From positions 1 through 50,559 of the forward strand of contig JAFSUP010000070.1 in NCBI GenBank assembly GCA_017445205.1: a stretch of DNA of 50,559 nt, in the 5' to 3' direction. A program made the translations under genes and the position numbers. A model generated the notes under the pieces. The model was not told the DNA's origin and did no database searches. It saw only the letters and a program-made list of their open reading frames with translations. The DNA is from Synergistaceae bacterium (GTDB lineage: Bacteria; Synergistota; Synergistia; Synergistales; Aminobacteriaceae). Below, piece by piece: positions 1 through 50,559 of the stretch (its first letter is position 1; each line of letters starts with the position of its first letter).

Positions 1-477
1 GGGGTCATGGGCTATCACAGCTACTCCGAAGAGATCCGCGACGCTCTCGAAATTGCCAAAAACAAAGGAATTAATTATAAATTCATTGAACAAGATATTC
101 CCGGCGCACACCCTAACACAGCAAGGATCCATTTTGTTCTTGATGACGGCACTGAAGGCACTGTCGAAGGAGCCAGCATTGGCGGAGGAAATATCCGCGT
201 TGACTTAGTGAACGGCATGAGAGTCGATTTCACGGGCGAGAATAATACGATTCTTGTTCTTCATTGGGACAAACCCGGAGTCATTGCCGATGTTACAAAT
301 TTAATGAGGCTGAAATACTCTCACACGAACATTTCAAACTTTCATCTTTCACGAAAAGAGCGCGGCGGCGAAGCCCTCATGACGATTGAAATTGACGGAA
401 TGCCCGAAGAAGGAATGATTAGCGACATTCGCGGCTTGAACAACGTCATTAACTCTCTTTTAATTCGAGCAATATAA
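1..477 (+). CDS. sdaAB: L-serine dehydratase, beta subunit (5'-truncated by window edge)
   Basis: C-terminal part of the beta subunit of the two-subunit, iron-sulfur L-serine dehydratase, which deaminates serine to pyruvate and ammonia in the cytoplasm. The frame is open through base 1, so the visible ATG at base 7 is internal; family members are about 220 residues, so roughly 65 are missing. The visible part holds the end of the beta domain (HPNTARIHF, EGASIGGGNIRV) and, from about residue 80, an ACT domain (VLHWDKPGVIADVTNLM) that senses amino acids. The alpha subunit follows after 18 bp and is presumably co-transcribed. The identification is firm; the true start lies outside the window. 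Confidence 0.93.
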   Translation, partial: GVMGYHSYSEEIRDALEIAKNKGINYKFIEQDIPGAHPNTARIHFVLDDGTEGTVEGASIGGGNIRVDLVNGMRVDFTGENNTILVLHWDKPGVIADVTNLMRLKYSHTNISNFHLSRKERGGEALMTIEIDGMPEEGMISDIRGLNNVINSLLIRAI

Positions 478-495
478 AGAGAGGAGGAAAATTTT

Positions 496-1371
496 ATGCT
501 TCAATATGATTCGATTGATGAAATTGTAAAAGCCGCTGACGATAAAAAAATCAGCGATGTAGTTTTAGCTGACCAAGCAAAATTCATGGATGTTAAGCCC
601 GAAGATTTATATTCGCGAATGGAAAATAGTTTTGATGTCATGTGCGAGGCCGTCAAGAAAGGACAAGATGAAAACATAAAATCGATGTCAGGCTTGACGG
701 GCGGCGAAGGCTTCAAAATGAAAAATTATTCCGAGAATGGCGGCTTGTCAGGAAAGTTTATGACTAAGGCAATGTCAATGGCTCTTGCTGTCGCCGGCTA
801 TAACGCTTCAATGGGAAAAATCGTAGCTACTCCGACGGCTGGAAGCTGCGGAATAATGCCCGGCTGCCTCGTATCTCTCTACGACGAAGGACGAGCCGAC
901 AAGCGCGATATAGTAATGTCGATGTTTACTTCGGGAGCTTTCGGAATTGTCATTGCTAAGAATGCTTCGATAGCCGGCGCTCAAGGAGGCTGTCAAGCTG
1001 AATGCGGAAGTGCTTCGGGAATGGCTGCGGCGGCACTCGTTGAACTCATGGGCGGGACTCCGGCTCAATGTGCTGACGCTTGCGCAATAGCTATAGCTAA
1101 TCAGCTGGGACTTGTTTGCGACCCTGTTGCCGGGCTTGTTGAAATTCCTTGCATTAAGCGCAATGTTTCCGGCGTAATGATAGCTTTCTCGTCAGCAGAT
1201 ATGGCTCTCGCAGGGATTAAAGCCTATATTCCTGTTGATGAATGTATCACAGCTATGCGCAACGTCGGCGACGCTCTTATACCCGCATTGAAAGAAACTG
1301 CGTTAGGCGGACTTGCTTCAACGCCCACGGGTAAGGCTCTGAAAGAAAAAGTTTTTGGTGTTGAAAAATAA
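496..1371 (+). CDS. sdaAA: L-serine dehydratase, iron-sulfur alpha subunit
   Basis: Catalytic alpha subunit of L-serine dehydratase. At 291 residues it has the usual length. Conserved cysteines that can ligate the [4Fe-4S] cluster are in TAGSCGIMPGC (Cys118, Cys124), GGCQAEC (166/170) and CDPVAGLVEIPC (208/219). The cluster binds the serine hydroxyl, so the enzyme is oxygen-sensitive and fits an anaerobe. The ATG has a strong GAGGAGG Shine-Dalgarno 8-9 bp upstream, and the beta subunit lies directly before it. A terminator follows, so the two genes form the end of one operon. Confidence 0.96.
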   Translation: MLQYDSIDEIVKAADDKKISDVVLADQAKFMDVKPEDLYSRMENSFDVMCEAVKKGQDENIKSMSGLTGGEGFKMKNYSENGGLSGKFMTKAMSMALAVAGYNASMGKIVATPTAGSCGIMPGCLVSLYDEGRADKRDIVMSMFTSGAFGIVIAKNASIAGAQGGCQAECGSASGMAAAALVELMGGTPAQCADACAIAIANQLGLVCDPVAGLVEIPCIKRNVSGVMIAFSSADMALAGIKAYIPVDECITAMRNVGDALIPALKETALGGLASTPTGKALKEKVFGVEK

Positions 1372-1399
1372 AAATTTTTTTAGCGAAGAATAATCTACA

Positions 1400-1428
1400 C
1401 GCCTGTGTTGTTCGCAGGCGATTTTTTT
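1400..1428 (+). terminator. Rho-independent terminator after sdaAA
   Basis: CGCCTG pairs with CAGGCG across a 9-base loop, followed by ATTTTTTT. It closes the serine dehydratase operon. Confidence 0.85.
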
Positions 1429-1434
1429 GCGTGC

Positions 1435-1440
1435 TATAAT
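1435..1440 (+). promoter_or_regulatory. Extended -10 promoter for the lipoprotein gene
   Basis: TATAAT preceded by TGC (extended -10), just past the sdaAA terminator and about 40 bp before the likely ATG at 1481. No good -35 is visible. Confidence 0.55.
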
Positions 1441-1496
1441 TCGCAAAATGAAATTTTTATTAGGAGATGTATTTTGGAAAATGATTAAAAAAGTTA

Positions 1497-1504
1497 CCCC
1501 CCCC
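1497..1504 (+). repeat. C8 homopolymer in the signal-peptide region
   Basis: Eight consecutive C residues in an otherwise AT-rich stretch, 16 bp after ATG 1481. Tract length decides whether that ATG is in frame with the lipoprotein. Confidence 0.8.
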
Positions 1505-1530
1505 AGATTAAAAATTTAGTCTGGCTTGTC

Positions 1531-3408
1531 GTGCTCTTAGCAGCTCTTTGCGTCCTTTCAGTAGGTTGCGGAGGCGGTCATTCAGGTTTAGGTAGCTCAG
1601 GCAACGTTGCAAAAGACTTGCTGGAGAACAAAACGTTTGGAAGTACGTCAGGCACTAAGGGCACTGGAACGGCAACATACAACGGGGGTGCCGTCAGCGT
1701 AGATATTTCGGACGTTTCAATCAGCTTCGCAAACGTTACGACGGCGGCAACGGCTTCAGTACAGACCGTGGCTATAACGGCAAGCGTTACGGCTTCCTAC
1801 AAGATCACCATCAACGGTACAACGCAGTCATACGGGCCTGAAACTAAGACTGTCGAACTTACTGAAACAAGTTCTGCCGTTTATGCCTTCTCGTTTGGAG
1901 ACATATTATTCACGATTGACCCGACTTCCAAAATAATTACCTTCGCAGGAAAGTTCACATTCGATGGAACTGAATACACGGTGTCGACTCCGATTGAAAT
2001 CGGCGTAACCGAGTCCGTGAGTCTCAACGGCGCGTGGATTTACGAGAGCGGAACTATATCGGGAGTCATTTCCGGCGACTCACGCATGGTAGATGTTGCG
2101 TTCACGCCCCTCCAGTTTGTTACCAACATCAACAGCTCTAACCTCGCCAGCGACAAAGGCAGCGCAAATTTCTCAATGGTTCTGTGTCTTTCAGGCGATT
2201 CGCCCCGGGCAATAAGAATCCCGGTCCTTTATGAAAATGTAACCCTCACGACCAGCCGCGACGCTGATGACAGATGGACGCTCTCCAACGGAAGTTTCTC
2301 GTTTGATTTCGATCCCTCGAAAGCTACTTTGACCGTCAACGGAACTTCGACAGGCGCAAAGACCGCCAACATCAAATTTGATAACGTTGTTCTCAGAAGG
2401 CCCGACATGAGCAAAATAACGGCCATTGACGTAAGCACTGTGTTAAAAGACTCAACTTGGACGCTCAACGAATACACAGACGCATACAAAAACGGAGGCT
2501 ATATAGTCTTCGGGAATGCCGGCGAAGCGTTCTCGGACAGAGCTTTTAGCAGCATTTATTTTGACAACGTCAACGTTGCTGACGGAACTGGACACATGAC
2601 CGCTCTTGTTACTGCCCCGGCAACAGTTTATGACCGCGGCACTTCAGCAGCAGCCGTACTGTCGGGCGATATGACCTTCCCGTTAATCATCAGCCAAGAC
2701 ATAACGTTGACTAAAATCGTGGACAACATCTATAAATTCGACCTGGGCAGCACATTACAGCCCACGAAAGGCGTAATAGTTTTCTCCGATGACAAGACGG
2801 CTACGATAGTCGTTGATTCGACCTATGGAACTTACGGCGGAGAGAATTACCTGAAAGCTGGCTTCATGTTCACGAACCTGACGAAAAAGACCCAGACTGA
2901 CACGGAGTTTGCCACGGCATTGGGAAGCGCTAATATCGCTAACACGACTTGGGTTTCAAGCGAAGACATGACCGGCGGAATGATCTATGACAGCAAGGTT
3001 GCGACAAAGACGATGGTGCTTCCCGCAAAGGTATCGGACGACAATCCGTTCACAATCAAATTCATAGATATTGACATCGCCAATAAAGCCGCAACGATTT
3101 CAGCCGACGGAGTTCTTGAGTATACGACTTCAGCAGACAGTGCGCTCACGACCGTTTCTGTTGACATCGGTGCAATGCTCACAGCCTTGGACTCGAATAC
3201 AACTACAAGGTCGCACGATCTTTCTAACATCACTCACGCCGGTTATAACACGCTGTTTGCCACTATCGAAGACAGCAGATTCGCAGTTATTCTTCAGGAC
3301 ACGGCGGACTCCGCTTTTGTGTTTGTCGATTTAGTTTCGGGCGACAGCACCAGCCGTCAGAGCGACACAATCGTGTCAATCTCCGGCGCAATGAAAAAAC
3401 AGCAATAA
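1531..3408 (+). CDS. Large putative lipoprotein, start disrupted by a C8 tract
   Basis: Unrecognised exported protein of about 625 residues, rich in Ser, Thr, Asp and Gly with alternating hydrophobics, as in beta-strand surface proteins. The frame opens in a hydrophobic stretch ending in a lipobox (VLSVGC) followed by GGG, so it should be a lipidated, surface-exposed protein. The only in-frame start is GTG 1531, which leaves no basic N-region. An ATG at 1481 begins MIKKVTPP and then meets eight C residues (1497-1504); with nine C (or six) that frame runs into IKNLVWLVVLLAALCVLSVGC, a textbook lipoprotein signal. The gene is therefore either phase-variable and OFF here, or the tract carries an error. 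It is flanked by its own promoter and terminator. No function is assigned. Confidence 0.75.
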   Translation: MLLAALCVLSVGCGGGHSGLGSSGNVAKDLLENKTFGSTSGTKGTGTATYNGGAVSVDISDVSISFANVTTAATASVQTVAITASVTASYKITINGTTQSYGPETKTVELTETSSAVYAFSFGDILFTIDPTSKIITFAGKFTFDGTEYTVSTPIEIGVTESVSLNGAWIYESGTISGVISGDSRMVDVAFTPLQFVTNINSSNLASDKGSANFSMVLCLSGDSPRAIRIPVLYENVTLTTSRDADDRWTLSNGSFSFDFDPSKATLTVNGTSTGAKTANIKFDNVVLRRPDMSKITAIDVSTVLKDSTWTLNEYTDAYKNGGYIVFGNAGEAFSDRAFSSIYFDNVNVADGTGHMTALVTAPATVYDRGTSAAAVLSGDMTFPLIISQDITLTKIVDNIYKFDLGSTLQPTKGVIVFSDDKTATIVVDSTYGTYGGENYLKAGFMFTNLTKKTQTDTEFATALGSANIANTTWVSSEDMTGGMIYDSKVATKTMVLPAKVSDDNPFTIKFIDIDIANKAATISADGVLEYTTSADSALTTVSVDIGAMLTALDSNTTTRSHDLSNITHAGYNTLFATIEDSRFAVILQDTADSAFVFVDLVSGDSTSRQSDTIVSISGAMKKQQ

Positions 3409-3441
3409 ATCTCTAAAATTCACGCAGAATTTATAAAATTG

Positions 3442-3470
3442 CAGGGTGTCGCGAGGCACTCTGTTTTTTT
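3442..3470 (+). terminator. Terminator after the lipoprotein gene
   Basis: CAGGGTG pairs with CACTCTG (one G-T pair) around an 8-base loop, followed by seven to eight T. Confidence 0.85.
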
Positions 3471-3481
3471 ATTTAGAGCGG

Positions 3482-3487
3482 TATAAT
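3482..3487 (+). promoter_or_regulatory. -10 box of the hisCB promoter
   Basis: TATAAT about 35 bp before the hisC ATG and directly behind the preceding terminator. The -35 is not obvious. Confidence 0.5.
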
Positions 3488-3522
3488 TACCCAAAAATTA
3501 TTGAATTTTTACGGAGAGAAGC

Positions 3523-4584
3523 ATGAGCAGATTTCTAAATTCTAAATTTAATTCGCTCGATCCTTACGACACAAGCGAAGAACTTGAAAGCATGAACGGC
3601 TATGTGCGACTTAACACAAACGAATCGCCGTTTGAACCGTCCGTGAACGTCGTCAAAGCGGCTCGCTCGGCGGCGGGAACTTTGAATTTCTATCCTGACC
3701 CCGATTGCACAAAGTTGCGCGAAAAACTTTCGGCCTTAATGAACGTCAAGCCGTCTGAAATTGTCTTCGGCAACGGGAGCGACGAAATTTTGAATATTTT
3801 ATTCATGGCCTTCTGCGAACACGACGCGGCCTTTCCTGATATTACTTACTCGTTTTATAAAATCCTCGCGGGCTTTCACGGCGTCGATTTCGTAACTGTT
3901 CCGCTTGATGAAAATTTCAAAATTAATCCCGACGATTATAAATCTCTAAACGGCCGCACGATCTTTATAGCTAATCCCAACGCACCAACTGGAATTTTTT
4001 TAAGCCTTGATGACGTTGAGAAAATCATAAATCAAAATCCTGATGGCCTAACCGTGATTGACGAAGCTTACATAGACTTCGGCGGCGAGAGTGCAAAGAA
4101 ATTAATTCATGAACATAAAAATTTAATCGTCGTTCGGACTTTCTCAAAATCTCGTTCAATGGCCGGAGCTAGATTAGGCTGGTGCATGACTAACGAAGAA
4201 ATCGCGAAGGACATCAACAACATCAAAAACACTTTCACGCCTTATAACATCAACGCAATGACTCAAGCGGCCGGACTTGCGGCTGTTGAGGACGAAGAAA
4301 TAACTCAAAAGAACGTAACAATGATTAAGCGCGTCCGCGACAACACAGCGAGCAGACTTCGCGAAATGGGCTTTGAAGTTCTGGATTCGTCAGCGAATTT
4401 TTTATTTGTACGTCATAAATCTGTCAGCGGCGAAAAAATTTTTGAAGCTCTGAAACGTTGCCGAATTATGATTCGTCATTTCACAAAACCGGAAAAAATT
4501 TCAGAGTTTAACAGAATCACAATCGGCACGGCTGAACAGATGCAAATTTTGTTGGAAGTCTTGAAACGGGTAATTAAGAAATGA
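3523..4584 (+). CDS. hisC: Histidinol-phosphate aminotransferase
   Basis: PLP-dependent class II aminotransferase that converts imidazole-acetol phosphate to histidinol phosphate with glutamate as amino donor. The 353-residue length is typical. Visible features are NTNESPF near the N-terminus, NPNAPTG (about 151-157), IDEAYIDF (about 179-186) and the Schiff-base lysine in RTFSKSRSMAGARLGW (Lys209). The ATG follows a GGAGAG Shine-Dalgarno. Its stop overlaps the hisB start (ATGA), so the two are translationally coupled. No other his genes lie in the window, so the pathway is scattered. Related enzymes can also act on aromatic amino acids; the hisB coupling supports the histidine role. Confidence 0.93.
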   Translation: MSRFLNSKFNSLDPYDTSEELESMNGYVRLNTNESPFEPSVNVVKAARSAAGTLNFYPDPDCTKLREKLSALMNVKPSEIVFGNGSDEILNILFMAFCEHDAAFPDITYSFYKILAGFHGVDFVTVPLDENFKINPDDYKSLNGRTIFIANPNAPTGIFLSLDDVEKIINQNPDGLTVIDEAYIDFGGESAKKLIHEHKNLIVVRTFSKSRSMAGARLGWCMTNEEIAKDINNIKNTFTPYNINAMTQAAGLAAVEDEEITQKNVTMIKRVRDNTASRLREMGFEVLDSSANFLFVRHKSVSGEKIFEALKRCRIMIRHFTKPEKISEFNRITIGTAEQMQILLEVLKRVIKK

Positions 4585-5168
4585 GACAATCTGAAATTAA
4601 TCGCGCAACTAAAGAAACTCAAATTAATTTATCGCTCGACCTTGACGGCACTGGCAAGAGCGAAATTAAAACAGGCTGCGGCTTTCTTGACCACATGCTC
4701 ACGCTGTTTGCTTCACACGGACGCTTTGACTTAAAAATTAATTGCGTTGGCGATTATCACGTTGATTATCATCACACTGTCGAAGACGTTGGAATTTGTT
4801 TAGGTCAGGCATTTAATAACGCTCTAGGCGACAAACGCGGAATAACTCGCTACGGAAATTTTATTTTGCCTATGGACGAAGTTTTAATTTTGACTGCTAT
4901 AGATTTTTCGGGACGCGCTTATCTAAATTGGGATATTAATATCGCGGCTCAAAAGGTCGGAGATTTCGACACAGAATTAGCTCAAGAATTTTGGCTCGGC
5001 TTCGTGCGAAACTCTTTTTCTACTCTTCATTTTAAGCAGCTCGCAGGCTCTAACGCTCATCATATAATCGAAGGCGCTTTCAAGTCCGCAGCGCGCAGCA
5101 TTGCTCAAGCCGTAAAAATAAATCCTGATTATAAAAACGAAATTCCTTCAACTAAGGGTATGTTATAA
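4581..5168 (+). CDS. hisB: Imidazoleglycerol-phosphate dehydratase
   Basis: Removes water from imidazole glycerol phosphate to give imidazole acetol phosphate, the step just before HisC. The protein is 195 residues, the monofunctional form without the phosphatase domain. Metal-binding motifs are present: FLDHMLTLFASHGRF, DYHHTVEDVGICLG and GSNAHHIIEGAFKSAARS. It starts on an ATG overlapping the hisC stop by four bases. No terminator is evident before dhaK, but an extended -10 (TG-n-TACAAT, 5178-5183) lies in the gap. Confidence 0.95.
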   Translation: MRQSEINRATKETQINLSLDLDGTGKSEIKTGCGFLDHMLTLFASHGRFDLKINCVGDYHVDYHHTVEDVGICLGQAFNNALGDKRGITRYGNFILPMDEVLILTAIDFSGRAYLNWDINIAAQKVGDFDTELAQEFWLGFVRNSFSTLHFKQLAGSNAHHIIEGAFKSAARSIAQAVKINPDYKNEIPSTKGML

Positions 5169-5177
5169 AATTCGTGT

Positions 5178-5183
5178 TACAAT
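5178..5183 (+). promoter_or_regulatory. Possible extended -10 upstream of dhaK
   Basis: TACAAT preceded by TGT, about 50 bp before the dhaK ATG. No clear -35. Confidence 0.4.
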
Positions 5184-5235
5184 CATTACACCAAATTTTC
5201 CAATAAAAATTTAAGACAGGGGAGGAAATCTCTTC

Positions 5236-6231
5236 ATGAAAAAGTTAATCAATCAGGTTGACAAAATCGTCGATGAAATGCTCGACGGTATGACGGCAGC
5301 TTATCCGCAGTACGTGAAACGCCTCGAAGGTTTTGAAGTCCTCGTTCGCGCTAAAGGGCCAAGCGCTAAAGTCGCTCTCGTATCCGGCGGCGGCTCCGGT
5401 CATGAACCTTCGCACGGCGGTTACGTCGGCAAAGGAATGTTAGACGGCGCTGTCGCGGGCGAAGTCTTCACGTCACCAACGCCGGATCAAGTTTTTGAGG
5501 CCGTCAAAGCCGTTGACGGTGGTAAAGGTGTCTTGCTCGTCATCAAAAACTACACGGGCGACGTTATGAATTTTGAAATGGCCGCGGATATGGCGCGCGA
5601 CGAAGGAATCAAAGTTGAGCAAGTTATCGTAGCTGATGATGTCGCTGTCGAAAACTCCACTTGGACAACAGGCCGCCGAGGAATCGCCGGTACGGTCTTC
5701 GTTCACAAAATCGCAGGTGCAGCAGCCGAAGCCGGTTTAGAACTTGCTGAAGTCAAACGCGTCGCAGAAAAAGTTATCGCTAACGTTCGTTCAATGGGAA
5801 TGGCCGTCAACGCTTGCACAGTCCCCGCGGCAGGCAAAGTCAGTTTTGAACTCACTGATGACGAAATCGAAATCGGAATCGGAATTCACGGCGAGCCCGG
5901 GACGCATCGCGAAAAAATTTCTGACGTCAACAACATCGCTGACAAATTACTTACGAAAATTTTCGCAGAAGGAATCTATAACGCCGGTGATGAAGTCGCT
6001 GTTATGGTCAACGGCATGGGCGGCACTCCTTTAATGGAACTCTTCGTTGCGAATAAACACGTTAAAGCCGTTCTTGACGAAAAGAAAATCACAGTCGCAA
6101 AGACTCTTGTCGGCAATTACATGACGTCGCTCGATATGGAAGGCTTCTCAATCACGCTCCTGAAACTCGATGACGAACTCAAGAAATTTTTGAACGCCCC
6201 CGCAGATACTCCCGCGTTCGTGCAATTCTAA
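5236..6231 (+). CDS. dhaK: Dihydroxyacetone kinase, DhaK subunit
   Basis: Substrate-binding subunit of dihydroxyacetone kinase. It binds dihydroxyacetone covalently through a histidine, here in GIGIHGEPG (His218), with a glycine-rich loop SGGGSGHEPSHGG at about 50-62. The length of 331 residues is normal. A strong GGGGAGGAAA Shine-Dalgarno precedes the ATG. DhaL (ATP or phosphoryl-binding) and the PTS subunit DhaM are not adjacent; a terminator follows directly. The partner genes must be elsewhere, or this is an orphan copy with another substrate. It may connect to the acid-sugar genes near 45-49 kb, whose expected product is dihydroxyacetone phosphate, but that link is inference. Confidence 0.9.
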   Translation: MKKLINQVDKIVDEMLDGMTAAYPQYVKRLEGFEVLVRAKGPSAKVALVSGGGSGHEPSHGGYVGKGMLDGAVAGEVFTSPTPDQVFEAVKAVDGGKGVLLVIKNYTGDVMNFEMAADMARDEGIKVEQVIVADDVAVENSTWTTGRRGIAGTVFVHKIAGAAAEAGLELAEVKRVAEKVIANVRSMGMAVNACTVPAAGKVSFELTDDEIEIGIGIHGEPGTHREKISDVNNIADKLLTKIFAEGIYNAGDEVAVMVNGMGGTPLMELFVANKHVKAVLDEKKITVAKTLVGNYMTSLDMEGFSITLLKLDDELKKFLNAPADTPAFVQF

Positions 6232-6248
6232 AAAAAATTTTATTAGTC

Positions 6249-6273
6249 GCGTCCTTCGGGGCGCATTTTTTTT
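6249..6273 (+). terminator. Terminator after dhaK
   Basis: GCGTCC/GGGCGC stem with a UUCG tetraloop, followed by ATTTTTTTT. UUCG loops are common in strong terminators. Confidence 0.9.
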
Positions 6274-6280
6274 GCCCGTG

Positions 6281-6286
6281 TATAAT
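6281..6286 (+). promoter_or_regulatory. -10 box upstream of the yhcH-tadA-recJ genes
   Basis: TATAAT (preceded by GTG) directly after the dhaK terminator, 30 bp before the ATG of the YhcH gene. Confidence 0.5.
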
Positions 6287-6315
6287 GAAAAGCCAAAAAA
6301 TGGAGATGATTTTTT

Positions 6316-6783
6316 ATGATAATAGGAACTTTACAACATTCTTCACGCTATTCAGCGTTCGGCAAAAACGTTCCCCTTGCTCTTGAGTACTTGGCCGAAC
6401 ATGAAAACGAGCTTGGAAATCTTTCGGCTGGAAAATATCAGATTGACGGCGATAACGTTCGCTTTGAAGTTGCCGAGTTTGAAGCAGCTAAACCAGAAGA
6501 AAAATTTTTTGAAACTCACGATGAGCATATTGACATTCACATAACGCTTAAAGGTAATGAATGGTACGGATATGCTCCAGCCGAGAACATGAAGAGCGAA
6601 AAATCTCACAGTGTTGAGAAAGATGCGCGTCATTTTTATGACAAGTGCGAAGACGGACTTTATTTTCAAGCTAAGCCGGGACAATTTATTTTATTCATGC
6701 CCGAAGACGCTCACAAGGCAGCTTTTTGTCTCGAGGGAAAACAAGGCCCCGTCAAAAAAATCGTCGTCAAAGTGAAAATATGA
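6316..6783 (+). CDS. YhcH/YjgK/YiaL family protein
   Basis: A 155-residue protein of the YhcH/YjgK/YiaL (DUF386) family, a cupin-like beta-barrel. The signature around EHIDIHITLKGNEWYGYAP (about 75-93) is clear. Members bind a metal and act in sugar or sialic-acid use (E. coli NanQ is an anomerase). No sialic-acid genes are nearby, so the substrate is unknown. A GGAGATGA Shine-Dalgarno precedes the ATG. The stop overlaps the tadA start (ATGA), so it is translationally coupled to an unrelated tRNA-editing gene. Confidence 0.85.
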   Translation: MIIGTLQHSSRYSAFGKNVPLALEYLAEHENELGNLSAGKYQIDGDNVRFEVAEFEAAKPEEKFFETHDEHIDIHITLKGNEWYGYAPAENMKSEKSHSVEKDARHFYDKCEDGLYFQAKPGQFILFMPEDAHKAAFCLEGKQGPVKKIVVKVKI

Positions 6784-7250
6784 ACCCAGACGATAATTAT
6801 TTCATGAATGCGGCACTCAATGAAGCTCGCAAAGCCTTCGATCGGGGTGATGTACCTGTCGGTGCGTTGCTAGTCCATGAAAATAAAATTTTAAGTTCAG
6901 GCAGCGACCACAAAGCCACAGACCCAACTGAACACGCAGAGATTATTGCAATTCGTTCGGGCGCAGCAAAATTAAATCGCTGGAATTTATCCGGCTGTAC
7001 TTTATATGTAACTCTTGAGCCGTGCCCAATGTGTGCCGGTGCTTGCGTCAATGCTAGAATTTCGCGCGTCGTTTACGGTGCAAATAATTTCAAGTCCGGC
7101 GCGGGTGGAACTCTCTACAACATTCTCAATGACTCAAGATTAAATCATGTCTGCAAAATTGAATCCGGAGTTTTGAAATCAGAATGTCTAAATCTCTTGC
7201 AGAATTATTTTTTCATTAGGAGGCAAACGCAATGCTCCCAAGGTGTTTAA
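6780..7250 (+). CDS. tadA: tRNA-specific adenosine deaminase
   Basis: Zinc deaminase that converts A34 of tRNA-Arg(ACG) to inosine, needed for decoding. Motifs of the cytidine/adenosine deaminase fold are HAE (His52, Glu54) and PCPMCAGAC (Cys82, Cys85), with the N-terminal YFMNAALNEARKAF. It has 156 residues. I chose ATG 6780, which overlaps the preceding stop and aligns with TadA N-termini; an open extension 18 codons upstream lies inside the YhcH gene and is unlikely to be used. The 3' end overlaps recJ by 19 bases. Confidence 0.93.
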   Translation: MNPDDNYFMNAALNEARKAFDRGDVPVGALLVHENKILSSGSDHKATDPTEHAEIIAIRSGAAKLNRWNLSGCTLYVTLEPCPMCAGACVNARISRVVYGANNFKSGAGGTLYNILNDSRLNHVCKIESGVLKSECLNLLQNYFFIRRQTQCSQGV

Positions 7251-8923
7251 CTTCGGACATAAAAATTTTTCAACCTGATGAACAAGTTCAGGAGCTTGCG
7301 AACGCGCTTTCTTGTCCCACTCTTGCCGCCGAAGTTTTGAAAATGCTTCACGCGGATAAAAATCTTGATTTTCTTCGTGAGTTTATGAATCCTGATTTCA
7401 AAAAACAACTTGCCAATCTCGATTTAGGAGAAGGCAGCACGGCCGCGAAGGAGTTGTGGGAGTCTAAAAGCTCATTCGGAAATGTTTTAGTTTATGGCGA
7501 TTATGACACCGATGGAATTTCTTCTACGGTTCTGGCGATGGAAATTTTTCGCAACAAGGCCGCGCAAGTTCGTTATTTCATTCCGCGAAGAGATGTTCAC
7601 GGTTACGGATTAAACGCTGAAATTCTTGATAAGCTTGTTTCATGGAGCTGTAACACGCTTGTTGTAGTCGATTGCGGGACGAACGATTCTGCAATGCTAG
7701 AGAAACTCAAAGCCGCAGGAATTAATATTTTTGTCTTCGATCATCATTCAGTTTCTTCGCAAATCACGATTCCGACAGTCGTAAATCCTTCCATTAATAT
7801 GGACGCCGGCGAACAACAAAAAATTTGCGCGACTGCTGTGTTATGGTGCTGGGCTTGCAAAGAAAACATAATCTCACGAAATTTTTTGAAATATTCACTT
7901 GACCTCGTCGCGCTCGCCACGATAGCCGACTGCATGCCGCTTCATAATTTGAATCGCTTACTCGTTCATTACGGATTAAAACTCATTAGGACGAATCCAC
8001 GCCGCGGTCTTGGAGCTTTGTTAGACTGCCTCGGACTTAATAAAGACCAACTGACCGAAGAACATTTGTCTATGCGTGTTATTCCGTGTTTGAACGCCCC
8101 CGGACGAATCACGACGGCTGATGTAGGCGTTCGGGCATTGCTCGGTATTGGCAACAACGAAGCTGTTTATTCATGCGTGAACGAACTGACACGTATAAAT
8201 CGCAAACGACAATCTTTAACTGAAGAGATAACGCGGCAAATTGAAGAAGGAATTTTAAGTGGCAAGATTAAACAAAAAGTTTTGTATAACGATTCGTGGC
8301 CCATCGGAGTTTTGAGCGGTGTCGCTAGTCGAGTATGCGCTGAGTATAACAGGCCGATAGCCTTGGCTGCTCCTGCAAACGCCGGGAAAATCATTCGCGG
8401 GACTTTGAGAGTTCCTGAAGGTGGCGATGCTGTCGGAGTCTTGAAAGAAATTGCGGATAAGCTAGACGCTTGGGGCGGTCATGAATACGCGGCGGGCTTT
8501 TCTGTCCTTATGAATAACTGGCAAGACGTCAGCAAAGAACTTGAAGACATTCTCACAAATATAAAAATCGTTACGAAAAAAACAACACCCGTAATTAATA
8601 TTTTGCCGTCGGATATTTCAATTTCGGATTGGCGAACAGTAACGCAGCTTGGCCCGTTTGGAAATAACAACCCCGCGCCGCAACTTTTCACCGTGAATAA
8701 TCCTGACATAATCGAAATTAATCCCCTCGGTAAAGACAACAAACACAGTTATATTAAAATACATAACTCAAGGCTCTTGGCCTTCAACACCGCACCAAAA
8801 GAATTTTTAGAACTAAACAACAGCATAAAAGGATTTATTTATCACCCTCGAATCGAATATTGGCGCAACGAAGAACAACTTCAATTTATTCTCGATTGCG
8901 TGGTCGTCGAAAAGAAAAATTAA
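7232..8923 (+). CDS. recJ: Single-stranded-DNA exonuclease RecJ
   Basis: 5'-3' single-strand exonuclease of the DHH superfamily, used in recombination and mismatch repair. Catalytic motifs are YGDYDTDG (88-95), VVDCGT (146-150) and DHH (170-172). A DHHA1 region (GGHEYAAGFS, about 412-421) and a C-terminal OB-like domain follow. With 563 residues it is about the normal length. The ATG has a TTAGGAGG Shine-Dalgarno and lies inside the 3' end of tadA, so the two are coupled. Confidence 0.93.
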   Translation: MLPRCLTSDIKIFQPDEQVQELANALSCPTLAAEVLKMLHADKNLDFLREFMNPDFKKQLANLDLGEGSTAAKELWESKSSFGNVLVYGDYDTDGISSTVLAMEIFRNKAAQVRYFIPRRDVHGYGLNAEILDKLVSWSCNTLVVVDCGTNDSAMLEKLKAAGINIFVFDHHSVSSQITIPTVVNPSINMDAGEQQKICATAVLWCWACKENIISRNFLKYSLDLVALATIADCMPLHNLNRLLVHYGLKLIRTNPRRGLGALLDCLGLNKDQLTEEHLSMRVIPCLNAPGRITTADVGVRALLGIGNNEAVYSCVNELTRINRKRQSLTEEITRQIEEGILSGKIKQKVLYNDSWPIGVLSGVASRVCAEYNRPIALAAPANAGKIIRGTLRVPEGGDAVGVLKEIADKLDAWGGHEYAAGFSVLMNNWQDVSKELEDILTNIKIVTKKTTPVINILPSDISISDWRTVTQLGPFGNNNPAPQLFTVNNPDIIEINPLGKDNKHSYIKIHNSRLLAFNTAPKEFLELNNSIKGFIYHPRIEYWRNEEQLQFILDCVVVEKKN

Positions 8924-8959
8924 AAGCACAAGCAAGAACTTGAAAGGAGTGAACATAGA

Positions 8960-11347
8960 TTGACAAAGGGAGTCAGAAACGAAAATTCACAGATTGAAAA
9001 TAAAAATAAAGGAAATGGGAATGAAAATGTAAATGAAAGTCTGGAGACGGGGGAACAGACTTTTTCTTCAATTATGAACACAATCCCTTCGATTGATAAC
9101 TCGTCGAATTTTTTACACGACATGTACGCGCTGCGTGATGAATTTTTTGCACAAATTCCTAAGAACTCGCAGCAAGACTGCGTTAGAACCGTCTGGCAGG
9201 AGTTATGGGGGAAATCTATGTTGTCCCTGACTCCCGAACAAATGCGCAAGTTGGGCGAAACTTTCGTTTTTGCGGCGAAGGCTCACGAACATCAGCTTAG
9301 AAAATCCGGCGACCCTTATATAATTCACACATTGAACGCAGCTTTGATTTTAGCCGGAATGCACTTGGACATGGCGACACTTGAAGCAGCCCTCTTGCAT
9401 GACACTCTCGAAGACACTGAAACGACTTCAGAAGAAATAATCGAAAAATTTGGTGCAGATGTTGAAATTCTTGTTAAAGGCGTAACGAAACTCGCTGGCG
9501 CTGAAGTCAAAAAGTTTATATCGCGTGAAGACTTAACGAGCGAAAATTTGCGAAGAATGTTTATCGTTATGGCTCAAGATATTCGCGTAGTCTTGATAAA
9601 ACTCGCTGACCGTCTTCACAACATGCGAACGCTTGACGTAATGCGCCCGGATAAACAAGAGCGCATCGCGCGCGAAACTATGGAAATTTATGCGCCTCTC
9701 GCTCACAGACTTGGGATTTATCAAATTAAAAGAGAACTCGAAGATTTATCTTTCATGTATCTTCACCCGGACATTTACGCCGAAGTCGAACGCCGAGTGA
9801 AAATCCGAATGCCCAAAATGGGCGAAGTCATCGAAAAAACTCGCGAAACTCTCGAAAAACGTCTTCAAGAAGAAAATATCCCTTGTCGAATTAAAGGCCG
9901 CTCGAAACACTACTACAGCATCTACGAAAAAATGCAGCGTAAAAAAATTTCCTTCGATGAACTTTATGATATTCTTGCGCTGCGTGTTCTTGTGTCTGAC
10001 GTATCGACTTGTTACGCTGTTCTCGGCGTCGTTCACGCTCTTTGGGTGCCAATCCCGGGCCAGTTCGATGACTATATCGCCAACCCTAAGAGCAACATGT
10101 ATCAATCTTTGCATACTACAGTCATGGCTTACGGCGTGCCTGTCGAGATTCAAATCCGAACTTACGAAATGAATAATTTCGCCGAGTATGGAATCGCGGC
10201 TCATTGGGTTTATAAGTCCGGCGGAAGCAGAAAGCTCAACAAAGAGATGGACGTGAAATTAAAGTGGGTGAGTCAGGCTCTTGAAGCCGGGCAAAACGGA
10301 AACTCACAAGAGTTTATGGACATCTTGAAGAGCGATATTTTATTAACGAGCGAGCTATACGTATTCACGCCTGACGGTAAGCCTATGATTTTGCCGAACG
10401 GCTCCACGATTTTAGATTTTGCTTACGCTGTTCACACCGAAATCGGAAATCATTGCGCCGGTGCTACGATTAACGGCCATATCGTACAGCTTAACACGCA
10501 GCTTCATAACGGCGACATCGTAAGAATTTTAACCTCGCCGCAAAGTTCACCGTCTAAAGATTGGCTAAAGATAGTCAGCTCCGCGAAGACCCGCAGCAAA
10601 ATCCGAAGTTACTTCCGTCAGGCCGAGAAAGTCGAACGTGATGAAAAAATCGAACGTGGCTGGAAATTAATTGAACGTGAGCTAAAGCGGCGCGGACTTG
10701 CCAACGTGAAGCGCGAAGACTTTAGCAACATCGACGATCAATTAATCGCGGTCGGCTCTGGAGCGATCGGCCCCGGCGAAGCGGCTCAAAAATTGGCGCT
10801 TGCGTATTTGCAACATCATTCGACAGAAGCCCCTAGTGCTCCTGTAAATCTTGAAAGCGAACAGCCTAAGCACACGAAAGACACGAAGTCAGATATTTTA
10901 GTCGAAGGCGAAGGCGGAGTCAGCGTAACGCTTGCGAACTGTTGTTCACCAGTTCCCGGCGATGAAATTGTCGGCTATGCTTCGACGCGTCGCGGAATCA
11001 CAATTCATAGGGTTGACTGCAAGAGTATTCAAGGCAAGACCGACGAACGAAAAATTAAAGTTGCATGGGCGCCTCGCGACAAGGATAATAATCCCAACAG
11101 AAAAACAAGTCTTTATATCGCAAAATTAAACGCCGAGGGCGAAGAACGTGAAGAATTAATTAGCGACGTCAACAAAGCAATATCGTTCGCGAGCGCGAGC
11201 CTTGTAGGATTTAAGGCGGTCATGGTTGGCAACAGCTTAATGAGAATGAAAATCGAAGTCCGCGTCAAAGACCTTGAACATTTATATTCAGTGATGGCAA
11301 AATTAAACGAGGTTCGAGGCATTATGGAAGTAGTAAGGGGGAAATAA
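8960..11347 (+). CDS. Bifunctional (p)ppGpp synthetase/hydrolase, RelA/SpoT family
   Basis: Stringent-response enzyme making and degrading (p)ppGpp. Domain order: HD hydrolase (about 95-250, with AALLHDTLEDTE), synthetase (about 310-430, with RGRSKHYYSIYEKM and SNMYQSLHTTV), TGS (about 475-535), a helical/zinc-finger-like region with CCSPVPGDEIVGY, and a C-terminal ACT domain. The HD motif is intact, so hydrolysis is expected, making this the Rel/SpoT long type. The start is TTG with an AAAGGAG Shine-Dalgarno 12 bp upstream; no ATG is available nearby. The first 45-50 residues are an unusual Asn/Glu/Lys-rich tail that I would not expect to be conserved. At 795 residues it is slightly long because of this tail. 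dtd follows after 2 bp. Confidence 0.94.
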   Translation: MTKGVRNENSQIENKNKGNGNENVNESLETGEQTFSSIMNTIPSIDNSSNFLHDMYALRDEFFAQIPKNSQQDCVRTVWQELWGKSMLSLTPEQMRKLGETFVFAAKAHEHQLRKSGDPYIIHTLNAALILAGMHLDMATLEAALLHDTLEDTETTSEEIIEKFGADVEILVKGVTKLAGAEVKKFISREDLTSENLRRMFIVMAQDIRVVLIKLADRLHNMRTLDVMRPDKQERIARETMEIYAPLAHRLGIYQIKRELEDLSFMYLHPDIYAEVERRVKIRMPKMGEVIEKTRETLEKRLQEENIPCRIKGRSKHYYSIYEKMQRKKISFDELYDILALRVLVSDVSTCYAVLGVVHALWVPIPGQFDDYIANPKSNMYQSLHTTVMAYGVPVEIQIRTYEMNNFAEYGIAAHWVYKSGGSRKLNKEMDVKLKWVSQALEAGQNGNSQEFMDILKSDILLTSELYVFTPDGKPMILPNGSTILDFAYAVHTEIGNHCAGATINGHIVQLNTQLHNGDIVRILTSPQSSPSKDWLKIVSSAKTRSKIRSYFRQAEKVERDEKIERGWKLIERELKRRGLANVKREDFSNIDDQLIAVGSGAIGPGEAAQKLALAYLQHHSTEAPSAPVNLESEQPKHTKDTKSDILVEGEGGVSVTLANCCSPVPGDEIVGYASTRRGITIHRVDCKSIQGKTDERKIKVAWAPRDKDNNPNRKTSLYIAKLNAEGEEREELISDVNKAISFASASLVGFKAVMVGNSLMRMKIEVRVKDLEHLYSVMAKLNEVRGIMEVVRGK

Positions 11348-11349
11348 AT

Positions 11350-11799
11350 TTGAGATTATTAATACAGAGAGTAAAACGCGCTTCAGTTATTGTTGATGGC
11401 AACGTAAACGACAAACGAGAAATTTCTCAAGGCTTGTGTGTATTCATTGGCGTAACTCACGGCGACAACGAGAAAAAAGCCGATTGGCTCGCCGAAAAGA
11501 TGACGGGATTAAGAATTTTTAATGACGCTGACGGAAAAATTAATCTTTCATTGAAAGACATTGACGGCGAAGCGCTATTAGTGTCACAGTTCTCGCTATA
11601 CGCTTCAATGAAAGGCCGAAGACCGGGCTTCAGCGATGCCGCTAAACCTGACGAGGCCGAACGAATTTATAATTACTTCGTCGAGAAAGTCAAAACTCTT
11701 GGCCTCAAAAAAATTTCCTGCGGGGAGTTCGGAGCAGATATGGAAGTCGAAATTATTAACGACGGGCCCTTAACTTTCATTGTAGATTCTCCGGAATGA
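11350..11799 (+). CDS. dtd: D-aminoacyl-tRNA deacylase
   Basis: Hydrolyses D-aminoacyl-tRNAs and prevents D-amino acid misincorporation. At 149 residues it is standard, with the family signatures MRLLIQRVKRASV, LLVSQFSLYAS (SQF motif) and GRRPGFSDAA, and a C-terminal NDGPLTF for the Gly-cisPro partner region. The start is TTG; a GGGGG stretch in the end of the preceding gene acts as ribosome-binding site. The rel-dtd order is common in bacteria. Confidence 0.94.
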   Translation: MRLLIQRVKRASVIVDGNVNDKREISQGLCVFIGVTHGDNEKKADWLAEKMTGLRIFNDADGKINLSLKDIDGEALLVSQFSLYASMKGRRPGFSDAAKPDEAERIYNYFVEKVKTLGLKKISCGEFGADMEVEIINDGPLTFIVDSPE

Positions 11800-11813
11800 A
11801 AAGGGAATTAAAA

Positions 11814-12176
11814 ATGAAAAAAATTTTGATTGCGTTGATGATTGTGTTAGCGTTGTGTTCAGTGTCGTCAGCGGCTGATAATGATGATGTTTCAAGGAAA
11901 ATCGAGGCTCTTGAAAAACAGGTAGAGTATTTGCGACAAAGCGTCAGTGATTTGTCGACTCAGCTTAACAAAGCCGACATGAACAATATTAAAAATTACA
12001 GTTCGCTGTACAACAGAATAGAAAGCTGGCACGATTTCGTTATTTTTTTAACAATGGCAATAAATATCTTGTTTATCGGACTGCCCGTATTATTAATCTG
12101 TCTTACGTGGTGTCAGGAAAACAGGTCGGCAAAAAAATTGCTTGATGTCGTGCGCAAAAAGCTTGAAGAAAAATGA
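11814..12176 (+). CDS. Exported/anchored coiled-coil protein with one C-terminal membrane segment
   Basis: Unrecognised 120-residue protein. It has a signal peptide (KKILIALMIVLALCSVSSA, cleavage before ADND), a coiled coil with heptad hydrophobics (about 22-58), a membrane segment (about 75-97) and a basic cytoplasmic tail. I chose ATG 11814 because AAGGG lies 8 bp upstream and the signal peptide then starts normally; an ATG six codons upstream overlaps the dtd stop. The same architecture occurs in the larger protein at 28161-28724, so these are likely members of a lineage-specific family. Function unknown. Confidence 0.75.
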   Translation: MKKILIALMIVLALCSVSSAADNDDVSRKIEALEKQVEYLRQSVSDLSTQLNKADMNNIKNYSSLYNRIESWHDFVIFLTMAINILFIGLPVLLICLTWCQENRSAKKLLDVVRKKLEEK

Positions 12177-12191
12177 AAGGAACTTTGAATA

Positions 12192-12827
12192 ATGCAGTAT
12201 AAAAGATTTTCACTCGGAGCATTATGGACAAACGGATATTTATTTTGGGACGATGAAACTCGCGACGCGTTTTTTGTTGACCCAGGCGGAAAAACTAAAG
12301 CCGTTACGAAATTCATCGAGGACAATAATTTGAACTTAAAAATGATTTTGCTCACTCACGGACATATCGACCATATCGCCGGGATTCATGAACTTGTTCC
12401 ATACGTCGGCGATAATATTTACATAGGTAAGAATGACGCCTTCATGTTAAAACACCCTTCGCGACAACTTCAGGCTCTGCTCGGCGTAAACTGCGACGGC
12501 CTCGAAAATTTCAAAACTGTTGACGAAGGCAGCGTTATAGATTTCCCAGGCTACAAAATCAAAGTCATGGAAACTCCCGGCCACACCGAAGGCAGCGTTT
12601 GTTATTTCATAACGGACAAGGACGGCCATAATATTTTAATTTCGGGCGATACTTTATTCGCTCAGAGCGTCGGACGTACTGACCTCGAAGGCGGCGACAG
12701 TCTTAAACTTGAAAATTCTTTGCGCCGACTCGCTGAACTTCACGACAGCCTTCACGTCATGCCCGGCCACGGCCCTGACACAAGCATCGGTGAAGAACGC
12801 GAATTAAATCCATATTGGCCCAAATAA
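12192..12827 (+). CDS. MBL-fold metallo-hydrolase, glyoxalase II-like
   Basis: A 211-residue metallo-beta-lactamase-fold hydrolase with an intact dinuclear metal site: THGHIDH (55-61), TPGHTEGSVCY, SGDTLFAQSVGRTDLEGG and MPGHGPDTSIGEE. This belongs to the compact group often labelled hydroxyacylglutathione hydrolase-like; glutathione use is not implied in an anaerobe. The ATG has an AAAGGAA Shine-Dalgarno. A heptamer repeat begins about 6 bp after its stop. Confidence 0.88.
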   Translation: MQYKRFSLGALWTNGYLFWDDETRDAFFVDPGGKTKAVTKFIEDNNLNLKMILLTHGHIDHIAGIHELVPYVGDNIYIGKNDAFMLKHPSRQLQALLGVNCDGLENFKTVDEGSVIDFPGYKIKVMETPGHTEGSVCYFITDKDGHNILISGDTLFAQSVGRTDLEGGDSLKLENSLRRLAELHDSLHVMPGHGPDTSIGEERELNPYWPK

Positions 12828-12832
12828 AGCAA

Positions 12833-12867
12833 GTAGGAATTAGGAGTTAGGAAGTAGGAAGTAAAAA
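12833..12867 (+). repeat. Heptamer repeat, copy 1 (between MBL gene and mreB)
   Basis: Five tandem 7-base units: GTAGGAA, TTAGGAG, TTAGGAA, GTAGGAA, GTAAAAA. It starts a few bases after a stop codon and supplies the AGGA that serves as the mreB ribosome-binding site. Confidence 0.85.
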
Positions 12868-12869
12868 TA

Positions 12870-13925
12870 ATGTTTAAAATGTTTTCAGGAATGTTGGGGC
12901 TTGATGTCGGAATTGACTTAGGCTCTTCAAATATAGTCGTGTATGTAAAAGATAAAGGGATCGCCTTCAGTGAACCGTCAGCAGTCGCAGCCAAGAAACT
13001 TCCGCGCGGAGAAGGCTACGAAATTATAGCCGTTGGTCATGACGCTAAGGCAATGTCAGGCAAAGTCCCCGGCGGTATCGAAGCAATTTGGCCTCTCGAA
13101 GGCGGAGTAATTGCAAATTTCGATATGACTCAAGAACTTCTTCGTTATTGTTTAAAACGTGTCAGCGCAAATAACGCTTTTATGGTTCACCCGCGAGTTG
13201 TGATTTCAATTCCTGCCGAAGTTACAGGCGTTGAACGTAAAGCCGTAATAGACGCTACATTAGGCGCGGGAGCTAGTGAAGCCTATGTCGTCGAAGAACC
13301 CATAAGTGCGGCCCTTGGTGTAGGACTTCCGATTGATAAACCTAACGGCTGTATGGTCATCGACATTGGCGGCGGCACCAGCGAAGTCAGCGTTATATCG
13401 CTCGGCGGCATCGTCGTTACAAATTCTTTGCGAAACGCAGGGCGAATGATGGACAACGCGATTATTAATATGATCCGTCAGCGTTACGCGCTTCTAATTG
13501 GCGAGACTACGGCCGAAGAAGTCAAGAATACAATCGGCTCGGCGTTGCCTATGGACCCCGAATTAGAAATGAGCGTCAAGGGGCGCGATTTATCCGGCGG
13601 ACTTCCAAAGAGCGACACCGTATCTTCAATCGAAGTTCGTGAAGCTATGGAACCGATTTTTTCAGGAATTGAAGACATGGTGAAAGTGGCTCTTGAAAAA
13701 ATGCCGCCCGAACTCGCTAAAGACGTCGTTGACCGTGGAATAATCTTAACCGGCGGCGTCGCCTTGATGAACGGCTTTGCAGAAAGATTATCTCGCGCCG
13801 TCAACACTCCTGTAATCGTCGCTGAAGAGCCTTTATATTCAGTTGCGTTAGGCGTGGGAAAAATTCTTGACAATCTCGGACAAATGCGAAGGGTCTTAAT
13901 GTCCGTCGAACGTGGCTCACGCTAA
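12870..13925 (+). CDS. mreB: Rod-shape-determining protein MreB
   Basis: Actin-like ATPase that guides lateral wall synthesis under the inner membrane. The 351-residue protein has the phosphate-1 loop GIDLGSSNIVVYV, the connect region PAEVTGVERKAV and EEPISAALG, the phosphate-2 loop IDIGGGTSEVSVISLGGIV and the adenosine motif ILTGGVALMNG. It begins MFKMFSGMLG, a short amphipathic N-terminus for membrane contact. The ribosome-binding site lies in the heptamer repeat. mreC and mreD follow. Confidence 0.95.
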   Translation: MFKMFSGMLGLDVGIDLGSSNIVVYVKDKGIAFSEPSAVAAKKLPRGEGYEIIAVGHDAKAMSGKVPGGIEAIWPLEGGVIANFDMTQELLRYCLKRVSANNAFMVHPRVVISIPAEVTGVERKAVIDATLGAGASEAYVVEEPISAALGVGLPIDKPNGCMVIDIGGGTSEVSVISLGGIVVTNSLRNAGRMMDNAIINMIRQRYALLIGETTAEEVKNTIGSALPMDPELEMSVKGRDLSGGLPKSDTVSSIEVREAMEPIFSGIEDMVKVALEKMPPELAKDVVDRGIILTGGVALMNGFAERLSRAVNTPVIVAEEPLYSVALGVGKILDNLGQMRRVLMSVERGSR

Positions 13926-13934
13926 TCGCGTTAA

Positions 13935-14705
13935 ATGGAAAACACTCGAAGCAATACTCGCGAATGGGTTCACGGTCTTACGGCGCTGATACTCGCGTTA
14001 TTCTTGTTAGGCGTCAGTTCCGGCCTTGGCATAGTGAAAAACATCGTCGATATATGGGGAGCTTTATTAATAATTCCTGAATATCCGGCCGTGGTTATGC
14101 GCGACGCTTTTTTAAGTTGGCGTTCGTGGTCTCGAGATAAAAATTCTCTCAACGCTGAAGTAATTAAACTTCGTGAAGAAAACGCGCAACTTAGGCTCGA
14201 CTTAGCAAAGCTCACGGGCGAAAAAATTTATTCGCAGGACGTTAGCCCCGACATCAAAACCGCAAGAGTAACTCTCCGCGCGCCTATGTCATGGTGGAAC
14301 GAAATTAGAATCGACAAGGGCGAAATCGACAAAATCACGCAAGGACTTCCGATTTTTTATAACGGCTATTTGCTCGGGCGAGTTAGTTCTGTTTCGACAA
14401 TGTCAGCTTGGGTCGAATTAATTTCTTCTACGTCATTTATGATTCCAGCCGTGATTGAAGAGACGCGCGAACTGGGAGTTATAGTCGGCAATGGCGATGG
14501 CGCTGTGCTTATGCGATACATACCTGCAGGGCGCGGAATAAAATCGGGAATGAAAGTCAGCACCGCGATGATAGGCGAACAACTTCCGCCCGGTCTTCCG
14601 ATTGGAAAAATCGCGGGAGAAATTTCTTCAGGCTCTGACGGCTACGCGACTTATAAAATCGACCCCGGCGCGGACCTTTCGAGATTTTACACAGTAAGTT
14701 ATTAA
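13935..14705 (+). CDS. mreC: Rod-shape-determining protein MreC
   Basis: Bitopic membrane protein of the elongasome. It has one N-terminal membrane segment (about 12-34), a coiled coil (about 60-85, NAEVIKLREENAQLRLDLAKL) and the periplasmic beta-domain pair starting near RVTLRAPMSWWNEIRIDKG. At 256 residues it is slightly short but complete. It follows mreB by 9 bp and precedes mreD by 12 bp. Confidence 0.9.
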   Translation: MENTRSNTREWVHGLTALILALFLLGVSSGLGIVKNIVDIWGALLIIPEYPAVVMRDAFLSWRSWSRDKNSLNAEVIKLREENAQLRLDLAKLTGEKIYSQDVSPDIKTARVTLRAPMSWWNEIRIDKGEIDKITQGLPIFYNGYLLGRVSSVSTMSAWVELISSTSFMIPAVIEETRELGVIVGNGDGAVLMRYIPAGRGIKSGMKVSTAMIGEQLPPGLPIGKIAGEISSGSDGYATYKIDPGADLSRFYTVSY

Positions 14706-14717
14706 AAAAATTCAAAA

Positions 14718-15185
14718 ATGCTTTTAGTGATTTTGTGGCTCATTCAAGATTTTCTTACGGTCTTGTCCGGCGGAGGAATGCAAATTCCGGGCTTGTTCAT
14801 GCTCGGGATAGTTTACAAACTTTTATTTGACGACAACAGCGACGGGAGTCTGTGGGCAATTTGGAGCGCTTTCGCCGGCGGGATTCTTTGGGATTTACGT
14901 TGGGTAGGGATTCCGGGATTTTTCACGCTTGGAAACGTTGTTGTAATTTTGATTGTTATTCAAGTGTGGGGAGCAATTCCTCCGCAAGGTCGAACGGGCG
15001 GGACGGGACTTTTAATTTTTATTTTGCTTGAAGTTTCGCAACTTATTCCGCCGATGCTGCCCGTCTTAATACTTGGCGGCTATACAGGCTGGAACTTTTT
15101 TTTGTTTCAACAGGTCTACTCATTGCCAGCGATTTTAGTTACGATGTATTTGTATTTGAAGAGAATCCGAAGTAACGGAACGTAA
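14718..15185 (+). CDS. mreD: MreD-like rod-shape protein
   Basis: A 155-residue, strongly hydrophobic protein with about five membrane segments. Sequence identity cannot be judged strongly by eye because MreD is poorly conserved; the call rests on size, topology and position directly after mreBC. No rodA or PBP2 gene follows here. Confidence 0.8.
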   Translation: MLLVILWLIQDFLTVLSGGGMQIPGLFMLGIVYKLLFDDNSDGSLWAIWSAFAGGILWDLRWVGIPGFFTLGNVVVILIVIQVWGAIPPQGRTGGTGLLIFILLEVSQLIPPMLPVLILGGYTGWNFFLFQQVYSLPAILVTMYLYLKRIRSNGT

Positions 15186-15198
15186 AGGAGGAAATTTT

Positions 15199-16137
15199 AT
15201 GGCGGAAAGTTTTTTTGCGGCGCTGCGAGTTGTGATTCCGATGATGTTATTAATGTTGCTAGGGTGGATTTCACGCACAAGAAGTTGGATAACGCGACCG
15301 GCGATGAAAGAATTTGACAAGCTGATTTTTAATTTTTTTATGCCTGCGCTTTTGTTCAAAAATATTTACGAGATGGATTTCTCGCAGGGATTTTTAATTA
15401 AAGAAATGGTTTTCACAGCGTCGGCATTGCTCGTAATTTTTATTTTTAGCTTTTTTGTCCCGAGATTTCTCACGAACGACGGCAATAAATCTTCGGTCAT
15501 TGGTCAAGCTATCGGACGCGGAAATTATATATTATTCGGTGTCGTTGTCTCTGAAGCTCTTTACGGTGAAGGCAACGCGGGGGCGGTCGTTATGCTAGGC
15601 GTGCTTGTGGTCCCGGCGATAAATATTTTCGCGGCTGTGATTCTCGAAATGAATCGTTCTGGCAAAGCGAATCCGTTCAAATTATTTCTTGCAGTTTTGA
15701 AAAATCCCATGATAATCGGAGCAATATTAGCTTTCGTTTTCAAATTTTTTAATTTTCAAATTCCGGCGCCGGTGTGGTCAGTTGTCCGTAGCGTCGCGAA
15801 CTCTACAACGACGTTAAGTTTTATTTCTTTGGGAATTGGTCTTGAGATGCCCGAGGGTGGGGACAAAAAATTATTAGCGTGGGGAACGTTTTTAAGAATG
15901 TTCGTGGTGCCGATTATATTCATGCCGATTTCAATACTTGCAGGATTTAGAGAGCAAAGCCTATGCGCGCTTATGGTAGTTTTTGCAGCTCCGTCGGCTG
16001 TTGCGTCATATCCGATGGCTGTAGCGATGGGAGCGGACGGGAAATTAGCTGGGCAGCTCGTCTGCGTTACGACGATTCTTTCAGTTTTTACGATTTTTTT
16101 GTGGACGTTATTTTTGAAAACTCTGGGCTTTATGTAA
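15199..16137 (+). CDS. AEC-family (auxin efflux carrier-type) transporter
   Basis: A 312-residue inner-membrane protein with about ten membrane segments in two halves, matching the AEC family (for example PMLLMLLGWISR at the N-terminus and VVFAAPSAVASYPMAVAMG in the second half). Bacterial members export or take up small carboxylates such as malate or malonate. TAAAGGAGG lies before the ATG. It follows mreD by 13 bp. Six bases past its stop lies a hairpin with a CCCACCCACCCACCC loop. Confidence 0.88.
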   Translation: MAESFFAALRVVIPMMLLMLLGWISRTRSWITRPAMKEFDKLIFNFFMPALLFKNIYEMDFSQGFLIKEMVFTASALLVIFIFSFFVPRFLTNDGNKSSVIGQAIGRGNYILFGVVVSEALYGEGNAGAVVMLGVLVVPAINIFAAVILEMNRSGKANPFKLFLAVLKNPMIIGAILAFVFKFFNFQIPAPVWSVVRSVANSTTTLSFISLGIGLEMPEGGDKKLLAWGTFLRMFVVPIIFMPISILAGFREQSLCALMVVFAAPSAVASYPMAVAMGADGKLAGQLVCVTTILSVFTIFLWTLFLKTLGFM

Positions 16138-16143
16138 GACTCG

Positions 16144-16176
16144 CCCGCGCTCCCCACCCACCCACCCGAGCGCGGG
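16144..16176. repeat. Hairpin with quadruplex-forming loop, copy 1
   Basis: CCCGCGCTC and GAGCGCGGG form a perfect 9-bp stem, and the 15-base loop is exactly CCCACCCACCCACCC. The opposite strand reads GGGTGGGTGGGTGGG, a canonical three-tetrad G-quadruplex sequence with 1-base loops. It lies just after the AEC stop codon. Confidence 0.9.
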
Positions 16177-16180
16177 TTCA

Positions 16181-16218
16181 TAAAAAATAAAATTCCCCGG
16201 AAATTTCTTCCCGGAGAA
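16181..16218 (-). terminator. Terminator of the TRAP operon
   Basis: Read on the - strand, TTCTCCGG pairs with CCGGGGAA (one mismatch), followed by TTTTATTTTTTAT. It lies about 40 bp downstream of dctP. Confidence 0.75.
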
Positions 16219-16259
16219 TCTTAGAGAATTTTAACAGTTCTGAAATTATAACAGATTAT

Positions 16260-17327
16260 TTATTCCGCAGGAGCTTCGGCCGGAGCAGGCACTTCAACAG
16301 GAGCGGGAGCATTAGCCGCTGCTACGTCTTCAAGACTCTTTTGAAGGGTGCTAGCGAGTCCGTTCGTTGCGGTATCAATTCTCTTGTAAAGGTCTTTAAC
16401 TCCCTGAACGTCAAGGACATCGCTGAAGAATGAATTATCGTATTCAATGATCGTCATTCCGCCAGCTTTGAGCTTGGCCTTGTTGCTCTGGTCAATGTCT
16501 TCGAGCTTCGGGCGCATTTCCTGTAACGCTTCGGCTACAGCCTTGTCTAAGACTGCTTTGTGTTCGGGCGAGAGTGCTTTATAAATCTTGTCGTTGATGC
16601 ACATCTGGTTGCAGTAGAGAATGTGGTTGGTGCAGGCGAGGAATTTTTGAACTTCGTCAAAGTGTGCCGATGCGCAAGTGTCCGCGGCGTTCTCTTGAGC
16701 GTTGACGGTGCCGTTCTGGAGCGAAATGTAAAGCTCTGCCCACGCGAGCGGTGTCGGCTCTGCTCCGATGGCTGTCCAGAAGTCCATATGGTTTTTGTTT
16801 TCCATTGTACGAATCTGAAGGCCTTTGAAGTCGGTCAACGTTCTAATTTCTTTGTTGGCTGTTGCAAGTCTGTAAGTAGCGTTCTGCATGAAGCCAAGAA
16901 GATGAAGTCCGGCTCTCTCGTAAGCTTCAGACATTTTCTTATGGAACTCTGAATCGCCGTTGAGAACTTTATCAATCGTATCGCCGTCGTAACGAGCGAA
17001 GACCATAGGAAGGTCAAACACTGCTACTTCAGGAATGAACGAAACGACCGGCGCAGTCTGGCAGACCATGATAGCGATATAGCCTTTCTGGGCCTGTCTT
17101 AATAAGTCAGCGTCGCCGCCAAGCTCTCCGTTAGGGAAATAGTCAATGACGAGTCCGGCATTAGCGGCTTTGACTTTGTCGCGAACGAGTTCGGCGAAAA
17201 CGTTTCCGGCCGCGCCCTTCGCTGTCGTATCGGACGTAACGAGCCAAGTCTCGTCAAATTCTGACGCAGCAAAAGCGCATGATGTGAATGCTAAAACGAA
17301 AATTAACAGGGCAATAAATTTTTTCAT
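16260..17327 (-). CDS. TRAP transporter solute-binding protein (DctP type)
   Basis: Periplasmic binding protein of a TRAP transporter for an organic acid. A signal peptide (LIFVLAFTSCAFA) is followed by a mature DctP fold with the substrate-carboxylate arginine region LQIRTMENKNHMDFW and NGTVNAQENAADTC. The 355 residues include an unusual C-terminal tail of about 20 residues rich in Pro, Ala and Glu (APAPVEVPAPAEAP), likely a flexible linker. It is the last gene of the - strand operon, 21 bp after dctM, with its own TAGGAGGG Shine-Dalgarno. Confidence 0.93.
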   Translation of the reverse strand: MKKFIALLIFVLAFTSCAFAASEFDETWLVTSDTTAKGAAGNVFAELVRDKVKAANAGLVIDYFPNGELGGDADLLRQAQKGYIAIMVCQTAPVVSFIPEVAVFDLPMVFARYDGDTIDKVLNGDSEFHKKMSEAYERAGLHLLGFMQNATYRLATANKEIRTLTDFKGLQIRTMENKNHMDFWTAIGAEPTPLAWAELYISLQNGTVNAQENAADTCASAHFDEVQKFLACTNHILYCNQMCINDKIYKALSPEHKAVLDKAVAEALQEMRPKLEDIDQSNKAKLKAGGMTIIEYDNSFFSDVLDVQGVKDLYKRIDTATNGLASTLQKSLEDVAAANAPAPVEVPAPAEAPAE

Positions 17328-17348
17328 AATTAATTATTCCCTCCTAAA

Positions 17349-18638
17349 TTAACCCAAAATCCAAGTGCTTATCTCAGGAACATAGACGATAAGCGCAAGG
17401 GCAATCAAGAACGCAACGATAAACGGGAATGCTTTCTTCGCGACGGCCATAGGCTGGTCTTCGGAAATGTTTCCAGCGACGAACAAGTCAAGACCGAACG
17501 GAGGTGTAGCAAGTCCGATTGATAAGCAGCATACAAGGACAACGCCGAAGTGAACATCGTTGACGCCGAGTGCCTTAACCGCAGGAAGAAGAACAGGAGC
17601 AAGAATGATAATTGCGGGGCCTGTATCCATAATCATTCCTAAGATTAAGAAAATTACTGTGCAGACGCTCAAAACGGCTGTCGCGCTGTGGAAGTTCGCA
17701 ACGATAAATTCTTGAACCGCCGCTGTAGCGTGAGTCAATGAAAGAACACGACCGAACGCTGTAGCGAACGCAAGAACGAAAGCAAGTCCGCCGTAAGTCT
17801 TAACGGAGCTGATTAAGAACGCCGGGAGCGCGCTGAATTTGATTGAACGCTCGATGAACAAGCAAACGATGATAGCGTAGAAGACTGAAACAACAGCTGC
17901 TTCTGTCGGCGTGAAGAATCCTGAATAAATTCCGCCAAGAATGATGATCGGGCACATTAAAGCCCAGAAAGAATCCTTAAATAATTTCCAGAAGCCCTCG
18001 GAGCTGATTTCGTCAAGACGAGCTTTAATCTTTGCTTTGTCCTCGCCTTTGGTCGCGCAATAGAACACAGCGTAGAGCATTAAGAACAAGCCGATTAAAA
18101 TTCCCGGGAAAATTCCTGCTAAGAATAATTTTCCTGTCGAAACGTCCGTAGCCAATGAATAAAGTACGAACGGGATCGAAGGAGGAATGATAACGCCTAA
18201 GCCTCCCGCAACTGCGATCAAACCGGCTGCCCAAGTCTTGTCATAACCAAGTCCAACCATGAACGGAACGCACATAGCTCCGACTGCTGCTGTAGTCGCA
18301 GGGCCTGAACCAGAGATAGCTCCGTAGAACAAGCACGTTAAAACGACCGCGCAGGGAACGCCGCCCGTGAATCTTCCGACGAAATAAGCAAAGAAGTTAA
18401 ATAATTTCTTTGAAATTCCGCCTTCGGCCATGATAACGCCGCCGAGAATAAATAACGGAACGGCAAGAATCGGTGTTGAGTTCGCGCCGCTTAACGTGTT
18501 GTCGATGATCTGGGGAATAACGCCGCCGCGAGCCATCATTAAAATCGGAGCTACTGAACCTAAAATCATACTTACTCCGATTGGTATTGAAAGAATTATC
18601 GCAACAAGGAAAACTACAAAGACTAATAACGCTGCCAT
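17349..18638 (-). CDS. dctM: TRAP transporter large permease (DctM)
   Basis: The 429-residue sodium-coupled permease of the TRAP system, with about 12 membrane segments and DctM hallmarks such as GPATTAAVGAMCVPFM, PPSIPFVLYS, FTPTEAAVVSVFYA and the C-terminal TPPFGLDLFVAGNISED. It lies 3 bp after dctQ and is preceded by a good AGGGAGG. It works with the DctQ and DctP encoded on either side. Confidence 0.95.
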   Translation of the reverse strand: MAALLVFVVFLVAIILSIPIGVSMILGSVAPILMMARGGVIPQIIDNTLSGANSTPILAVPLFILGGVIMAEGGISKKLFNFFAYFVGRFTGGVPCAVVLTCLFYGAISGSGPATTAAVGAMCVPFMVGLGYDKTWAAGLIAVAGGLGVIIPPSIPFVLYSLATDVSTGKLFLAGIFPGILIGLFLMLYAVFYCATKGEDKAKIKARLDEISSEGFWKLFKDSFWALMCPIIILGGIYSGFFTPTEAAVVSVFYAIIVCLFIERSIKFSALPAFLISSVKTYGGLAFVLAFATAFGRVLSLTHATAAVQEFIVANFHSATAVLSVCTVIFLILGMIMDTGPAIIILAPVLLPAVKALGVNDVHFGVVLVCCLSIGLATPPFGLDLFVAGNISEDQPMAVAKKAFPFIVAFLIALALIVYVPEISTWILG

Positions 18639-18641
18639 AAT

Positions 18642-19214
18642 TTATTTACCTCCCTCTGCACGAAGTCCCGCTTCAGCTTCTGCTTTAGCGTCAAGTTGTG
18701 TCTGTTCGAGTGTCGTAAGCTCTCTGACGTTGAAATTCTTAAGATGAATGAAGAACATCTGAACCGCTCTCAACGTTCCAAGCGCAAAACCGAACATAGC
18801 GACGGCATACAGCCACCACATAGGCCAGCCCATAGCGGGCGAAGTTTCGGCTTTCGCTCCTGCGAGCATAGTACCGGCTGACCAGTTAAGGCACTCGATT
18901 GAATGATAAGCAAGCAGAGCCATGCAAACCGCGACAATGACATCGACGCAAAGATTAACAACCTTGCGCAATGACTGCGGGAAGAGGTCAAGGACAACGC
19001 TAACTCTTAACATGTTTGCTTTTCTGATTGTGTAAGGCAACGAGATAAACACGCTCATAATCCACATAAAGCGCGAAAATTCTTCAGCCCATGTTAAAGA
19101 CTGAATGAAGGGAATTTTACGTACAACGACCTGAAGCATCATAACGCACGCTATCAGAATTAAAAATATGACCATAAGCACTTCTTCAAAATGCTCATCA
19201 AGCCATTTGAACAT
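18642..19214 (-). CDS. dctQ: TRAP transporter small permease (DctQ)
   Basis: The 190-residue small subunit with four membrane segments. The family pattern SLTWAEEFSRFMWIMSVFISLPYTIRKA is clear (split: SLTWAEEFSRFMW then a membrane segment). The last 30 residues are a charged cytoplasmic tail. GGGAGG precedes the ATG. The gap of about 100 bp to the lyase gene upstream holds an inverted heptamer-repeat hairpin. Confidence 0.92.
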   Translation of the reverse strand: MFKWLDEHFEEVLMVIFLILIACVMMLQVVVRKIPFIQSLTWAEEFSRFMWIMSVFISLPYTIRKANMLRVSVVLDLFPQSLRKVVNLCVDVIVAVCMALLAYHSIECLNWSAGTMLAGAKAETSPAMGWPMWWLYAVAMFGFALGTLRAVQMFFIHLKNFNVRELTTLEQTQLDAKAEAEAGLRAEGGK

Positions 19215-19239
19215 TAAAAAACCTCCCTTATAAATTTAA

Positions 19240-19313
19240 TTAGGAAGTAGGAGTTAGGAGTTAGGAAGTAAAGAAACAGTTCCTACTTCCTACTTTCTAC
19301 TTCCTACTTGCTT
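19240..19313. repeat. Heptamer repeat, copy 2 (inverted pair, hairpin)
   Basis: Four to five + strand units (TTAGGAA, GTAGGAG, TTAGGAG, TTAGGAA, GTAAAGA) face four inverted units (GTAGGAA-type on the - strand), so the whole can fold into a long stem-loop. It starts a few bases after the stop of the lyase gene (- strand), which is followed by the same GCAAGTAGGAA seen in copy 1. Confidence 0.85.
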
Positions 19314-19316
19314 TTT

Positions 19317-20258
19317 CTATTCTGCTTGTGAAGCTATTAAATCCTTTGAACGTCCGGCACGTAAAACATAACTGTCCATGCCGTGCCCTAAAATTTCGCT
19401 GACTTTGCGCGATAATGCCATGACTTTGAGAACGTCAACGCCCGTTTCGATTCCCATTTCGTCAAGCATGTTGATAACGTCTTCGCTTGAAACGTTGCCC
19501 GCCGCTCCGGGGACGAAAGGACAGCCGCCGAGTCCGCCGAATGAAGCGTCAAATTGAGTCATTCCTGCCTGCATAGCCGCGAGAATGTTCGCAACCGCCG
19601 CGCCGCGAGTGTTATGGAAGTGAAGCCACCATGAAGCCTGCGGATATTTTTCGCGAACGTGTTTGCAAAGCTCAAAAACTTGATTCGGAACAGCTTGGCC
19701 CGAAGCGTCAGAAAGCGAGATTTCATTAATTCCGACTTTCAAGTAAGCTTCGATTATTGCGTCAACGTCTTCAACGGGCGTGCGGCCTTCCCACGGTGAA
19801 GCAAACGGCATTGAGATTGAGCCGGATATAGCGATGTTGTTCTTGTTTGCCATTTCGACACAATCGGCAAATCCTGCGACGCTCTCTTCGGGGGTGCGAT
19901 TCAAATTTTTAAGATTGTGCATACGGCTTGCGGAGACGTTCAATTTAACTTTCTTGCAGCCGCAGTCAATAGCTCTCTGAACTCCACGAACATTTGGAAT
20001 TAAAGCACGAAGCTCAACGCCTTCGGGGACTTCGCCGATCTGCTTAAATAATTCGTCGGTGTCAGCCATCTGCGGAACTTTCTTCGGGTGCATGAACGAG
20101 CCGACTTCGATAACAGGATAGCCAGCGTCGATAATGCCGCGAAGAAGTTCTAATTTCTGCTCCGTCGTCGGGATTGTTTTTTCGTTCTGAAGACCATCAC
20201 GAAGACCGACTTCACAGATTTTTACTTTTTTTGAATAAAAATTCGGTATGTTCTTCAT
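19317..20258 (-). CDS. Hydroxymethylglutaryl-CoA lyase-family aldolase
   Basis: A 313-residue HMGL-like TIM-barrel lyase. Seen directly: EVGLRDGLQNE with the catalytic Arg20/Asp21, SFMHPKKVPQMAD, the metal site LHFHNTRG (about 204-211) and the cysteine loop GGLGGCPFVPGAAGN (about 233-247). True HMG-CoA lyases make acetoacetate and acetyl-CoA; paralogues cleave other 3-hydroxy-3-methyl acyl-CoAs. No leucine-degradation genes are nearby. The neighbours (shikimate-dehydrogenase-like, TIM-barrel isomerase-like, TRAP transporter) suggest a role in breaking down an imported acid, with unknown substrate. Confidence 0.88.
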   Translation of the reverse strand: MKNIPNFYSKKVKICEVGLRDGLQNEKTIPTTEQKLELLRGIIDAGYPVIEVGSFMHPKKVPQMADTDELFKQIGEVPEGVELRALIPNVRGVQRAIDCGCKKVKLNVSASRMHNLKNLNRTPEESVAGFADCVEMANKNNIAISGSISMPFASPWEGRTPVEDVDAIIEAYLKVGINEISLSDASGQAVPNQVFELCKHVREKYPQASWWLHFHNTRGAAVANILAAMQAGMTQFDASFGGLGGCPFVPGAAGNVSSEDVINMLDEMGIETGVDVLKVMALSRKVSEILGHGMDSYVLRAGRSKDLIASQAE

Positions 20259-20260
20259 TA

Positions 20261-21109
20261 TTAATAGATTCCGTTCGCCGCGAAATATTTCTTTGCAACG
20301 TCAAGGCACTGTTTAGCGTGTCCAGCAACGCCGCGCTCTTTGATTTCTTTCAAGTTCGGAAGTTCGATTGAAAGCGGGATTTCGGGCATAGCTTTGACCA
20401 TGTCGGCGATCTTTACATTGCCTTCGCCGGGATAGAAACGAGCTTCGCGAGCTGTGTAGAGCATAAGATCGTCTTTGATGTTGTCAAGAACTGTGTCGTT
20501 GCACTCTGCTCCCGCAGGGGCTGGGCCGTCGCAAAGGTGAATGAAGTTAAAATATTTGCGCGGTGTTCTTGCAAGCTCGGAGCCTGTTACGCCTGCGCGG
20601 CCTGCGTGAAGAGTATCGACCATTACGAAGACGTTATCGCGGCCAAGGTCATCAACGAGCGTGATGTCTTCCTGAAGATTTCTAACGCCTGCCCACGGTA
20701 AGAACTCAATATTGAACTTTAAGCCGAACTCTTTGGCCATGTCTGCAACTTTCCCGGCTGTATCAGTGTACCAAGCGCGGTCGCGTGTCCAAACGCTTCC
20801 GAGGACGTCAGTAGCGCCAAGTTTCGCGGCTGCTTCAAAGGCGGGTTTGTATTCGTTGATGTCAAGGTCTTTGCGAATTCTTGCAAGCTCGATGTCCATG
20901 AGGGGCATATCGTATTCTTTGAGAGCTTTTTTAATCGCGTCGAAGAGTTCTGGGTCTTTCTGCGGAAGGAACTCAGGTTCGCCGGGAAGGTGCATTGGGA
21001 TTGTGCGAAGGCTCACGAAGTCATAGCCAGCTTCTTTAGCGATTTTAATTTGATCCATGGGATTTACGCCCGGGATTGTGAGATACGCGAGTGAAAATTT
21101 ACGTGCCAT
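20261..21109 (-). CDS. Sugar phosphate isomerase/epimerase-type TIM-barrel protein
   Basis: A 282-residue member of the xylose-isomerase-like (AP endonuclease 2) TIM-barrel superfamily. Metal ligands are likely Glu in FNIEFLPW, Asp/His in MVDTLHAGRAG, His in FIHLCDGPAPAG and Glu in LSIELPN. The superfamily includes inosose dehydratase, hydroxypyruvate isomerase and 3-dehydroshikimate dehydratase. Because a shikimate-dehydrogenase-like gene is directly upstream, the dehydratase option is attractive, but the sequence alone does not decide it. Strong GGGAG ribosome-binding site; 2 bp before the lyase gene. Confidence 0.85.
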   Translation of the reverse strand: MARKFSLAYLTIPGVNPMDQIKIAKEAGYDFVSLRTIPMHLPGEPEFLPQKDPELFDAIKKALKEYDMPLMDIELARIRKDLDINEYKPAFEAAAKLGATDVLGSVWTRDRAWYTDTAGKVADMAKEFGLKFNIEFLPWAGVRNLQEDITLVDDLGRDNVFVMVDTLHAGRAGVTGSELARTPRKYFNFIHLCDGPAPAGAECNDTVLDNIKDDLMLYTAREARFYPGEGNVKIADMVKAMPEIPLSIELPNLKEIKERGVAGHAKQCLDVAKKYFAANGIY

Positions 21110-21126
21110 TATGTTTTACTCCCTTC

Positions 21127-21189
21127 TACATTTAAGTTAGGAGTTGAAATAAAATCACTCCTCATTCCTCATTCCTCACTCCTCACTAT
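21127..21189. repeat. Heptamer repeat, copy 3
   Basis: On the - strand: GTGAGGA, GTGAGGA, ATGAGGA, ATGAGGA, GTGA, starting about 7 bases after the stop of the shikimate-dehydrogenase-like gene. A TTAGGAGTT on the + strand gives a partial inverted arm. Confidence 0.8.
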
Positions 21190-21193
21190 ATTT

Positions 21194-22081
21194 TTACTTC
21201 TTTTCTGCCGCGGCTTTTTCAGCCAAAATTGTCATCAATGTTTCGCGCATTACATCAAGCGGAACAGCTTTGCCGCCTGTCCAGAGCTGAATCTGACGAA
21301 GTCCCTGATACAGCGACATGCCGAGACCGTTAATCGTTGTGCAGCCGACTTCTTTAGCTTCTTTCAAGAAACGAGTTTCGGCCGGGTTATACGTAGCATC
21401 GAAGCAAACGTGTTTCGGGTTAAGGAAGCTCTTGTCAACGCAGGTATATTCTTCTTTGCCTTTCATGCCGAGGCCGGAGAGATTCAAAATTACGTCGGTC
21501 TCGTCGAGAGCTTTTTTGATTCCGGCTTCGTCAGCGGCTCTTACAGGGACGCAAACGCCGGGATAGAACTTGTTAATTTCTTCGCTGAGGGTCTCGCATT
21601 TTTCTGAACGTGAGGAAATGAAAATTTTCTTTGCGCCTTCTTCAGCGAGTTCGAGGCATACTGAACGGCCAGTGCCGCCAGCACCGAATGAGAACATTAC
21701 GTGGTCTTTAATCGGAATGTTGTGCTCTTTGATGTCTCTTAATGCGCCATAGCCGTCAGTGTTGTAGCCGACGAGTTTGCCCGCTTCGGTCTTAACGACG
21801 GTGTTTGAAGAACCGATTTTTTTGCAAAGAGGATCAAAGTCATCAAGATACTGCATGACGTTTTCTTTGTTGGGTTTCGTAACTGCGCAGCCTAAGAATG
21901 TGGGCATGTAGCGAATCCCGTCGATGATTTCTTTCAAGTGAGTGCTGTCTGCTTCACAGTAACAATAAACCATGTTAAAACCTGCCGCCTGATAAGCCGC
22001 ATTCTGCATACGAGCTGCGAATGACTGACCAAGAGGCGTGCCTATGAGTGCGATAAGTCTGCTGTTAATATCAATCTGCAT
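21194..22081 (-). CDS. Shikimate/quinate 5-dehydrogenase family protein
   Basis: A 295-residue AroE-family oxidoreductase. Catalytic residues are in VTKPNKE (Lys72) and NTDG (Asp109); the nucleotide site is FGAGGTGRS (about 132-140) followed by SSRS, and the C-terminus has GMSLYQGLRQIQLWTG. I chose ATG 22081 because CAGGAG lies 11 bp upstream; a start seven codons earlier would overlap that site. AroE works in aromatic biosynthesis, but here it leads a catabolic TRAP operon with a dehydratase-like TIM barrel, so a catabolic quinate/shikimate role is more likely. It is the first gene after a good promoter. Confidence 0.88.
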   Translation of the reverse strand: MQIDINSRLIALIGTPLGQSFAARMQNAAYQAAGFNMVYCYCEADSTHLKEIIDGIRYMPTFLGCAVTKPNKENVMQYLDDFDPLCKKIGSSNTVVKTEAGKLVGYNTDGYGALRDIKEHNIPIKDHVMFSFGAGGTGRSVCLELAEEGAKKIFISSRSEKCETLSEEINKFYPGVCVPVRAADEAGIKKALDETDVILNLSGLGMKGKEEYTCVDKSFLNPKHVCFDATYNPAETRFLKEAKEVGCTTINGLGMSLYQGLRQIQLWTGGKAVPLDVMRETLMTILAEKAAAEKK

Positions 22082-22146
22082 CTTATTAAACGCTCCTGAC
22101 ATATAAAATTTTGGTGAATATTTTTGAAAAATTGTACGGTGAGATA

Positions 22147-22175
22147 ATTTTATTAGTTTGAAGTTATCATTGCAA
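22147..22175 (-). promoter_or_regulatory. Promoter of the shikimate-dehydrogenase-like/TRAP operon
   Basis: On the - strand: TTGCAA, 17-bp spacer, TAAAAT, about 65 bp upstream of the start. It would drive the six-gene operon that ends at the terminator near 16.2 kb. Confidence 0.6.
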
Positions 22176-22214
22176 GAATATTTTTACTGACATTAACAAT
22201 AAAAAAATAAAAAA

Positions 22215-22628
22215 TTAAATTTTTTCTGCGATGTCTTTCACGGTTATGTTTTTCAATTTATTCTCGAAAACGTTTTGAATCTCTGAAAGGCTATCATCTA
22301 GAGCGAAATGAATATTTTTTCCGACCGGGCAATCTGGATTCGGATTCTCATGAAAATGAAACAAACTCCCGTTCACGCAGTCGACAGCGTTATAAACATC
22401 GTAAAGCGTAATTTCTTCGAGTGATTTTGCGAGTTTCATGCCGCCGCGGCCCCGAGTGATATTAATCATGCCTGCGGCCTTGAGTTTTAAAATTATTTGC
22501 CGAATTATGACCGGATTAACTTGAACGCTTGACGCTAAAAAATCGCTCGTAATTAAATATTTTTCATAAAAATAATCTATGCACGTGAGTATATGAATAG
22601 CGATTGTGAAACGGCTCGAAATTTGAAT
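22215..22628 (-). CDS. Rrf2-family transcriptional regulator with ATT start
   Basis: A 137-residue Rrf2 winged-helix regulator, closest by eye to the YwnA group (motif CPVGKNI). Read from ATT at 22628 it begins (M)QISSRFTIAIHIL, which fits Rrf2 N-termini exactly, followed by the recognition helix region VNPVIIRQIILKLKAAGMINITRGRGG. A near-perfect AAGGAGGTG lies 9 bp before the ATT. The frame has a stop two codons upstream and no ATG, GTG or TTG until residue 54, which would cut off the DNA-binding domain. Cys84 and Cys100 are present, but the three-cysteine iron-sulfur pattern of IscR is not. It is probably co-transcribed with the two genes upstream. Confidence 0.82.
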   Translation of the reverse strand: MQISSRFTIAIHILTCIDYFYEKYLITSDFLASSVQVNPVIIRQIILKLKAAGMINITRGRGGMKLAKSLEEITLYDVYNAVDCVNGSLFHFHENPNPDCPVGKNIHFALDDSLSEIQNVFENKLKNITVKDIAEKI

Positions 22629-22635
22629 TTTATTT

Positions 22636-22644
22636 CACCTCCTT
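22636..22644 (-). promoter_or_regulatory. Ribosome-binding site that defines the ATT start
   Basis: AAGGAGGTG on the - strand, 7-9 bp before ATT 22628; it has no other start codon at usable distance except a GTG that runs into a stop after one codon. Confidence 0.75.
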
Positions 22645-22693
22645 CAATTTAATTTTTAATTTACAAATTATAAAACAGGAGCAAGGGAAAAAC

Positions 22694-22722
22694 ATTCCTC
22701 ACTCCTAATTCCTAACTTCTAA
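22694..22722. repeat. Heptamer repeat, copy 4
   Basis: On the - strand: AATTAGA, AGTTAGG, AATTAGG, AGTGAGG, beginning directly at the stop codon of the MBL-like gene. Confidence 0.75.
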
Positions 22723-23564
22723 TTAAATAACGCGTTCGCGCTCATTTCGAGATACGCATCGACGGCATAATCCGGGAAAGCTGCTTTGACAGCGTTGATA
22801 AATTCTTCTTTGTCTTTTGATGATTTCGCAAGCTCAAGAACTTTTTCAAGATATTCAATTTTTTCAGCGACTGCCTTTTGACCGTCGGGAGCGGCATGGC
22901 TCGTTAAAATCATAGTATAGCCCTTGGCCTGATAGTTTTTGAGGTCAGCAATTTCCGCTTCGATATAAGGCACTGCCGGCAAAATATTATGAGTTTTCGC
23001 GCCCATCATATGACGATAAATCGCATTAATAGCCGGGATTTCTATATCATAGTCTTCGCCGTCGGACGAATGTAAAATTTTAAACTCAACACCGGCAAGT
23101 TTGAGAGTATCGCCCTCGTTGATGATTTCAGCCGATTCAGGTAAATCGTCAGCAACTTTATCGCCAAGTGCCTGAATGAAACTTTGTGTTAAATTCCAGA
23201 CGCCGCCGTTCTCTTGCCAACTCTTCAAGGCGTTCTCGGTCGCATAAATTTTTACGTCGCCATATGATTTATAACCGTTCGGGTGATAAGAGAGTAGAGC
23301 TGCGACTAACGGTTTGTCAAGCGACTTAATATAATCGCTCAAAGCCTGAACGTTCTCTTTGTAAGCTGTGCTTTCGATTAACACGAGTCCTTCGGGAGTT
23401 TCGACGACGTAGCAATGATCGTTCATGTTGTCGCCTGTTGAATAAGCGTGAAGCTTGATGTCGTCGAAGTTATAAACGTTCATGTTACCGACGCTGATTG
23501 AATTTGCTGCTGCAGCTGACGCTAATAAAGCCGCGAATGATAATGCGAGAAAAATTTTTTTCAT
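22719..23564 (-). CDS. Exported MBL-fold protein with degenerate metal site
   Basis: A 281-residue protein with a signal peptide (LALSFAALLASAAA) and a metallo-beta-lactamase fold: DHCYVVETPEGLVLIEST is the typical early strand pair. The HxHxDH motif is replaced by SYHPNGYKSYGD, so at most one histidine is kept, and the later HMMGAKTHN and LTSHAAPDG are only partly metal-like. It is likely a non-canonical or non-hydrolytic member, exported to the periplasm. It lies between the YwnB-like gene (6 bp upstream) and the Rrf2 gene, so it is probably under the same redox or stress control. Confidence 0.72.
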   Translation of the reverse strand: MKKIFLALSFAALLASAAAANSISVGNMNVYNFDDIKLHAYSTGDNMNDHCYVVETPEGLVLIESTAYKENVQALSDYIKSLDKPLVAALLSYHPNGYKSYGDVKIYATENALKSWQENGGVWNLTQSFIQALGDKVADDLPESAEIINEGDTLKLAGVEFKILHSSDGEDYDIEIPAINAIYRHMMGAKTHNILPAVPYIEAEIADLKNYQAKGYTMILTSHAAPDGQKAVAEKIEYLEKVLELAKSSKDKEEFINAVKAAFPDYAVDAYLEMSANALFN

Positions 23565-23570
23565 GATTAA

Positions 23571-24200
23571 TTACTCCTTTACTAAACTGATTCTTTGTTT
23601 AATGTGATTGCCCTTTGTTGCCTCGTCGATCATAGCGATCGCGTAGTCCGCGTAGCTGATAACGCTTTCGCCTTTTGAATTCAATTTCAATTCTTCGCCC
23701 GCAAGAATATATTTTCCTGTTCGCGCTCCGTCAGCCTGAAAATCTCCGGCCGGACTTACGAACGTCCATTTAACATCGTCGCGCTTACGAAGTTCATCAA
23801 GTGCTTTGCTCTGCGCCGTTGCGAGAGGGACAAACTCTTTAGGAAAGTCCGGAGTTTGAAATAATTGCATCGTGTGTTCAGGATTAACGTAAAGGCTTCC
23901 TGCTCCGCCGACGACTAATAATCTTGTATCAGTTCCCGAGAGAGCGTCGCACAAAACTTTTAATGACGCGCTGTGTAACGGAAGTGTTTCGGGAGTCCAA
24001 GCTCCGAATGCGTCAATGACAACATCAAAGCCCTTCAAGTCTTCGGCTTTAAGTTCGAGAATGTCTTTTTTGAGAGTCTTCGGGGCTTTCGTTTTGTTTT
24101 CGCCTCTTACGACCGCCGTAACGTCGAGACCGCGATTAACGGCTTCTTCGGTGATTAATTTTCCTGCCTTGCCATTTGCACATACAACTGCGATTTTCAT
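23571..24200 (-). CDS. NAD(P)-binding oxidoreductase, YwnB/NmrA-like
   Basis: A 209-residue Rossmann-fold protein (KIAVVCANGKAGKLITEEAVNRG at the start, split here as KIAVVCANGKAG and following helix). It resembles the atypical SDR group of B. subtilis YwnB, which reads NAD(P)H or flavin state. ATG 24200 has AAAGGA 10 bp upstream; a TTG two codons earlier is too close to the site. The pair YwnB-like plus YwnA-like Rrf2 is known from B. subtilis, where the genes are neighbours, so conserved context supports both calls. Confidence 0.8.
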   Translation of the reverse strand: MKIAVVCANGKAGKLITEEAVNRGLDVTAVVRGENKTKAPKTLKKDILELKAEDLKGFDVVIDAFGAWTPETLPLHSASLKVLCDALSGTDTRLLVVGGAGSLYVNPEHTMQLFQTPDFPKEFVPLATAQSKALDELRKRDDVKWTFVSPAGDFQADGARTGKYILAGEELKLNSKGESVISYADYAIAMIDEATKGNHIKQRISLVKE

Positions 24201-24249
24201 TTTCAATTTTTCCTTTCTGTAATAATTTTTATTACAACGCTAAAAATTT

Positions 24250-24285
24250 TATAATGGCGTTATTGTTATGTCAAGTGTTACAATT
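24250..24285 (+). promoter_or_regulatory. Promoter region of mpg with little or no leader
   Basis: TATAAT at 24250-24255 and TGTTACAAT ending at 24285. The second places the transcript start about at ATG 24292, so a leaderless message is possible; no Shine-Dalgarno is seen before any of the possible starts. Confidence 0.4.
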
Positions 24286-24291
24286 CTCTAC

Positions 24292-24876
24292 ATGATGAAG
24301 AAATTACAACGAGATTTTTATTTAAGAGATGTGAATTTAATAGCGCGGGACTTGCTCGGGAAGATTCTTGTTCACGAGTCGGACGAAGGAATAGCTTCTG
24401 GCGTTATCGTTGAGACAGAAGCCTACAAAGGCCCGGAGGACAAAGCCGCCCACACGTATAACAATCGAAGAACTTCGAGAACAGAAATTCAATTTCGTGA
24501 GGGCGGCTACGCTTATGTCTATATGATTTACGGAATGTATTTTTGTTTCAACGTTACAGCGAACCTTCCAAACATGCCCGAGGCCGTTTTGATTCGTGCG
24601 CTCGAACCGTTGGACGGCGTTGACTTAATGAAAGGACGACGCAAAACCGACAAATTAAAAAATTTATGCAGCGGGCCAGGGAAATTATGCGCGGCATTAG
24701 GAATTAATAAGGAAGACAACGGCGAAGATTTATGCGGGGGAAAAATTTATATTCTTGACGGCGGCAAGCGCAAGTTAAAAATCAAAACTTCTCCGCGAAT
24801 TAATATCGACTATGCAGAAGAATATAAAAATTTTTTGTGGCGATATTTTATTGAAGGCAACGAGTTTGTTTCTTAG
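24292..24876 (+). CDS. mpg: 3-methyladenine DNA glycosylase
   Basis: AAG/MPG-type glycosylase that removes alkylated purines in base-excision repair. The 194-residue protein has the family motifs DLLGKILV, VETEAYKGPEDKAAH (catalytic Glu), GGYAYVYMIYGMYFCFNV, EAVLIRALEP and GPGKLCAALGI. The start is uncertain: ATGs at 24268, 24292 and 24295 are all possible, and no ribosome-binding site favours one. It is divergent from the YwnB-like gene. Confidence 0.92.
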   Translation: MMKKLQRDFYLRDVNLIARDLLGKILVHESDEGIASGVIVETEAYKGPEDKAAHTYNNRRTSRTEIQFREGGYAYVYMIYGMYFCFNVTANLPNMPEAVLIRALEPLDGVDLMKGRRKTDKLKNLCSGPGKLCAALGINKEDNGEDLCGGKIYILDGGKRKLKIKTSPRINIDYAEEYKNFLWRYFIEGNEFVS

Positions 24877-24881
24877 AATGC

Positions 24882-24887
24882 TATAAT
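24882..24887 (+). promoter_or_regulatory. Extended -10 upstream of the structured leader
   Basis: TGCTATAAT directly after the mpg stop; predicted transcript start near 24893-24895, exactly where the structured region begins. Confidence 0.55.
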
Positions 24888-24892
24888 AATTT

Positions 24893-24969
24893 TCAGAGGA
24901 AGCCCCAGAGAGGAGCAGGGACTCTTCAAAGTGAGGGGATCCGCCCTGCAGAGAGGCGGTGTAAGCAAG
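24893..24969 (+). ncRNA. Candidate structured leader RNA (no family recognised)
   Basis: GC-rich stretch in an AT-rich background. Possible helices: CCCC 24903-24906 with GGGG 24935-24938, an inner AGAG/CTCT (24907-24910 / 24922-24925), and CCGCC 24941-24945 with GGCGG 24955-24959. The last helix sequesters the GAGAGGCGG that may be the ribosome-binding site of the next small gene. I compared it by eye to common riboswitch cores and found no match. Confidence 0.35.
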
Positions 24970-25125
24970 ATGGCTAAAGAAAATAAAAAAAATCAAAAAA
25001 GCCGAAAGCGCACCAACAAAAAGAAGCAGCGACGTGATTACCTCCGCGATCTTAGTTTCACGTTCGCTGCTCTATATTGGTTGGCAAGACTCTTATTCCT
25101 TTTATGGGATAGATTTGCCGGCTAA
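24970..25125 (+). CDS. Small basic protein with hydrophobic C-terminus (51 aa)
   Basis: Unrecognised 51-residue protein. Residues 1-25 are mostly Lys, Asn, Arg and Gln (KNQKSRKRTNKKKQRR); residues 30-47 (FTFAALYWLARLLFLLWDRF) form a short membrane or amphipathic helix. It has its own promoter and a weak terminator, which supports a real transcript. ATG 24970 is preferred; a GTG 13 codons upstream would translate the structured leader. A membrane-anchored nucleic-acid-binding peptide is conceivable, but no function is assigned. Confidence 0.5.
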   Translation: MAKENKKNQKSRKRTNKKKQRRDYLRDLSFTFAALYWLARLLFLLWDRFAG

Positions 25126-25134
25126 TTTCTGGCG

Positions 25135-25155
25135 AAGCCTTTTCAGGCTTTTAGT
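25135..25155 (+). terminator. Weak terminator after the small basic protein
   Basis: AAGCCT-TTTC-AGGCTT hairpin followed by TTAGTTTC. Confidence 0.5.
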
Positions 25156-25241
25156 TTCATAAGGGTTCAGCTAACTTCCTTCGCTTCCCCTTTTTCTTGT
25201 TTCATATTCTATCATAAAATTACAAAGGAGCATTTATAAAA

Positions 25242-25796
25242 ATGAAAACAGTTGCGGTATTTTTAACAACAGGCTTTGAAGAAACAGAAGCCCTCACGAC
25301 CGTAGACATTTTAAGACGCGGCGGCGTAGTTGCTACTACAGTGTCGTTGACAAACTCTGAAGAAGTCGTCAGCAAAAATAAAATCTCTGTTCGTGCCGAT
25401 GCAATGTTCGACGCAGTCAAAAATGAAAAATTCGATATGCTCGTGTTGCCGGGCGGAACGCTCGCTATCAAAGACCACGAAGGACTTCAGGAACTCATCA
25501 AGAAATATCACGCCGAGAACAAATTAATCGCGGCAATCTGCGCAGCGCCTGCGGCACTTGGTAAAGCTGGGGTTCTTGCTGGAAAAACTGCGGTGTGCTA
25601 TCCCGGCCTCGAATCTCATTTAACCGGCGCGGTGATCGGCAAGAACATCGTAGAGACTGACGGAAACATCACGACCGCTAAGGGCCCGGCCGTAACTCCG
25701 TTTTTCGCGTTGAAGCTGCTTGAGATTCTCGAAGGCAAAGCAATGGCCGACGAAGTCGCCGAAGGATTTTTAATTCCGCTGGTTTACAAAAAATAA
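25242..25796 (+). CDS. DJ-1/PfpI family protein (YajL/ThiJ-like)
   Basis: A 184-residue DJ-1 superfamily protein. The nucleophile cysteine is in AAICAAPAALG (Cys100), the companion glutamate in GFEETEA (14-15) and the oxyanion loop in VLPGGT. Members act as deglycases, glyoxalases or chaperones against reactive carbonyls. AAAGGAG precedes the ATG. The Lgt-like gene follows after 6 bp. Confidence 0.9.
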   Translation: MKTVAVFLTTGFEETEALTTVDILRRGGVVATTVSLTNSEEVVSKNKISVRADAMFDAVKNEKFDMLVLPGGTLAIKDHEGLQELIKKYHAENKLIAAICAAPAALGKAGVLAGKTAVCYPGLESHLTGAVIGKNIVETDGNITTAKGPAVTPFFALKLLEILEGKAMADEVAEGFLIPLVYKK

Positions 25797-25802
25797 TTTT
25801 TA

Positions 25803-26597
25803 ATGTTTCCGACATTATTTGAGATGCTCGCGGGCTTCAGAGTTGATACTTACAGCGTAGTCTGGTTTATCGCTTTGTCGCTCGCGATAATCTGGGTCGT
25901 TAATCGGCTCGAACTCTACGGAATTGACGAAGACACAGCACGAAAAATCATGAGCGTGTCTTTTTTATTTATGTTGTTCGGAGCGCGAGCGCCGGAATAT
26001 TTTCAAAATTGGCGAATGTATTTTAATGACCCGTCGTTATTTCTTGAGTTCAATCGCGGAGGCCTCCACGAAGCTGGCGCGATACTCGGAGCTTTTATCT
26101 CTGCTTTTCTGTTGTCAGTCTTCAATAAAAAAATTTCATTCTTGAAATTATGTGAAGCTGCCGCTCCGCCCGCTATGCTTTCAATAGTTATTGGCCGCTG
26201 GGGCTGTTTCTTTAATGGCTGCTGCCTCGGACTTCCGACAGAATTTTTTACAGGCGTTCATTTTCCTTTTGACCGCGCCGGACTCTTTCGACACCCGGTA
26301 CAGATTTATTACTCTATAACGGCGTTAATTATATTGTTAATGTTGCTGGGCATTGAGAGAAAAATTAGCAAAAAACGCAAGCTCACGGATTCAGATTCAA
26401 TAATCGCGCCGTTAGCTTTGATTTCGTATTCATTAATGCGTTTGTTCGTTGACATTCTACGAGACAATCATAGCTTAGTCTGGCGAATTGCGAACGAATG
26501 GAATTATAAAACATTAGCTATTTTGCTTCCGTTTGAAATTGCGTGGCTTGCGTATGGTTTATATAGGTTAAAAAATAAAATTCGTTCAGTAGAATAA
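25803..26597 (+). CDS. Divergent Lgt-like prolipoprotein diacylglyceryl transferase family protein
   Basis: A 264-residue polytopic membrane protein with about seven segments. The Lgt signature GRxGNFxNGE appears in the cysteine-rich variant GRWGCFFNGCCLG (about 137-149), and GGLHEAGAILGAF corresponds to the GGxxxHGG region. This variant is common in divergent Lgt paralogues of anaerobes; whether it is the essential Lgt or a paralogue cannot be settled here. No clear ribosome-binding site is seen, so it may depend on coupling to the DJ-1 gene 6 bp upstream. Confidence 0.75.
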   Translation: MFPTLFEMLAGFRVDTYSVVWFIALSLAIIWVVNRLELYGIDEDTARKIMSVSFLFMLFGARAPEYFQNWRMYFNDPSLFLEFNRGGLHEAGAILGAFISAFLLSVFNKKISFLKLCEAAAPPAMLSIVIGRWGCFFNGCCLGLPTEFFTGVHFPFDRAGLFRHPVQIYYSITALIILLMLLGIERKISKKRKLTDSDSIIAPLALISYSLMRLFVDILRDNHSLVWRIANEWNYKTLAILLPFEIAWLAYGLYRLKNKIRSVE

Positions 26598-26640
26598 TTC
26601 ATGACCTTTTCATAATTCAAGATTAAAATACCCCGTGTTA

Positions 26641-26665
26641 AAAAATTTTCATGGAGGTATTTTTT
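26641..26665 (+). repeat. 25-base leader repeat, copy A (before htrA)
   Basis: A 25-base sequence containing TTTTCATGGAGGTATTTTTT, identical to 41726-41750. It carries the ribosome-binding site of the gene downstream. Confidence 0.8.
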
Positions 26666-26666
26666 T

Positions 26667-28106
26667 ATGAGTATCAGCAAAAAATTTTTAGCGTGTTCAA
26701 TCGCGCTTGCATTAATTCTTTCAATCTCGGGAGGAGCTTTCGCGGCCATTTCCTCGTTCGGCGGCAACAATCCCATCGTCCCTATAGTCAAGAATGCTTC
26801 GGTCGCAGTTGTCAATATTGACGTTGAGAAAACAGAAAAGCGATCATTCTCGCCGTTCCCGTTTGATGACGATCCGATTTTCAAAAGATTCTTCGGTGAT
26901 TCGTTCAAAGAGTTCACGCGCTCCGTGCCTATGAAGGGCAGAGGCTCCGGCTTCATAGTTTCAAGAGAGGGTTTGATTCTCACAAATAATCACGTCGTTG
27001 ACGGCGTTGACAAAATCACGGTTTCGGTTTTGCTTTCAGACGGCAGCAAGAAAACTTATCCCGCGACAATCAAGGGCAATGACCCCGCGTATGACTTAGC
27101 ATTAATTAAAATCGAACCTGATGAAAAACTCCCTGTGCTTGAGCTTGGCGACTCTGACGCTCTTGAAGTCGGCGAATGGGTCGTGGCAATCGGCAATCCT
27201 TACGGCTTTGAACATTCCGTTACAGCCGGAGTAATCAGCGCGAAGAACAGAAGCATTCATGCGCAGGACGTAAATTTTGATGATTTTCTTCAGACTGACG
27301 CGGCAATCAATCCCGGCAACTCCGGCGGGCCGTTGCTAAACATGGAAGGTAAAGTCATTGGAATTAATACCGCTATCGTGCCTTATGCTCAGGGTTTGGG
27401 CTTCGCTATCCCTGTCAACAAAGCTAAAGAAATCATGGGCGATTTAGAATCTTTCGGTCATGTTAAACGCGGCTGGCTCGGCGTATCAGTCCGCAACATC
27501 ACAGCTGAAATGGCGAAGGCCTACAAAGTCGAAGGCACAAACGGCGCAATGGTCAATGACGTTTTCAAAGGCGACCCGGCCGACAAAGCGGGCCTCAAGC
27601 GCGGCGATGTCATCGTAGAGTTAAACGGAGAGAAAATCAAAGATTCAAATGATTTTGTTCAGAAAGTCAGAACTCTCGCGCCCGGCACGATTGCAAAAAT
27701 CGGAGTTGTTCGCAAGGGCAAGAAAATGAATTTTAACGTTAAACTCGCTGAACGCGCTAATTCTGCTGACGGAAGGCCAAGCGCGACAACCGAATCAAAA
27801 TCTAACGCAACCGGAAGCGACGCTCTTAAAGATTTTGGAATTAGCAAAGTCGAAGCGATTAACGACACTTTGAGACGCGCTTATAGAATCGACTCGAACA
27901 GCGAAGGGCTTGTGATAACGGAACTTGCAAGAGATTCAAAGGCAAGTGCTGACGGTGAAATTCGCGAAGGTGATTTATTAATCGAAGTCAACGGTCAGGA
28001 AGTTAAAACTCCCGAAGACATCAAGAAAGCTATCGGTAATGATGAATCGATCGTGTTAATGATTGAGCGCGAAGGGTCTACATATTTCATCATGGCAAGC
28101 AAATAA
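26667..28106 (+). CDS. degP: Periplasmic serine protease, HtrA/DegP family
   Basis: Trypsin-like protease/chaperone of the periplasm. After a signal peptide (SIALALILSISGGAFA, residues 11-26) the catalytic triad is His109 (TNNHVVDG), Asp143 (DPAYDLALIKI) and Ser219 (NPGNSGGPL). Two PDZ domains follow, near 265-355 and 385-479. At 479 residues it matches two-PDZ HtrA proteins. A GGAGGT ribosome-binding site sits in a 25-base leader that is repeated before tctC. The gene is monocistronic: a terminator follows. Confidence 0.95.
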   Translation: MSISKKFLACSIALALILSISGGAFAAISSFGGNNPIVPIVKNASVAVVNIDVEKTEKRSFSPFPFDDDPIFKRFFGDSFKEFTRSVPMKGRGSGFIVSREGLILTNNHVVDGVDKITVSVLLSDGSKKTYPATIKGNDPAYDLALIKIEPDEKLPVLELGDSDALEVGEWVVAIGNPYGFEHSVTAGVISAKNRSIHAQDVNFDDFLQTDAAINPGNSGGPLLNMEGKVIGINTAIVPYAQGLGFAIPVNKAKEIMGDLESFGHVKRGWLGVSVRNITAEMAKAYKVEGTNGAMVNDVFKGDPADKAGLKRGDVIVELNGEKIKDSNDFVQKVRTLAPGTIAKIGVVRKGKKMNFNVKLAERANSADGRPSATTESKSNATGSDALKDFGISKVEAINDTLRRAYRIDSNSEGLVITELARDSKASADGEIREGDLLIEVNGQEVKTPEDIKKAIGNDESIVLMIEREGSTYFIMASK

Positions 28107-28140
28107 AATTAATTAGGAATTAGGAGTGAGGAGGCAGGAA
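28107..28140. repeat. Heptamer repeat, copy 5
   Basis: Units of ATTAGGA, ATTAGGA, GTGAGGA, GGCAGGA directly after the htrA stop. Here the repeat forms the 5' arm of the terminator. Confidence 0.8.
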
Positions 28141-28162
28141 TTAATCCGGCTCCTCATTTTTT
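28127..28162 (+). terminator. Terminator after htrA
   Basis: TGAGGAG pairs with CTCCTCA, followed by TTTTTT; the 5' arm is part of the heptamer repeat. The T-run reaches the stop codon of the converging gene. Confidence 0.75.
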
Positions 28163-28724
28163 ATGCTCGGAGTTGAGATAAAAGTTTAGCGTTATTTTTT
28201 TCTATGCTGTCTTCGATTAATTTGCGAACGTCATCAAGAGTAACCGAGGGAGTTTTTATTTCTTTGCTTAATTCCCAAAGTTTATTCACAAAAGGCATGA
28301 GCAAAATCGCTCCGAATATCACCAAGAGATAATATAAAAAAGTATGTGTATCAGAAGTCCTTTTGTCGATAGAGTTAATTTTAGCAGATAATGCCTCGTT
28401 AATTCCGTTAATTCGGTTGGTTAATGATCCATTGACTCCTTCTATACGATTCGATAACGCTTCATATACTCCGTCTATGCGATTTGACAGCGAAATATTT
28501 ATGCCCTCCACTCGCTCGGACAAAACAGCAACCGTATTTACTAAAGTTGTCATAGTTTTTTCCTGCTCGTCCAGCTTAGTCAAAATTTTTTCTAATGTTG
28601 AATGAATATATTTATTCTCAATTTCAAAAACATCTTGACGGACGTAAACATCTTCACTTGTTGCGGCATATGAATTTGAAACTAGCAACATTACGAATAA
28701 CAACGTAAGCAAAAATTTTTTCAT
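28161..28724 (-). CDS. Exported coiled-coil protein with 11-residue repeats and a membrane anchor
   Basis: Unrecognised 187-residue protein. Signal peptide (LLTLLFVMLLVSNSYA), then a long coiled coil with four 11-residue repeats of the form LSNRIxGVxxx (about 80-125), a membrane segment (about 132-152) and a cytoplasmic tail with a second short coiled coil. The architecture matches the smaller protein at 11814-12176. Such hendecad coiled coils form parallel oligomers and act as spacers or sensors; no function is claimed. It has its own AGGGAGCTG ribosome-binding site. Confidence 0.75.
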   Translation of the reverse strand: MKKFLLTLLFVMLLVSNSYAATSEDVYVRQDVFEIENKYIHSTLEKILTKLDEQEKTMTTLVNTVAVLSERVEGINISLSNRIDGVYEALSNRIEGVNGSLTNRINGINEALSAKINSIDKRTSDTHTFLYYLLVIFGAILLMPFVNKLWELSKEIKTPSVTLDDVRKLIEDSIEKNNAKLLSQLRA

Positions 28725-28745
28725 GTCATCAGCTCCCTTCGTTAA

Positions 28746-30026
28746 TTATTTTAAGGCACTCACGAGCAAGCCCACTATGAACGTGCTCGGGCCCATCGTT
28801 AAAAATATTTGCGGGATACTAACACCCCAGGAAATCAAAACTCCTGCGCCAAGTGCCGCCACTGCCATAAAAATCGAGTCCGTGATATTTGAACAAGCGA
28901 TGACACCGGAAACTTTTTCTTCGGGAGCTTTGCTCTGCATTACGGCATAAAGTGGCACAATATAAAGGCCGCCGCAAAACGCTATAGCGAACAAACAAAA
29001 CGTAATCATGAAATTTTCAGGTCGCGAAAAAAATTCTACAGCTCCGATCTCAATCGTTCCGGGCGCAACAGGCGGACGATCGCTCACGAACCACAATAAA
29101 ACGCTCGCTACTGCGATTCCATAAGCAGCCGCGGGAACATATTTTGTCGTAACTTCGCTCTTTAATATCGCGTTGCAGGCCATTGAGCCTAAACCAATTC
29201 CACAAGAGAAAATCGCAAGGAAGGCCGTTGCTACGCTCTCGTCAGTTCCAAGAATTAATCTTGAATACGTCGGGAACTGTGCTAAGAACGTCGCGCCCAC
29301 GAGCCAGAACCACGAAATCGCAAGCATTGCGCCAAAAACTTTTTTCATCGGGACGACATCACGGAACATTTCTAAAGTTCGTCCGACAAGATTAAAAGAT
29401 ATTTTTCGATTTTCATCTATCGGCTTTGTAGGCGGGATTAACATACTACTGAGCCAACCGGCTGCCGCTATACTAACAGCTAAACCGCCGACCCAGAAAA
29501 TTCCGTTCTCGCGCAAAATCATCAGACCGCCCGCGATTGTTCCGGTTAAGATCGCCAAGTATGTCCCCATTTGTATAAGTCCGTTACCCGCGATTAATTC
29601 GTCTTCGTTCAAGTGTTGCGGCAAAATGCTGTACTTCGCTGGGCTGAAAAAAGCCGATTGCGCTCCCATTAAGAACAGAACTGCCATTAAGAGCCATACG
29701 TTATTGACATAAAAGCCGAGAGCCGCGCCGCTCATCACGACGATTTCAGCAAATTTTACCCATCGCATTAAAACAGAACGGTCTAATCTGTCGGCTAAAT
29801 CGCTAGCAGGAGCCGCAAAAATAAAAAACGGAGCAATGAAAACTCCCGCGGCGGCATTAACTAAGATTCGCGAGTCGACTCCCGCCGCGTCCCCGAGTCG
29901 ATACGTGATTAACATCATTAACGCGCTCTTGAAAAAATTATCGTTGAATGCTCCTAAAAATTGCGTCAGGAACAGCGGCATGAAACGACGCGTTAATAAT
30001 AATGAAAATTGATTCTTGTTACTCAT
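28746..30026 (-). CDS. MFS transporter, LplT-like
   Basis: A 426-residue, 12-segment major-facilitator protein resembling the lysophospholipid flippase LplT: FLGAFNDNFFKSALMMLI near the N-terminus, and SPAKYSILPQHLNEDELIAGNGLIQMGTY (split: FFSPAKYSILPQ, then ELIAGNGLIQ) are characteristic. It is encoded alone, without the acyltransferase (Aas) domain to which LplT is often fused. It starts directly after the cysS stop (TAAATG), so it is probably translated by coupling. Confidence 0.8.
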   Translation of the reverse strand: MSNKNQFSLLLTRRFMPLFLTQFLGAFNDNFFKSALMMLITYRLGDAAGVDSRILVNAAAGVFIAPFFIFAAPASDLADRLDRSVLMRWVKFAEIVVMSGAALGFYVNNVWLLMAVLFLMGAQSAFFSPAKYSILPQHLNEDELIAGNGLIQMGTYLAILTGTIAGGLMILRENGIFWVGGLAVSIAAAGWLSSMLIPPTKPIDENRKISFNLVGRTLEMFRDVVPMKKVFGAMLAISWFWLVGATFLAQFPTYSRLILGTDESVATAFLAIFSCGIGLGSMACNAILKSEVTTKYVPAAAYGIAVASVLLWFVSDRPPVAPGTIEIGAVEFFSRPENFMITFCLFAIAFCGGLYIVPLYAVMQSKAPEEKVSGVIACSNITDSIFMAVAALGAGVLISWGVSIPQIFLTMGPSTFIVGLLVSALK

Positions 30027-31466
30027 TTATAATTCTCTCTTCCATTTCGTGCCCTGCGGAGTGTCTTCGAGAACAATTCCGCGAGCCTTTAATAAATCTC
30101 TGATTTCGTCAGAACGTGCAAAATTTTTATTTTTTCGAGCTTCTGCGCGTTCTTTAATTAAATTTTCAATTTCTTCGGCTTCGTCGTCATGTTCGCCTTC
30201 TGCGTCGTCTTTGCCAATCACGCCCAAAATTTCATCATAGTCATCAAGAGCTTTCTTTGACACCGTGAAGAACTCGCCCGGAAGTTTTTCATTTTCTTTC
30301 AACGACGTGTTAATCAAGTGAACGACATCAAATAAAATTCCCATTGCTGCGGCAGTGTTGAAATCGTCGTTCATAGCGTCAGAAAATTTTTTATCAAGTT
30401 CTTTAAGCTCTCCTTCATACTTATTAATATCAAAGTCAGCGTTATCGTCCTGTCGAGTTTTTGCGGCGAAATCTAAATCGCTCTTGCAGTTTCGTAAACG
30501 TGCGACACCGGCTACAGCTTGCTCAAGTCCTTCGGTGCTGAAATTAATCGGGCTTCGATAATGCGCGCTCAACATGAAGAAACGTAAGGCCAAGGGCGGA
30601 TATTTTTCAATCGCAGCGCGGGCGGTCATGAAGTTTCCGAGAGATTTTGACATTTTCTCGCTGTCGATTAATAAAAATCCGTTGTGCAGCCAATAATTTA
30701 CAAATGGCTTGCCATTGCCTGACGCGGCTTCGCTCTGTGCGGCTTCGTTCTCGTGGTGCGGGAACATTAAATCGACTCCGCCGGAATGAATATCAATGTT
30801 TTCGCCAAGATACTTCGATGACATCGCCGAGCATTCGATATGCCAGCCCGGTCGGCCTTTGCCCCAAGGACTTTCCCAAGACGGTTCGCCGGGCTTCTCT
30901 GCTTTCCATAAAGCGAAATCAAGAGGGTCTTTTTTCTTTTCGCCGGGTTCAATTCGCGCGCCGGCTTCGAGGTCTTCAAGATTTTGTTTGCAAAGTGAAC
31001 CGTAATTCGGCCAACTCTTAATATCGAAATAGACATCGCCGTCAGAAACATAAGCGTGGCCATTCGCGATAATTTTTTCGATTGTCTGAATGATTTCGTT
31101 AATGTGTTCAGTTGCGCGCGGTGCGACGTCAGGCTTTCTAATTCCTAGTGCGTCAGCGTCTTTGTTGTATTCGGCGATAAATCTTTCAGCGAGTTCGGCG
31201 ACTGTAATTTTTTCTTTGTTCGCGCGTTTTATCATTTTGTCGTCAATGTCCGTAAAATTTTGAACAAACTTGACTTTATAGCCCTCATGTTCGAGCCAAC
31301 GTCTTAAAACGTCAAAGACGATGAACGGTCTTGCATTTCCAATATGAAAAAAATCGTAAACGGTCGGCCCACAAGAATAAAAACTCACTTGTCCTTCTTT
31401 AATCGGAACAAATTTTTCTTTTTTTCGTGTTCGGTCGTTGAATAATTCGAGACTCAAATTTTTCAC
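30027..31466 (-). CDS. cysS: Cysteinyl-tRNA synthetase (frame continues upstream into a transposase remnant)
   Basis: Class I synthetase that charges tRNA-Cys. From GTG 31466 the product is 479 residues, the normal length, beginning (M)KNLSLELFNDRTRKKE. Signatures: SCGPTVYDFFHIGNARPF with the HIGN motif, GVDLMFPHHENEAAQSEA (zinc region) and the KMSKSLGN loop. The reading frame does not stop upstream: it runs 76 more codons through an IS1634-type transposase N-terminus to ATG 31694, which has the better ribosome-binding site (GGAAGG). Either a 555-residue fusion or the native form from GTG (weak AAAGGAC, very close) is made; both could occur. lplT-like follows without a gap. Confidence 0.93.
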   Translation of the reverse strand: MKNLSLELFNDRTRKKEKFVPIKEGQVSFYSCGPTVYDFFHIGNARPFIVFDVLRRWLEHEGYKVKFVQNFTDIDDKMIKRANKEKITVAELAERFIAEYNKDADALGIRKPDVAPRATEHINEIIQTIEKIIANGHAYVSDGDVYFDIKSWPNYGSLCKQNLEDLEAGARIEPGEKKKDPLDFALWKAEKPGEPSWESPWGKGRPGWHIECSAMSSKYLGENIDIHSGGVDLMFPHHENEAAQSEAASGNGKPFVNYWLHNGFLLIDSEKMSKSLGNFMTARAAIEKYPPLALRFFMLSAHYRSPINFSTEGLEQAVAGVARLRNCKSDLDFAAKTRQDDNADFDINKYEGELKELDKKFSDAMNDDFNTAAAMGILFDVVHLINTSLKENEKLPGEFFTVSKKALDDYDEILGVIGKDDAEGEHDDEAEEIENLIKERAEARKNKNFARSDEIRDLLKARGIVLEDTPQGTKWKREL

Positions 31467-31694
31467 TTGTCCTTTCTGTTTTTTTGGGGGATATTTTAGC
31501 GCAAATTTTTTTGTTATAGTTTTTATTTCCACGAGCTGGGCATGGATTTTCTTTTTTGAAGTTATTATAGAGCCGTCTTTGTCGAGCTTTCCTAGATAAT
31601 GCCTTTTGTTTTTGGGGTGTCCCCTTTCATCGCGATAACTCTCTGCGAGATATACATATGTAGAATTTTTTACTTTTCGAGATATAATATACAT
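31467..31694 (-). mobile_element. IS1634-type transposase N-terminal remnant, in frame with cysS
   Basis: 76 codons beginning MYIISRKVKNSTYVYLAESY and continuing RDERGHP..KRHYLGKLD, which is the typical N-terminus of IS1634 (IS4 group) transposases. The catalytic DDE part is gone and the frame joins cysS. It carries its own ATG, GGAAGG ribosome-binding site and a -10, so the insertion has probably taken over cysS expression. Confidence 0.72.
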
Positions 31695-31726
31695 GTAAAA
31701 AAGTCCTTCCGAATAAATTTTCAAAA

Positions 31727-31755
31727 ATTATAACAGAAGGACGGGGTTTTGGTCA
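31727..31755 (-). promoter_or_regulatory. Promoter in the IS remnant driving cysS
   Basis: On the - strand: TGACCA (weak -35), 17-bp spacer, TATAAT preceded by TGT. The -35 lies inside the 30-bp repeat. Confidence 0.5.
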
Positions 31756-31776
31756 CTACTTTGGTCACTACAAAAA
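31747..31776. repeat. 30-bp repeat, copy 1
   Basis: Two tandem TTTGGTCACTAC units framed by T and AAAAA, identical in all 30 bases to 40363-40392. The next 34 bases are similar in both copies and end in AAGACGATTTT at the same distance. Confidence 0.9.
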
Positions 31777-31852
31777 TCTCAAATTTTATTTGCCGTCATC
31801 GAATTTCACAAAGACGATTTTTAAAATAATTTTTCGATTCTTCACTCTAAGA

Positions 31853-32452
31853 TTAATCTTTATTTATACATGTTTCCCAAATATCTTTGGCTGTCTTATC
31901 TTCTAACCCGTAAGCCTGAATTGCGTATGCCGTCATTTTAACTTCAAGTTTGTAATTTTTCCCTGCTTGGAGTGTAGATGCTTCAAAAGTAACATTGTTA
32001 ATAAAATTTACTTTTTCATTTTTAGGTAACCTCGAGCAATTTTCTACTAAATTTTTATTATAGTAGTAGTAGACAAAATGGTAGTCATCTACTTTTTTCC
32101 AATTGGCTGAATCTGGGCCGTTAATTTGAAAACATGAAGGTATATCATCAATTTTTATAAACACAAACGCGTCAAGAGTTCCTTTATCTTGTATAAAAGT
32201 TCCTAAATCGATTGTTTGTCCGTCTAAGATCGGCTCGTTATCGTGAGGATTGCCACCAAATTCAATTTCAAAGTCTCCGATTATATACTTATCTCCATCG
32301 TAATAACCAATTTTTGCGACTCTAAAGCTTGACGTATATGTTTGTGAAACTTGCACGTAGTATGACGACGCCATGACTCCAACCGCAAATGAAAGCAAAA
32401 TTGATAAAATTGCCAGAAACGTGCGCTTGTTCTTTGATTCGTCCTTTGACAT
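31853..32452 (-). CDS. TasA/camelysin-like exported protein
   Basis: A 199-residue protein with a basic N-terminus and one hydrophobic segment (LAILSILLSFAVGVMASSYYV) like SipW-dependent signal peptides. The C-terminal part ending AYAIQAYGLEDKTAKDIW matches the end of TasA/CalY-type proteins, where AYAIQ.dgf..a..aw is usual. Those proteins form biofilm fibres. No dedicated SipW signal peptidase is in the window, so processing is uncertain. AAGGAG lies before the ATG. Monocistronic. Confidence 0.62.
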   Translation of the reverse strand: MSKDESKNKRTFLAILSILLSFAVGVMASSYYVQVSQTYTSSFRVAKIGYYDGDKYIIGDFEIEFGGNPHDNEPILDGQTIDLGTFIQDKGTLDAFVFIKIDDIPSCFQINGPDSANWKKVDDYHFVYYYYNKNLVENCSRLPKNEKVNFINNVTFEASTLQAGKNYKLEVKMTAYAIQAYGLEDKTAKDIWETCINKD

Positions 32453-32572
32453 AAAAATTTCTCCTTCCTGAATTAATTTTTGTGTTTTAATTTTACGAAG
32501 GGAAAAGAGTTTTTATCGCAATGTTTTTGCGGAAAAGAACAGAAATTAAAATCATGTTTCAAAAATGCGAGC

Positions 32573-32599
32573 TTGAAAAAATTTTCTCTGATTTATAAT
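32573..32599 (+). promoter_or_regulatory. Promoter upstream of the TrpB2 gene
   Basis: TTGAAA, 15-bp spacer (short), TATAAT, about 40 bp before the ATG. Confidence 0.5.
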
Positions 32600-32638
32600 A
32601 GGCGAGTTAAAAATTTAGATTAAGGAGAGAAATTTATC

Positions 32639-34015
32639 ATGAGCAAATTCGATGTTCCATATAAAATTTATCTTGATGAAAAAGAAATTCCTTCCTCGTG
32701 GTACAACGTCCGTGCTGACATGAAGACAAAGCCCGCGCCGCTGATTCACCCCGGGACGCTAAAACCGATGACGTTTGAGGACATGCGCCCGATTTTCTGC
32801 GACGAACTTATTAAGCAAGAACTCGACGATGACACCGCATATATAAAAATCCCTGACGAAATTTTAAACTTTTATAAAATGTATCGTCCTTCGCCACTTA
32901 CTCACGCGGTCTTTCTTGAAGAAGCACTCGGAACGCCCGCGCATATTTTTTATAAATTCGAGGGCAACAATACTTCCGGCTCTCACAAATTAAACTCCGC
33001 AATCGCTCAGGCTTATTATGCAAAGAAGCAGGGCCTCAAAGGTGTAACGACTGAAACAGGCGCTGGACAATGGGGAACAGCGTTGGCTATGGCGTGCTCG
33101 TTCTTCAAACTCGGCTGCAAAGTTTACATGGTGAAAGTTTCTTACGAACAGAAGCCTTTTAGACGCGAAGTCATGAGGACGTATGGAGCAAGCGTAACGC
33201 CTTCGCCGTCAATGGAAACTGAAATCGGACGCAAAATTAACGCCGAGCACCCGAACACGACGGGCTCATTAGGCTGTGCAATTTCTGAAGCTGTCGAAGT
33301 CGCCGCGTCAACAGAAGGCTATCGCTATGTTCTTGGTAGCGTGTTGAATCAAGTTTTGCTTCATCAGTCTATAATTGGACTTGAAACGAAAGCGGCTTGC
33401 GAAAAGTACGGAATCAAACCTGACATTATAATCGGCTGCGCGGGAGGCGGCTCGAACTTAGGCGGATTAATTTCGCCGTTCATGGGAGAAAAATTGCGCG
33501 GCGAAGCAGATTATGAAATTATTGCGGTAGAGCCGGCGAGCTGTCCGAGCTTAACGCGCGGAAAATTTGCTTACGACTTCTGCGACACTGGCAAAGTCTG
33601 CCCGATGGCTAAAATGTATACGCTTGGTCATGATTTTATTCCGTCAGCTAACCACGCCGGAGGACTTCGTTATCACGGAATGAGCAGCATTTTGTCGCAA
33701 CTTTATCACGACGGATTCATGAAAGCGCGTTCAGTTGAACAGACGAGTGTCTTTGAAGCGGCGGAACAGTTTGCACGCGTCGAGGGAATTTTGCCGGCGC
33801 CGGAAAGTTCACACGCGATCCGAGTTGCGATTGACGAGGCATTAAAGTGCAAAGAGACCGGCGAAGAAAAGACAATAATCTTCGGACTTACAGGCACGGG
33901 ATATTTCGACATGGTAGCGTATGAAAAATATAACGACCATGTAATGACGGACTACATACCGAGCGACGAAGATTTAGCTAAAGGCTTCGCAGGAATCCCT
34001 AATATAAATTTGTAA
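32639..34015 (+). CDS. Tryptophan synthase beta chain-like protein, TrpB2 type
   Basis: A 458-residue PLP enzyme of the TrpB2 group, longer than TrpB1 (about 400). Schiff-base lysine in NTSGSHKLNSA (Lys117), catalytic region TETGAGQWGTALA, phosphate-binding GCAGGGSNLGG and C-terminal GLTGTGYFD. TrpB2 enzymes condense indole and serine without a bound alpha subunit and often serve as indole-salvage enzymes; some use phosphoserine. No trpA or other trp genes are nearby. Strong AAGGAGAG ribosome-binding site. A quadruplex-loop hairpin follows just after the stop. Confidence 0.92.
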   Translation: MSKFDVPYKIYLDEKEIPSSWYNVRADMKTKPAPLIHPGTLKPMTFEDMRPIFCDELIKQELDDDTAYIKIPDEILNFYKMYRPSPLTHAVFLEEALGTPAHIFYKFEGNNTSGSHKLNSAIAQAYYAKKQGLKGVTTETGAGQWGTALAMACSFFKLGCKVYMVKVSYEQKPFRREVMRTYGASVTPSPSMETEIGRKINAEHPNTTGSLGCAISEAVEVAASTEGYRYVLGSVLNQVLLHQSIIGLETKAACEKYGIKPDIIIGCAGGGSNLGGLISPFMGEKLRGEADYEIIAVEPASCPSLTRGKFAYDFCDTGKVCPMAKMYTLGHDFIPSANHAGGLRYHGMSSILSQLYHDGFMKARSVEQTSVFEAAEQFARVEGILPAPESSHAIRVAIDEALKCKETGEEKTIIFGLTGTGYFDMVAYEKYNDHVMTDYIPSDEDLAKGFAGIPNINL

Positions 34016-34021
34016 GTTTTA

Positions 34022-34067
34022 TCGCGCCCTCGTTCTTCCCACCCACCCACCCGAACTTCGGGCGCGA
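34022..34067. repeat. Hairpin with quadruplex-forming loop, copy 2
   Basis: TCGCGCCC pairs with GGGCGCGA, then a small internal loop, then GTTC with GAAC; the loop is TT plus CCCACCCACCCACCC. It has the same loop as copy 1 but a different stem, and again starts within 10 bases of a stop codon. Confidence 0.85.
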
Positions 34068-34088
34068 GTTTGTCTCGTAAAAAAGTCA

Positions 34089-34117
34089 TTGACATATTCC
34101 AATTTGGCGTTTATTAT
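34089..34117 (+). promoter_or_regulatory. Sigma-70 promoter of the dap-lysC operon
   Basis: TTGACA, exactly 17 bp, TATTAT: the best canonical promoter in the window. It gives a leader of about 240 bases before dapA. Confidence 0.75.
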
Positions 34118-34170
34118 TTCACTTGCGATATTAAAGAATATTAGAAAAATTTTGAGAGGAGCGTAAAGAA

Positions 34171-34260
34171 ATGTTAAAAATGGAATCAACGAAAAAATTT
34201 TTTATGTCTCCTTGCCTGTCGTCACGAAAAATAAAACGTGAGTATATATTTTTGCCTTAG
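34171..34260 (+). CDS. Possible 29-residue leader peptide upstream of dapA
   Basis: A small frame with AGAGGAG 9 bp before its ATG: MLKMESTKKFFMSPC then 14 more residues. Five of 29 residues are lysine. It sits between the promoter and a terminator-like hairpin in front of dapA, the layout expected for attenuation. Nothing proves it is translated. The rest of this intergenic stretch holds only the quadruplex hairpin, the promoter and the terminator; the conserved lysine-riboswitch core is not seen. Confidence 0.35.
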   Translation: MLKMESTKKFFMSPCLSSRKIKREYIFLP

Positions 34261-34305
34261 TGAATGACGGACATAAATATATATATTGATATTGCATAGA
34301 TTAAG

Positions 34306-34333
34306 AAGCCGCTCATTCGCTGGGCGGTTTTTT
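34306..34333 (+). terminator. Terminator (possible attenuator) in the dapA leader
   Basis: AAGCCGCTC/GGGCGG(TT) hairpin with a 7-base loop followed by TTTTTT, about 35 bp before dapA. It lies inside the operon leader, not after a recognised gene. Confidence 0.7.
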
Positions 34334-34367
34334 ATTTATGAAAATTTTTAGTAAAGGAGTTTTTTTT

Positions 34368-35255
34368 ATGGCATCAAGCAAAATTTTCAAAGGTGCGGCC
34401 ACGGCTTTAATCACGCCGATGAACGCAAACGGAATCGATTACGATTCACTCGCAAAATTACTCGATTGGCAACTTGAGCAAGGCATCAACGCGCTTGTAA
34501 TTGCAGGAACGACAGGCGAAGGCTCGACGCTCACCGACCCGGAACATGAGAAAGTCATTGAGTTTTCCGTCAAGAGAGTTGCAGGACGTTGCCCGGTCGT
34601 AGCGTCAACAGGTTCAAACGATACAGCACACGCGATCTATTTGACGAAGTTCGCTTGTGATGCTGGCGCGGACGGAATTTTGGCTGTAACTCCATATTAC
34701 AACAAAGCAACGCAAAACGGACTTGTAAAAATGTATACAGCAATCGCTGATGCGTCAACAAAGCCGCTAATTCTCTACAACGTTCCTTCAAGAACTGGCG
34801 TGAACATTGAGCCGGAAACATACGCTAAACTCGCTGACCACCCTATGATCTCCGGAATAAAAGAAGCGAACGGCAATATATCCAAGATTGTACAAACTGC
34901 GCAATTAGTTGGCGACAAGTTGGATATTTACTCCGGCAATGATGATCAGATTGTGCCGATTCTTTCAATGGGAGGCAAGGGTGTTATCTCGGTTTTGTCA
35001 AACCCGGCACCGAAAAAGACAGTGGAAATTTGCGACAGATTTTTTGCCGGTGATGTTAAAGGCGCTGCGGCGTTGCAATGCGAGATGTTACCGCTAATTA
35101 ATGCTTTATTCTGCGAAGTTAATCCAATTCCAGTTAAAGCGGCTATGGCGGCAATGGGATTTTGTGAAAATTATTTGCGTCTGCCTCTTGTTCCGATGGA
35201 AGAAGCGCACTGGCACAAGCTCGAAGCGATTATGAAAGAGCAGGGATTGTTATAA
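34368..35255 (+). CDS. dapA: 4-hydroxy-tetrahydrodipicolinate synthase
   Basis: Condenses pyruvate and aspartate semialdehyde, the first committed lysine/DAP step. The 295-residue protein shows GTTGEGSTL, the YNVPSRTG motif with Tyr137, and the Schiff-base lysine in GIKEANG (Lys165). ATG 34368 has AAAGGAG at good distance; a frame extension to an ATG ten codons upstream includes that ribosome-binding site and is unlikely. Its stop overlaps the dapB start by one base. Confidence 0.95.
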   Translation: MASSKIFKGAATALITPMNANGIDYDSLAKLLDWQLEQGINALVIAGTTGEGSTLTDPEHEKVIEFSVKRVAGRCPVVASTGSNDTAHAIYLTKFACDAGADGILAVTPYYNKATQNGLVKMYTAIADASTKPLILYNVPSRTGVNIEPETYAKLADHPMISGIKEANGNISKIVQTAQLVGDKLDIYSGNDDQIVPILSMGGKGVISVLSNPAPKKTVEICDRFFAGDVKGAAALQCEMLPLINALFCEVNPIPVKAAMAAMGFCENYLRLPLVPMEEAHWHKLEAIMKEQGLL

Positions 35256-35986
35256 TGCAAATTGTAATTAACGGTGCAAACGGCAAAATGGGGCATATGA
35301 TTGCCGAAATGGCCGGTGAAGACAACATAGCTGCTCGCGTTGATATAACGCTTGAAAATTCGCATGGCTGCTATAAAAATCTTAATGATTTCAGCGGCTC
35401 GGCTGATTGTGTCGTAGATTTTTCCAACCACAAAGCTGTAAATGGATTATTGGAATATTGTAAAAAAAGGAATTTGCCCGTGTTAATTGCGTCAACAGGC
35501 CACACTGAAGACGAAATCAAAATGATTCACGAGGCCGCAAAACAAATTCCAGTTTTCTTTTCGCCTAATATGTCGATTGGTGTTGCATTGCTCGCCGATG
35601 TCGCTGAACGAGTTGCGAAGGTCTTTGGCGACTGCGATATCGAATTAATCGAAACTCATCATAACCAAAAACTTGACGTTCCGAGCGGTACAGCATTGAT
35701 GTTGGCACAAAGAATCAAAGAAGCAAAGCCCGATTTAGTTTTCAACGTAGGTCGCCACGAGAACGGCAAACGCCCTGCGAACGAAATTGGTATTCATTCA
35801 TTGCGCTATGGTTCTGAAGTTGGTACACACGAGATAATTTTCTCAAACGGCTTGGAGACTATAACTTTGAAGCATGATGCTAAAAATCGCGCGTTGTTTG
35901 CAAGAGGTGCGCTTGCGGCGGTAAAATGGCTTTTGGATAAAAGCGCGGGATTGTACACAATGAAAGATTTTCTTAACGAGGCGTAA
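35255..35986 (+). CDS. dapB: 4-hydroxy-tetrahydrodipicolinate reductase
   Basis: NAD(P)H-dependent second step of the DAP pathway. 243 residues; nucleotide motif NGANGKMGHMIAEM at the N-terminus and the substrate motif ETHHNQKLDVPSGTALMLA. The start ATG shares one base with the dapA stop. Confidence 0.95.
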   Translation: MQIVINGANGKMGHMIAEMAGEDNIAARVDITLENSHGCYKNLNDFSGSADCVVDFSNHKAVNGLLEYCKKRNLPVLIASTGHTEDEIKMIHEAAKQIPVFFSPNMSIGVALLADVAERVAKVFGDCDIELIETHHNQKLDVPSGTALMLAQRIKEAKPDLVFNVGRHENGKRPANEIGIHSLRYGSEVGTHEIIFSNGLETITLKHDAKNRALFARGALAAVKWLLDKSAGLYTMKDFLNEA

Positions 35987-35989
35987 ACC

Positions 35990-36688
35990 ATGGAAGCGCA
36001 AGAGATTATTAAGTTTATCGCGGACGCTAAGAAAGTTACTCCAGTGAAAATTTATTTGCGTGAGAAAGAGCCGATAGATTTTTCTGGTACAAGCGCAAAA
36101 ATTTTTGGTGAACGCGATAAAATCGTTTTTGGCGACTGGAACGAGCTCGAACAGATTGTAGCCGCTAATAGATCCAAAATTGATGAAATTGTAATCGAAA
36201 ATTCTTCGCGTAATAGCGCAATTCCTTTGCTTGACCTCAAAAATATTCAGGCAAGAATTGAGCCCGGCGCAATAATCCGCGATAATGTTGTAATTGGCAA
36301 AAACGCTGTAATCATGATGGGCGCGATTATAAATATAGGCGCTGTAATCGGTGATGGCACAATGATTGACATGGGCGCGGTACTCGGAGGGCGTGCTACA
36401 GTTGGTAAAAATTGCCATGTTGGTGCGGGAGCTGTGCTTGCAGGAGTTATTGAGCCAGCTAGCGCGAAGCCTGTCATAGTCGAAGATAACGTTTTAATCG
36501 GAGCTAACGCGGTTGTAATTGAAGGCGTTCACATTGGTGAAAATTCCGTTGTTGCCGCCGGAGCAGTTGTAATTGAAGATGTTCCGCCAGGTAAAGTCGT
36601 AGCAGGCTGTCCCGCGCGAATTATCAAGGATAAGGACGCAAATACAACTTTGAAAACAGCCCTCGAAACTTCATTAAGGAAATTGTAA
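35990..36688 (+). CDS. dapH: Tetrahydrodipicolinate N-acetyltransferase
   Basis: Acetyl-CoA-dependent acylation of tetrahydrodipicolinate, marking the acetylase variant of lysine synthesis. The 232-residue protein has an N-terminal DapH-type domain and a left-handed beta-helix of hexapeptide repeats (about 85-215). The length and N-terminal domain separate it from succinyl-CoA-dependent DapD. It lies 3 bp after dapB and directly abuts the deacetylase. Confidence 0.93.
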
Positions 36689-37834
36689 ATGGAAATTGAT
36701 TTTCTAAGTGAAGCTCAAAAACTTGCACAGAAGCTAAACTCAGTTCGCGAGACACTTCACAAGACTCCTGAGCTTGGCGATCACGAATTTAAGACGGCTG
36801 AATTTATTGAAAAATACCTCGATGAAATTGGTGTAACTCATCGCAGAGTTTTGGATACCGGGATAATAGCTCGTATAGATGGAAAATTGCCCGGAAAAAA
36901 TTCAGCTCTTCGCACAGACATAGACGCGCTCCCGATTAACGAAGCTACAGGCGCGTCTTTCGCCTCTCAAAATCCAGGTTGTATGCACGCTTGCGGCCAT
37001 GATGTTCATATGACAGGAATATTAGGCGCGGCAACGCTTTTACAGGCTCATCAAAACGATTTACACGGCTCTGTTACATTTTTATTCCAACCTGACGAAG
37101 AGGGAGACGGCGGAGCAGATAGAATGATAAAAGCCGGTTGTTTGAATGGCATAGAGGCTGTATTCGGTGCGCACGTTGATCCAGCTTTGCCCGGCGGTCA
37201 TATTGGGGTAAAGTATGGAAATTTTTATGCGGCTTCGGCAATGTTCAGAGTTGTAATTATTGGTAAGTCTGCTCACGGTGCGCAACGCGACAAGGGTATA
37301 GATGCTATCGAAGTTTCTGCGCATATAATCACGGAAATTTTGAAAATGAACAAACCCGGCCATGTTGCAACTGTTGGTATTTTCAACGCTGGTACAATGG
37401 GCAATATTTTGGCCGGACGCGCAGAATTTAGGGGTATAATGCGAACTTTTGGAACAGATGAACGCGCCCGAATGTGCAAAGAATTTGAAGAAATTGCAAC
37501 AAAAATTTCCGAATCTTTTGGTGCAAAATGTGAATGTCATTTCCAATTAAACACACCTGGAGTTGTAAATGATAATGACAAATTAACTTTGCTTGTTGAG
37601 AATACAGCGTGTGAAGTTCTAGGCTCTGACCGTGTTGATGTCATAGAGAAACCGTTATTCATAAGCGAGGATTTTGGATATTACATTATGGCAAAAACTG
37701 GAAATTTCTATCACATTGGCGCAGGTTGCGAATATCCATTGCATAGCGATAAATTCCTTCCTGTGCCTGAATCCGCAATAATAGCTTCGGCGGTTCATGC
37801 CGCTGTCGTATACAAATTTAATTCACGGGACTGA
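36689..37834 (+). CDS. N-acetyldiaminopimelate deacetylase (M20 family)
   Basis: M20 metallopeptidase-type amidohydrolase of 381 residues. Metal ligands are in MHACGHDVHM (about 98-107) and PDEEGDGGADRM (about 135-146), with GAHVDP, HGAQRDKGIDAI in the lid domain and EDFGYYI near the end. Family members also act as hippurate or IAA-amino-acid hydrolases, but the position directly after dapH defines it as the DAP-pathway deacetylase. The ATG follows the dapH stop without a gap. The aminotransferase and epimerase steps are not in the window. Confidence 0.88.
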   Translation: MEIDFLSEAQKLAQKLNSVRETLHKTPELGDHEFKTAEFIEKYLDEIGVTHRRVLDTGIIARIDGKLPGKNSALRTDIDALPINEATGASFASQNPGCMHACGHDVHMTGILGAATLLQAHQNDLHGSVTFLFQPDEEGDGGADRMIKAGCLNGIEAVFGAHVDPALPGGHIGVKYGNFYAASAMFRVVIIGKSAHGAQRDKGIDAIEVSAHIITEILKMNKPGHVATVGIFNAGTMGNILAGRAEFRGIMRTFGTDERARMCKEFEEIATKISESFGAKCECHFQLNTPGVVNDNDKLTLLVENTACEVLGSDRVDVIEKPLFISEDFGYYIMAKTGNFYHIGAGCEYPLHSDKFLPVPESAIIASAVHAAVVYKFNSRD

Positions 37835-37840
37835 TACAAC

Positions 37841-39160
37841 TTGAATAACTTAATCACAGCAAAATTCGGTGGAACTTCACTGGCTGACGCTTCTCAAATT
37901 AAAAAGGTCGCTGAGATTATAAAATCCAATTCGGCACGAAAATTTGTAGTTGCGTCCGCACCGGGCAAAAGATTTAGTGATGACATAAAAATCACCGATC
38001 TGCTTTACAAGTGCCATTCGCAAGCTAAAAACGGTGAAGATTTTTCCGCAACTCTTACCAAAATTTCTGAACGTTACTCCGAAATTATAAAAGCGTTGAA
38101 CGTGGATTTTGATATTGATTCAGAAATCGCGGAGATTAAAACAAAACTTCAGTCGGGGACAACGCCTGACTATCCTGCAAGTCGCGGCGAATACATAAAT
38201 TCAAAAATCATTGCAAAATTCTTGGGTTGGCCGTTCGTTGACGCTGCCGAGATAATTTTCTTTAATGAGAAAGGACTCCTAGACGAAAATACAACTTTCA
38301 AAACTGCAGGGGAAAAATTAAAATCTCTTGAATATGCCGTAATCCCTGGATTTTATGGTGCAATGCCTGACGGTAAAATCAAAACTTTCTCGCGCGGTGG
38401 TTCGGACGTAACTGGCTCAATAATTGCGCGGTCTGTTGAAGCGGATCTTTATGAAAACTGGACGGACGTCTCAGGAATGTTGAGCGCAGACCCTCGAATC
38501 GTACAAAATCCAAAAGTCATTGACTACATCACTTACACAGAGCTTCGCGAGCTTAGCTACATGGGCGCAAGTGTTCTTCATGAGGACGCAGTTTTTCCAG
38601 TTCGCAAGGCCGGAATACCAATTAATATTCGCAACACCAACAAGCCGGGCGATAATGGTACGTTAATCGCTGCTACATTGCCGAAAGACATTGAAAAGCG
38701 AGCTGTTACAGGCATTGCCGGGCGTAAGGGCTTCAGCAGCATCAGAATCGAAAAATCCATGATGAACGGCGAAACAGGTTTTGGCGCAAAATTGTTGTAT
38801 ATATTCGCGCGCAATGGGATCCCGTTTGAACATTGCCCGACCGGCATTGACACTATATCCGTGGTCGTTAGCAGTGAACTTTTTGACCAAAAACGCGAAA
38901 TTGTATTACGTGAAATCAAAACCGAGCTTGACCCTGACTTCATAACTATTGAAAAAAATCTTGCTGTCGTCGCTATCGTCGGCGAAGGCATGGTAAGCGT
39001 TAAGGGTATGGCCGCAAAAGTTTTTGACGCTCTCGCTAAAGCAGGCATCAATATTCGCATGATTGATCAAGGCTCCGACGAGTTAAATATAATCGTTGGA
39101 ATTGACGAAGGCGAATACAACAAGGCTATAAACGCCCTCTATGACAAGATGATAGCTTAA
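37841..39160 (+). CDS. lysC: Aspartate kinase
   Basis: Phosphorylates aspartate, the entry step to lysine, threonine and methionine. The 439-residue monofunctional enzyme has KFGGTSLADA at the start, FSRGGSDVTGSIIARS in the kinase domain (about 185-200) and two C-terminal ACT domains (from about 310) for feedback control. The start is TTG, 7 bp after the deacetylase gene, with only a weak GGGA ahead, so coupling is likely. It closes the lysine operon. Confidence 0.94.
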   Translation: MNNLITAKFGGTSLADASQIKKVAEIIKSNSARKFVVASAPGKRFSDDIKITDLLYKCHSQAKNGEDFSATLTKISERYSEIIKALNVDFDIDSEIAEIKTKLQSGTTPDYPASRGEYINSKIIAKFLGWPFVDAAEIIFFNEKGLLDENTTFKTAGEKLKSLEYAVIPGFYGAMPDGKIKTFSRGGSDVTGSIIARSVEADLYENWTDVSGMLSADPRIVQNPKVIDYITYTELRELSYMGASVLHEDAVFPVRKAGIPINIRNTNKPGDNGTLIAATLPKDIEKRAVTGIAGRKGFSSIRIEKSMMNGETGFGAKLLYIFARNGIPFEHCPTGIDTISVVVSSELFDQKREIVLREIKTELDPDFITIEKNLAVVAIVGEGMVSVKGMAAKVFDALAKAGINIRMIDQGSDELNIIVGIDEGEYNKAINALYDKMIA

Positions 39161-39215
39161 CATCAAATTTTACAATCCTGACTTCTCGATACTAATTTGA
39201 AAGGCGGCGATTTAA

Positions 39216-40277
39216 TTGGCAAGAGAAAATGACAAAATGAAAATTGCTAAAAATGCCAAGAATGACGAATTTTATACAAGATACCATGATATACAAAAAG
39301 AAATTAATGCGTATCTTGAATACAACCCTGACGTATTCAGGGATAAGACGATTTTATTACCATGCGATGACCCCGAATGGAGCAATTTTACATTATTCTT
39401 TGCACAAAATTTTGAGCATTTTGGATTAAAAAAACTAATCTCGACAAGTTACGCTGCTGACAGTAAAAAATATGTCTATCGCCAACTTTCTTTATTTGAG
39501 TCCGAAAATCCAAAATTTGACGAATCTAAAACTAATTCACATGGAAAAGTTTTTATTCTCGAACGTGGAAATACAACAGGCAGAATAGATATTAAGAACA
39601 TTGATTTTGAATATCTCGATGGTGATGGCGATTTCAGGAGCAAAGAAGTCAAAAAATTGCGCAACGAAGCTGACATTATAATCACCAATCCGCCGTTTAG
39701 TTTATTCCGCGAATTTTTGGCGTGGATCGTTGAAGCAGACAAGAAATTTTTAATCATGGGCAACATAAATTGCATTACATACAAAGAAGTTTTCCCTTTA
39801 ATAATGCAAAATAAAATTTGGTTGGGTAATGGCATGGGAAGATATATTTCAGGTTTCTTAGTTCCCGATGATTACGAACTTTACGGTACAGAGGCAAGGA
39901 TCGAAGACGGCAAGAGAATTATATCTACAAATAACAGCTTGTGGCTCACCAATCTTGAACACGGCCGCCGCCATCAACCATTGCGATTAATGACTTTAGC
40001 GGACAATCTACGCTTCAGCAAACACAAAGAAATTCGTGAGCATGGTTATCAAAAATACGATAATTATGACGCTATAGAAGTCCCGTATACAGACGCTATA
40101 CCTGGCGATTACGACGGCGTTATGGGCGTGCCAGTTACATTTCTTGATAAATATTGCCCTGAACAGTTTGGAATTGTCAAATTCCGCAAGGGCAATGATG
40201 AAAAAGATTTGCAATATACACTTGAAGGTAAAAAAATCACGCCGTACTTTAGAATTTTAATCAGGAGGAAGAAGTGA
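39216..40277 (+). CDS. EcoRI-type adenine-specific DNA methylase
   Basis: A 353-residue protein of the EcoRI methylase family (N6-adenine methyltransferase). N-terminal KNDEFYTRYHDIQKEI and LLPCDDPEWSNF, the catalytic NPPF (158-161, IITNPPFSLF) and a C-terminal GVPVTFLDKYCPEQF are family hallmarks. It probably starts at TTG 39216 with AAAGGCGG ahead; an ATG seven codons later is possible. No standard restriction enzyme is adjacent; the next gene is a DUF262-HNH protein, about 190 bp away. The two form a two-gene island between the lysine operon and the TTT transporter. Confidence 0.88.
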   Translation: MARENDKMKIAKNAKNDEFYTRYHDIQKEINAYLEYNPDVFRDKTILLPCDDPEWSNFTLFFAQNFEHFGLKKLISTSYAADSKKYVYRQLSLFESENPKFDESKTNSHGKVFILERGNTTGRIDIKNIDFEYLDGDGDFRSKEVKKLRNEADIIITNPPFSLFREFLAWIVEADKKFLIMGNINCITYKEVFPLIMQNKIWLGNGMGRYISGFLVPDDYELYGTEARIEDGKRIISTNNSLWLTNLEHGRRHQPLRLMTLADNLRFSKHKEIREHGYQKYDNYDAIEVPYTDAIPGDYDGVMGVPVTFLDKYCPEQFGIVKFRKGNDEKDLQYTLEGKKITPYFRILIRRKK

Positions 40278-40303
40278 AGATACAAAAATCAAAAAATTTG
40301 TAG

Positions 40304-40309
40304 TATAAT
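40304..40309 (+). promoter_or_regulatory. -10 element between methylase and DUF262-HNH gene
   Basis: TATAAT about 160 bp before the DUF262-HNH gene. The stretch from here to 40470 also holds 30-bp repeat copy 2. Confidence 0.35.
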
Positions 40310-40362
40310 TTCGACATTCCAATTTAGAAATTAAAAATCAAATTTCGGCGGCAGAAAATATA

Positions 40363-40392
40363 TTTTGGTCACTACTTTGGTCACTACAAAAA
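40363..40392. repeat. 30-bp repeat, copy 2
   Basis: Identical to 31747-31776 in all 30 bases and in the same orientation, with a similar 3' flank ending in AAGACGATTTT. Here it lies about 80 bp before the DUF262-HNH gene; no transposase sequence is attached. Confidence 0.9.
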
Positions 40393-40470
40393 ATTAAAAA
40401 TTTTTCAGCTATGATATGATTTTACGAAGACGATTTTGAAATTAAAAATTTGAAAGGACGAGGCGCGAGC

Positions 40471-41646
40471 ATGAAGACGACATTGCGAACGGACATCACG
40501 GTGAAAGAAATTTGCGAGGGCTTTGTATATAGCGAGTACGAAGGCAAGGGGTTGTTCGGTTGGTCAGGCAAATTGACGATACAGCCAGAGTATCAGCGAA
40601 ATTATCTTTACAAAGATGCAAAATTGGAAGAGGCTGTTATACAATCTGTATTAAGCGGCTATCCGTTGGGATTGCTATATTTCAACAAAGTAGGCGAGGA
40701 CAGATACGAAATTCTTGACGGTCAACAACGTGTAACGAGTCTCGGACGCTTTCTCACAGATAAATTTGGCTTAGTAATCGAGCATGTAAGCGCTTGTTAT
40801 TTCTCATCAATGCCCGAAGATTTAAGAAAGAAAATCGAAGATACAACTTTAACAATTTACATTTGTGAGGGCGAAGAGAGCGAAATAAAAAATTGGTATA
40901 AGACAATCAATATTTACGGGATAAAACTAAATCATCAGGAAATCTCAAACGCTGTCTACTCCGGGCCTTTCGTTACGATGGCAAGAGCGGAATTTAGCAA
41001 CAGTCAAAATTCAAATTTACAAAAATGGAAAGCGTATATAAAGGGTGAAGTAAACAGGCAAGAAATTTTGCGTGTGGCTCTCGAATGGGTAGCCAGAAGC
41101 ACTGATGATACGGTCATTGACGCTTACATGAGCAAACATAGATACGATGACAATATCAACGAATTACTAAATTATTTTACAAGCGTTATAGATTGGATAA
41201 TGTCTGTCTTCAAAGAATCTCATAGAGAAATGTGCGGTCTTGCATGGGGAGAGCTTTTTGAAAAATATCACGGCAGACCTTACGATCCAATCGAAGTATC
41301 CAAAAAAGTAAATGAATTGTACGCCGACGAAGCTGTAGAAAATAAAAAGGGTATTTTTGAATACGTCCTTGGCGGTTGTAAAGATACAAAGCTACTTGCT
41401 ATCCGATTTTTTGAAAACTCAACAAAAAAATCAGCATACACCAAACAAACTAACGACGCAAAAATATCTGGTAAATCAAATTGCCCGTTATGCGCGGCTG
41501 GAAAGGGCAACAACGCCCAACGAATCTGGAAATACGAAGAAATGGAGGCCGACCACGTTACAGCATGGAGCAAGGGCGGCGCGAGCAATTTACAAAACTG
41601 TCAAATGCTTTGCAAAACTCACAACCGCGCGAAGGGGAACAGATAA
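40471..41646 (+). CDS. DUF262 and HNH endonuclease protein
   Basis: A 391-residue protein with an N-terminal DUF262 (ParB/Srx-like nucleotide-handling) domain, marked by IQPEYQRNY and ILDGQQRVTSLG (DGQQR at 83-87), and a C-terminal HNH nuclease: CPLC (338-341), EADHVTAW and CKTHNRAKG. This is the arrangement of GmrSD-like modification-dependent nucleases, compactly in one chain. Next to an adenine methylase it may be a restriction partner that either reads or avoids the methyl mark. ATG 40471 is preferred; a TTG seven codons earlier includes the AAAGGAC ribosome-binding site. Confidence 0.88.
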   Translation: MKTTLRTDITVKEICEGFVYSEYEGKGLFGWSGKLTIQPEYQRNYLYKDAKLEEAVIQSVLSGYPLGLLYFNKVGEDRYEILDGQQRVTSLGRFLTDKFGLVIEHVSACYFSSMPEDLRKKIEDTTLTIYICEGEESEIKNWYKTINIYGIKLNHQEISNAVYSGPFVTMARAEFSNSQNSNLQKWKAYIKGEVNRQEILRVALEWVARSTDDTVIDAYMSKHRYDDNINELLNYFTSVIDWIMSVFKESHREMCGLAWGELFEKYHGRPYDPIEVSKKVNELYADEAVENKKGIFEYVLGGCKDTKLLAIRFFENSTKKSAYTKQTNDAKISGKSNCPLCAAGKGNNAQRIWKYEEMEADHVTAWSKGGASNLQNCQMLCKTHNRAKGNR

Positions 41647-41725
41647 ATTTTTTTATTAAATATGTAAAATTAAGTATTTTCTTTCACAATTCTTAATGCT
41701 AAAATTCACGATAATTCAGTTTTTC

Positions 41726-41750
41726 AAAAATTTTCATGGAGGTATTTTTT
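41726..41750 (+). repeat. 25-base leader repeat, copy B (before tctC)
   Basis: Identical over 25 bases to the leader before htrA (26641-26665). A shorter relative (GGAGGTATTTTT with preceding AAATTTT) lies before the TAXI protein at 49427-49444. Confidence 0.8.
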
Positions 41751-41751
41751 A

Positions 41752-42741
41752 ATGAAGAAACTTGTTTGTATGCTTCTTGCGGTGTCGCTCATTGTATGCG
41801 GCGCGGTTGCGGCCTCGGCTGAATTTAAGTTCGAGCGCAAAATTAGTATCGTATGTCCGTGGGGAGTCGGTGGTGGTGCTGATTCGACGCTTCGTCCGAT
41901 GGCAAATTTACTCAAAAATGTTCTCGGACAGGAAGTCGAAGTTGTCAACGTTACAGGCGGCAACGGCGTTACAGCGATTGAGTACGTTTACAAACAGCCC
42001 GCAGACGGTTACACGTTCATGCTTGGCACACAGAGCCTTTTCATGCAGGATATTCAGGGTACAACTTCAATGAATTTCAAAGAGGAGTTTATCCCTGTAG
42101 CACGCCTTGTTCACGCAATCAACGTAATTACAGCATCTAAGAAAGCAATGGAGACAAAAGGATACAATTCTTTCTCCGAAATGAGAGAATTTGTAAAAGA
42201 GCACCCGTTTGAAGTCAGCGTCGGAATGCTTACAAGCACTGGACTTGACGGCGCATCACTGAAGCAGGCTCTCGAAGGATTGGATATTCTTGATGTTTCG
42301 TATCCTTCAGGATCAGAGATGAATTCAGCTCTCGTCGGCGGTCATATTGACATCATGGTAACAGGTACGGACGAGATAGCGGGCTTAATCGAAGCTGGCG
42401 ACATAGTTCCTTTGCTTACGCTTGCTGAAAACAGAATGAAACGTTATCCTGACGTAGAATGCTCCGTAGAGCTTGGAATTAATTCAGTACTCGGCCCCGC
42501 ACGTGGTATTTTTGCAAAGAAAGGCACACCGAAAGAGGCTATCGATGCACTTGCGGCCGCTGTTGAACAGGCTTCAAAAGATCCATCATGGCAAGAATTT
42601 TTGGTACAAGGTTGCTATGATGAAAGACCCGGCTTCGCTGGCCCTGAAGAATACGCGGCAGACTGCGAGAAAGATTATCAGCTCCTTAGCGATTATCTCA
42701 AGGCCGAAGGCGTTATGAAGAAAGATTATTACGCGAAATAA
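41752..42741 (+). CDS. tctC: Tripartite tricarboxylate transporter binding protein (TctC/Bug)
   Basis: Periplasmic binding protein for a carboxylate. Signal peptide (LVCMLLAVSLIVCGAVAASA), then the Bug-family start RKISIVCPWGVGGGADSTLRPMA (CPWGxGGGxD binding loop), GNGVTAIEYVYKQPADGYT and a C-terminal GPEEYAADCEKDY. 329 residues is typical. It has its own GGAGGT leader. tctB and tctA follow. Confidence 0.93.
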   Translation: MKKLVCMLLAVSLIVCGAVAASAEFKFERKISIVCPWGVGGGADSTLRPMANLLKNVLGQEVEVVNVTGGNGVTAIEYVYKQPADGYTFMLGTQSLFMQDIQGTTSMNFKEEFIPVARLVHAINVITASKKAMETKGYNSFSEMREFVKEHPFEVSVGMLTSTGLDGASLKQALEGLDILDVSYPSGSEMNSALVGGHIDIMVTGTDEIAGLIEAGDIVPLLTLAENRMKRYPDVECSVELGINSVLGPARGIFAKKGTPKEAIDALAAAVEQASKDPSWQEFLVQGCYDERPGFAGPEEYAADCEKDYQLLSDYLKAEGVMKKDYYAK

Positions 42742-42814
42742 GATTACAATTTTGGAGTCGGAAATAACATAAATGCTTCTGACTCCTTAATTTTATTTAA
42801 GGAGAGAAATTCAA

Positions 42815-43345
42815 GTGTTTGAATTAATTTGCAACGTTCTATTATGGCTAGGTTTACTCTACGCCTACTTTTTCAACGTTCTTGAGGCACCAATTCCGGA
42901 CAGAACAGCACGCAATCCATACACGCTAAAGCCGGATATGTGGCCAAAGGCGATTATAATCCTGCTTCTCATCTGCATTGCCATAAACATCTTCAACATA
43001 ATCAGAAAGAATAGAAACAATCCTGATTTCAAACTTGACGTTTTATTAAGCATTCGTGCACGTCTTTGCATTGGTATAGCTCTTGTAATCGCGGCGAGCT
43101 TCGTGCTTGAGCCGTTCGGCTATATGCTAACGTGTGTGCTTGTGCTTTTCTTTTACGGCTTGTTGTTGGGTCAGACGCATGTTATAAGATTAGCTATATT
43201 TTCAGTTGTGATTACTATTGTGCTTTACGTTGTGTTCAGCGTTTTGCTGTCTGTAAACTTGCCACGAGGTACAATACCAGAATTACGAAATTTCTCACTT
43301 TATGTTGAGAGTATTGTATCTTCGGTCAAGTCCGCGATTATGTAA
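42815..43345 (+). CDS. tctB: Tripartite tricarboxylate transporter small membrane subunit (TctB)
   Basis: A 176-residue membrane protein with four to five segments and the TctB pattern (PDMWPKAIIILLL, EPFGYMLTCVLVLFFYGLLLG). The start is GTG with AAGGAGAG ahead. It lies 12 bp before tctA. Confidence 0.85.
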   Translation: MFELICNVLLWLGLLYAYFFNVLEAPIPDRTARNPYTLKPDMWPKAIIILLLICIAINIFNIIRKNRNNPDFKLDVLLSIRARLCIGIALVIAASFVLEPFGYMLTCVLVLFFYGLLLGQTHVIRLAIFSVVITIVLYVVFSVLLSVNLPRGTIPELRNFSLYVESIVSSVKSAIM

Positions 43346-43357
43346 GGGGGTAAAATT

Positions 43358-44851
43358 ATGTCAACATGGGATTTATTTGTAAATGGTTTCAGCGTATTTC
43401 TTGACCCTTACACAGCTTTAATGGTTGTATTTGCTATTGTAGTTGGTACAATTTTCGGCGCGTTGCCTGGCGTAAGTGCTACAATGGCAGTCGCTCTCGG
43501 GCTTCCGTTTACGTATTCTATGGCTCCTGTACCTGCGATAGTATTTTTGGTTGCAGTTTATTGTTCTTCCATAACTGGCGGCAGTATCACAGCGATTTTG
43601 TTCAAGATCCCCGGCGTTCCTTCAAGCGCACCAACAACTTTTGATGGTTATCCAATGGCACAGCGTGGTGAAGCCGGAAAAGCGCTCGGAATTGCGTTAG
43701 GAAGTTCTGCAATAGGCGGCCTTGTTTCAGCTCTTGCAATGCTTACACTTTCACCGCAATTAACACAAGCCGCGTTATCATTCAGCCCCGCGGATATTTT
43801 TGCAATAACATTCATGGGACTTTCGATTTTAACGTGTCTTGATTCGAAAAACATCTTGCGGACACTTATTTCAGGTCTATTAGGTTTGTTGCTTGCATGT
43901 GTCGGACAAGATCCAATGTACGCTGTACAACGTTTAACTTTTGGATCAGGTGAATTAATTGCGGGCCTCGAAATGATCCCTGTATTAATCGGAATTTTTG
44001 CGGTTACTGAAGTTCTGAAGCAAACTAAGAAACGCGAGACTCTCAAGAGCGAAGAGGGTACAGCTAGCGTAAATACAAAAATGCCGTCGCTCAAAGAGTG
44101 GTGGGGTATTAAATGGTTGCTTGCCCGTTGCTCAATAATTGGTACGATTATCGGAATTTTGCCTGGCGCAGGAGCTACAATAGCCTCATTCCTCTGCTAT
44201 TCGAGCGAAACAAAATTATCCAAACACCCCGAAAAATTTGGTACCGGAATTATTGATGGTGTTGCTGCTTCCGAAACTGCAAACAACGCAGCCACAGGCG
44301 GAGCTATGGTGCCTTTGCTTTCATTAGGAATCCCCGGAGGCAATGCCGCCGCCGTCATGATGAGTGCATTGGTATTAAAAGGTGTACAGCTTGGGCCGTT
44401 GCTTCTTGTGAATCAGCCTGAATACTTAAGCGCTACGTTCGCGTCAATGGTCGTTACTAATATTTTAATGGTCGTTGTAGCGATTGGTATTGCAAAAGTA
44501 TTTGCTCAGATTTTGGCAGTACCGTATTCGTATCTCGGGCCTATAATTATAATGCTTGCTATCATCGGCTCTTACGCTACAAACATGAGTATCGCTGACG
44601 TTAAAATCATGGCTATCGCCGGTGTAATTGGATTAATAATTTCAGCTTGCCACTTTAACAGCGCTGCCCTGATTTTAGGGCTTGTTCTTGGTGTAATCTG
44701 CGAAGGAAACTTCAGCCGAGCTTACACAATTAACAGAGCGGACATAATTGGTATGTTCTCGCGTCCTGTTGCTGGAACATTAATGACTATTAGCATTATT
44801 TTGCTTGTATGGCCGATCATTTCAAGCTTATTCAAAAAGAAAGAAGCCTAA
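43358..44851 (+). CDS. tctA: Tripartite tricarboxylate transporter large membrane subunit (TctA)
   Basis: A 497-residue permease with about 12 membrane segments. TctA hallmarks: FGALPGVSATMAVALGLPFT, ITAILFKIPGVPSSAPTTFDGYPMA (split: LFKIPGVPSSAPT, then FDGYPMAQRG) and GIIDGVAASETANNAATGGAMVP. Complete, with its own AAGGGGG. Followed by a terminator, so tctCBA is a separate transcript from the enzymes downstream. Confidence 0.95.
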   Translation: MSTWDLFVNGFSVFLDPYTALMVVFAIVVGTIFGALPGVSATMAVALGLPFTYSMAPVPAIVFLVAVYCSSITGGSITAILFKIPGVPSSAPTTFDGYPMAQRGEAGKALGIALGSSAIGGLVSALAMLTLSPQLTQAALSFSPADIFAITFMGLSILTCLDSKNILRTLISGLLGLLLACVGQDPMYAVQRLTFGSGELIAGLEMIPVLIGIFAVTEVLKQTKKRETLKSEEGTASVNTKMPSLKEWWGIKWLLARCSIIGTIIGILPGAGATIASFLCYSSETKLSKHPEKFGTGIIDGVAASETANNAATGGAMVPLLSLGIPGGNAAAVMMSALVLKGVQLGPLLLVNQPEYLSATFASMVVTNILMVVVAIGIAKVFAQILAVPYSYLGPIIIMLAIIGSYATNMSIADVKIMAIAGVIGLIISACHFNSAALILGLVLGVICEGNFSRAYTINRADIIGMFSRPVAGTLMTISIILLVWPIISSLFKKKEA

Positions 44852-44883
44852 ACAATATTTTATTCAATTTTGTAATTTATTGC

Positions 44884-44909
44884 AGCCGGGATAAAACCGG
44901 CTGTTTTTT
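44884..44909 (+). terminator. Terminator after tctA
   Basis: AGCCGG-GATAAAA-CCGGCT hairpin followed by GTTTTTT. Confidence 0.9.
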
Positions 44910-44917
44910 ATAAGCAC

Positions 44918-44945
44918 TTGATAATAAAAATTTTTCTGATAAAAT
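44918..44945 (+). promoter_or_regulatory. Promoter of the acid-sugar catabolic operon
   Basis: TTGATA, 16-bp spacer, TAAAAT, about 50 bp upstream of the DUF1537 kinase gene. Confidence 0.55.
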
Positions 44946-44997
44946 AATACTTACCCTAGAAATTTCAAAAAAGACTCGAAAGGACGTTTGCAACACA

Positions 44998-46191
44998 ATG
45001 TTGAAGTTATTAATAATTGCAGATGACTTTACAGGAGCCTTGGATACAGGTGTTCAATTTTCATCACGAGGCGCAAAAACAAAAGTTATCACTGATTCTC
45101 AATATAATCTTTCCTTAGCTAATGAGCTTGATGTTTTAGTGTGGGATTCAGAAACTAGGCATCTTGCTTCTGAAAAAGCTTATGAAATTGTTAATAACTT
45201 TGTTAAGCGCGTTGTCTCAAGATTTCCCAACATAAATATATACAAAAAAACTGATTCAGGATTGCGTGGTAATATTGGTAGCGAACTTTCCGCCGCCATG
45301 GACGCTATTGGAGTTGATAAAATGGCGTTTATTCCAGCATTTCCAGCTATGAATCGAGTAACTAAAAACTGTATACACTATATTGATGGTGTTCCGGTTG
45401 CTCAAAGTGTATTTGGTAAAGATCCTTTCGAACCGGTTAAAAATTCAGATGTAAACACAATTATAGCTGAACAGACCGATAAAACTGCTATAAAAGTTTA
45501 TGATGCGGAAACTGACGACGATATGAAGAAAATCGCTGATAAACTCGGCGCTGAAGGCCTTAAATTAACAGCAGGATGCGCAGGTTTTGCAGAAATTTTA
45601 GCTAGTCTTTTAGGTTTTAATGGCAAATGTGGCGAAATCGGCGTTATGCCTAGTAAATTTTTCATGATATGCGGCTCTGTGAATCCAGTTACACGACAAC
45701 AAATGGATTATGCTGAAGCACACGGATTTAAGAGAATTTGTCTAACTGTCGAGCAAAAATTGAATGAAAATTGGCCTAAAAGCCAGGAATGTGAACAAGT
45801 TGCAAAAATATGGTTGAAAGAAATTGAAAGTTGTCATGCAATTTTAGATGCAAATGATCCCAACGAAATACAAAAAACAAATGAATTTATAAAATCGCAT
45901 AATTTAAGTATAAATCAGGTGCGAATTAGAATTTCAAAGGCAATTACCGGCGCAGCTAAATTCCTTTTGGATAACGGACTTGAAGCGCGCCTAATGTGTG
46001 TAGGTGGTGATACGTTACTTGCATTAATGCAATATGTCGGAGTTAACGAGCTTGTGCCTATTTGTGAGATTGAAAAAGGTGTTGTGCTTACATCATTTAC
46101 ATACAATAATAAAAAATACAACGTTATGACAAAATCAGGCGGTTTTGGCGAGAAAGATTTACTTGTAAAAATCGCTGATTACAATAAATAA
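44998..46191 (+). CDS. Four-carbon acid sugar kinase (DUF1537 family)
   Basis: A 397-residue DUF1537 kinase. N-terminal DDFTGALD (9-16) is the substrate-binding hallmark; the C-terminal nucleotide half ends in MTKSGGFGEKDLL. Family members phosphorylate D-threonate, L-threonate or D-erythronate. With the PdxA2-like gene downstream, the D-threonate route (kinase, then 4-phospho-D-threonate dehydrogenase giving dihydroxyacetone phosphate) fits best. First gene of a four- to six-gene operon; codon use looks more AT-rich than in the left half of the window. Confidence 0.9.
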   Translation: MLKLLIIADDFTGALDTGVQFSSRGAKTKVITDSQYNLSLANELDVLVWDSETRHLASEKAYEIVNNFVKRVVSRFPNINIYKKTDSGLRGNIGSELSAAMDAIGVDKMAFIPAFPAMNRVTKNCIHYIDGVPVAQSVFGKDPFEPVKNSDVNTIIAEQTDKTAIKVYDAETDDDMKKIADKLGAEGLKLTAGCAGFAEILASLLGFNGKCGEIGVMPSKFFMICGSVNPVTRQQMDYAEAHGFKRICLTVEQKLNENWPKSQECEQVAKIWLKEIESCHAILDANDPNEIQKTNEFIKSHNLSINQVRIRISKAITGAAKFLLDNGLEARLMCVGGDTLLALMQYVGVNELVPICEIEKGVVLTSFTYNNKKYNVMTKSGGFGEKDLLVKIADYNK

Positions 46192-46203
46192 GGAGGTTTT
46201 AAT

Positions 46204-47358
46204 TTGCTAACAAAATACAGTTTAGGAATGCCAAATACAGTTTTTGGTGGAGAAAACTCACTTAGTAACATTGAGAGCGTGTTGAAAACTGAAAAAGTCA
46301 AGAAGCTTGCTATCTTCACCGATAAAGGGCTTCAAAAGCTCGGACTTTTGGATTTACCATTAGCCGAGGTCAAAAAGACTGGTGTTGATTACGTTATTCT
46401 CGATGATCTTCCACCAGAACCTACATACGAACAAGCACAGAAGCTCGTTGACCAATGCAAAGAAGCTAAGGCAGATTTTATTATCGCTGTAGGTGGCGGA
46501 AGCGTGATGGATACGGCAAAGCTTGCAAGTATCTCGATGACAGACGATTATGGTATCAAAGATTTGCTTGACGATCCCAAAAAAGCTCATAAGTACGTTA
46601 AAACTTTGTTGATACCAACAACGGCAGGGACAGGATCTGAAGCCACTCCGAATGCGATTGTAGCTGTACCAGAGAAACAATTAAAAGTTGGTATTGTAAA
46701 CAATGCAATGATTTCTGATTATGTTGTACTTGACGCGGAAATGATTAAAAATCTTCCCAGAAAAATCGCGGCAGCAACCGGCATTGACGCTTTAGCACAT
46801 TGCATCGAGTGCTTTACAAGCAATAAAGCTAATCCCTTCAGCGATACATTTGCAATGGAAGGGCTTGATTTAATTCTTAATAATTTAGTTCCCGCATGTG
46901 ATGATCCCGAGGCAATGAACGCTAAACTCGCAATGCAAATTGGAAGTTTTTATGGCGGTGTTGCAATCACAGCTTCAGGAACTACAGCAGTTCACGCTTT
47001 AAGTTACCCGTTAGGTGGAAAATACCACATTGCGCACGGAGTATCCAACGCAATTTTGTTGGTACCAGTAATGAAATTTAATGAACCTGAAATTAGGCCG
47101 TTACTCGCAAAAGTTTACGATCGTTGCATGAAAGGTAATGCTTCAACCGAAGATGCAAAGAGCAAAGCTGTAATAGACAGACTCGACGAGATTGTAAAAC
47201 ATCTTGATATACCAAAAAGTTTGAAAGAGTTTGGTGTGCCTGAGAGTGATTTAGACTCTCTAGTAGCGTCGGGAATGGAAGTTACAAGACTTCTAGTGAA
47301 CAACAGACGCAAAGTTACGCCCGAAGATGCAAGAAAAATTTATCTTGAGATAATGTAA
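46204..47358 (+). CDS. Iron-containing alcohol dehydrogenase
   Basis: A 384-residue group III (iron) alcohol dehydrogenase. NAD site GGGSVMDTAK (about 97-106), PTTAGTGSEATP, and metal ligands in DALAHCIE and HALSYPLGGKYHIAHG. Family substrates include lactaldehyde, 1,3-propanediol, 4-hydroxybutyrate and hydroxyacid derivatives. In this operon it could oxidise the sugar acid or reduce an aldehyde released by the aldolase next to it. Start TTG with AAGGAGGT 7 bp upstream, clearly stronger than any alternative. Confidence 0.92.
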   Translation: MLTKYSLGMPNTVFGGENSLSNIESVLKTEKVKKLAIFTDKGLQKLGLLDLPLAEVKKTGVDYVILDDLPPEPTYEQAQKLVDQCKEAKADFIIAVGGGSVMDTAKLASISMTDDYGIKDLLDDPKKAHKYVKTLLIPTTAGTGSEATPNAIVAVPEKQLKVGIVNNAMISDYVVLDAEMIKNLPRKIAAATGIDALAHCIECFTSNKANPFSDTFAMEGLDLILNNLVPACDDPEAMNAKLAMQIGSFYGGVAITASGTTAVHALSYPLGGKYHIAHGVSNAILLVPVMKFNEPEIRPLLAKVYDRCMKGNASTEDAKSKAVIDRLDEIVKHLDIPKSLKEFGVPESDLDSLVASGMEVTRLLVNNRRKVTPEDARKIYLEIM

Positions 47359-47370
47359 GGAGATTTTGTA

Positions 47371-48279
47371 ATGAGCAAAGTGGAAATTAAGGGAATTATT
47401 CCGCCGATTTTAACGCCCATGAATGCTGATGAGAGCATTAATGAAGCTGAACTTCGTCATCAAGTTAACCGCATGATTGATGCAGGAGTTAGTGGAATTT
47501 TTGCATTTGGTACAAATGGTGAAGCCTACGCATTGAGCCACAAAGAGAAAGTACAAGTTCTTAAAGTTGTTGTAGATGAAACAAAAAAACGAGTTCCCGT
47601 CTATGCCGGAACAGGTTGTGTTACAACAAAAGAGACAATCACACTAAGCAAAGAAGCCGAAGAAATTGGCGCGGACATTTTATCTGTGATAGTGCCTTAT
47701 TTCGCGGCTGCTTCACAGGACGAGCTTTATGATCATTATAAAGCAGTCGCTGAAGCTGTAAATCTTCCAGTTGTACTTTATAACATTCCTGCCCGTACTG
47801 GCAACGCTTTAGCTCCCGCAACTGTCGCAAGACTTGCAAAAGATATACCAAATATTTTGGGTGCAAAGGATTCAAGCGGCAACTTCGACAACATGAAGCA
47901 GTATATCGAATTAACGCAGGATATTGGCAAAGATTTCAGCGTTTTATCAGGCAACGACTCCTTGATATTACCGGCTTTAATGTTCGGAGGCAAGGGTGGC
48001 ATAGCAGGCTGTGCAAACGTATTTCCGCGCACGATGGTGGAAATTTATGAAGCATTCACGGCAGGAGATATTGAACGCGCAAAGAAAGTTCAGGACAGCA
48101 TCAGAATTTTCCGTAACTGTTTCAAGTATGGTAATCCTAATACGCTTGTGAAAATAGCGGCAGGATTATTGGGAGATCCTGTAGGACAATGCAGAAGACC
48201 ATTCAACAAAATTACGCCTGAAGGTATGGAAGCACTGAAGAAAACTCTTGAAGTTTGCAAAGCTAACGGTCTTCATTAA
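47371..48279 (+). CDS. DapA-family aldolase/synthase (not the biosynthetic DapA)
   Basis: A 302-residue member of the DHDPS/N-acetylneuraminate lyase family. Schiff-base Lys166 (GAKDSSGN) and Tyr137 (YNIPARTG) are present, and GTNGEAYAL replaces the GTTGEGSTL loop of the biosynthetic DapA encoded at 34.4 kb. Such catabolic members cleave 2-keto-3-deoxy acids to pyruvate and an aldehyde. The operon context supports a catabolic role. AAGGAG lies before the ATG; the Fe-alcohol dehydrogenase gene ends 12 bp upstream. Confidence 0.9.
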   Translation: MSKVEIKGIIPPILTPMNADESINEAELRHQVNRMIDAGVSGIFAFGTNGEAYALSHKEKVQVLKVVVDETKKRVPVYAGTGCVTTKETITLSKEAEEIGADILSVIVPYFAAASQDELYDHYKAVAEAVNLPVVLYNIPARTGNALAPATVARLAKDIPNILGAKDSSGNFDNMKQYIELTQDIGKDFSVLSGNDSLILPALMFGGKGGIAGCANVFPRTMVEIYEAFTAGDIERAKKVQDSIRIFRNCFKYGNPNTLVKIAAGLLGDPVGQCRRPFNKITPEGMEALKKTLEVCKANGLH

Positions 48280-48315
48280 TACAACAAAAATTTTTTAAGG
48301 AGAAAATATTTACCA

Positions 48316-49389
48316 ATGAGCAAACCGATTTTAGGTATCAGCATGGGAGATCCTTTCGGTAGCGGTCCCGAGATCACAGTAAAAGCCTTAGCGGACAAAA
48401 CTATTTATGACCGTTGCAAGCCGCTTGTTGTTGGTGATCTTTCGTGCATGGAATACGCCGCTAAAGTTGCAAAAAAAGTTTCTGGTATTGATGTAAAAAT
48501 TAATCCAGTTAAAAGCGTAAGTGAAGCAAAATTTCAGCCCGGAACTATTGATGTAATCGACATGGGACTGATAAAGCCGTCAGATATTCCCGGAGATCCA
48601 GAAAATCCAAAACCATTTAATTTAGGATCAACAAAACTCGGTGGTGAAGCGGGTTATCAATATGTTGTAAAAGTCATTCGTATGGCTTTAGCTCACGAAG
48701 TTGACGCAACAATAACCAATGCAATAAGCAAAGAAGCTATTAACATGGCTGGACATCATTATTCAGGCCACACAGAAATTTACGCCGATGAGACAAAAAC
48801 AAAAAAGTATGCAATGATGTTAGCTCACGAAGATTTAAGAGTCATTCACGTCTCGACGCACGTTTCACTTCGAGATGCTTGCGACAGAGTTAAAAAAGAT
48901 CGTGTGCTTGAATGTATCAGACTAGGCAACGAAGCCTGTAAGGCACTTGGTATCGAAAATCCCAAAATTGGGGTCGCTGGCCTAAATCCTCATTGCGGTG
49001 AAAATGGTATGTTTGGACGCGAAGAAATTGAGGAAATTCAACCGGCAATCGATGAAGCTTTAGCAGAAGGCATCAATATTCCTGAGAAAAAGCCGACTCC
49101 GCCTGATACAGTTTTCAGCAAAGCTCTCGGCGGTTGGTATGATATTGTTGTAGTAATGTATCACGATCAGGGACATATTCCACTGAAAGTCAAAGGTTTT
49201 GTTTACAACAAAGAAGAACATCATTGGGAAGCTGTTGCAGGTATTAATGTAACTCTCGGTCTTCCTATTGTTCGTGTCAGTGTTGATCATGGTACAGCGT
49301 TTGATTTAGCCGGAAGCGGTGAAGCTAATCCGTTGAGTTTAGTTAATGCAATGGATTACGGGATTAAACTTGCCGGAGGACGCAAATAA
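48316..49389 (+). CDS. pdxA2: PdxA2-like 4-phospho-acid-sugar dehydrogenase
   Basis: A 357-residue PdxA-family dehydrogenase/decarboxylase. N-terminal ISMGDPFGSGPEI, metal histidines in AGHHYSGHTEIYAD (146-157) and YHDQGHIPLKV, and the end GTAFDLAGSGEANP. The family splits into true PdxA (vitamin B6) and PdxA2 (4-phospho-D-threonate/erythronate to dihydroxyacetone phosphate and CO2). The DUF1537 kinase in the same operon assigns it to PdxA2 by context. Confidence 0.88.
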   Translation: MSKPILGISMGDPFGSGPEITVKALADKTIYDRCKPLVVGDLSCMEYAAKVAKKVSGIDVKINPVKSVSEAKFQPGTIDVIDMGLIKPSDIPGDPENPKPFNLGSTKLGGEAGYQYVVKVIRMALAHEVDATITNAISKEAINMAGHHYSGHTEIYADETKTKKYAMMLAHEDLRVIHVSTHVSLRDACDRVKKDRVLECIRLGNEACKALGIENPKIGVAGLNPHCGENGMFGREEIEEIQPAIDEALAEGINIPEKKPTPPDTVFSKALGGWYDIVVVMYHDQGHIPLKVKGFVYNKEEHHWEAVAGINVTLGLPIVRVSVDHGTAFDLAGSGEANPLSLVNAMDYGIKLAGGRK

Positions 49390-49444
49390 TTGTGATTTAC
49401 CCTGTGAATTTTTGCAGGTAAAAATAAATTTTGGAGGTATTTTT

Positions 49445-50458
49445 ATGAAAAAAATAGTAGTTGCATTGGTATTAGTATTTTGTTTCGGCCTTGTTGCGAG
49501 TGCTGAACTCACCGCGCCTGTTCATTTGACGTTTGCGGCACAGGAAGTTGGAACGGGAGCTTATTCAGTTTCCGCAGCCATTCAAGGCGCAATGCTTAAG
49601 GGACTTCCTGAAGGTTCAACAATAGACCTTACAACAAATTCACCCGGCGGCGTTGGTGCTCCTGTTCTCATTCAGAGAGGTCGTGCGGATTTAATCGTTG
49701 CAAATGCTGGCCCTTCGCTTTGGAGCTATGAGCGCAAAAAAGCCGATTACCAATTTGGAGACTGCCCTGATGTTCGCAGTATTGCCGGAGGACTTGGCCA
49801 TGCTATGACTAATATCATGTTCACAAAAGCATTTGTTGAAAAATCAGGTTGTACAACTCTTGAAGAAGTAATTGAGAAAAAGTATCCCATTCGCTTAATC
49901 ACGAAGAAAAATGGCTCACTCGGCGAACTTACAGCTGAAAGAGTTATCGAAGCATGTGGAATTTCAATCAAGGATTTTATGAATTTTGCAACATGGGAAA
50001 AGTCAGGAACTGATGCAATTAAATCAGGTATTCAGGACGATCTTTATGACGCAACCATAGACCACATCGACGCTGGACAGTCAACAACGACTGAAATTTG
50101 CTTAACTCACGATATGCATTTTGTACAACTTAGCGATGCTACACTTGCTAATCTTGAAAAAATGGGTTATGCTCCGCTCGTAATGAAAGCTGGCACATGG
50201 AACAAGCAGGACAAAGACATTAATACAATGGGCTCACAGCAGAATGTTATCGTTCCTGCAAGCATGAATGAAGATGTGGCCTATGCTCTTACGAAAGCAA
50301 TTTGTGAAAACAAAGAAGAGATTGCAAAAGCTGTAGCTTCTCTTGGTTGGTTTGATCCCGCAACAGCAGGAACTCACGGCCTTAACGGCGCCCCGCTCCA
50401 CCCCGGCGCAGTGAAATACTACAAGGAAATGGGCTACTCTTACGACGAGTTCAAATAG
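49445..50458 (+). CDS. TAXI-family TRAP-type solute-binding protein
   Basis: A 337-residue exported binding protein of the TAXI family. Signal peptide (IVVALVLVFCFGLVASA), then TFAAQEVGTGAYSVSAAIQ, NSPGGVGAPVLIQRGRADL and the C-terminal LHPGAVKYYKEMG that is characteristic of the family. TAXI proteins work with a fused DctQM permease, which is not in the window. ATG 49445 has GGAGGT directly ahead; an open frame extends upstream into pdxA2 but would destroy the signal peptide. Confidence 0.9.
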   Translation: MKKIVVALVLVFCFGLVASAELTAPVHLTFAAQEVGTGAYSVSAAIQGAMLKGLPEGSTIDLTTNSPGGVGAPVLIQRGRADLIVANAGPSLWSYERKKADYQFGDCPDVRSIAGGLGHAMTNIMFTKAFVEKSGCTTLEEVIEKKYPIRLITKKNGSLGELTAERVIEACGISIKDFMNFATWEKSGTDAIKSGIQDDLYDATIDHIDAGQSTTTEICLTHDMHFVQLSDATLANLEKMGYAPLVMKAGTWNKQDKDINTMGSQQNVIVPASMNEDVAYALTKAICENKEEIAKAVASLGWFDPATAGTHGLNGAPLHPGAVKYYKEMGYSYDEFK

Positions 50459-50476
50459 TAAATTAGCCCTTCACCA

Positions 50477-50559
50477 ATGAAAATTCTTGAAGGTAAAACT
50501 GCAATAATTACAGGCTCGTCTCGCGGTATAGGCAAGGCTATTGCAATGGCTTTTGCTGA
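50477..50559 (+). CDS. Short-chain dehydrogenase/reductase (3'-truncated by window edge)
   Basis: The first 27 codons of an SDR. The nucleotide-binding motif TGSSRGIG follows a short N-terminus (MKILEGKTAII). The frame is open to the window end. No clear ribosome-binding site is seen 18 bp after the TAXI stop. It probably belongs to the same catabolic region. Confidence 0.8.
   Translation, partial: MKILEGKTAIITGSSRGIGKAIAMAFA

Follow-up and report, generated by a model that had tools for sequence, protein, structure and literature searches.

Two hairpins in a contig of 50,559 nucleotides (the whole stretch analysed, hereafter the window) belong to a dispersed family of palindromic elements whose stems covary around a constrained loop. 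The reading that we prefer, and to which we give an even chance, is that these hairpins are REP-like palindromic repeats with a G-quadruplex motif in the loop and most likely serve as an orientation-independent element at the 3′ ends of genes. We infer that the motif forms a quadruplex, and that this affects transcription or the mRNA. Folding is plausible, because the same (G3T)4 has been reported as a stable parallel quadruplex that also forms during transcription in vitro (PMC7023247). An action at gene ends is suggested by the position of the elements and by their replacing the terminator in short convergent gaps. The window is one contig of a draft Synergistaceae genome (G000; 1.92 Mb, 133 contigs, 80% complete), whose relatives, as found with the permease gene upstream of the first hairpin, are uncultured rumen Synergistaceae / Fretibacterium.

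Hairpin 1 consists of the left arm CCCGCGCTC (16144-16152), the loop CCCACCCACCCACCC (16153-16167) and the right arm GAGCGCGGG (16168-16176) on the plus strand. One G-U pair extends the nine Watson-Crick pairs that start at 16144, and with it the arms read GCCCGCGCTC (16143-16152) and GAGCGCGGGT (16168-16177). On the minus strand the loop is GGGTGGGTGGGTGGG, a minimal four-run G-quadruplex motif. Sequence and RNA fold (−19.5 kcal/mol, z −5.3) bear out the perfect 9-bp stem and the exact 15-mer loop that a first-pass annotation had described at 16144-16176. In 450 kb of the genome, one other GC-rich perfect stem of at least 9 bp with a loop of 10–22 nt is found, and it is unrelated. Hairpin 2 (34022-34067, plus strand) belongs to the majority stem family of the genome. 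Its left arm comprises TCGCGCCC, an internal loop and GTTC (34022-34035); two unpaired T precede a C-run loop (34038-34052) identical to the 15-mer of hairpin 1, and the right arm follows with GAAC, an internal loop and GGGCGCGA (34053-34067). The annotation had reported the same loop on a different stem here. The 15-mer is indeed identical and the stem different, but the loop measures 17 nt and only contains the 15-mer, and the stem is interrupted (8 bp and 4 bp around the internal loop). Both hairpins begin 6 nt past a TAA stop codon (16135-16137 and 34013-34015), thus within the ten bases that had been claimed. No U-run follows either stem, in line with the earlier statement that these are not ordinary terminators, and the family as a whole does not consist of canonical ones. 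Allowing up to two mismatches, the 15-mer is observed twice in the window against 0.03 occurrences expected by chance. A search of window positions 14000-36000 gave no Rfam match at gathering score.

The 15-mer has 16 exact matches in G000, representing 15 distinct elements. The terminal copies of contigs C21 and C73 have 53 nt in common and therefore represent one element; counting them as two was rejected. Another 17 sites carry one substitution, which gives 32 distinct copies, and relatives hold more. The first-pass annotation had made its reading depend on further copies of the loop within stems, and 30 copies exist beyond the pair in the window. All 15 exact and all 17 one-substitution copies of G000 sit as hairpin loops. 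Unbiased tests used 450 kb of G000 taken in stretches, about a quarter of the genome. There, each of the 16 occurrences of CCCRCCCRCCC is flanked by complementary arms. Hairpins with the family stems GCGCCC/GGGCGC, CCGCTC/GGTCGCGG and CCGCGC/GCGCGG all hold the C-run loop, one of them in decayed form, and no family stem carrying an unrelated loop was found in these 450 kb.

Within the loop, change is confined almost entirely to the spacers. Among the one-substitution copies of G000, G062, G014, G027 and G024, 68 of 69 changes fall on the three spacer bases of CCCACCCACCCACCC and one on the twelve C positions, a hand count of related copies in which spacers make up 20% of the positions and for which, hence, no P value is claimed. 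The four GGG runs are thus kept. The C strand has A or G at almost every spacer position. The rule is four G-runs of three or more bases with short spacers, with three three-run loops in G000 as exceptions; one copy common to G000 and G008 has one CCCA unit fewer in G008. The stems behave differently. For 20 copies from other species, pairing of the arms across the loop averages 15.3 pairs, versus 8.2 with arms swapped and 8.0 with shuffled flanks. A set of 62 hairpins displays up to six pair types per position, and pairing falls from 0.84 to 0.45 when the arms are dealt anew; just this drop is informative, because the hairpins had been picked for pairing. In 15 aligned copies of G000 the stems contain 18 double changes, a value reached in 0 of 500 shuffles, and this covariation signal falls strongly when partners are slid by one. 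Swapped arms, shuffles and spacer counts agree in supporting the earlier proposal that the loop is constrained while the stems change. Loop variation in relatives, which had been named as evidence against it, does occur at the three spacer bases, but the G-runs hardly vary.

Positions were counted with simple codon-scored ORF calls of our own. The simple hairpins lie mostly 14–32 nt beyond the stop of the gene read in C-strand direction. For 26 intergenic copies of G000 with genes called on both sides, the surroundings are convergent in 12, tandem with the C strand as mRNA in 8, tandem with the G strand as mRNA in 3 and divergent in 3. The convergent share (12/26) compares with 34 of 213 among all gaps of at least 25 bp in the 450 kb. 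Some copies lie 5′ of a gene or between divergent genes, and others, two in number, within a gene. Of the 34 convergent gaps, 25 have a canonical terminator but lack the element, 6 have the element and 1 has a decayed copy. Short convergent gaps with an element (52–64 bp) hold no other plausible terminator, and the element is their only structure; the "terminators" called in three short element-bearing gaps are the right arm of the element itself. The element is not always the terminator, since a separate canonical terminator lies close by at L004 (the window gap 16137-16259), L013 and L166. The first-pass annotation had placed the G-rich strand as template of the upstream gene, where a quadruplex could block RNA polymerase. 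This orientation is usual in G000 but not general: nearly half of the bracketed G000 copies are convergent, with the G strand as mRNA of the second gene, and tandem copies are reversed in G062 (G strand as mRNA in 7 of 8) and mostly so in G033. Hence, a block on the template strand is too narrow an explanation, and its orientation was rejected as a rule on the evidence of these two relatives.

In this reading, the core of the family is a four-run G-quadruplex/C-run tract that forms the loop, on a stem that is free to vary in sequence. The element spreads as small DNA units of about 40–60 bp that persist mainly behind stop codons and between convergent genes. There, as the most likely mode of action, the GC stem together with a quadruplex, on one DNA strand and in the RNA of a gene read from that strand, would stop or pause the polymerase and/or cap the mRNA 3′ end. 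For some convergent pairs the element would do the job of the bidirectional terminator used elsewhere in G000. A more far-reaching version, which we regard as rather improbable, would make this a new genome-wide class of orientation-independent gene ends, in which a stem-loop quadruplex replaces the U-tract (or protects the 3′ end) and which was spread through the genus by an enzyme recognising quadruplex hairpins.

Dispersal is seen most directly in coding sequence. An identical 39-bp hairpin lies in frame in dnaX (L001, G000:C4, minus strand, tau linker) and in yedF (L009, G000:C65), and encodes SAAPSHPPTPVAA in a linker of both of these unrelated proteins. Orthologues of dnaX and yedF in G021, G007, G020 and G026 are without the hairpin. 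In G014, the same linker of yedF holds a C-run hairpin on a different stem, and dnaX is split across two contigs at the place of the hairpin. The element has thus been moved or copied as a unit. The close relative G008 is 93–95% identical to G000 where aligned. Two element sites are shared in full and one G008 contig ends within the loop; G008 is without the element at two orthologous sites, one of which (L172/L200) is just 85% identical and could be a paralogue. At a third, in G008:C315 (L206:1640-2140), a short toxin-antitoxin-like gene pair stands where G000 has the element L162; it is putatively RelB/RelE-like, with the family guessed from reading frames.

A strong rival, although well short of an even chance in our estimate, is a selfish element tolerated at gene ends. 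Here the hairpins would be non-autonomous mobile palindromes, either selfish or neutral, the hairpin with its quadruplex would be a signal for a single-strand nuclease or transposase, and gene ends would simply be harmless sites. Stem families found at unrelated sites within one genome, presence and absence between G000 and G008, and the in-frame copies in dnaX and yedF all fit such a history, as do other, longer palindromic families of relatives that also hold the C-run core and the same tandem and convergent position of described REPs (PMC3733652). However, the Y1 transposase domain (Y1_Tnp, PF01797) has no match in G000 (80% complete) or in G017, G062, G027, G014 and G024 (95–98% complete), so that the dispersal enzyme is apparently not a Y1/REP transposase. 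A loop-anchored consensus of 28 copies likewise has no conserved GTAG/CGTC tag at the foot of the stem. Compensation among the stem changes points to maintenance of the structure, though template switching could also yield such changes, and replacement of the terminator in short convergent gaps is a further point against mere tolerance.

Recognition by RNA or a protein, and not the folding of a quadruplex, could also be what conserves the C-runs. In one such case, an RNA element would present a C-rich single-stranded mRNA loop to a protein (e.g. Rho, which prefers C-rich RNA) or to a G-rich small RNA. We hold this RNA element to be unlikely. It would agree with the strong stem that presents the loop, and with the C strand being mRNA in 8 tandem cases of G000 versus 3, but this bias is small and is reversed in G062 and G033. 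Moreover, four C-runs in regular register with free spacers speak for a quadruplex more than for a linear C-rich site, and a Rho site would normally be longer than a loop of 15 nt. That the hairpins are ordinary intrinsic terminators whose loop happens to be unusual is very improbable: GC-rich stems right behind stop codons and sole hairpins in several convergent gaps would suit them, but a T-run of at least 4 occurs in the stretch 10–32 nt behind the loop in just 6 of 29 copies, whereas the canonical terminators of G000 have clear T-runs, and an intrinsic terminator needs no constrained 15-nt loop.

Returning to the reading of a REP-like gene-end element, the closest known systems are REPs, BIMEs and REPINs. 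REPs are short GC-rich palindromes in tens of copies with species-specific stems and complementary changes; they are mostly extragenic and lie behind genes, between tandem and convergent genes (PMC3733652). The present hairpins share the palindromes in tens of copies (32 distinct in the draft G000, more in G017 and G062), the complementary stem changes and the mostly extragenic position at 3′ ends and between convergent genes. In described REPs the loop is mostly of 2–5 nt, families are defined by the stem, and there is a GTAG/CGTC tag together with a Y1 transposase. In the G000 hairpins, on the other hand, conservation lies in the loop (15 nt with four G-runs), and neither the tag nor, in copy-rich genomes, a Y1 transposase was seen. 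In-frame insertion into unrelated proteins, as for dnaX and yedF, recalls the Rickettsia palindromic elements (RPE), which are longer and of different sequence; we know of no quadruplex loop in these. Quadruplex-forming GGGAATC repeats of Xanthomonas and Nostoc are enriched in intergenic regions (PMC4692102), but are tandem heptamers and not the loop of a variable-stem hairpin. The (G3T)4 and (G3T)8 inserts studied in E. coli contain the same (GGGT)4, but are artificial and stemless and reside on plasmids, whereas the G000 copies are natural, chromosomal and set in palindromes. BoxC / TMECO of E. coli are dispersed conserved repeats built on a non-B DNA structure, with presence reported to be polymorphic (PMC4666352); their motif is an intrastrand triplex, that of the G000 element the quadruplex-motif loop of a hairpin whose stem varies. 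No such hairpin family turned up in a limited search of open-access papers. The question of a selected function of quadruplexes in bacteria is usually debated on the basis of motif counts. The present family provides a natural control, in that stems change with compensation across many copies and several species and the four G-runs stay in register, and its copies offer naturally varied material for tests of a quadruplex in transcription, at mRNA ends or in DNA mobility.

Across the genus, 11 of the 43 genomes contain CCCACCCRCCCRCCC, with a maximum of 72 matches in G017; outside it, 3 of 145 other Synergistota genomes have 1–2 matches each, and the two of these inspected show no hairpin, so a wider distribution of the family was rejected. 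Within the genus the loop sits in hairpins with unrelated yet self-complementary stems. The simple design of the window occurs in G014, G017, G024, G027, G028 and G062. An outer stem enclosing the C-runs plus a second small hairpin is found in G033 and G062, and a longer repeat of about 90 bp carrying C-runs in G017 and G062. A further design, a hairpin that has a constant loop of its own and runs directly into C-runs, occurs in G005, G022, G027 and G061. Since several palindromic designs carry CCCACCCRCCCRCCC, the C-run tract is a module common to several repeat families. The last type (L107, L111, L116, L118, L242, L250, L252, L253) combines the constant loop TCGKCAKGCCKTC and a variable stem with C-runs that follow; a Shine-Dalgarno sequence follows shortly after two of the copies, and another copy precedes a tRNA-like sequence. 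Poly-C tracts of 15–21 nt in relatives (L106, L112-L114, L120, L121, L124, L127) are intergenic or at contig ends. With 2 of 9 tested clearly in a stem loop (L120, L124), they were set apart from the element, and they may be phase-variable tracts or sequencing artefacts. A phage origin was rejected as well, as 4 viral contigs match the flanked motif and none of the matches is in a hairpin.

Copy counts are lower bounds, because the repeats break the assembly graph or their structure depletes reads; elements of this kind tend to interrupt short-read assemblies and are therefore undercounted. In G000, four distinct elements (five listed matches) lie less than 100 nt from contig ends, versus about 0.5 expected. 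In about 13 loci (L201-L220), a contig of G008 breaks off at the orthologous hairpin site or close to it, often tens of bases from the element in unique sequence, and the low copy number of G008 was accordingly not accepted as real loss.

Upstream of hairpin 1 lies a gene for a membrane transport protein (15199-16137, plus strand; Pfam PF03547, AEC-type permease), and downstream, in convergent orientation, one for a TRAP-type solute-binding protein (16260-17327, minus strand; PF03480, DctP). The DctP gene has its own canonical terminator-like hairpin with a T-run (16188-16223, minus strand), separate from hairpin 1, which is thus an additional element in this gap. The same permease/DctP gap of a relative (L060) contains a CCCGGC...GCCGGG hairpin and is without the G4 hairpin, and the permease orthologue of G033 is followed directly behind its stop codon by an inverted element of another design. 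Hairpin 2 follows a gene for a PLP-dependent enzyme (32639-34015, plus strand; PF00291, TrpB-like), and a promoter-like TTGACA-17-TATTAT (34089-34117, plus strand) is located between it and the next gene. This promoter-like site belongs to the leader of a dapA-like gene (34089-34330). The leader has no Rfam match and also includes a possible short leader ORF from about 34171 and a terminator-like GCCGCTCATTCGCTGGGCGGTTTTTT, and it is a possible attenuator.
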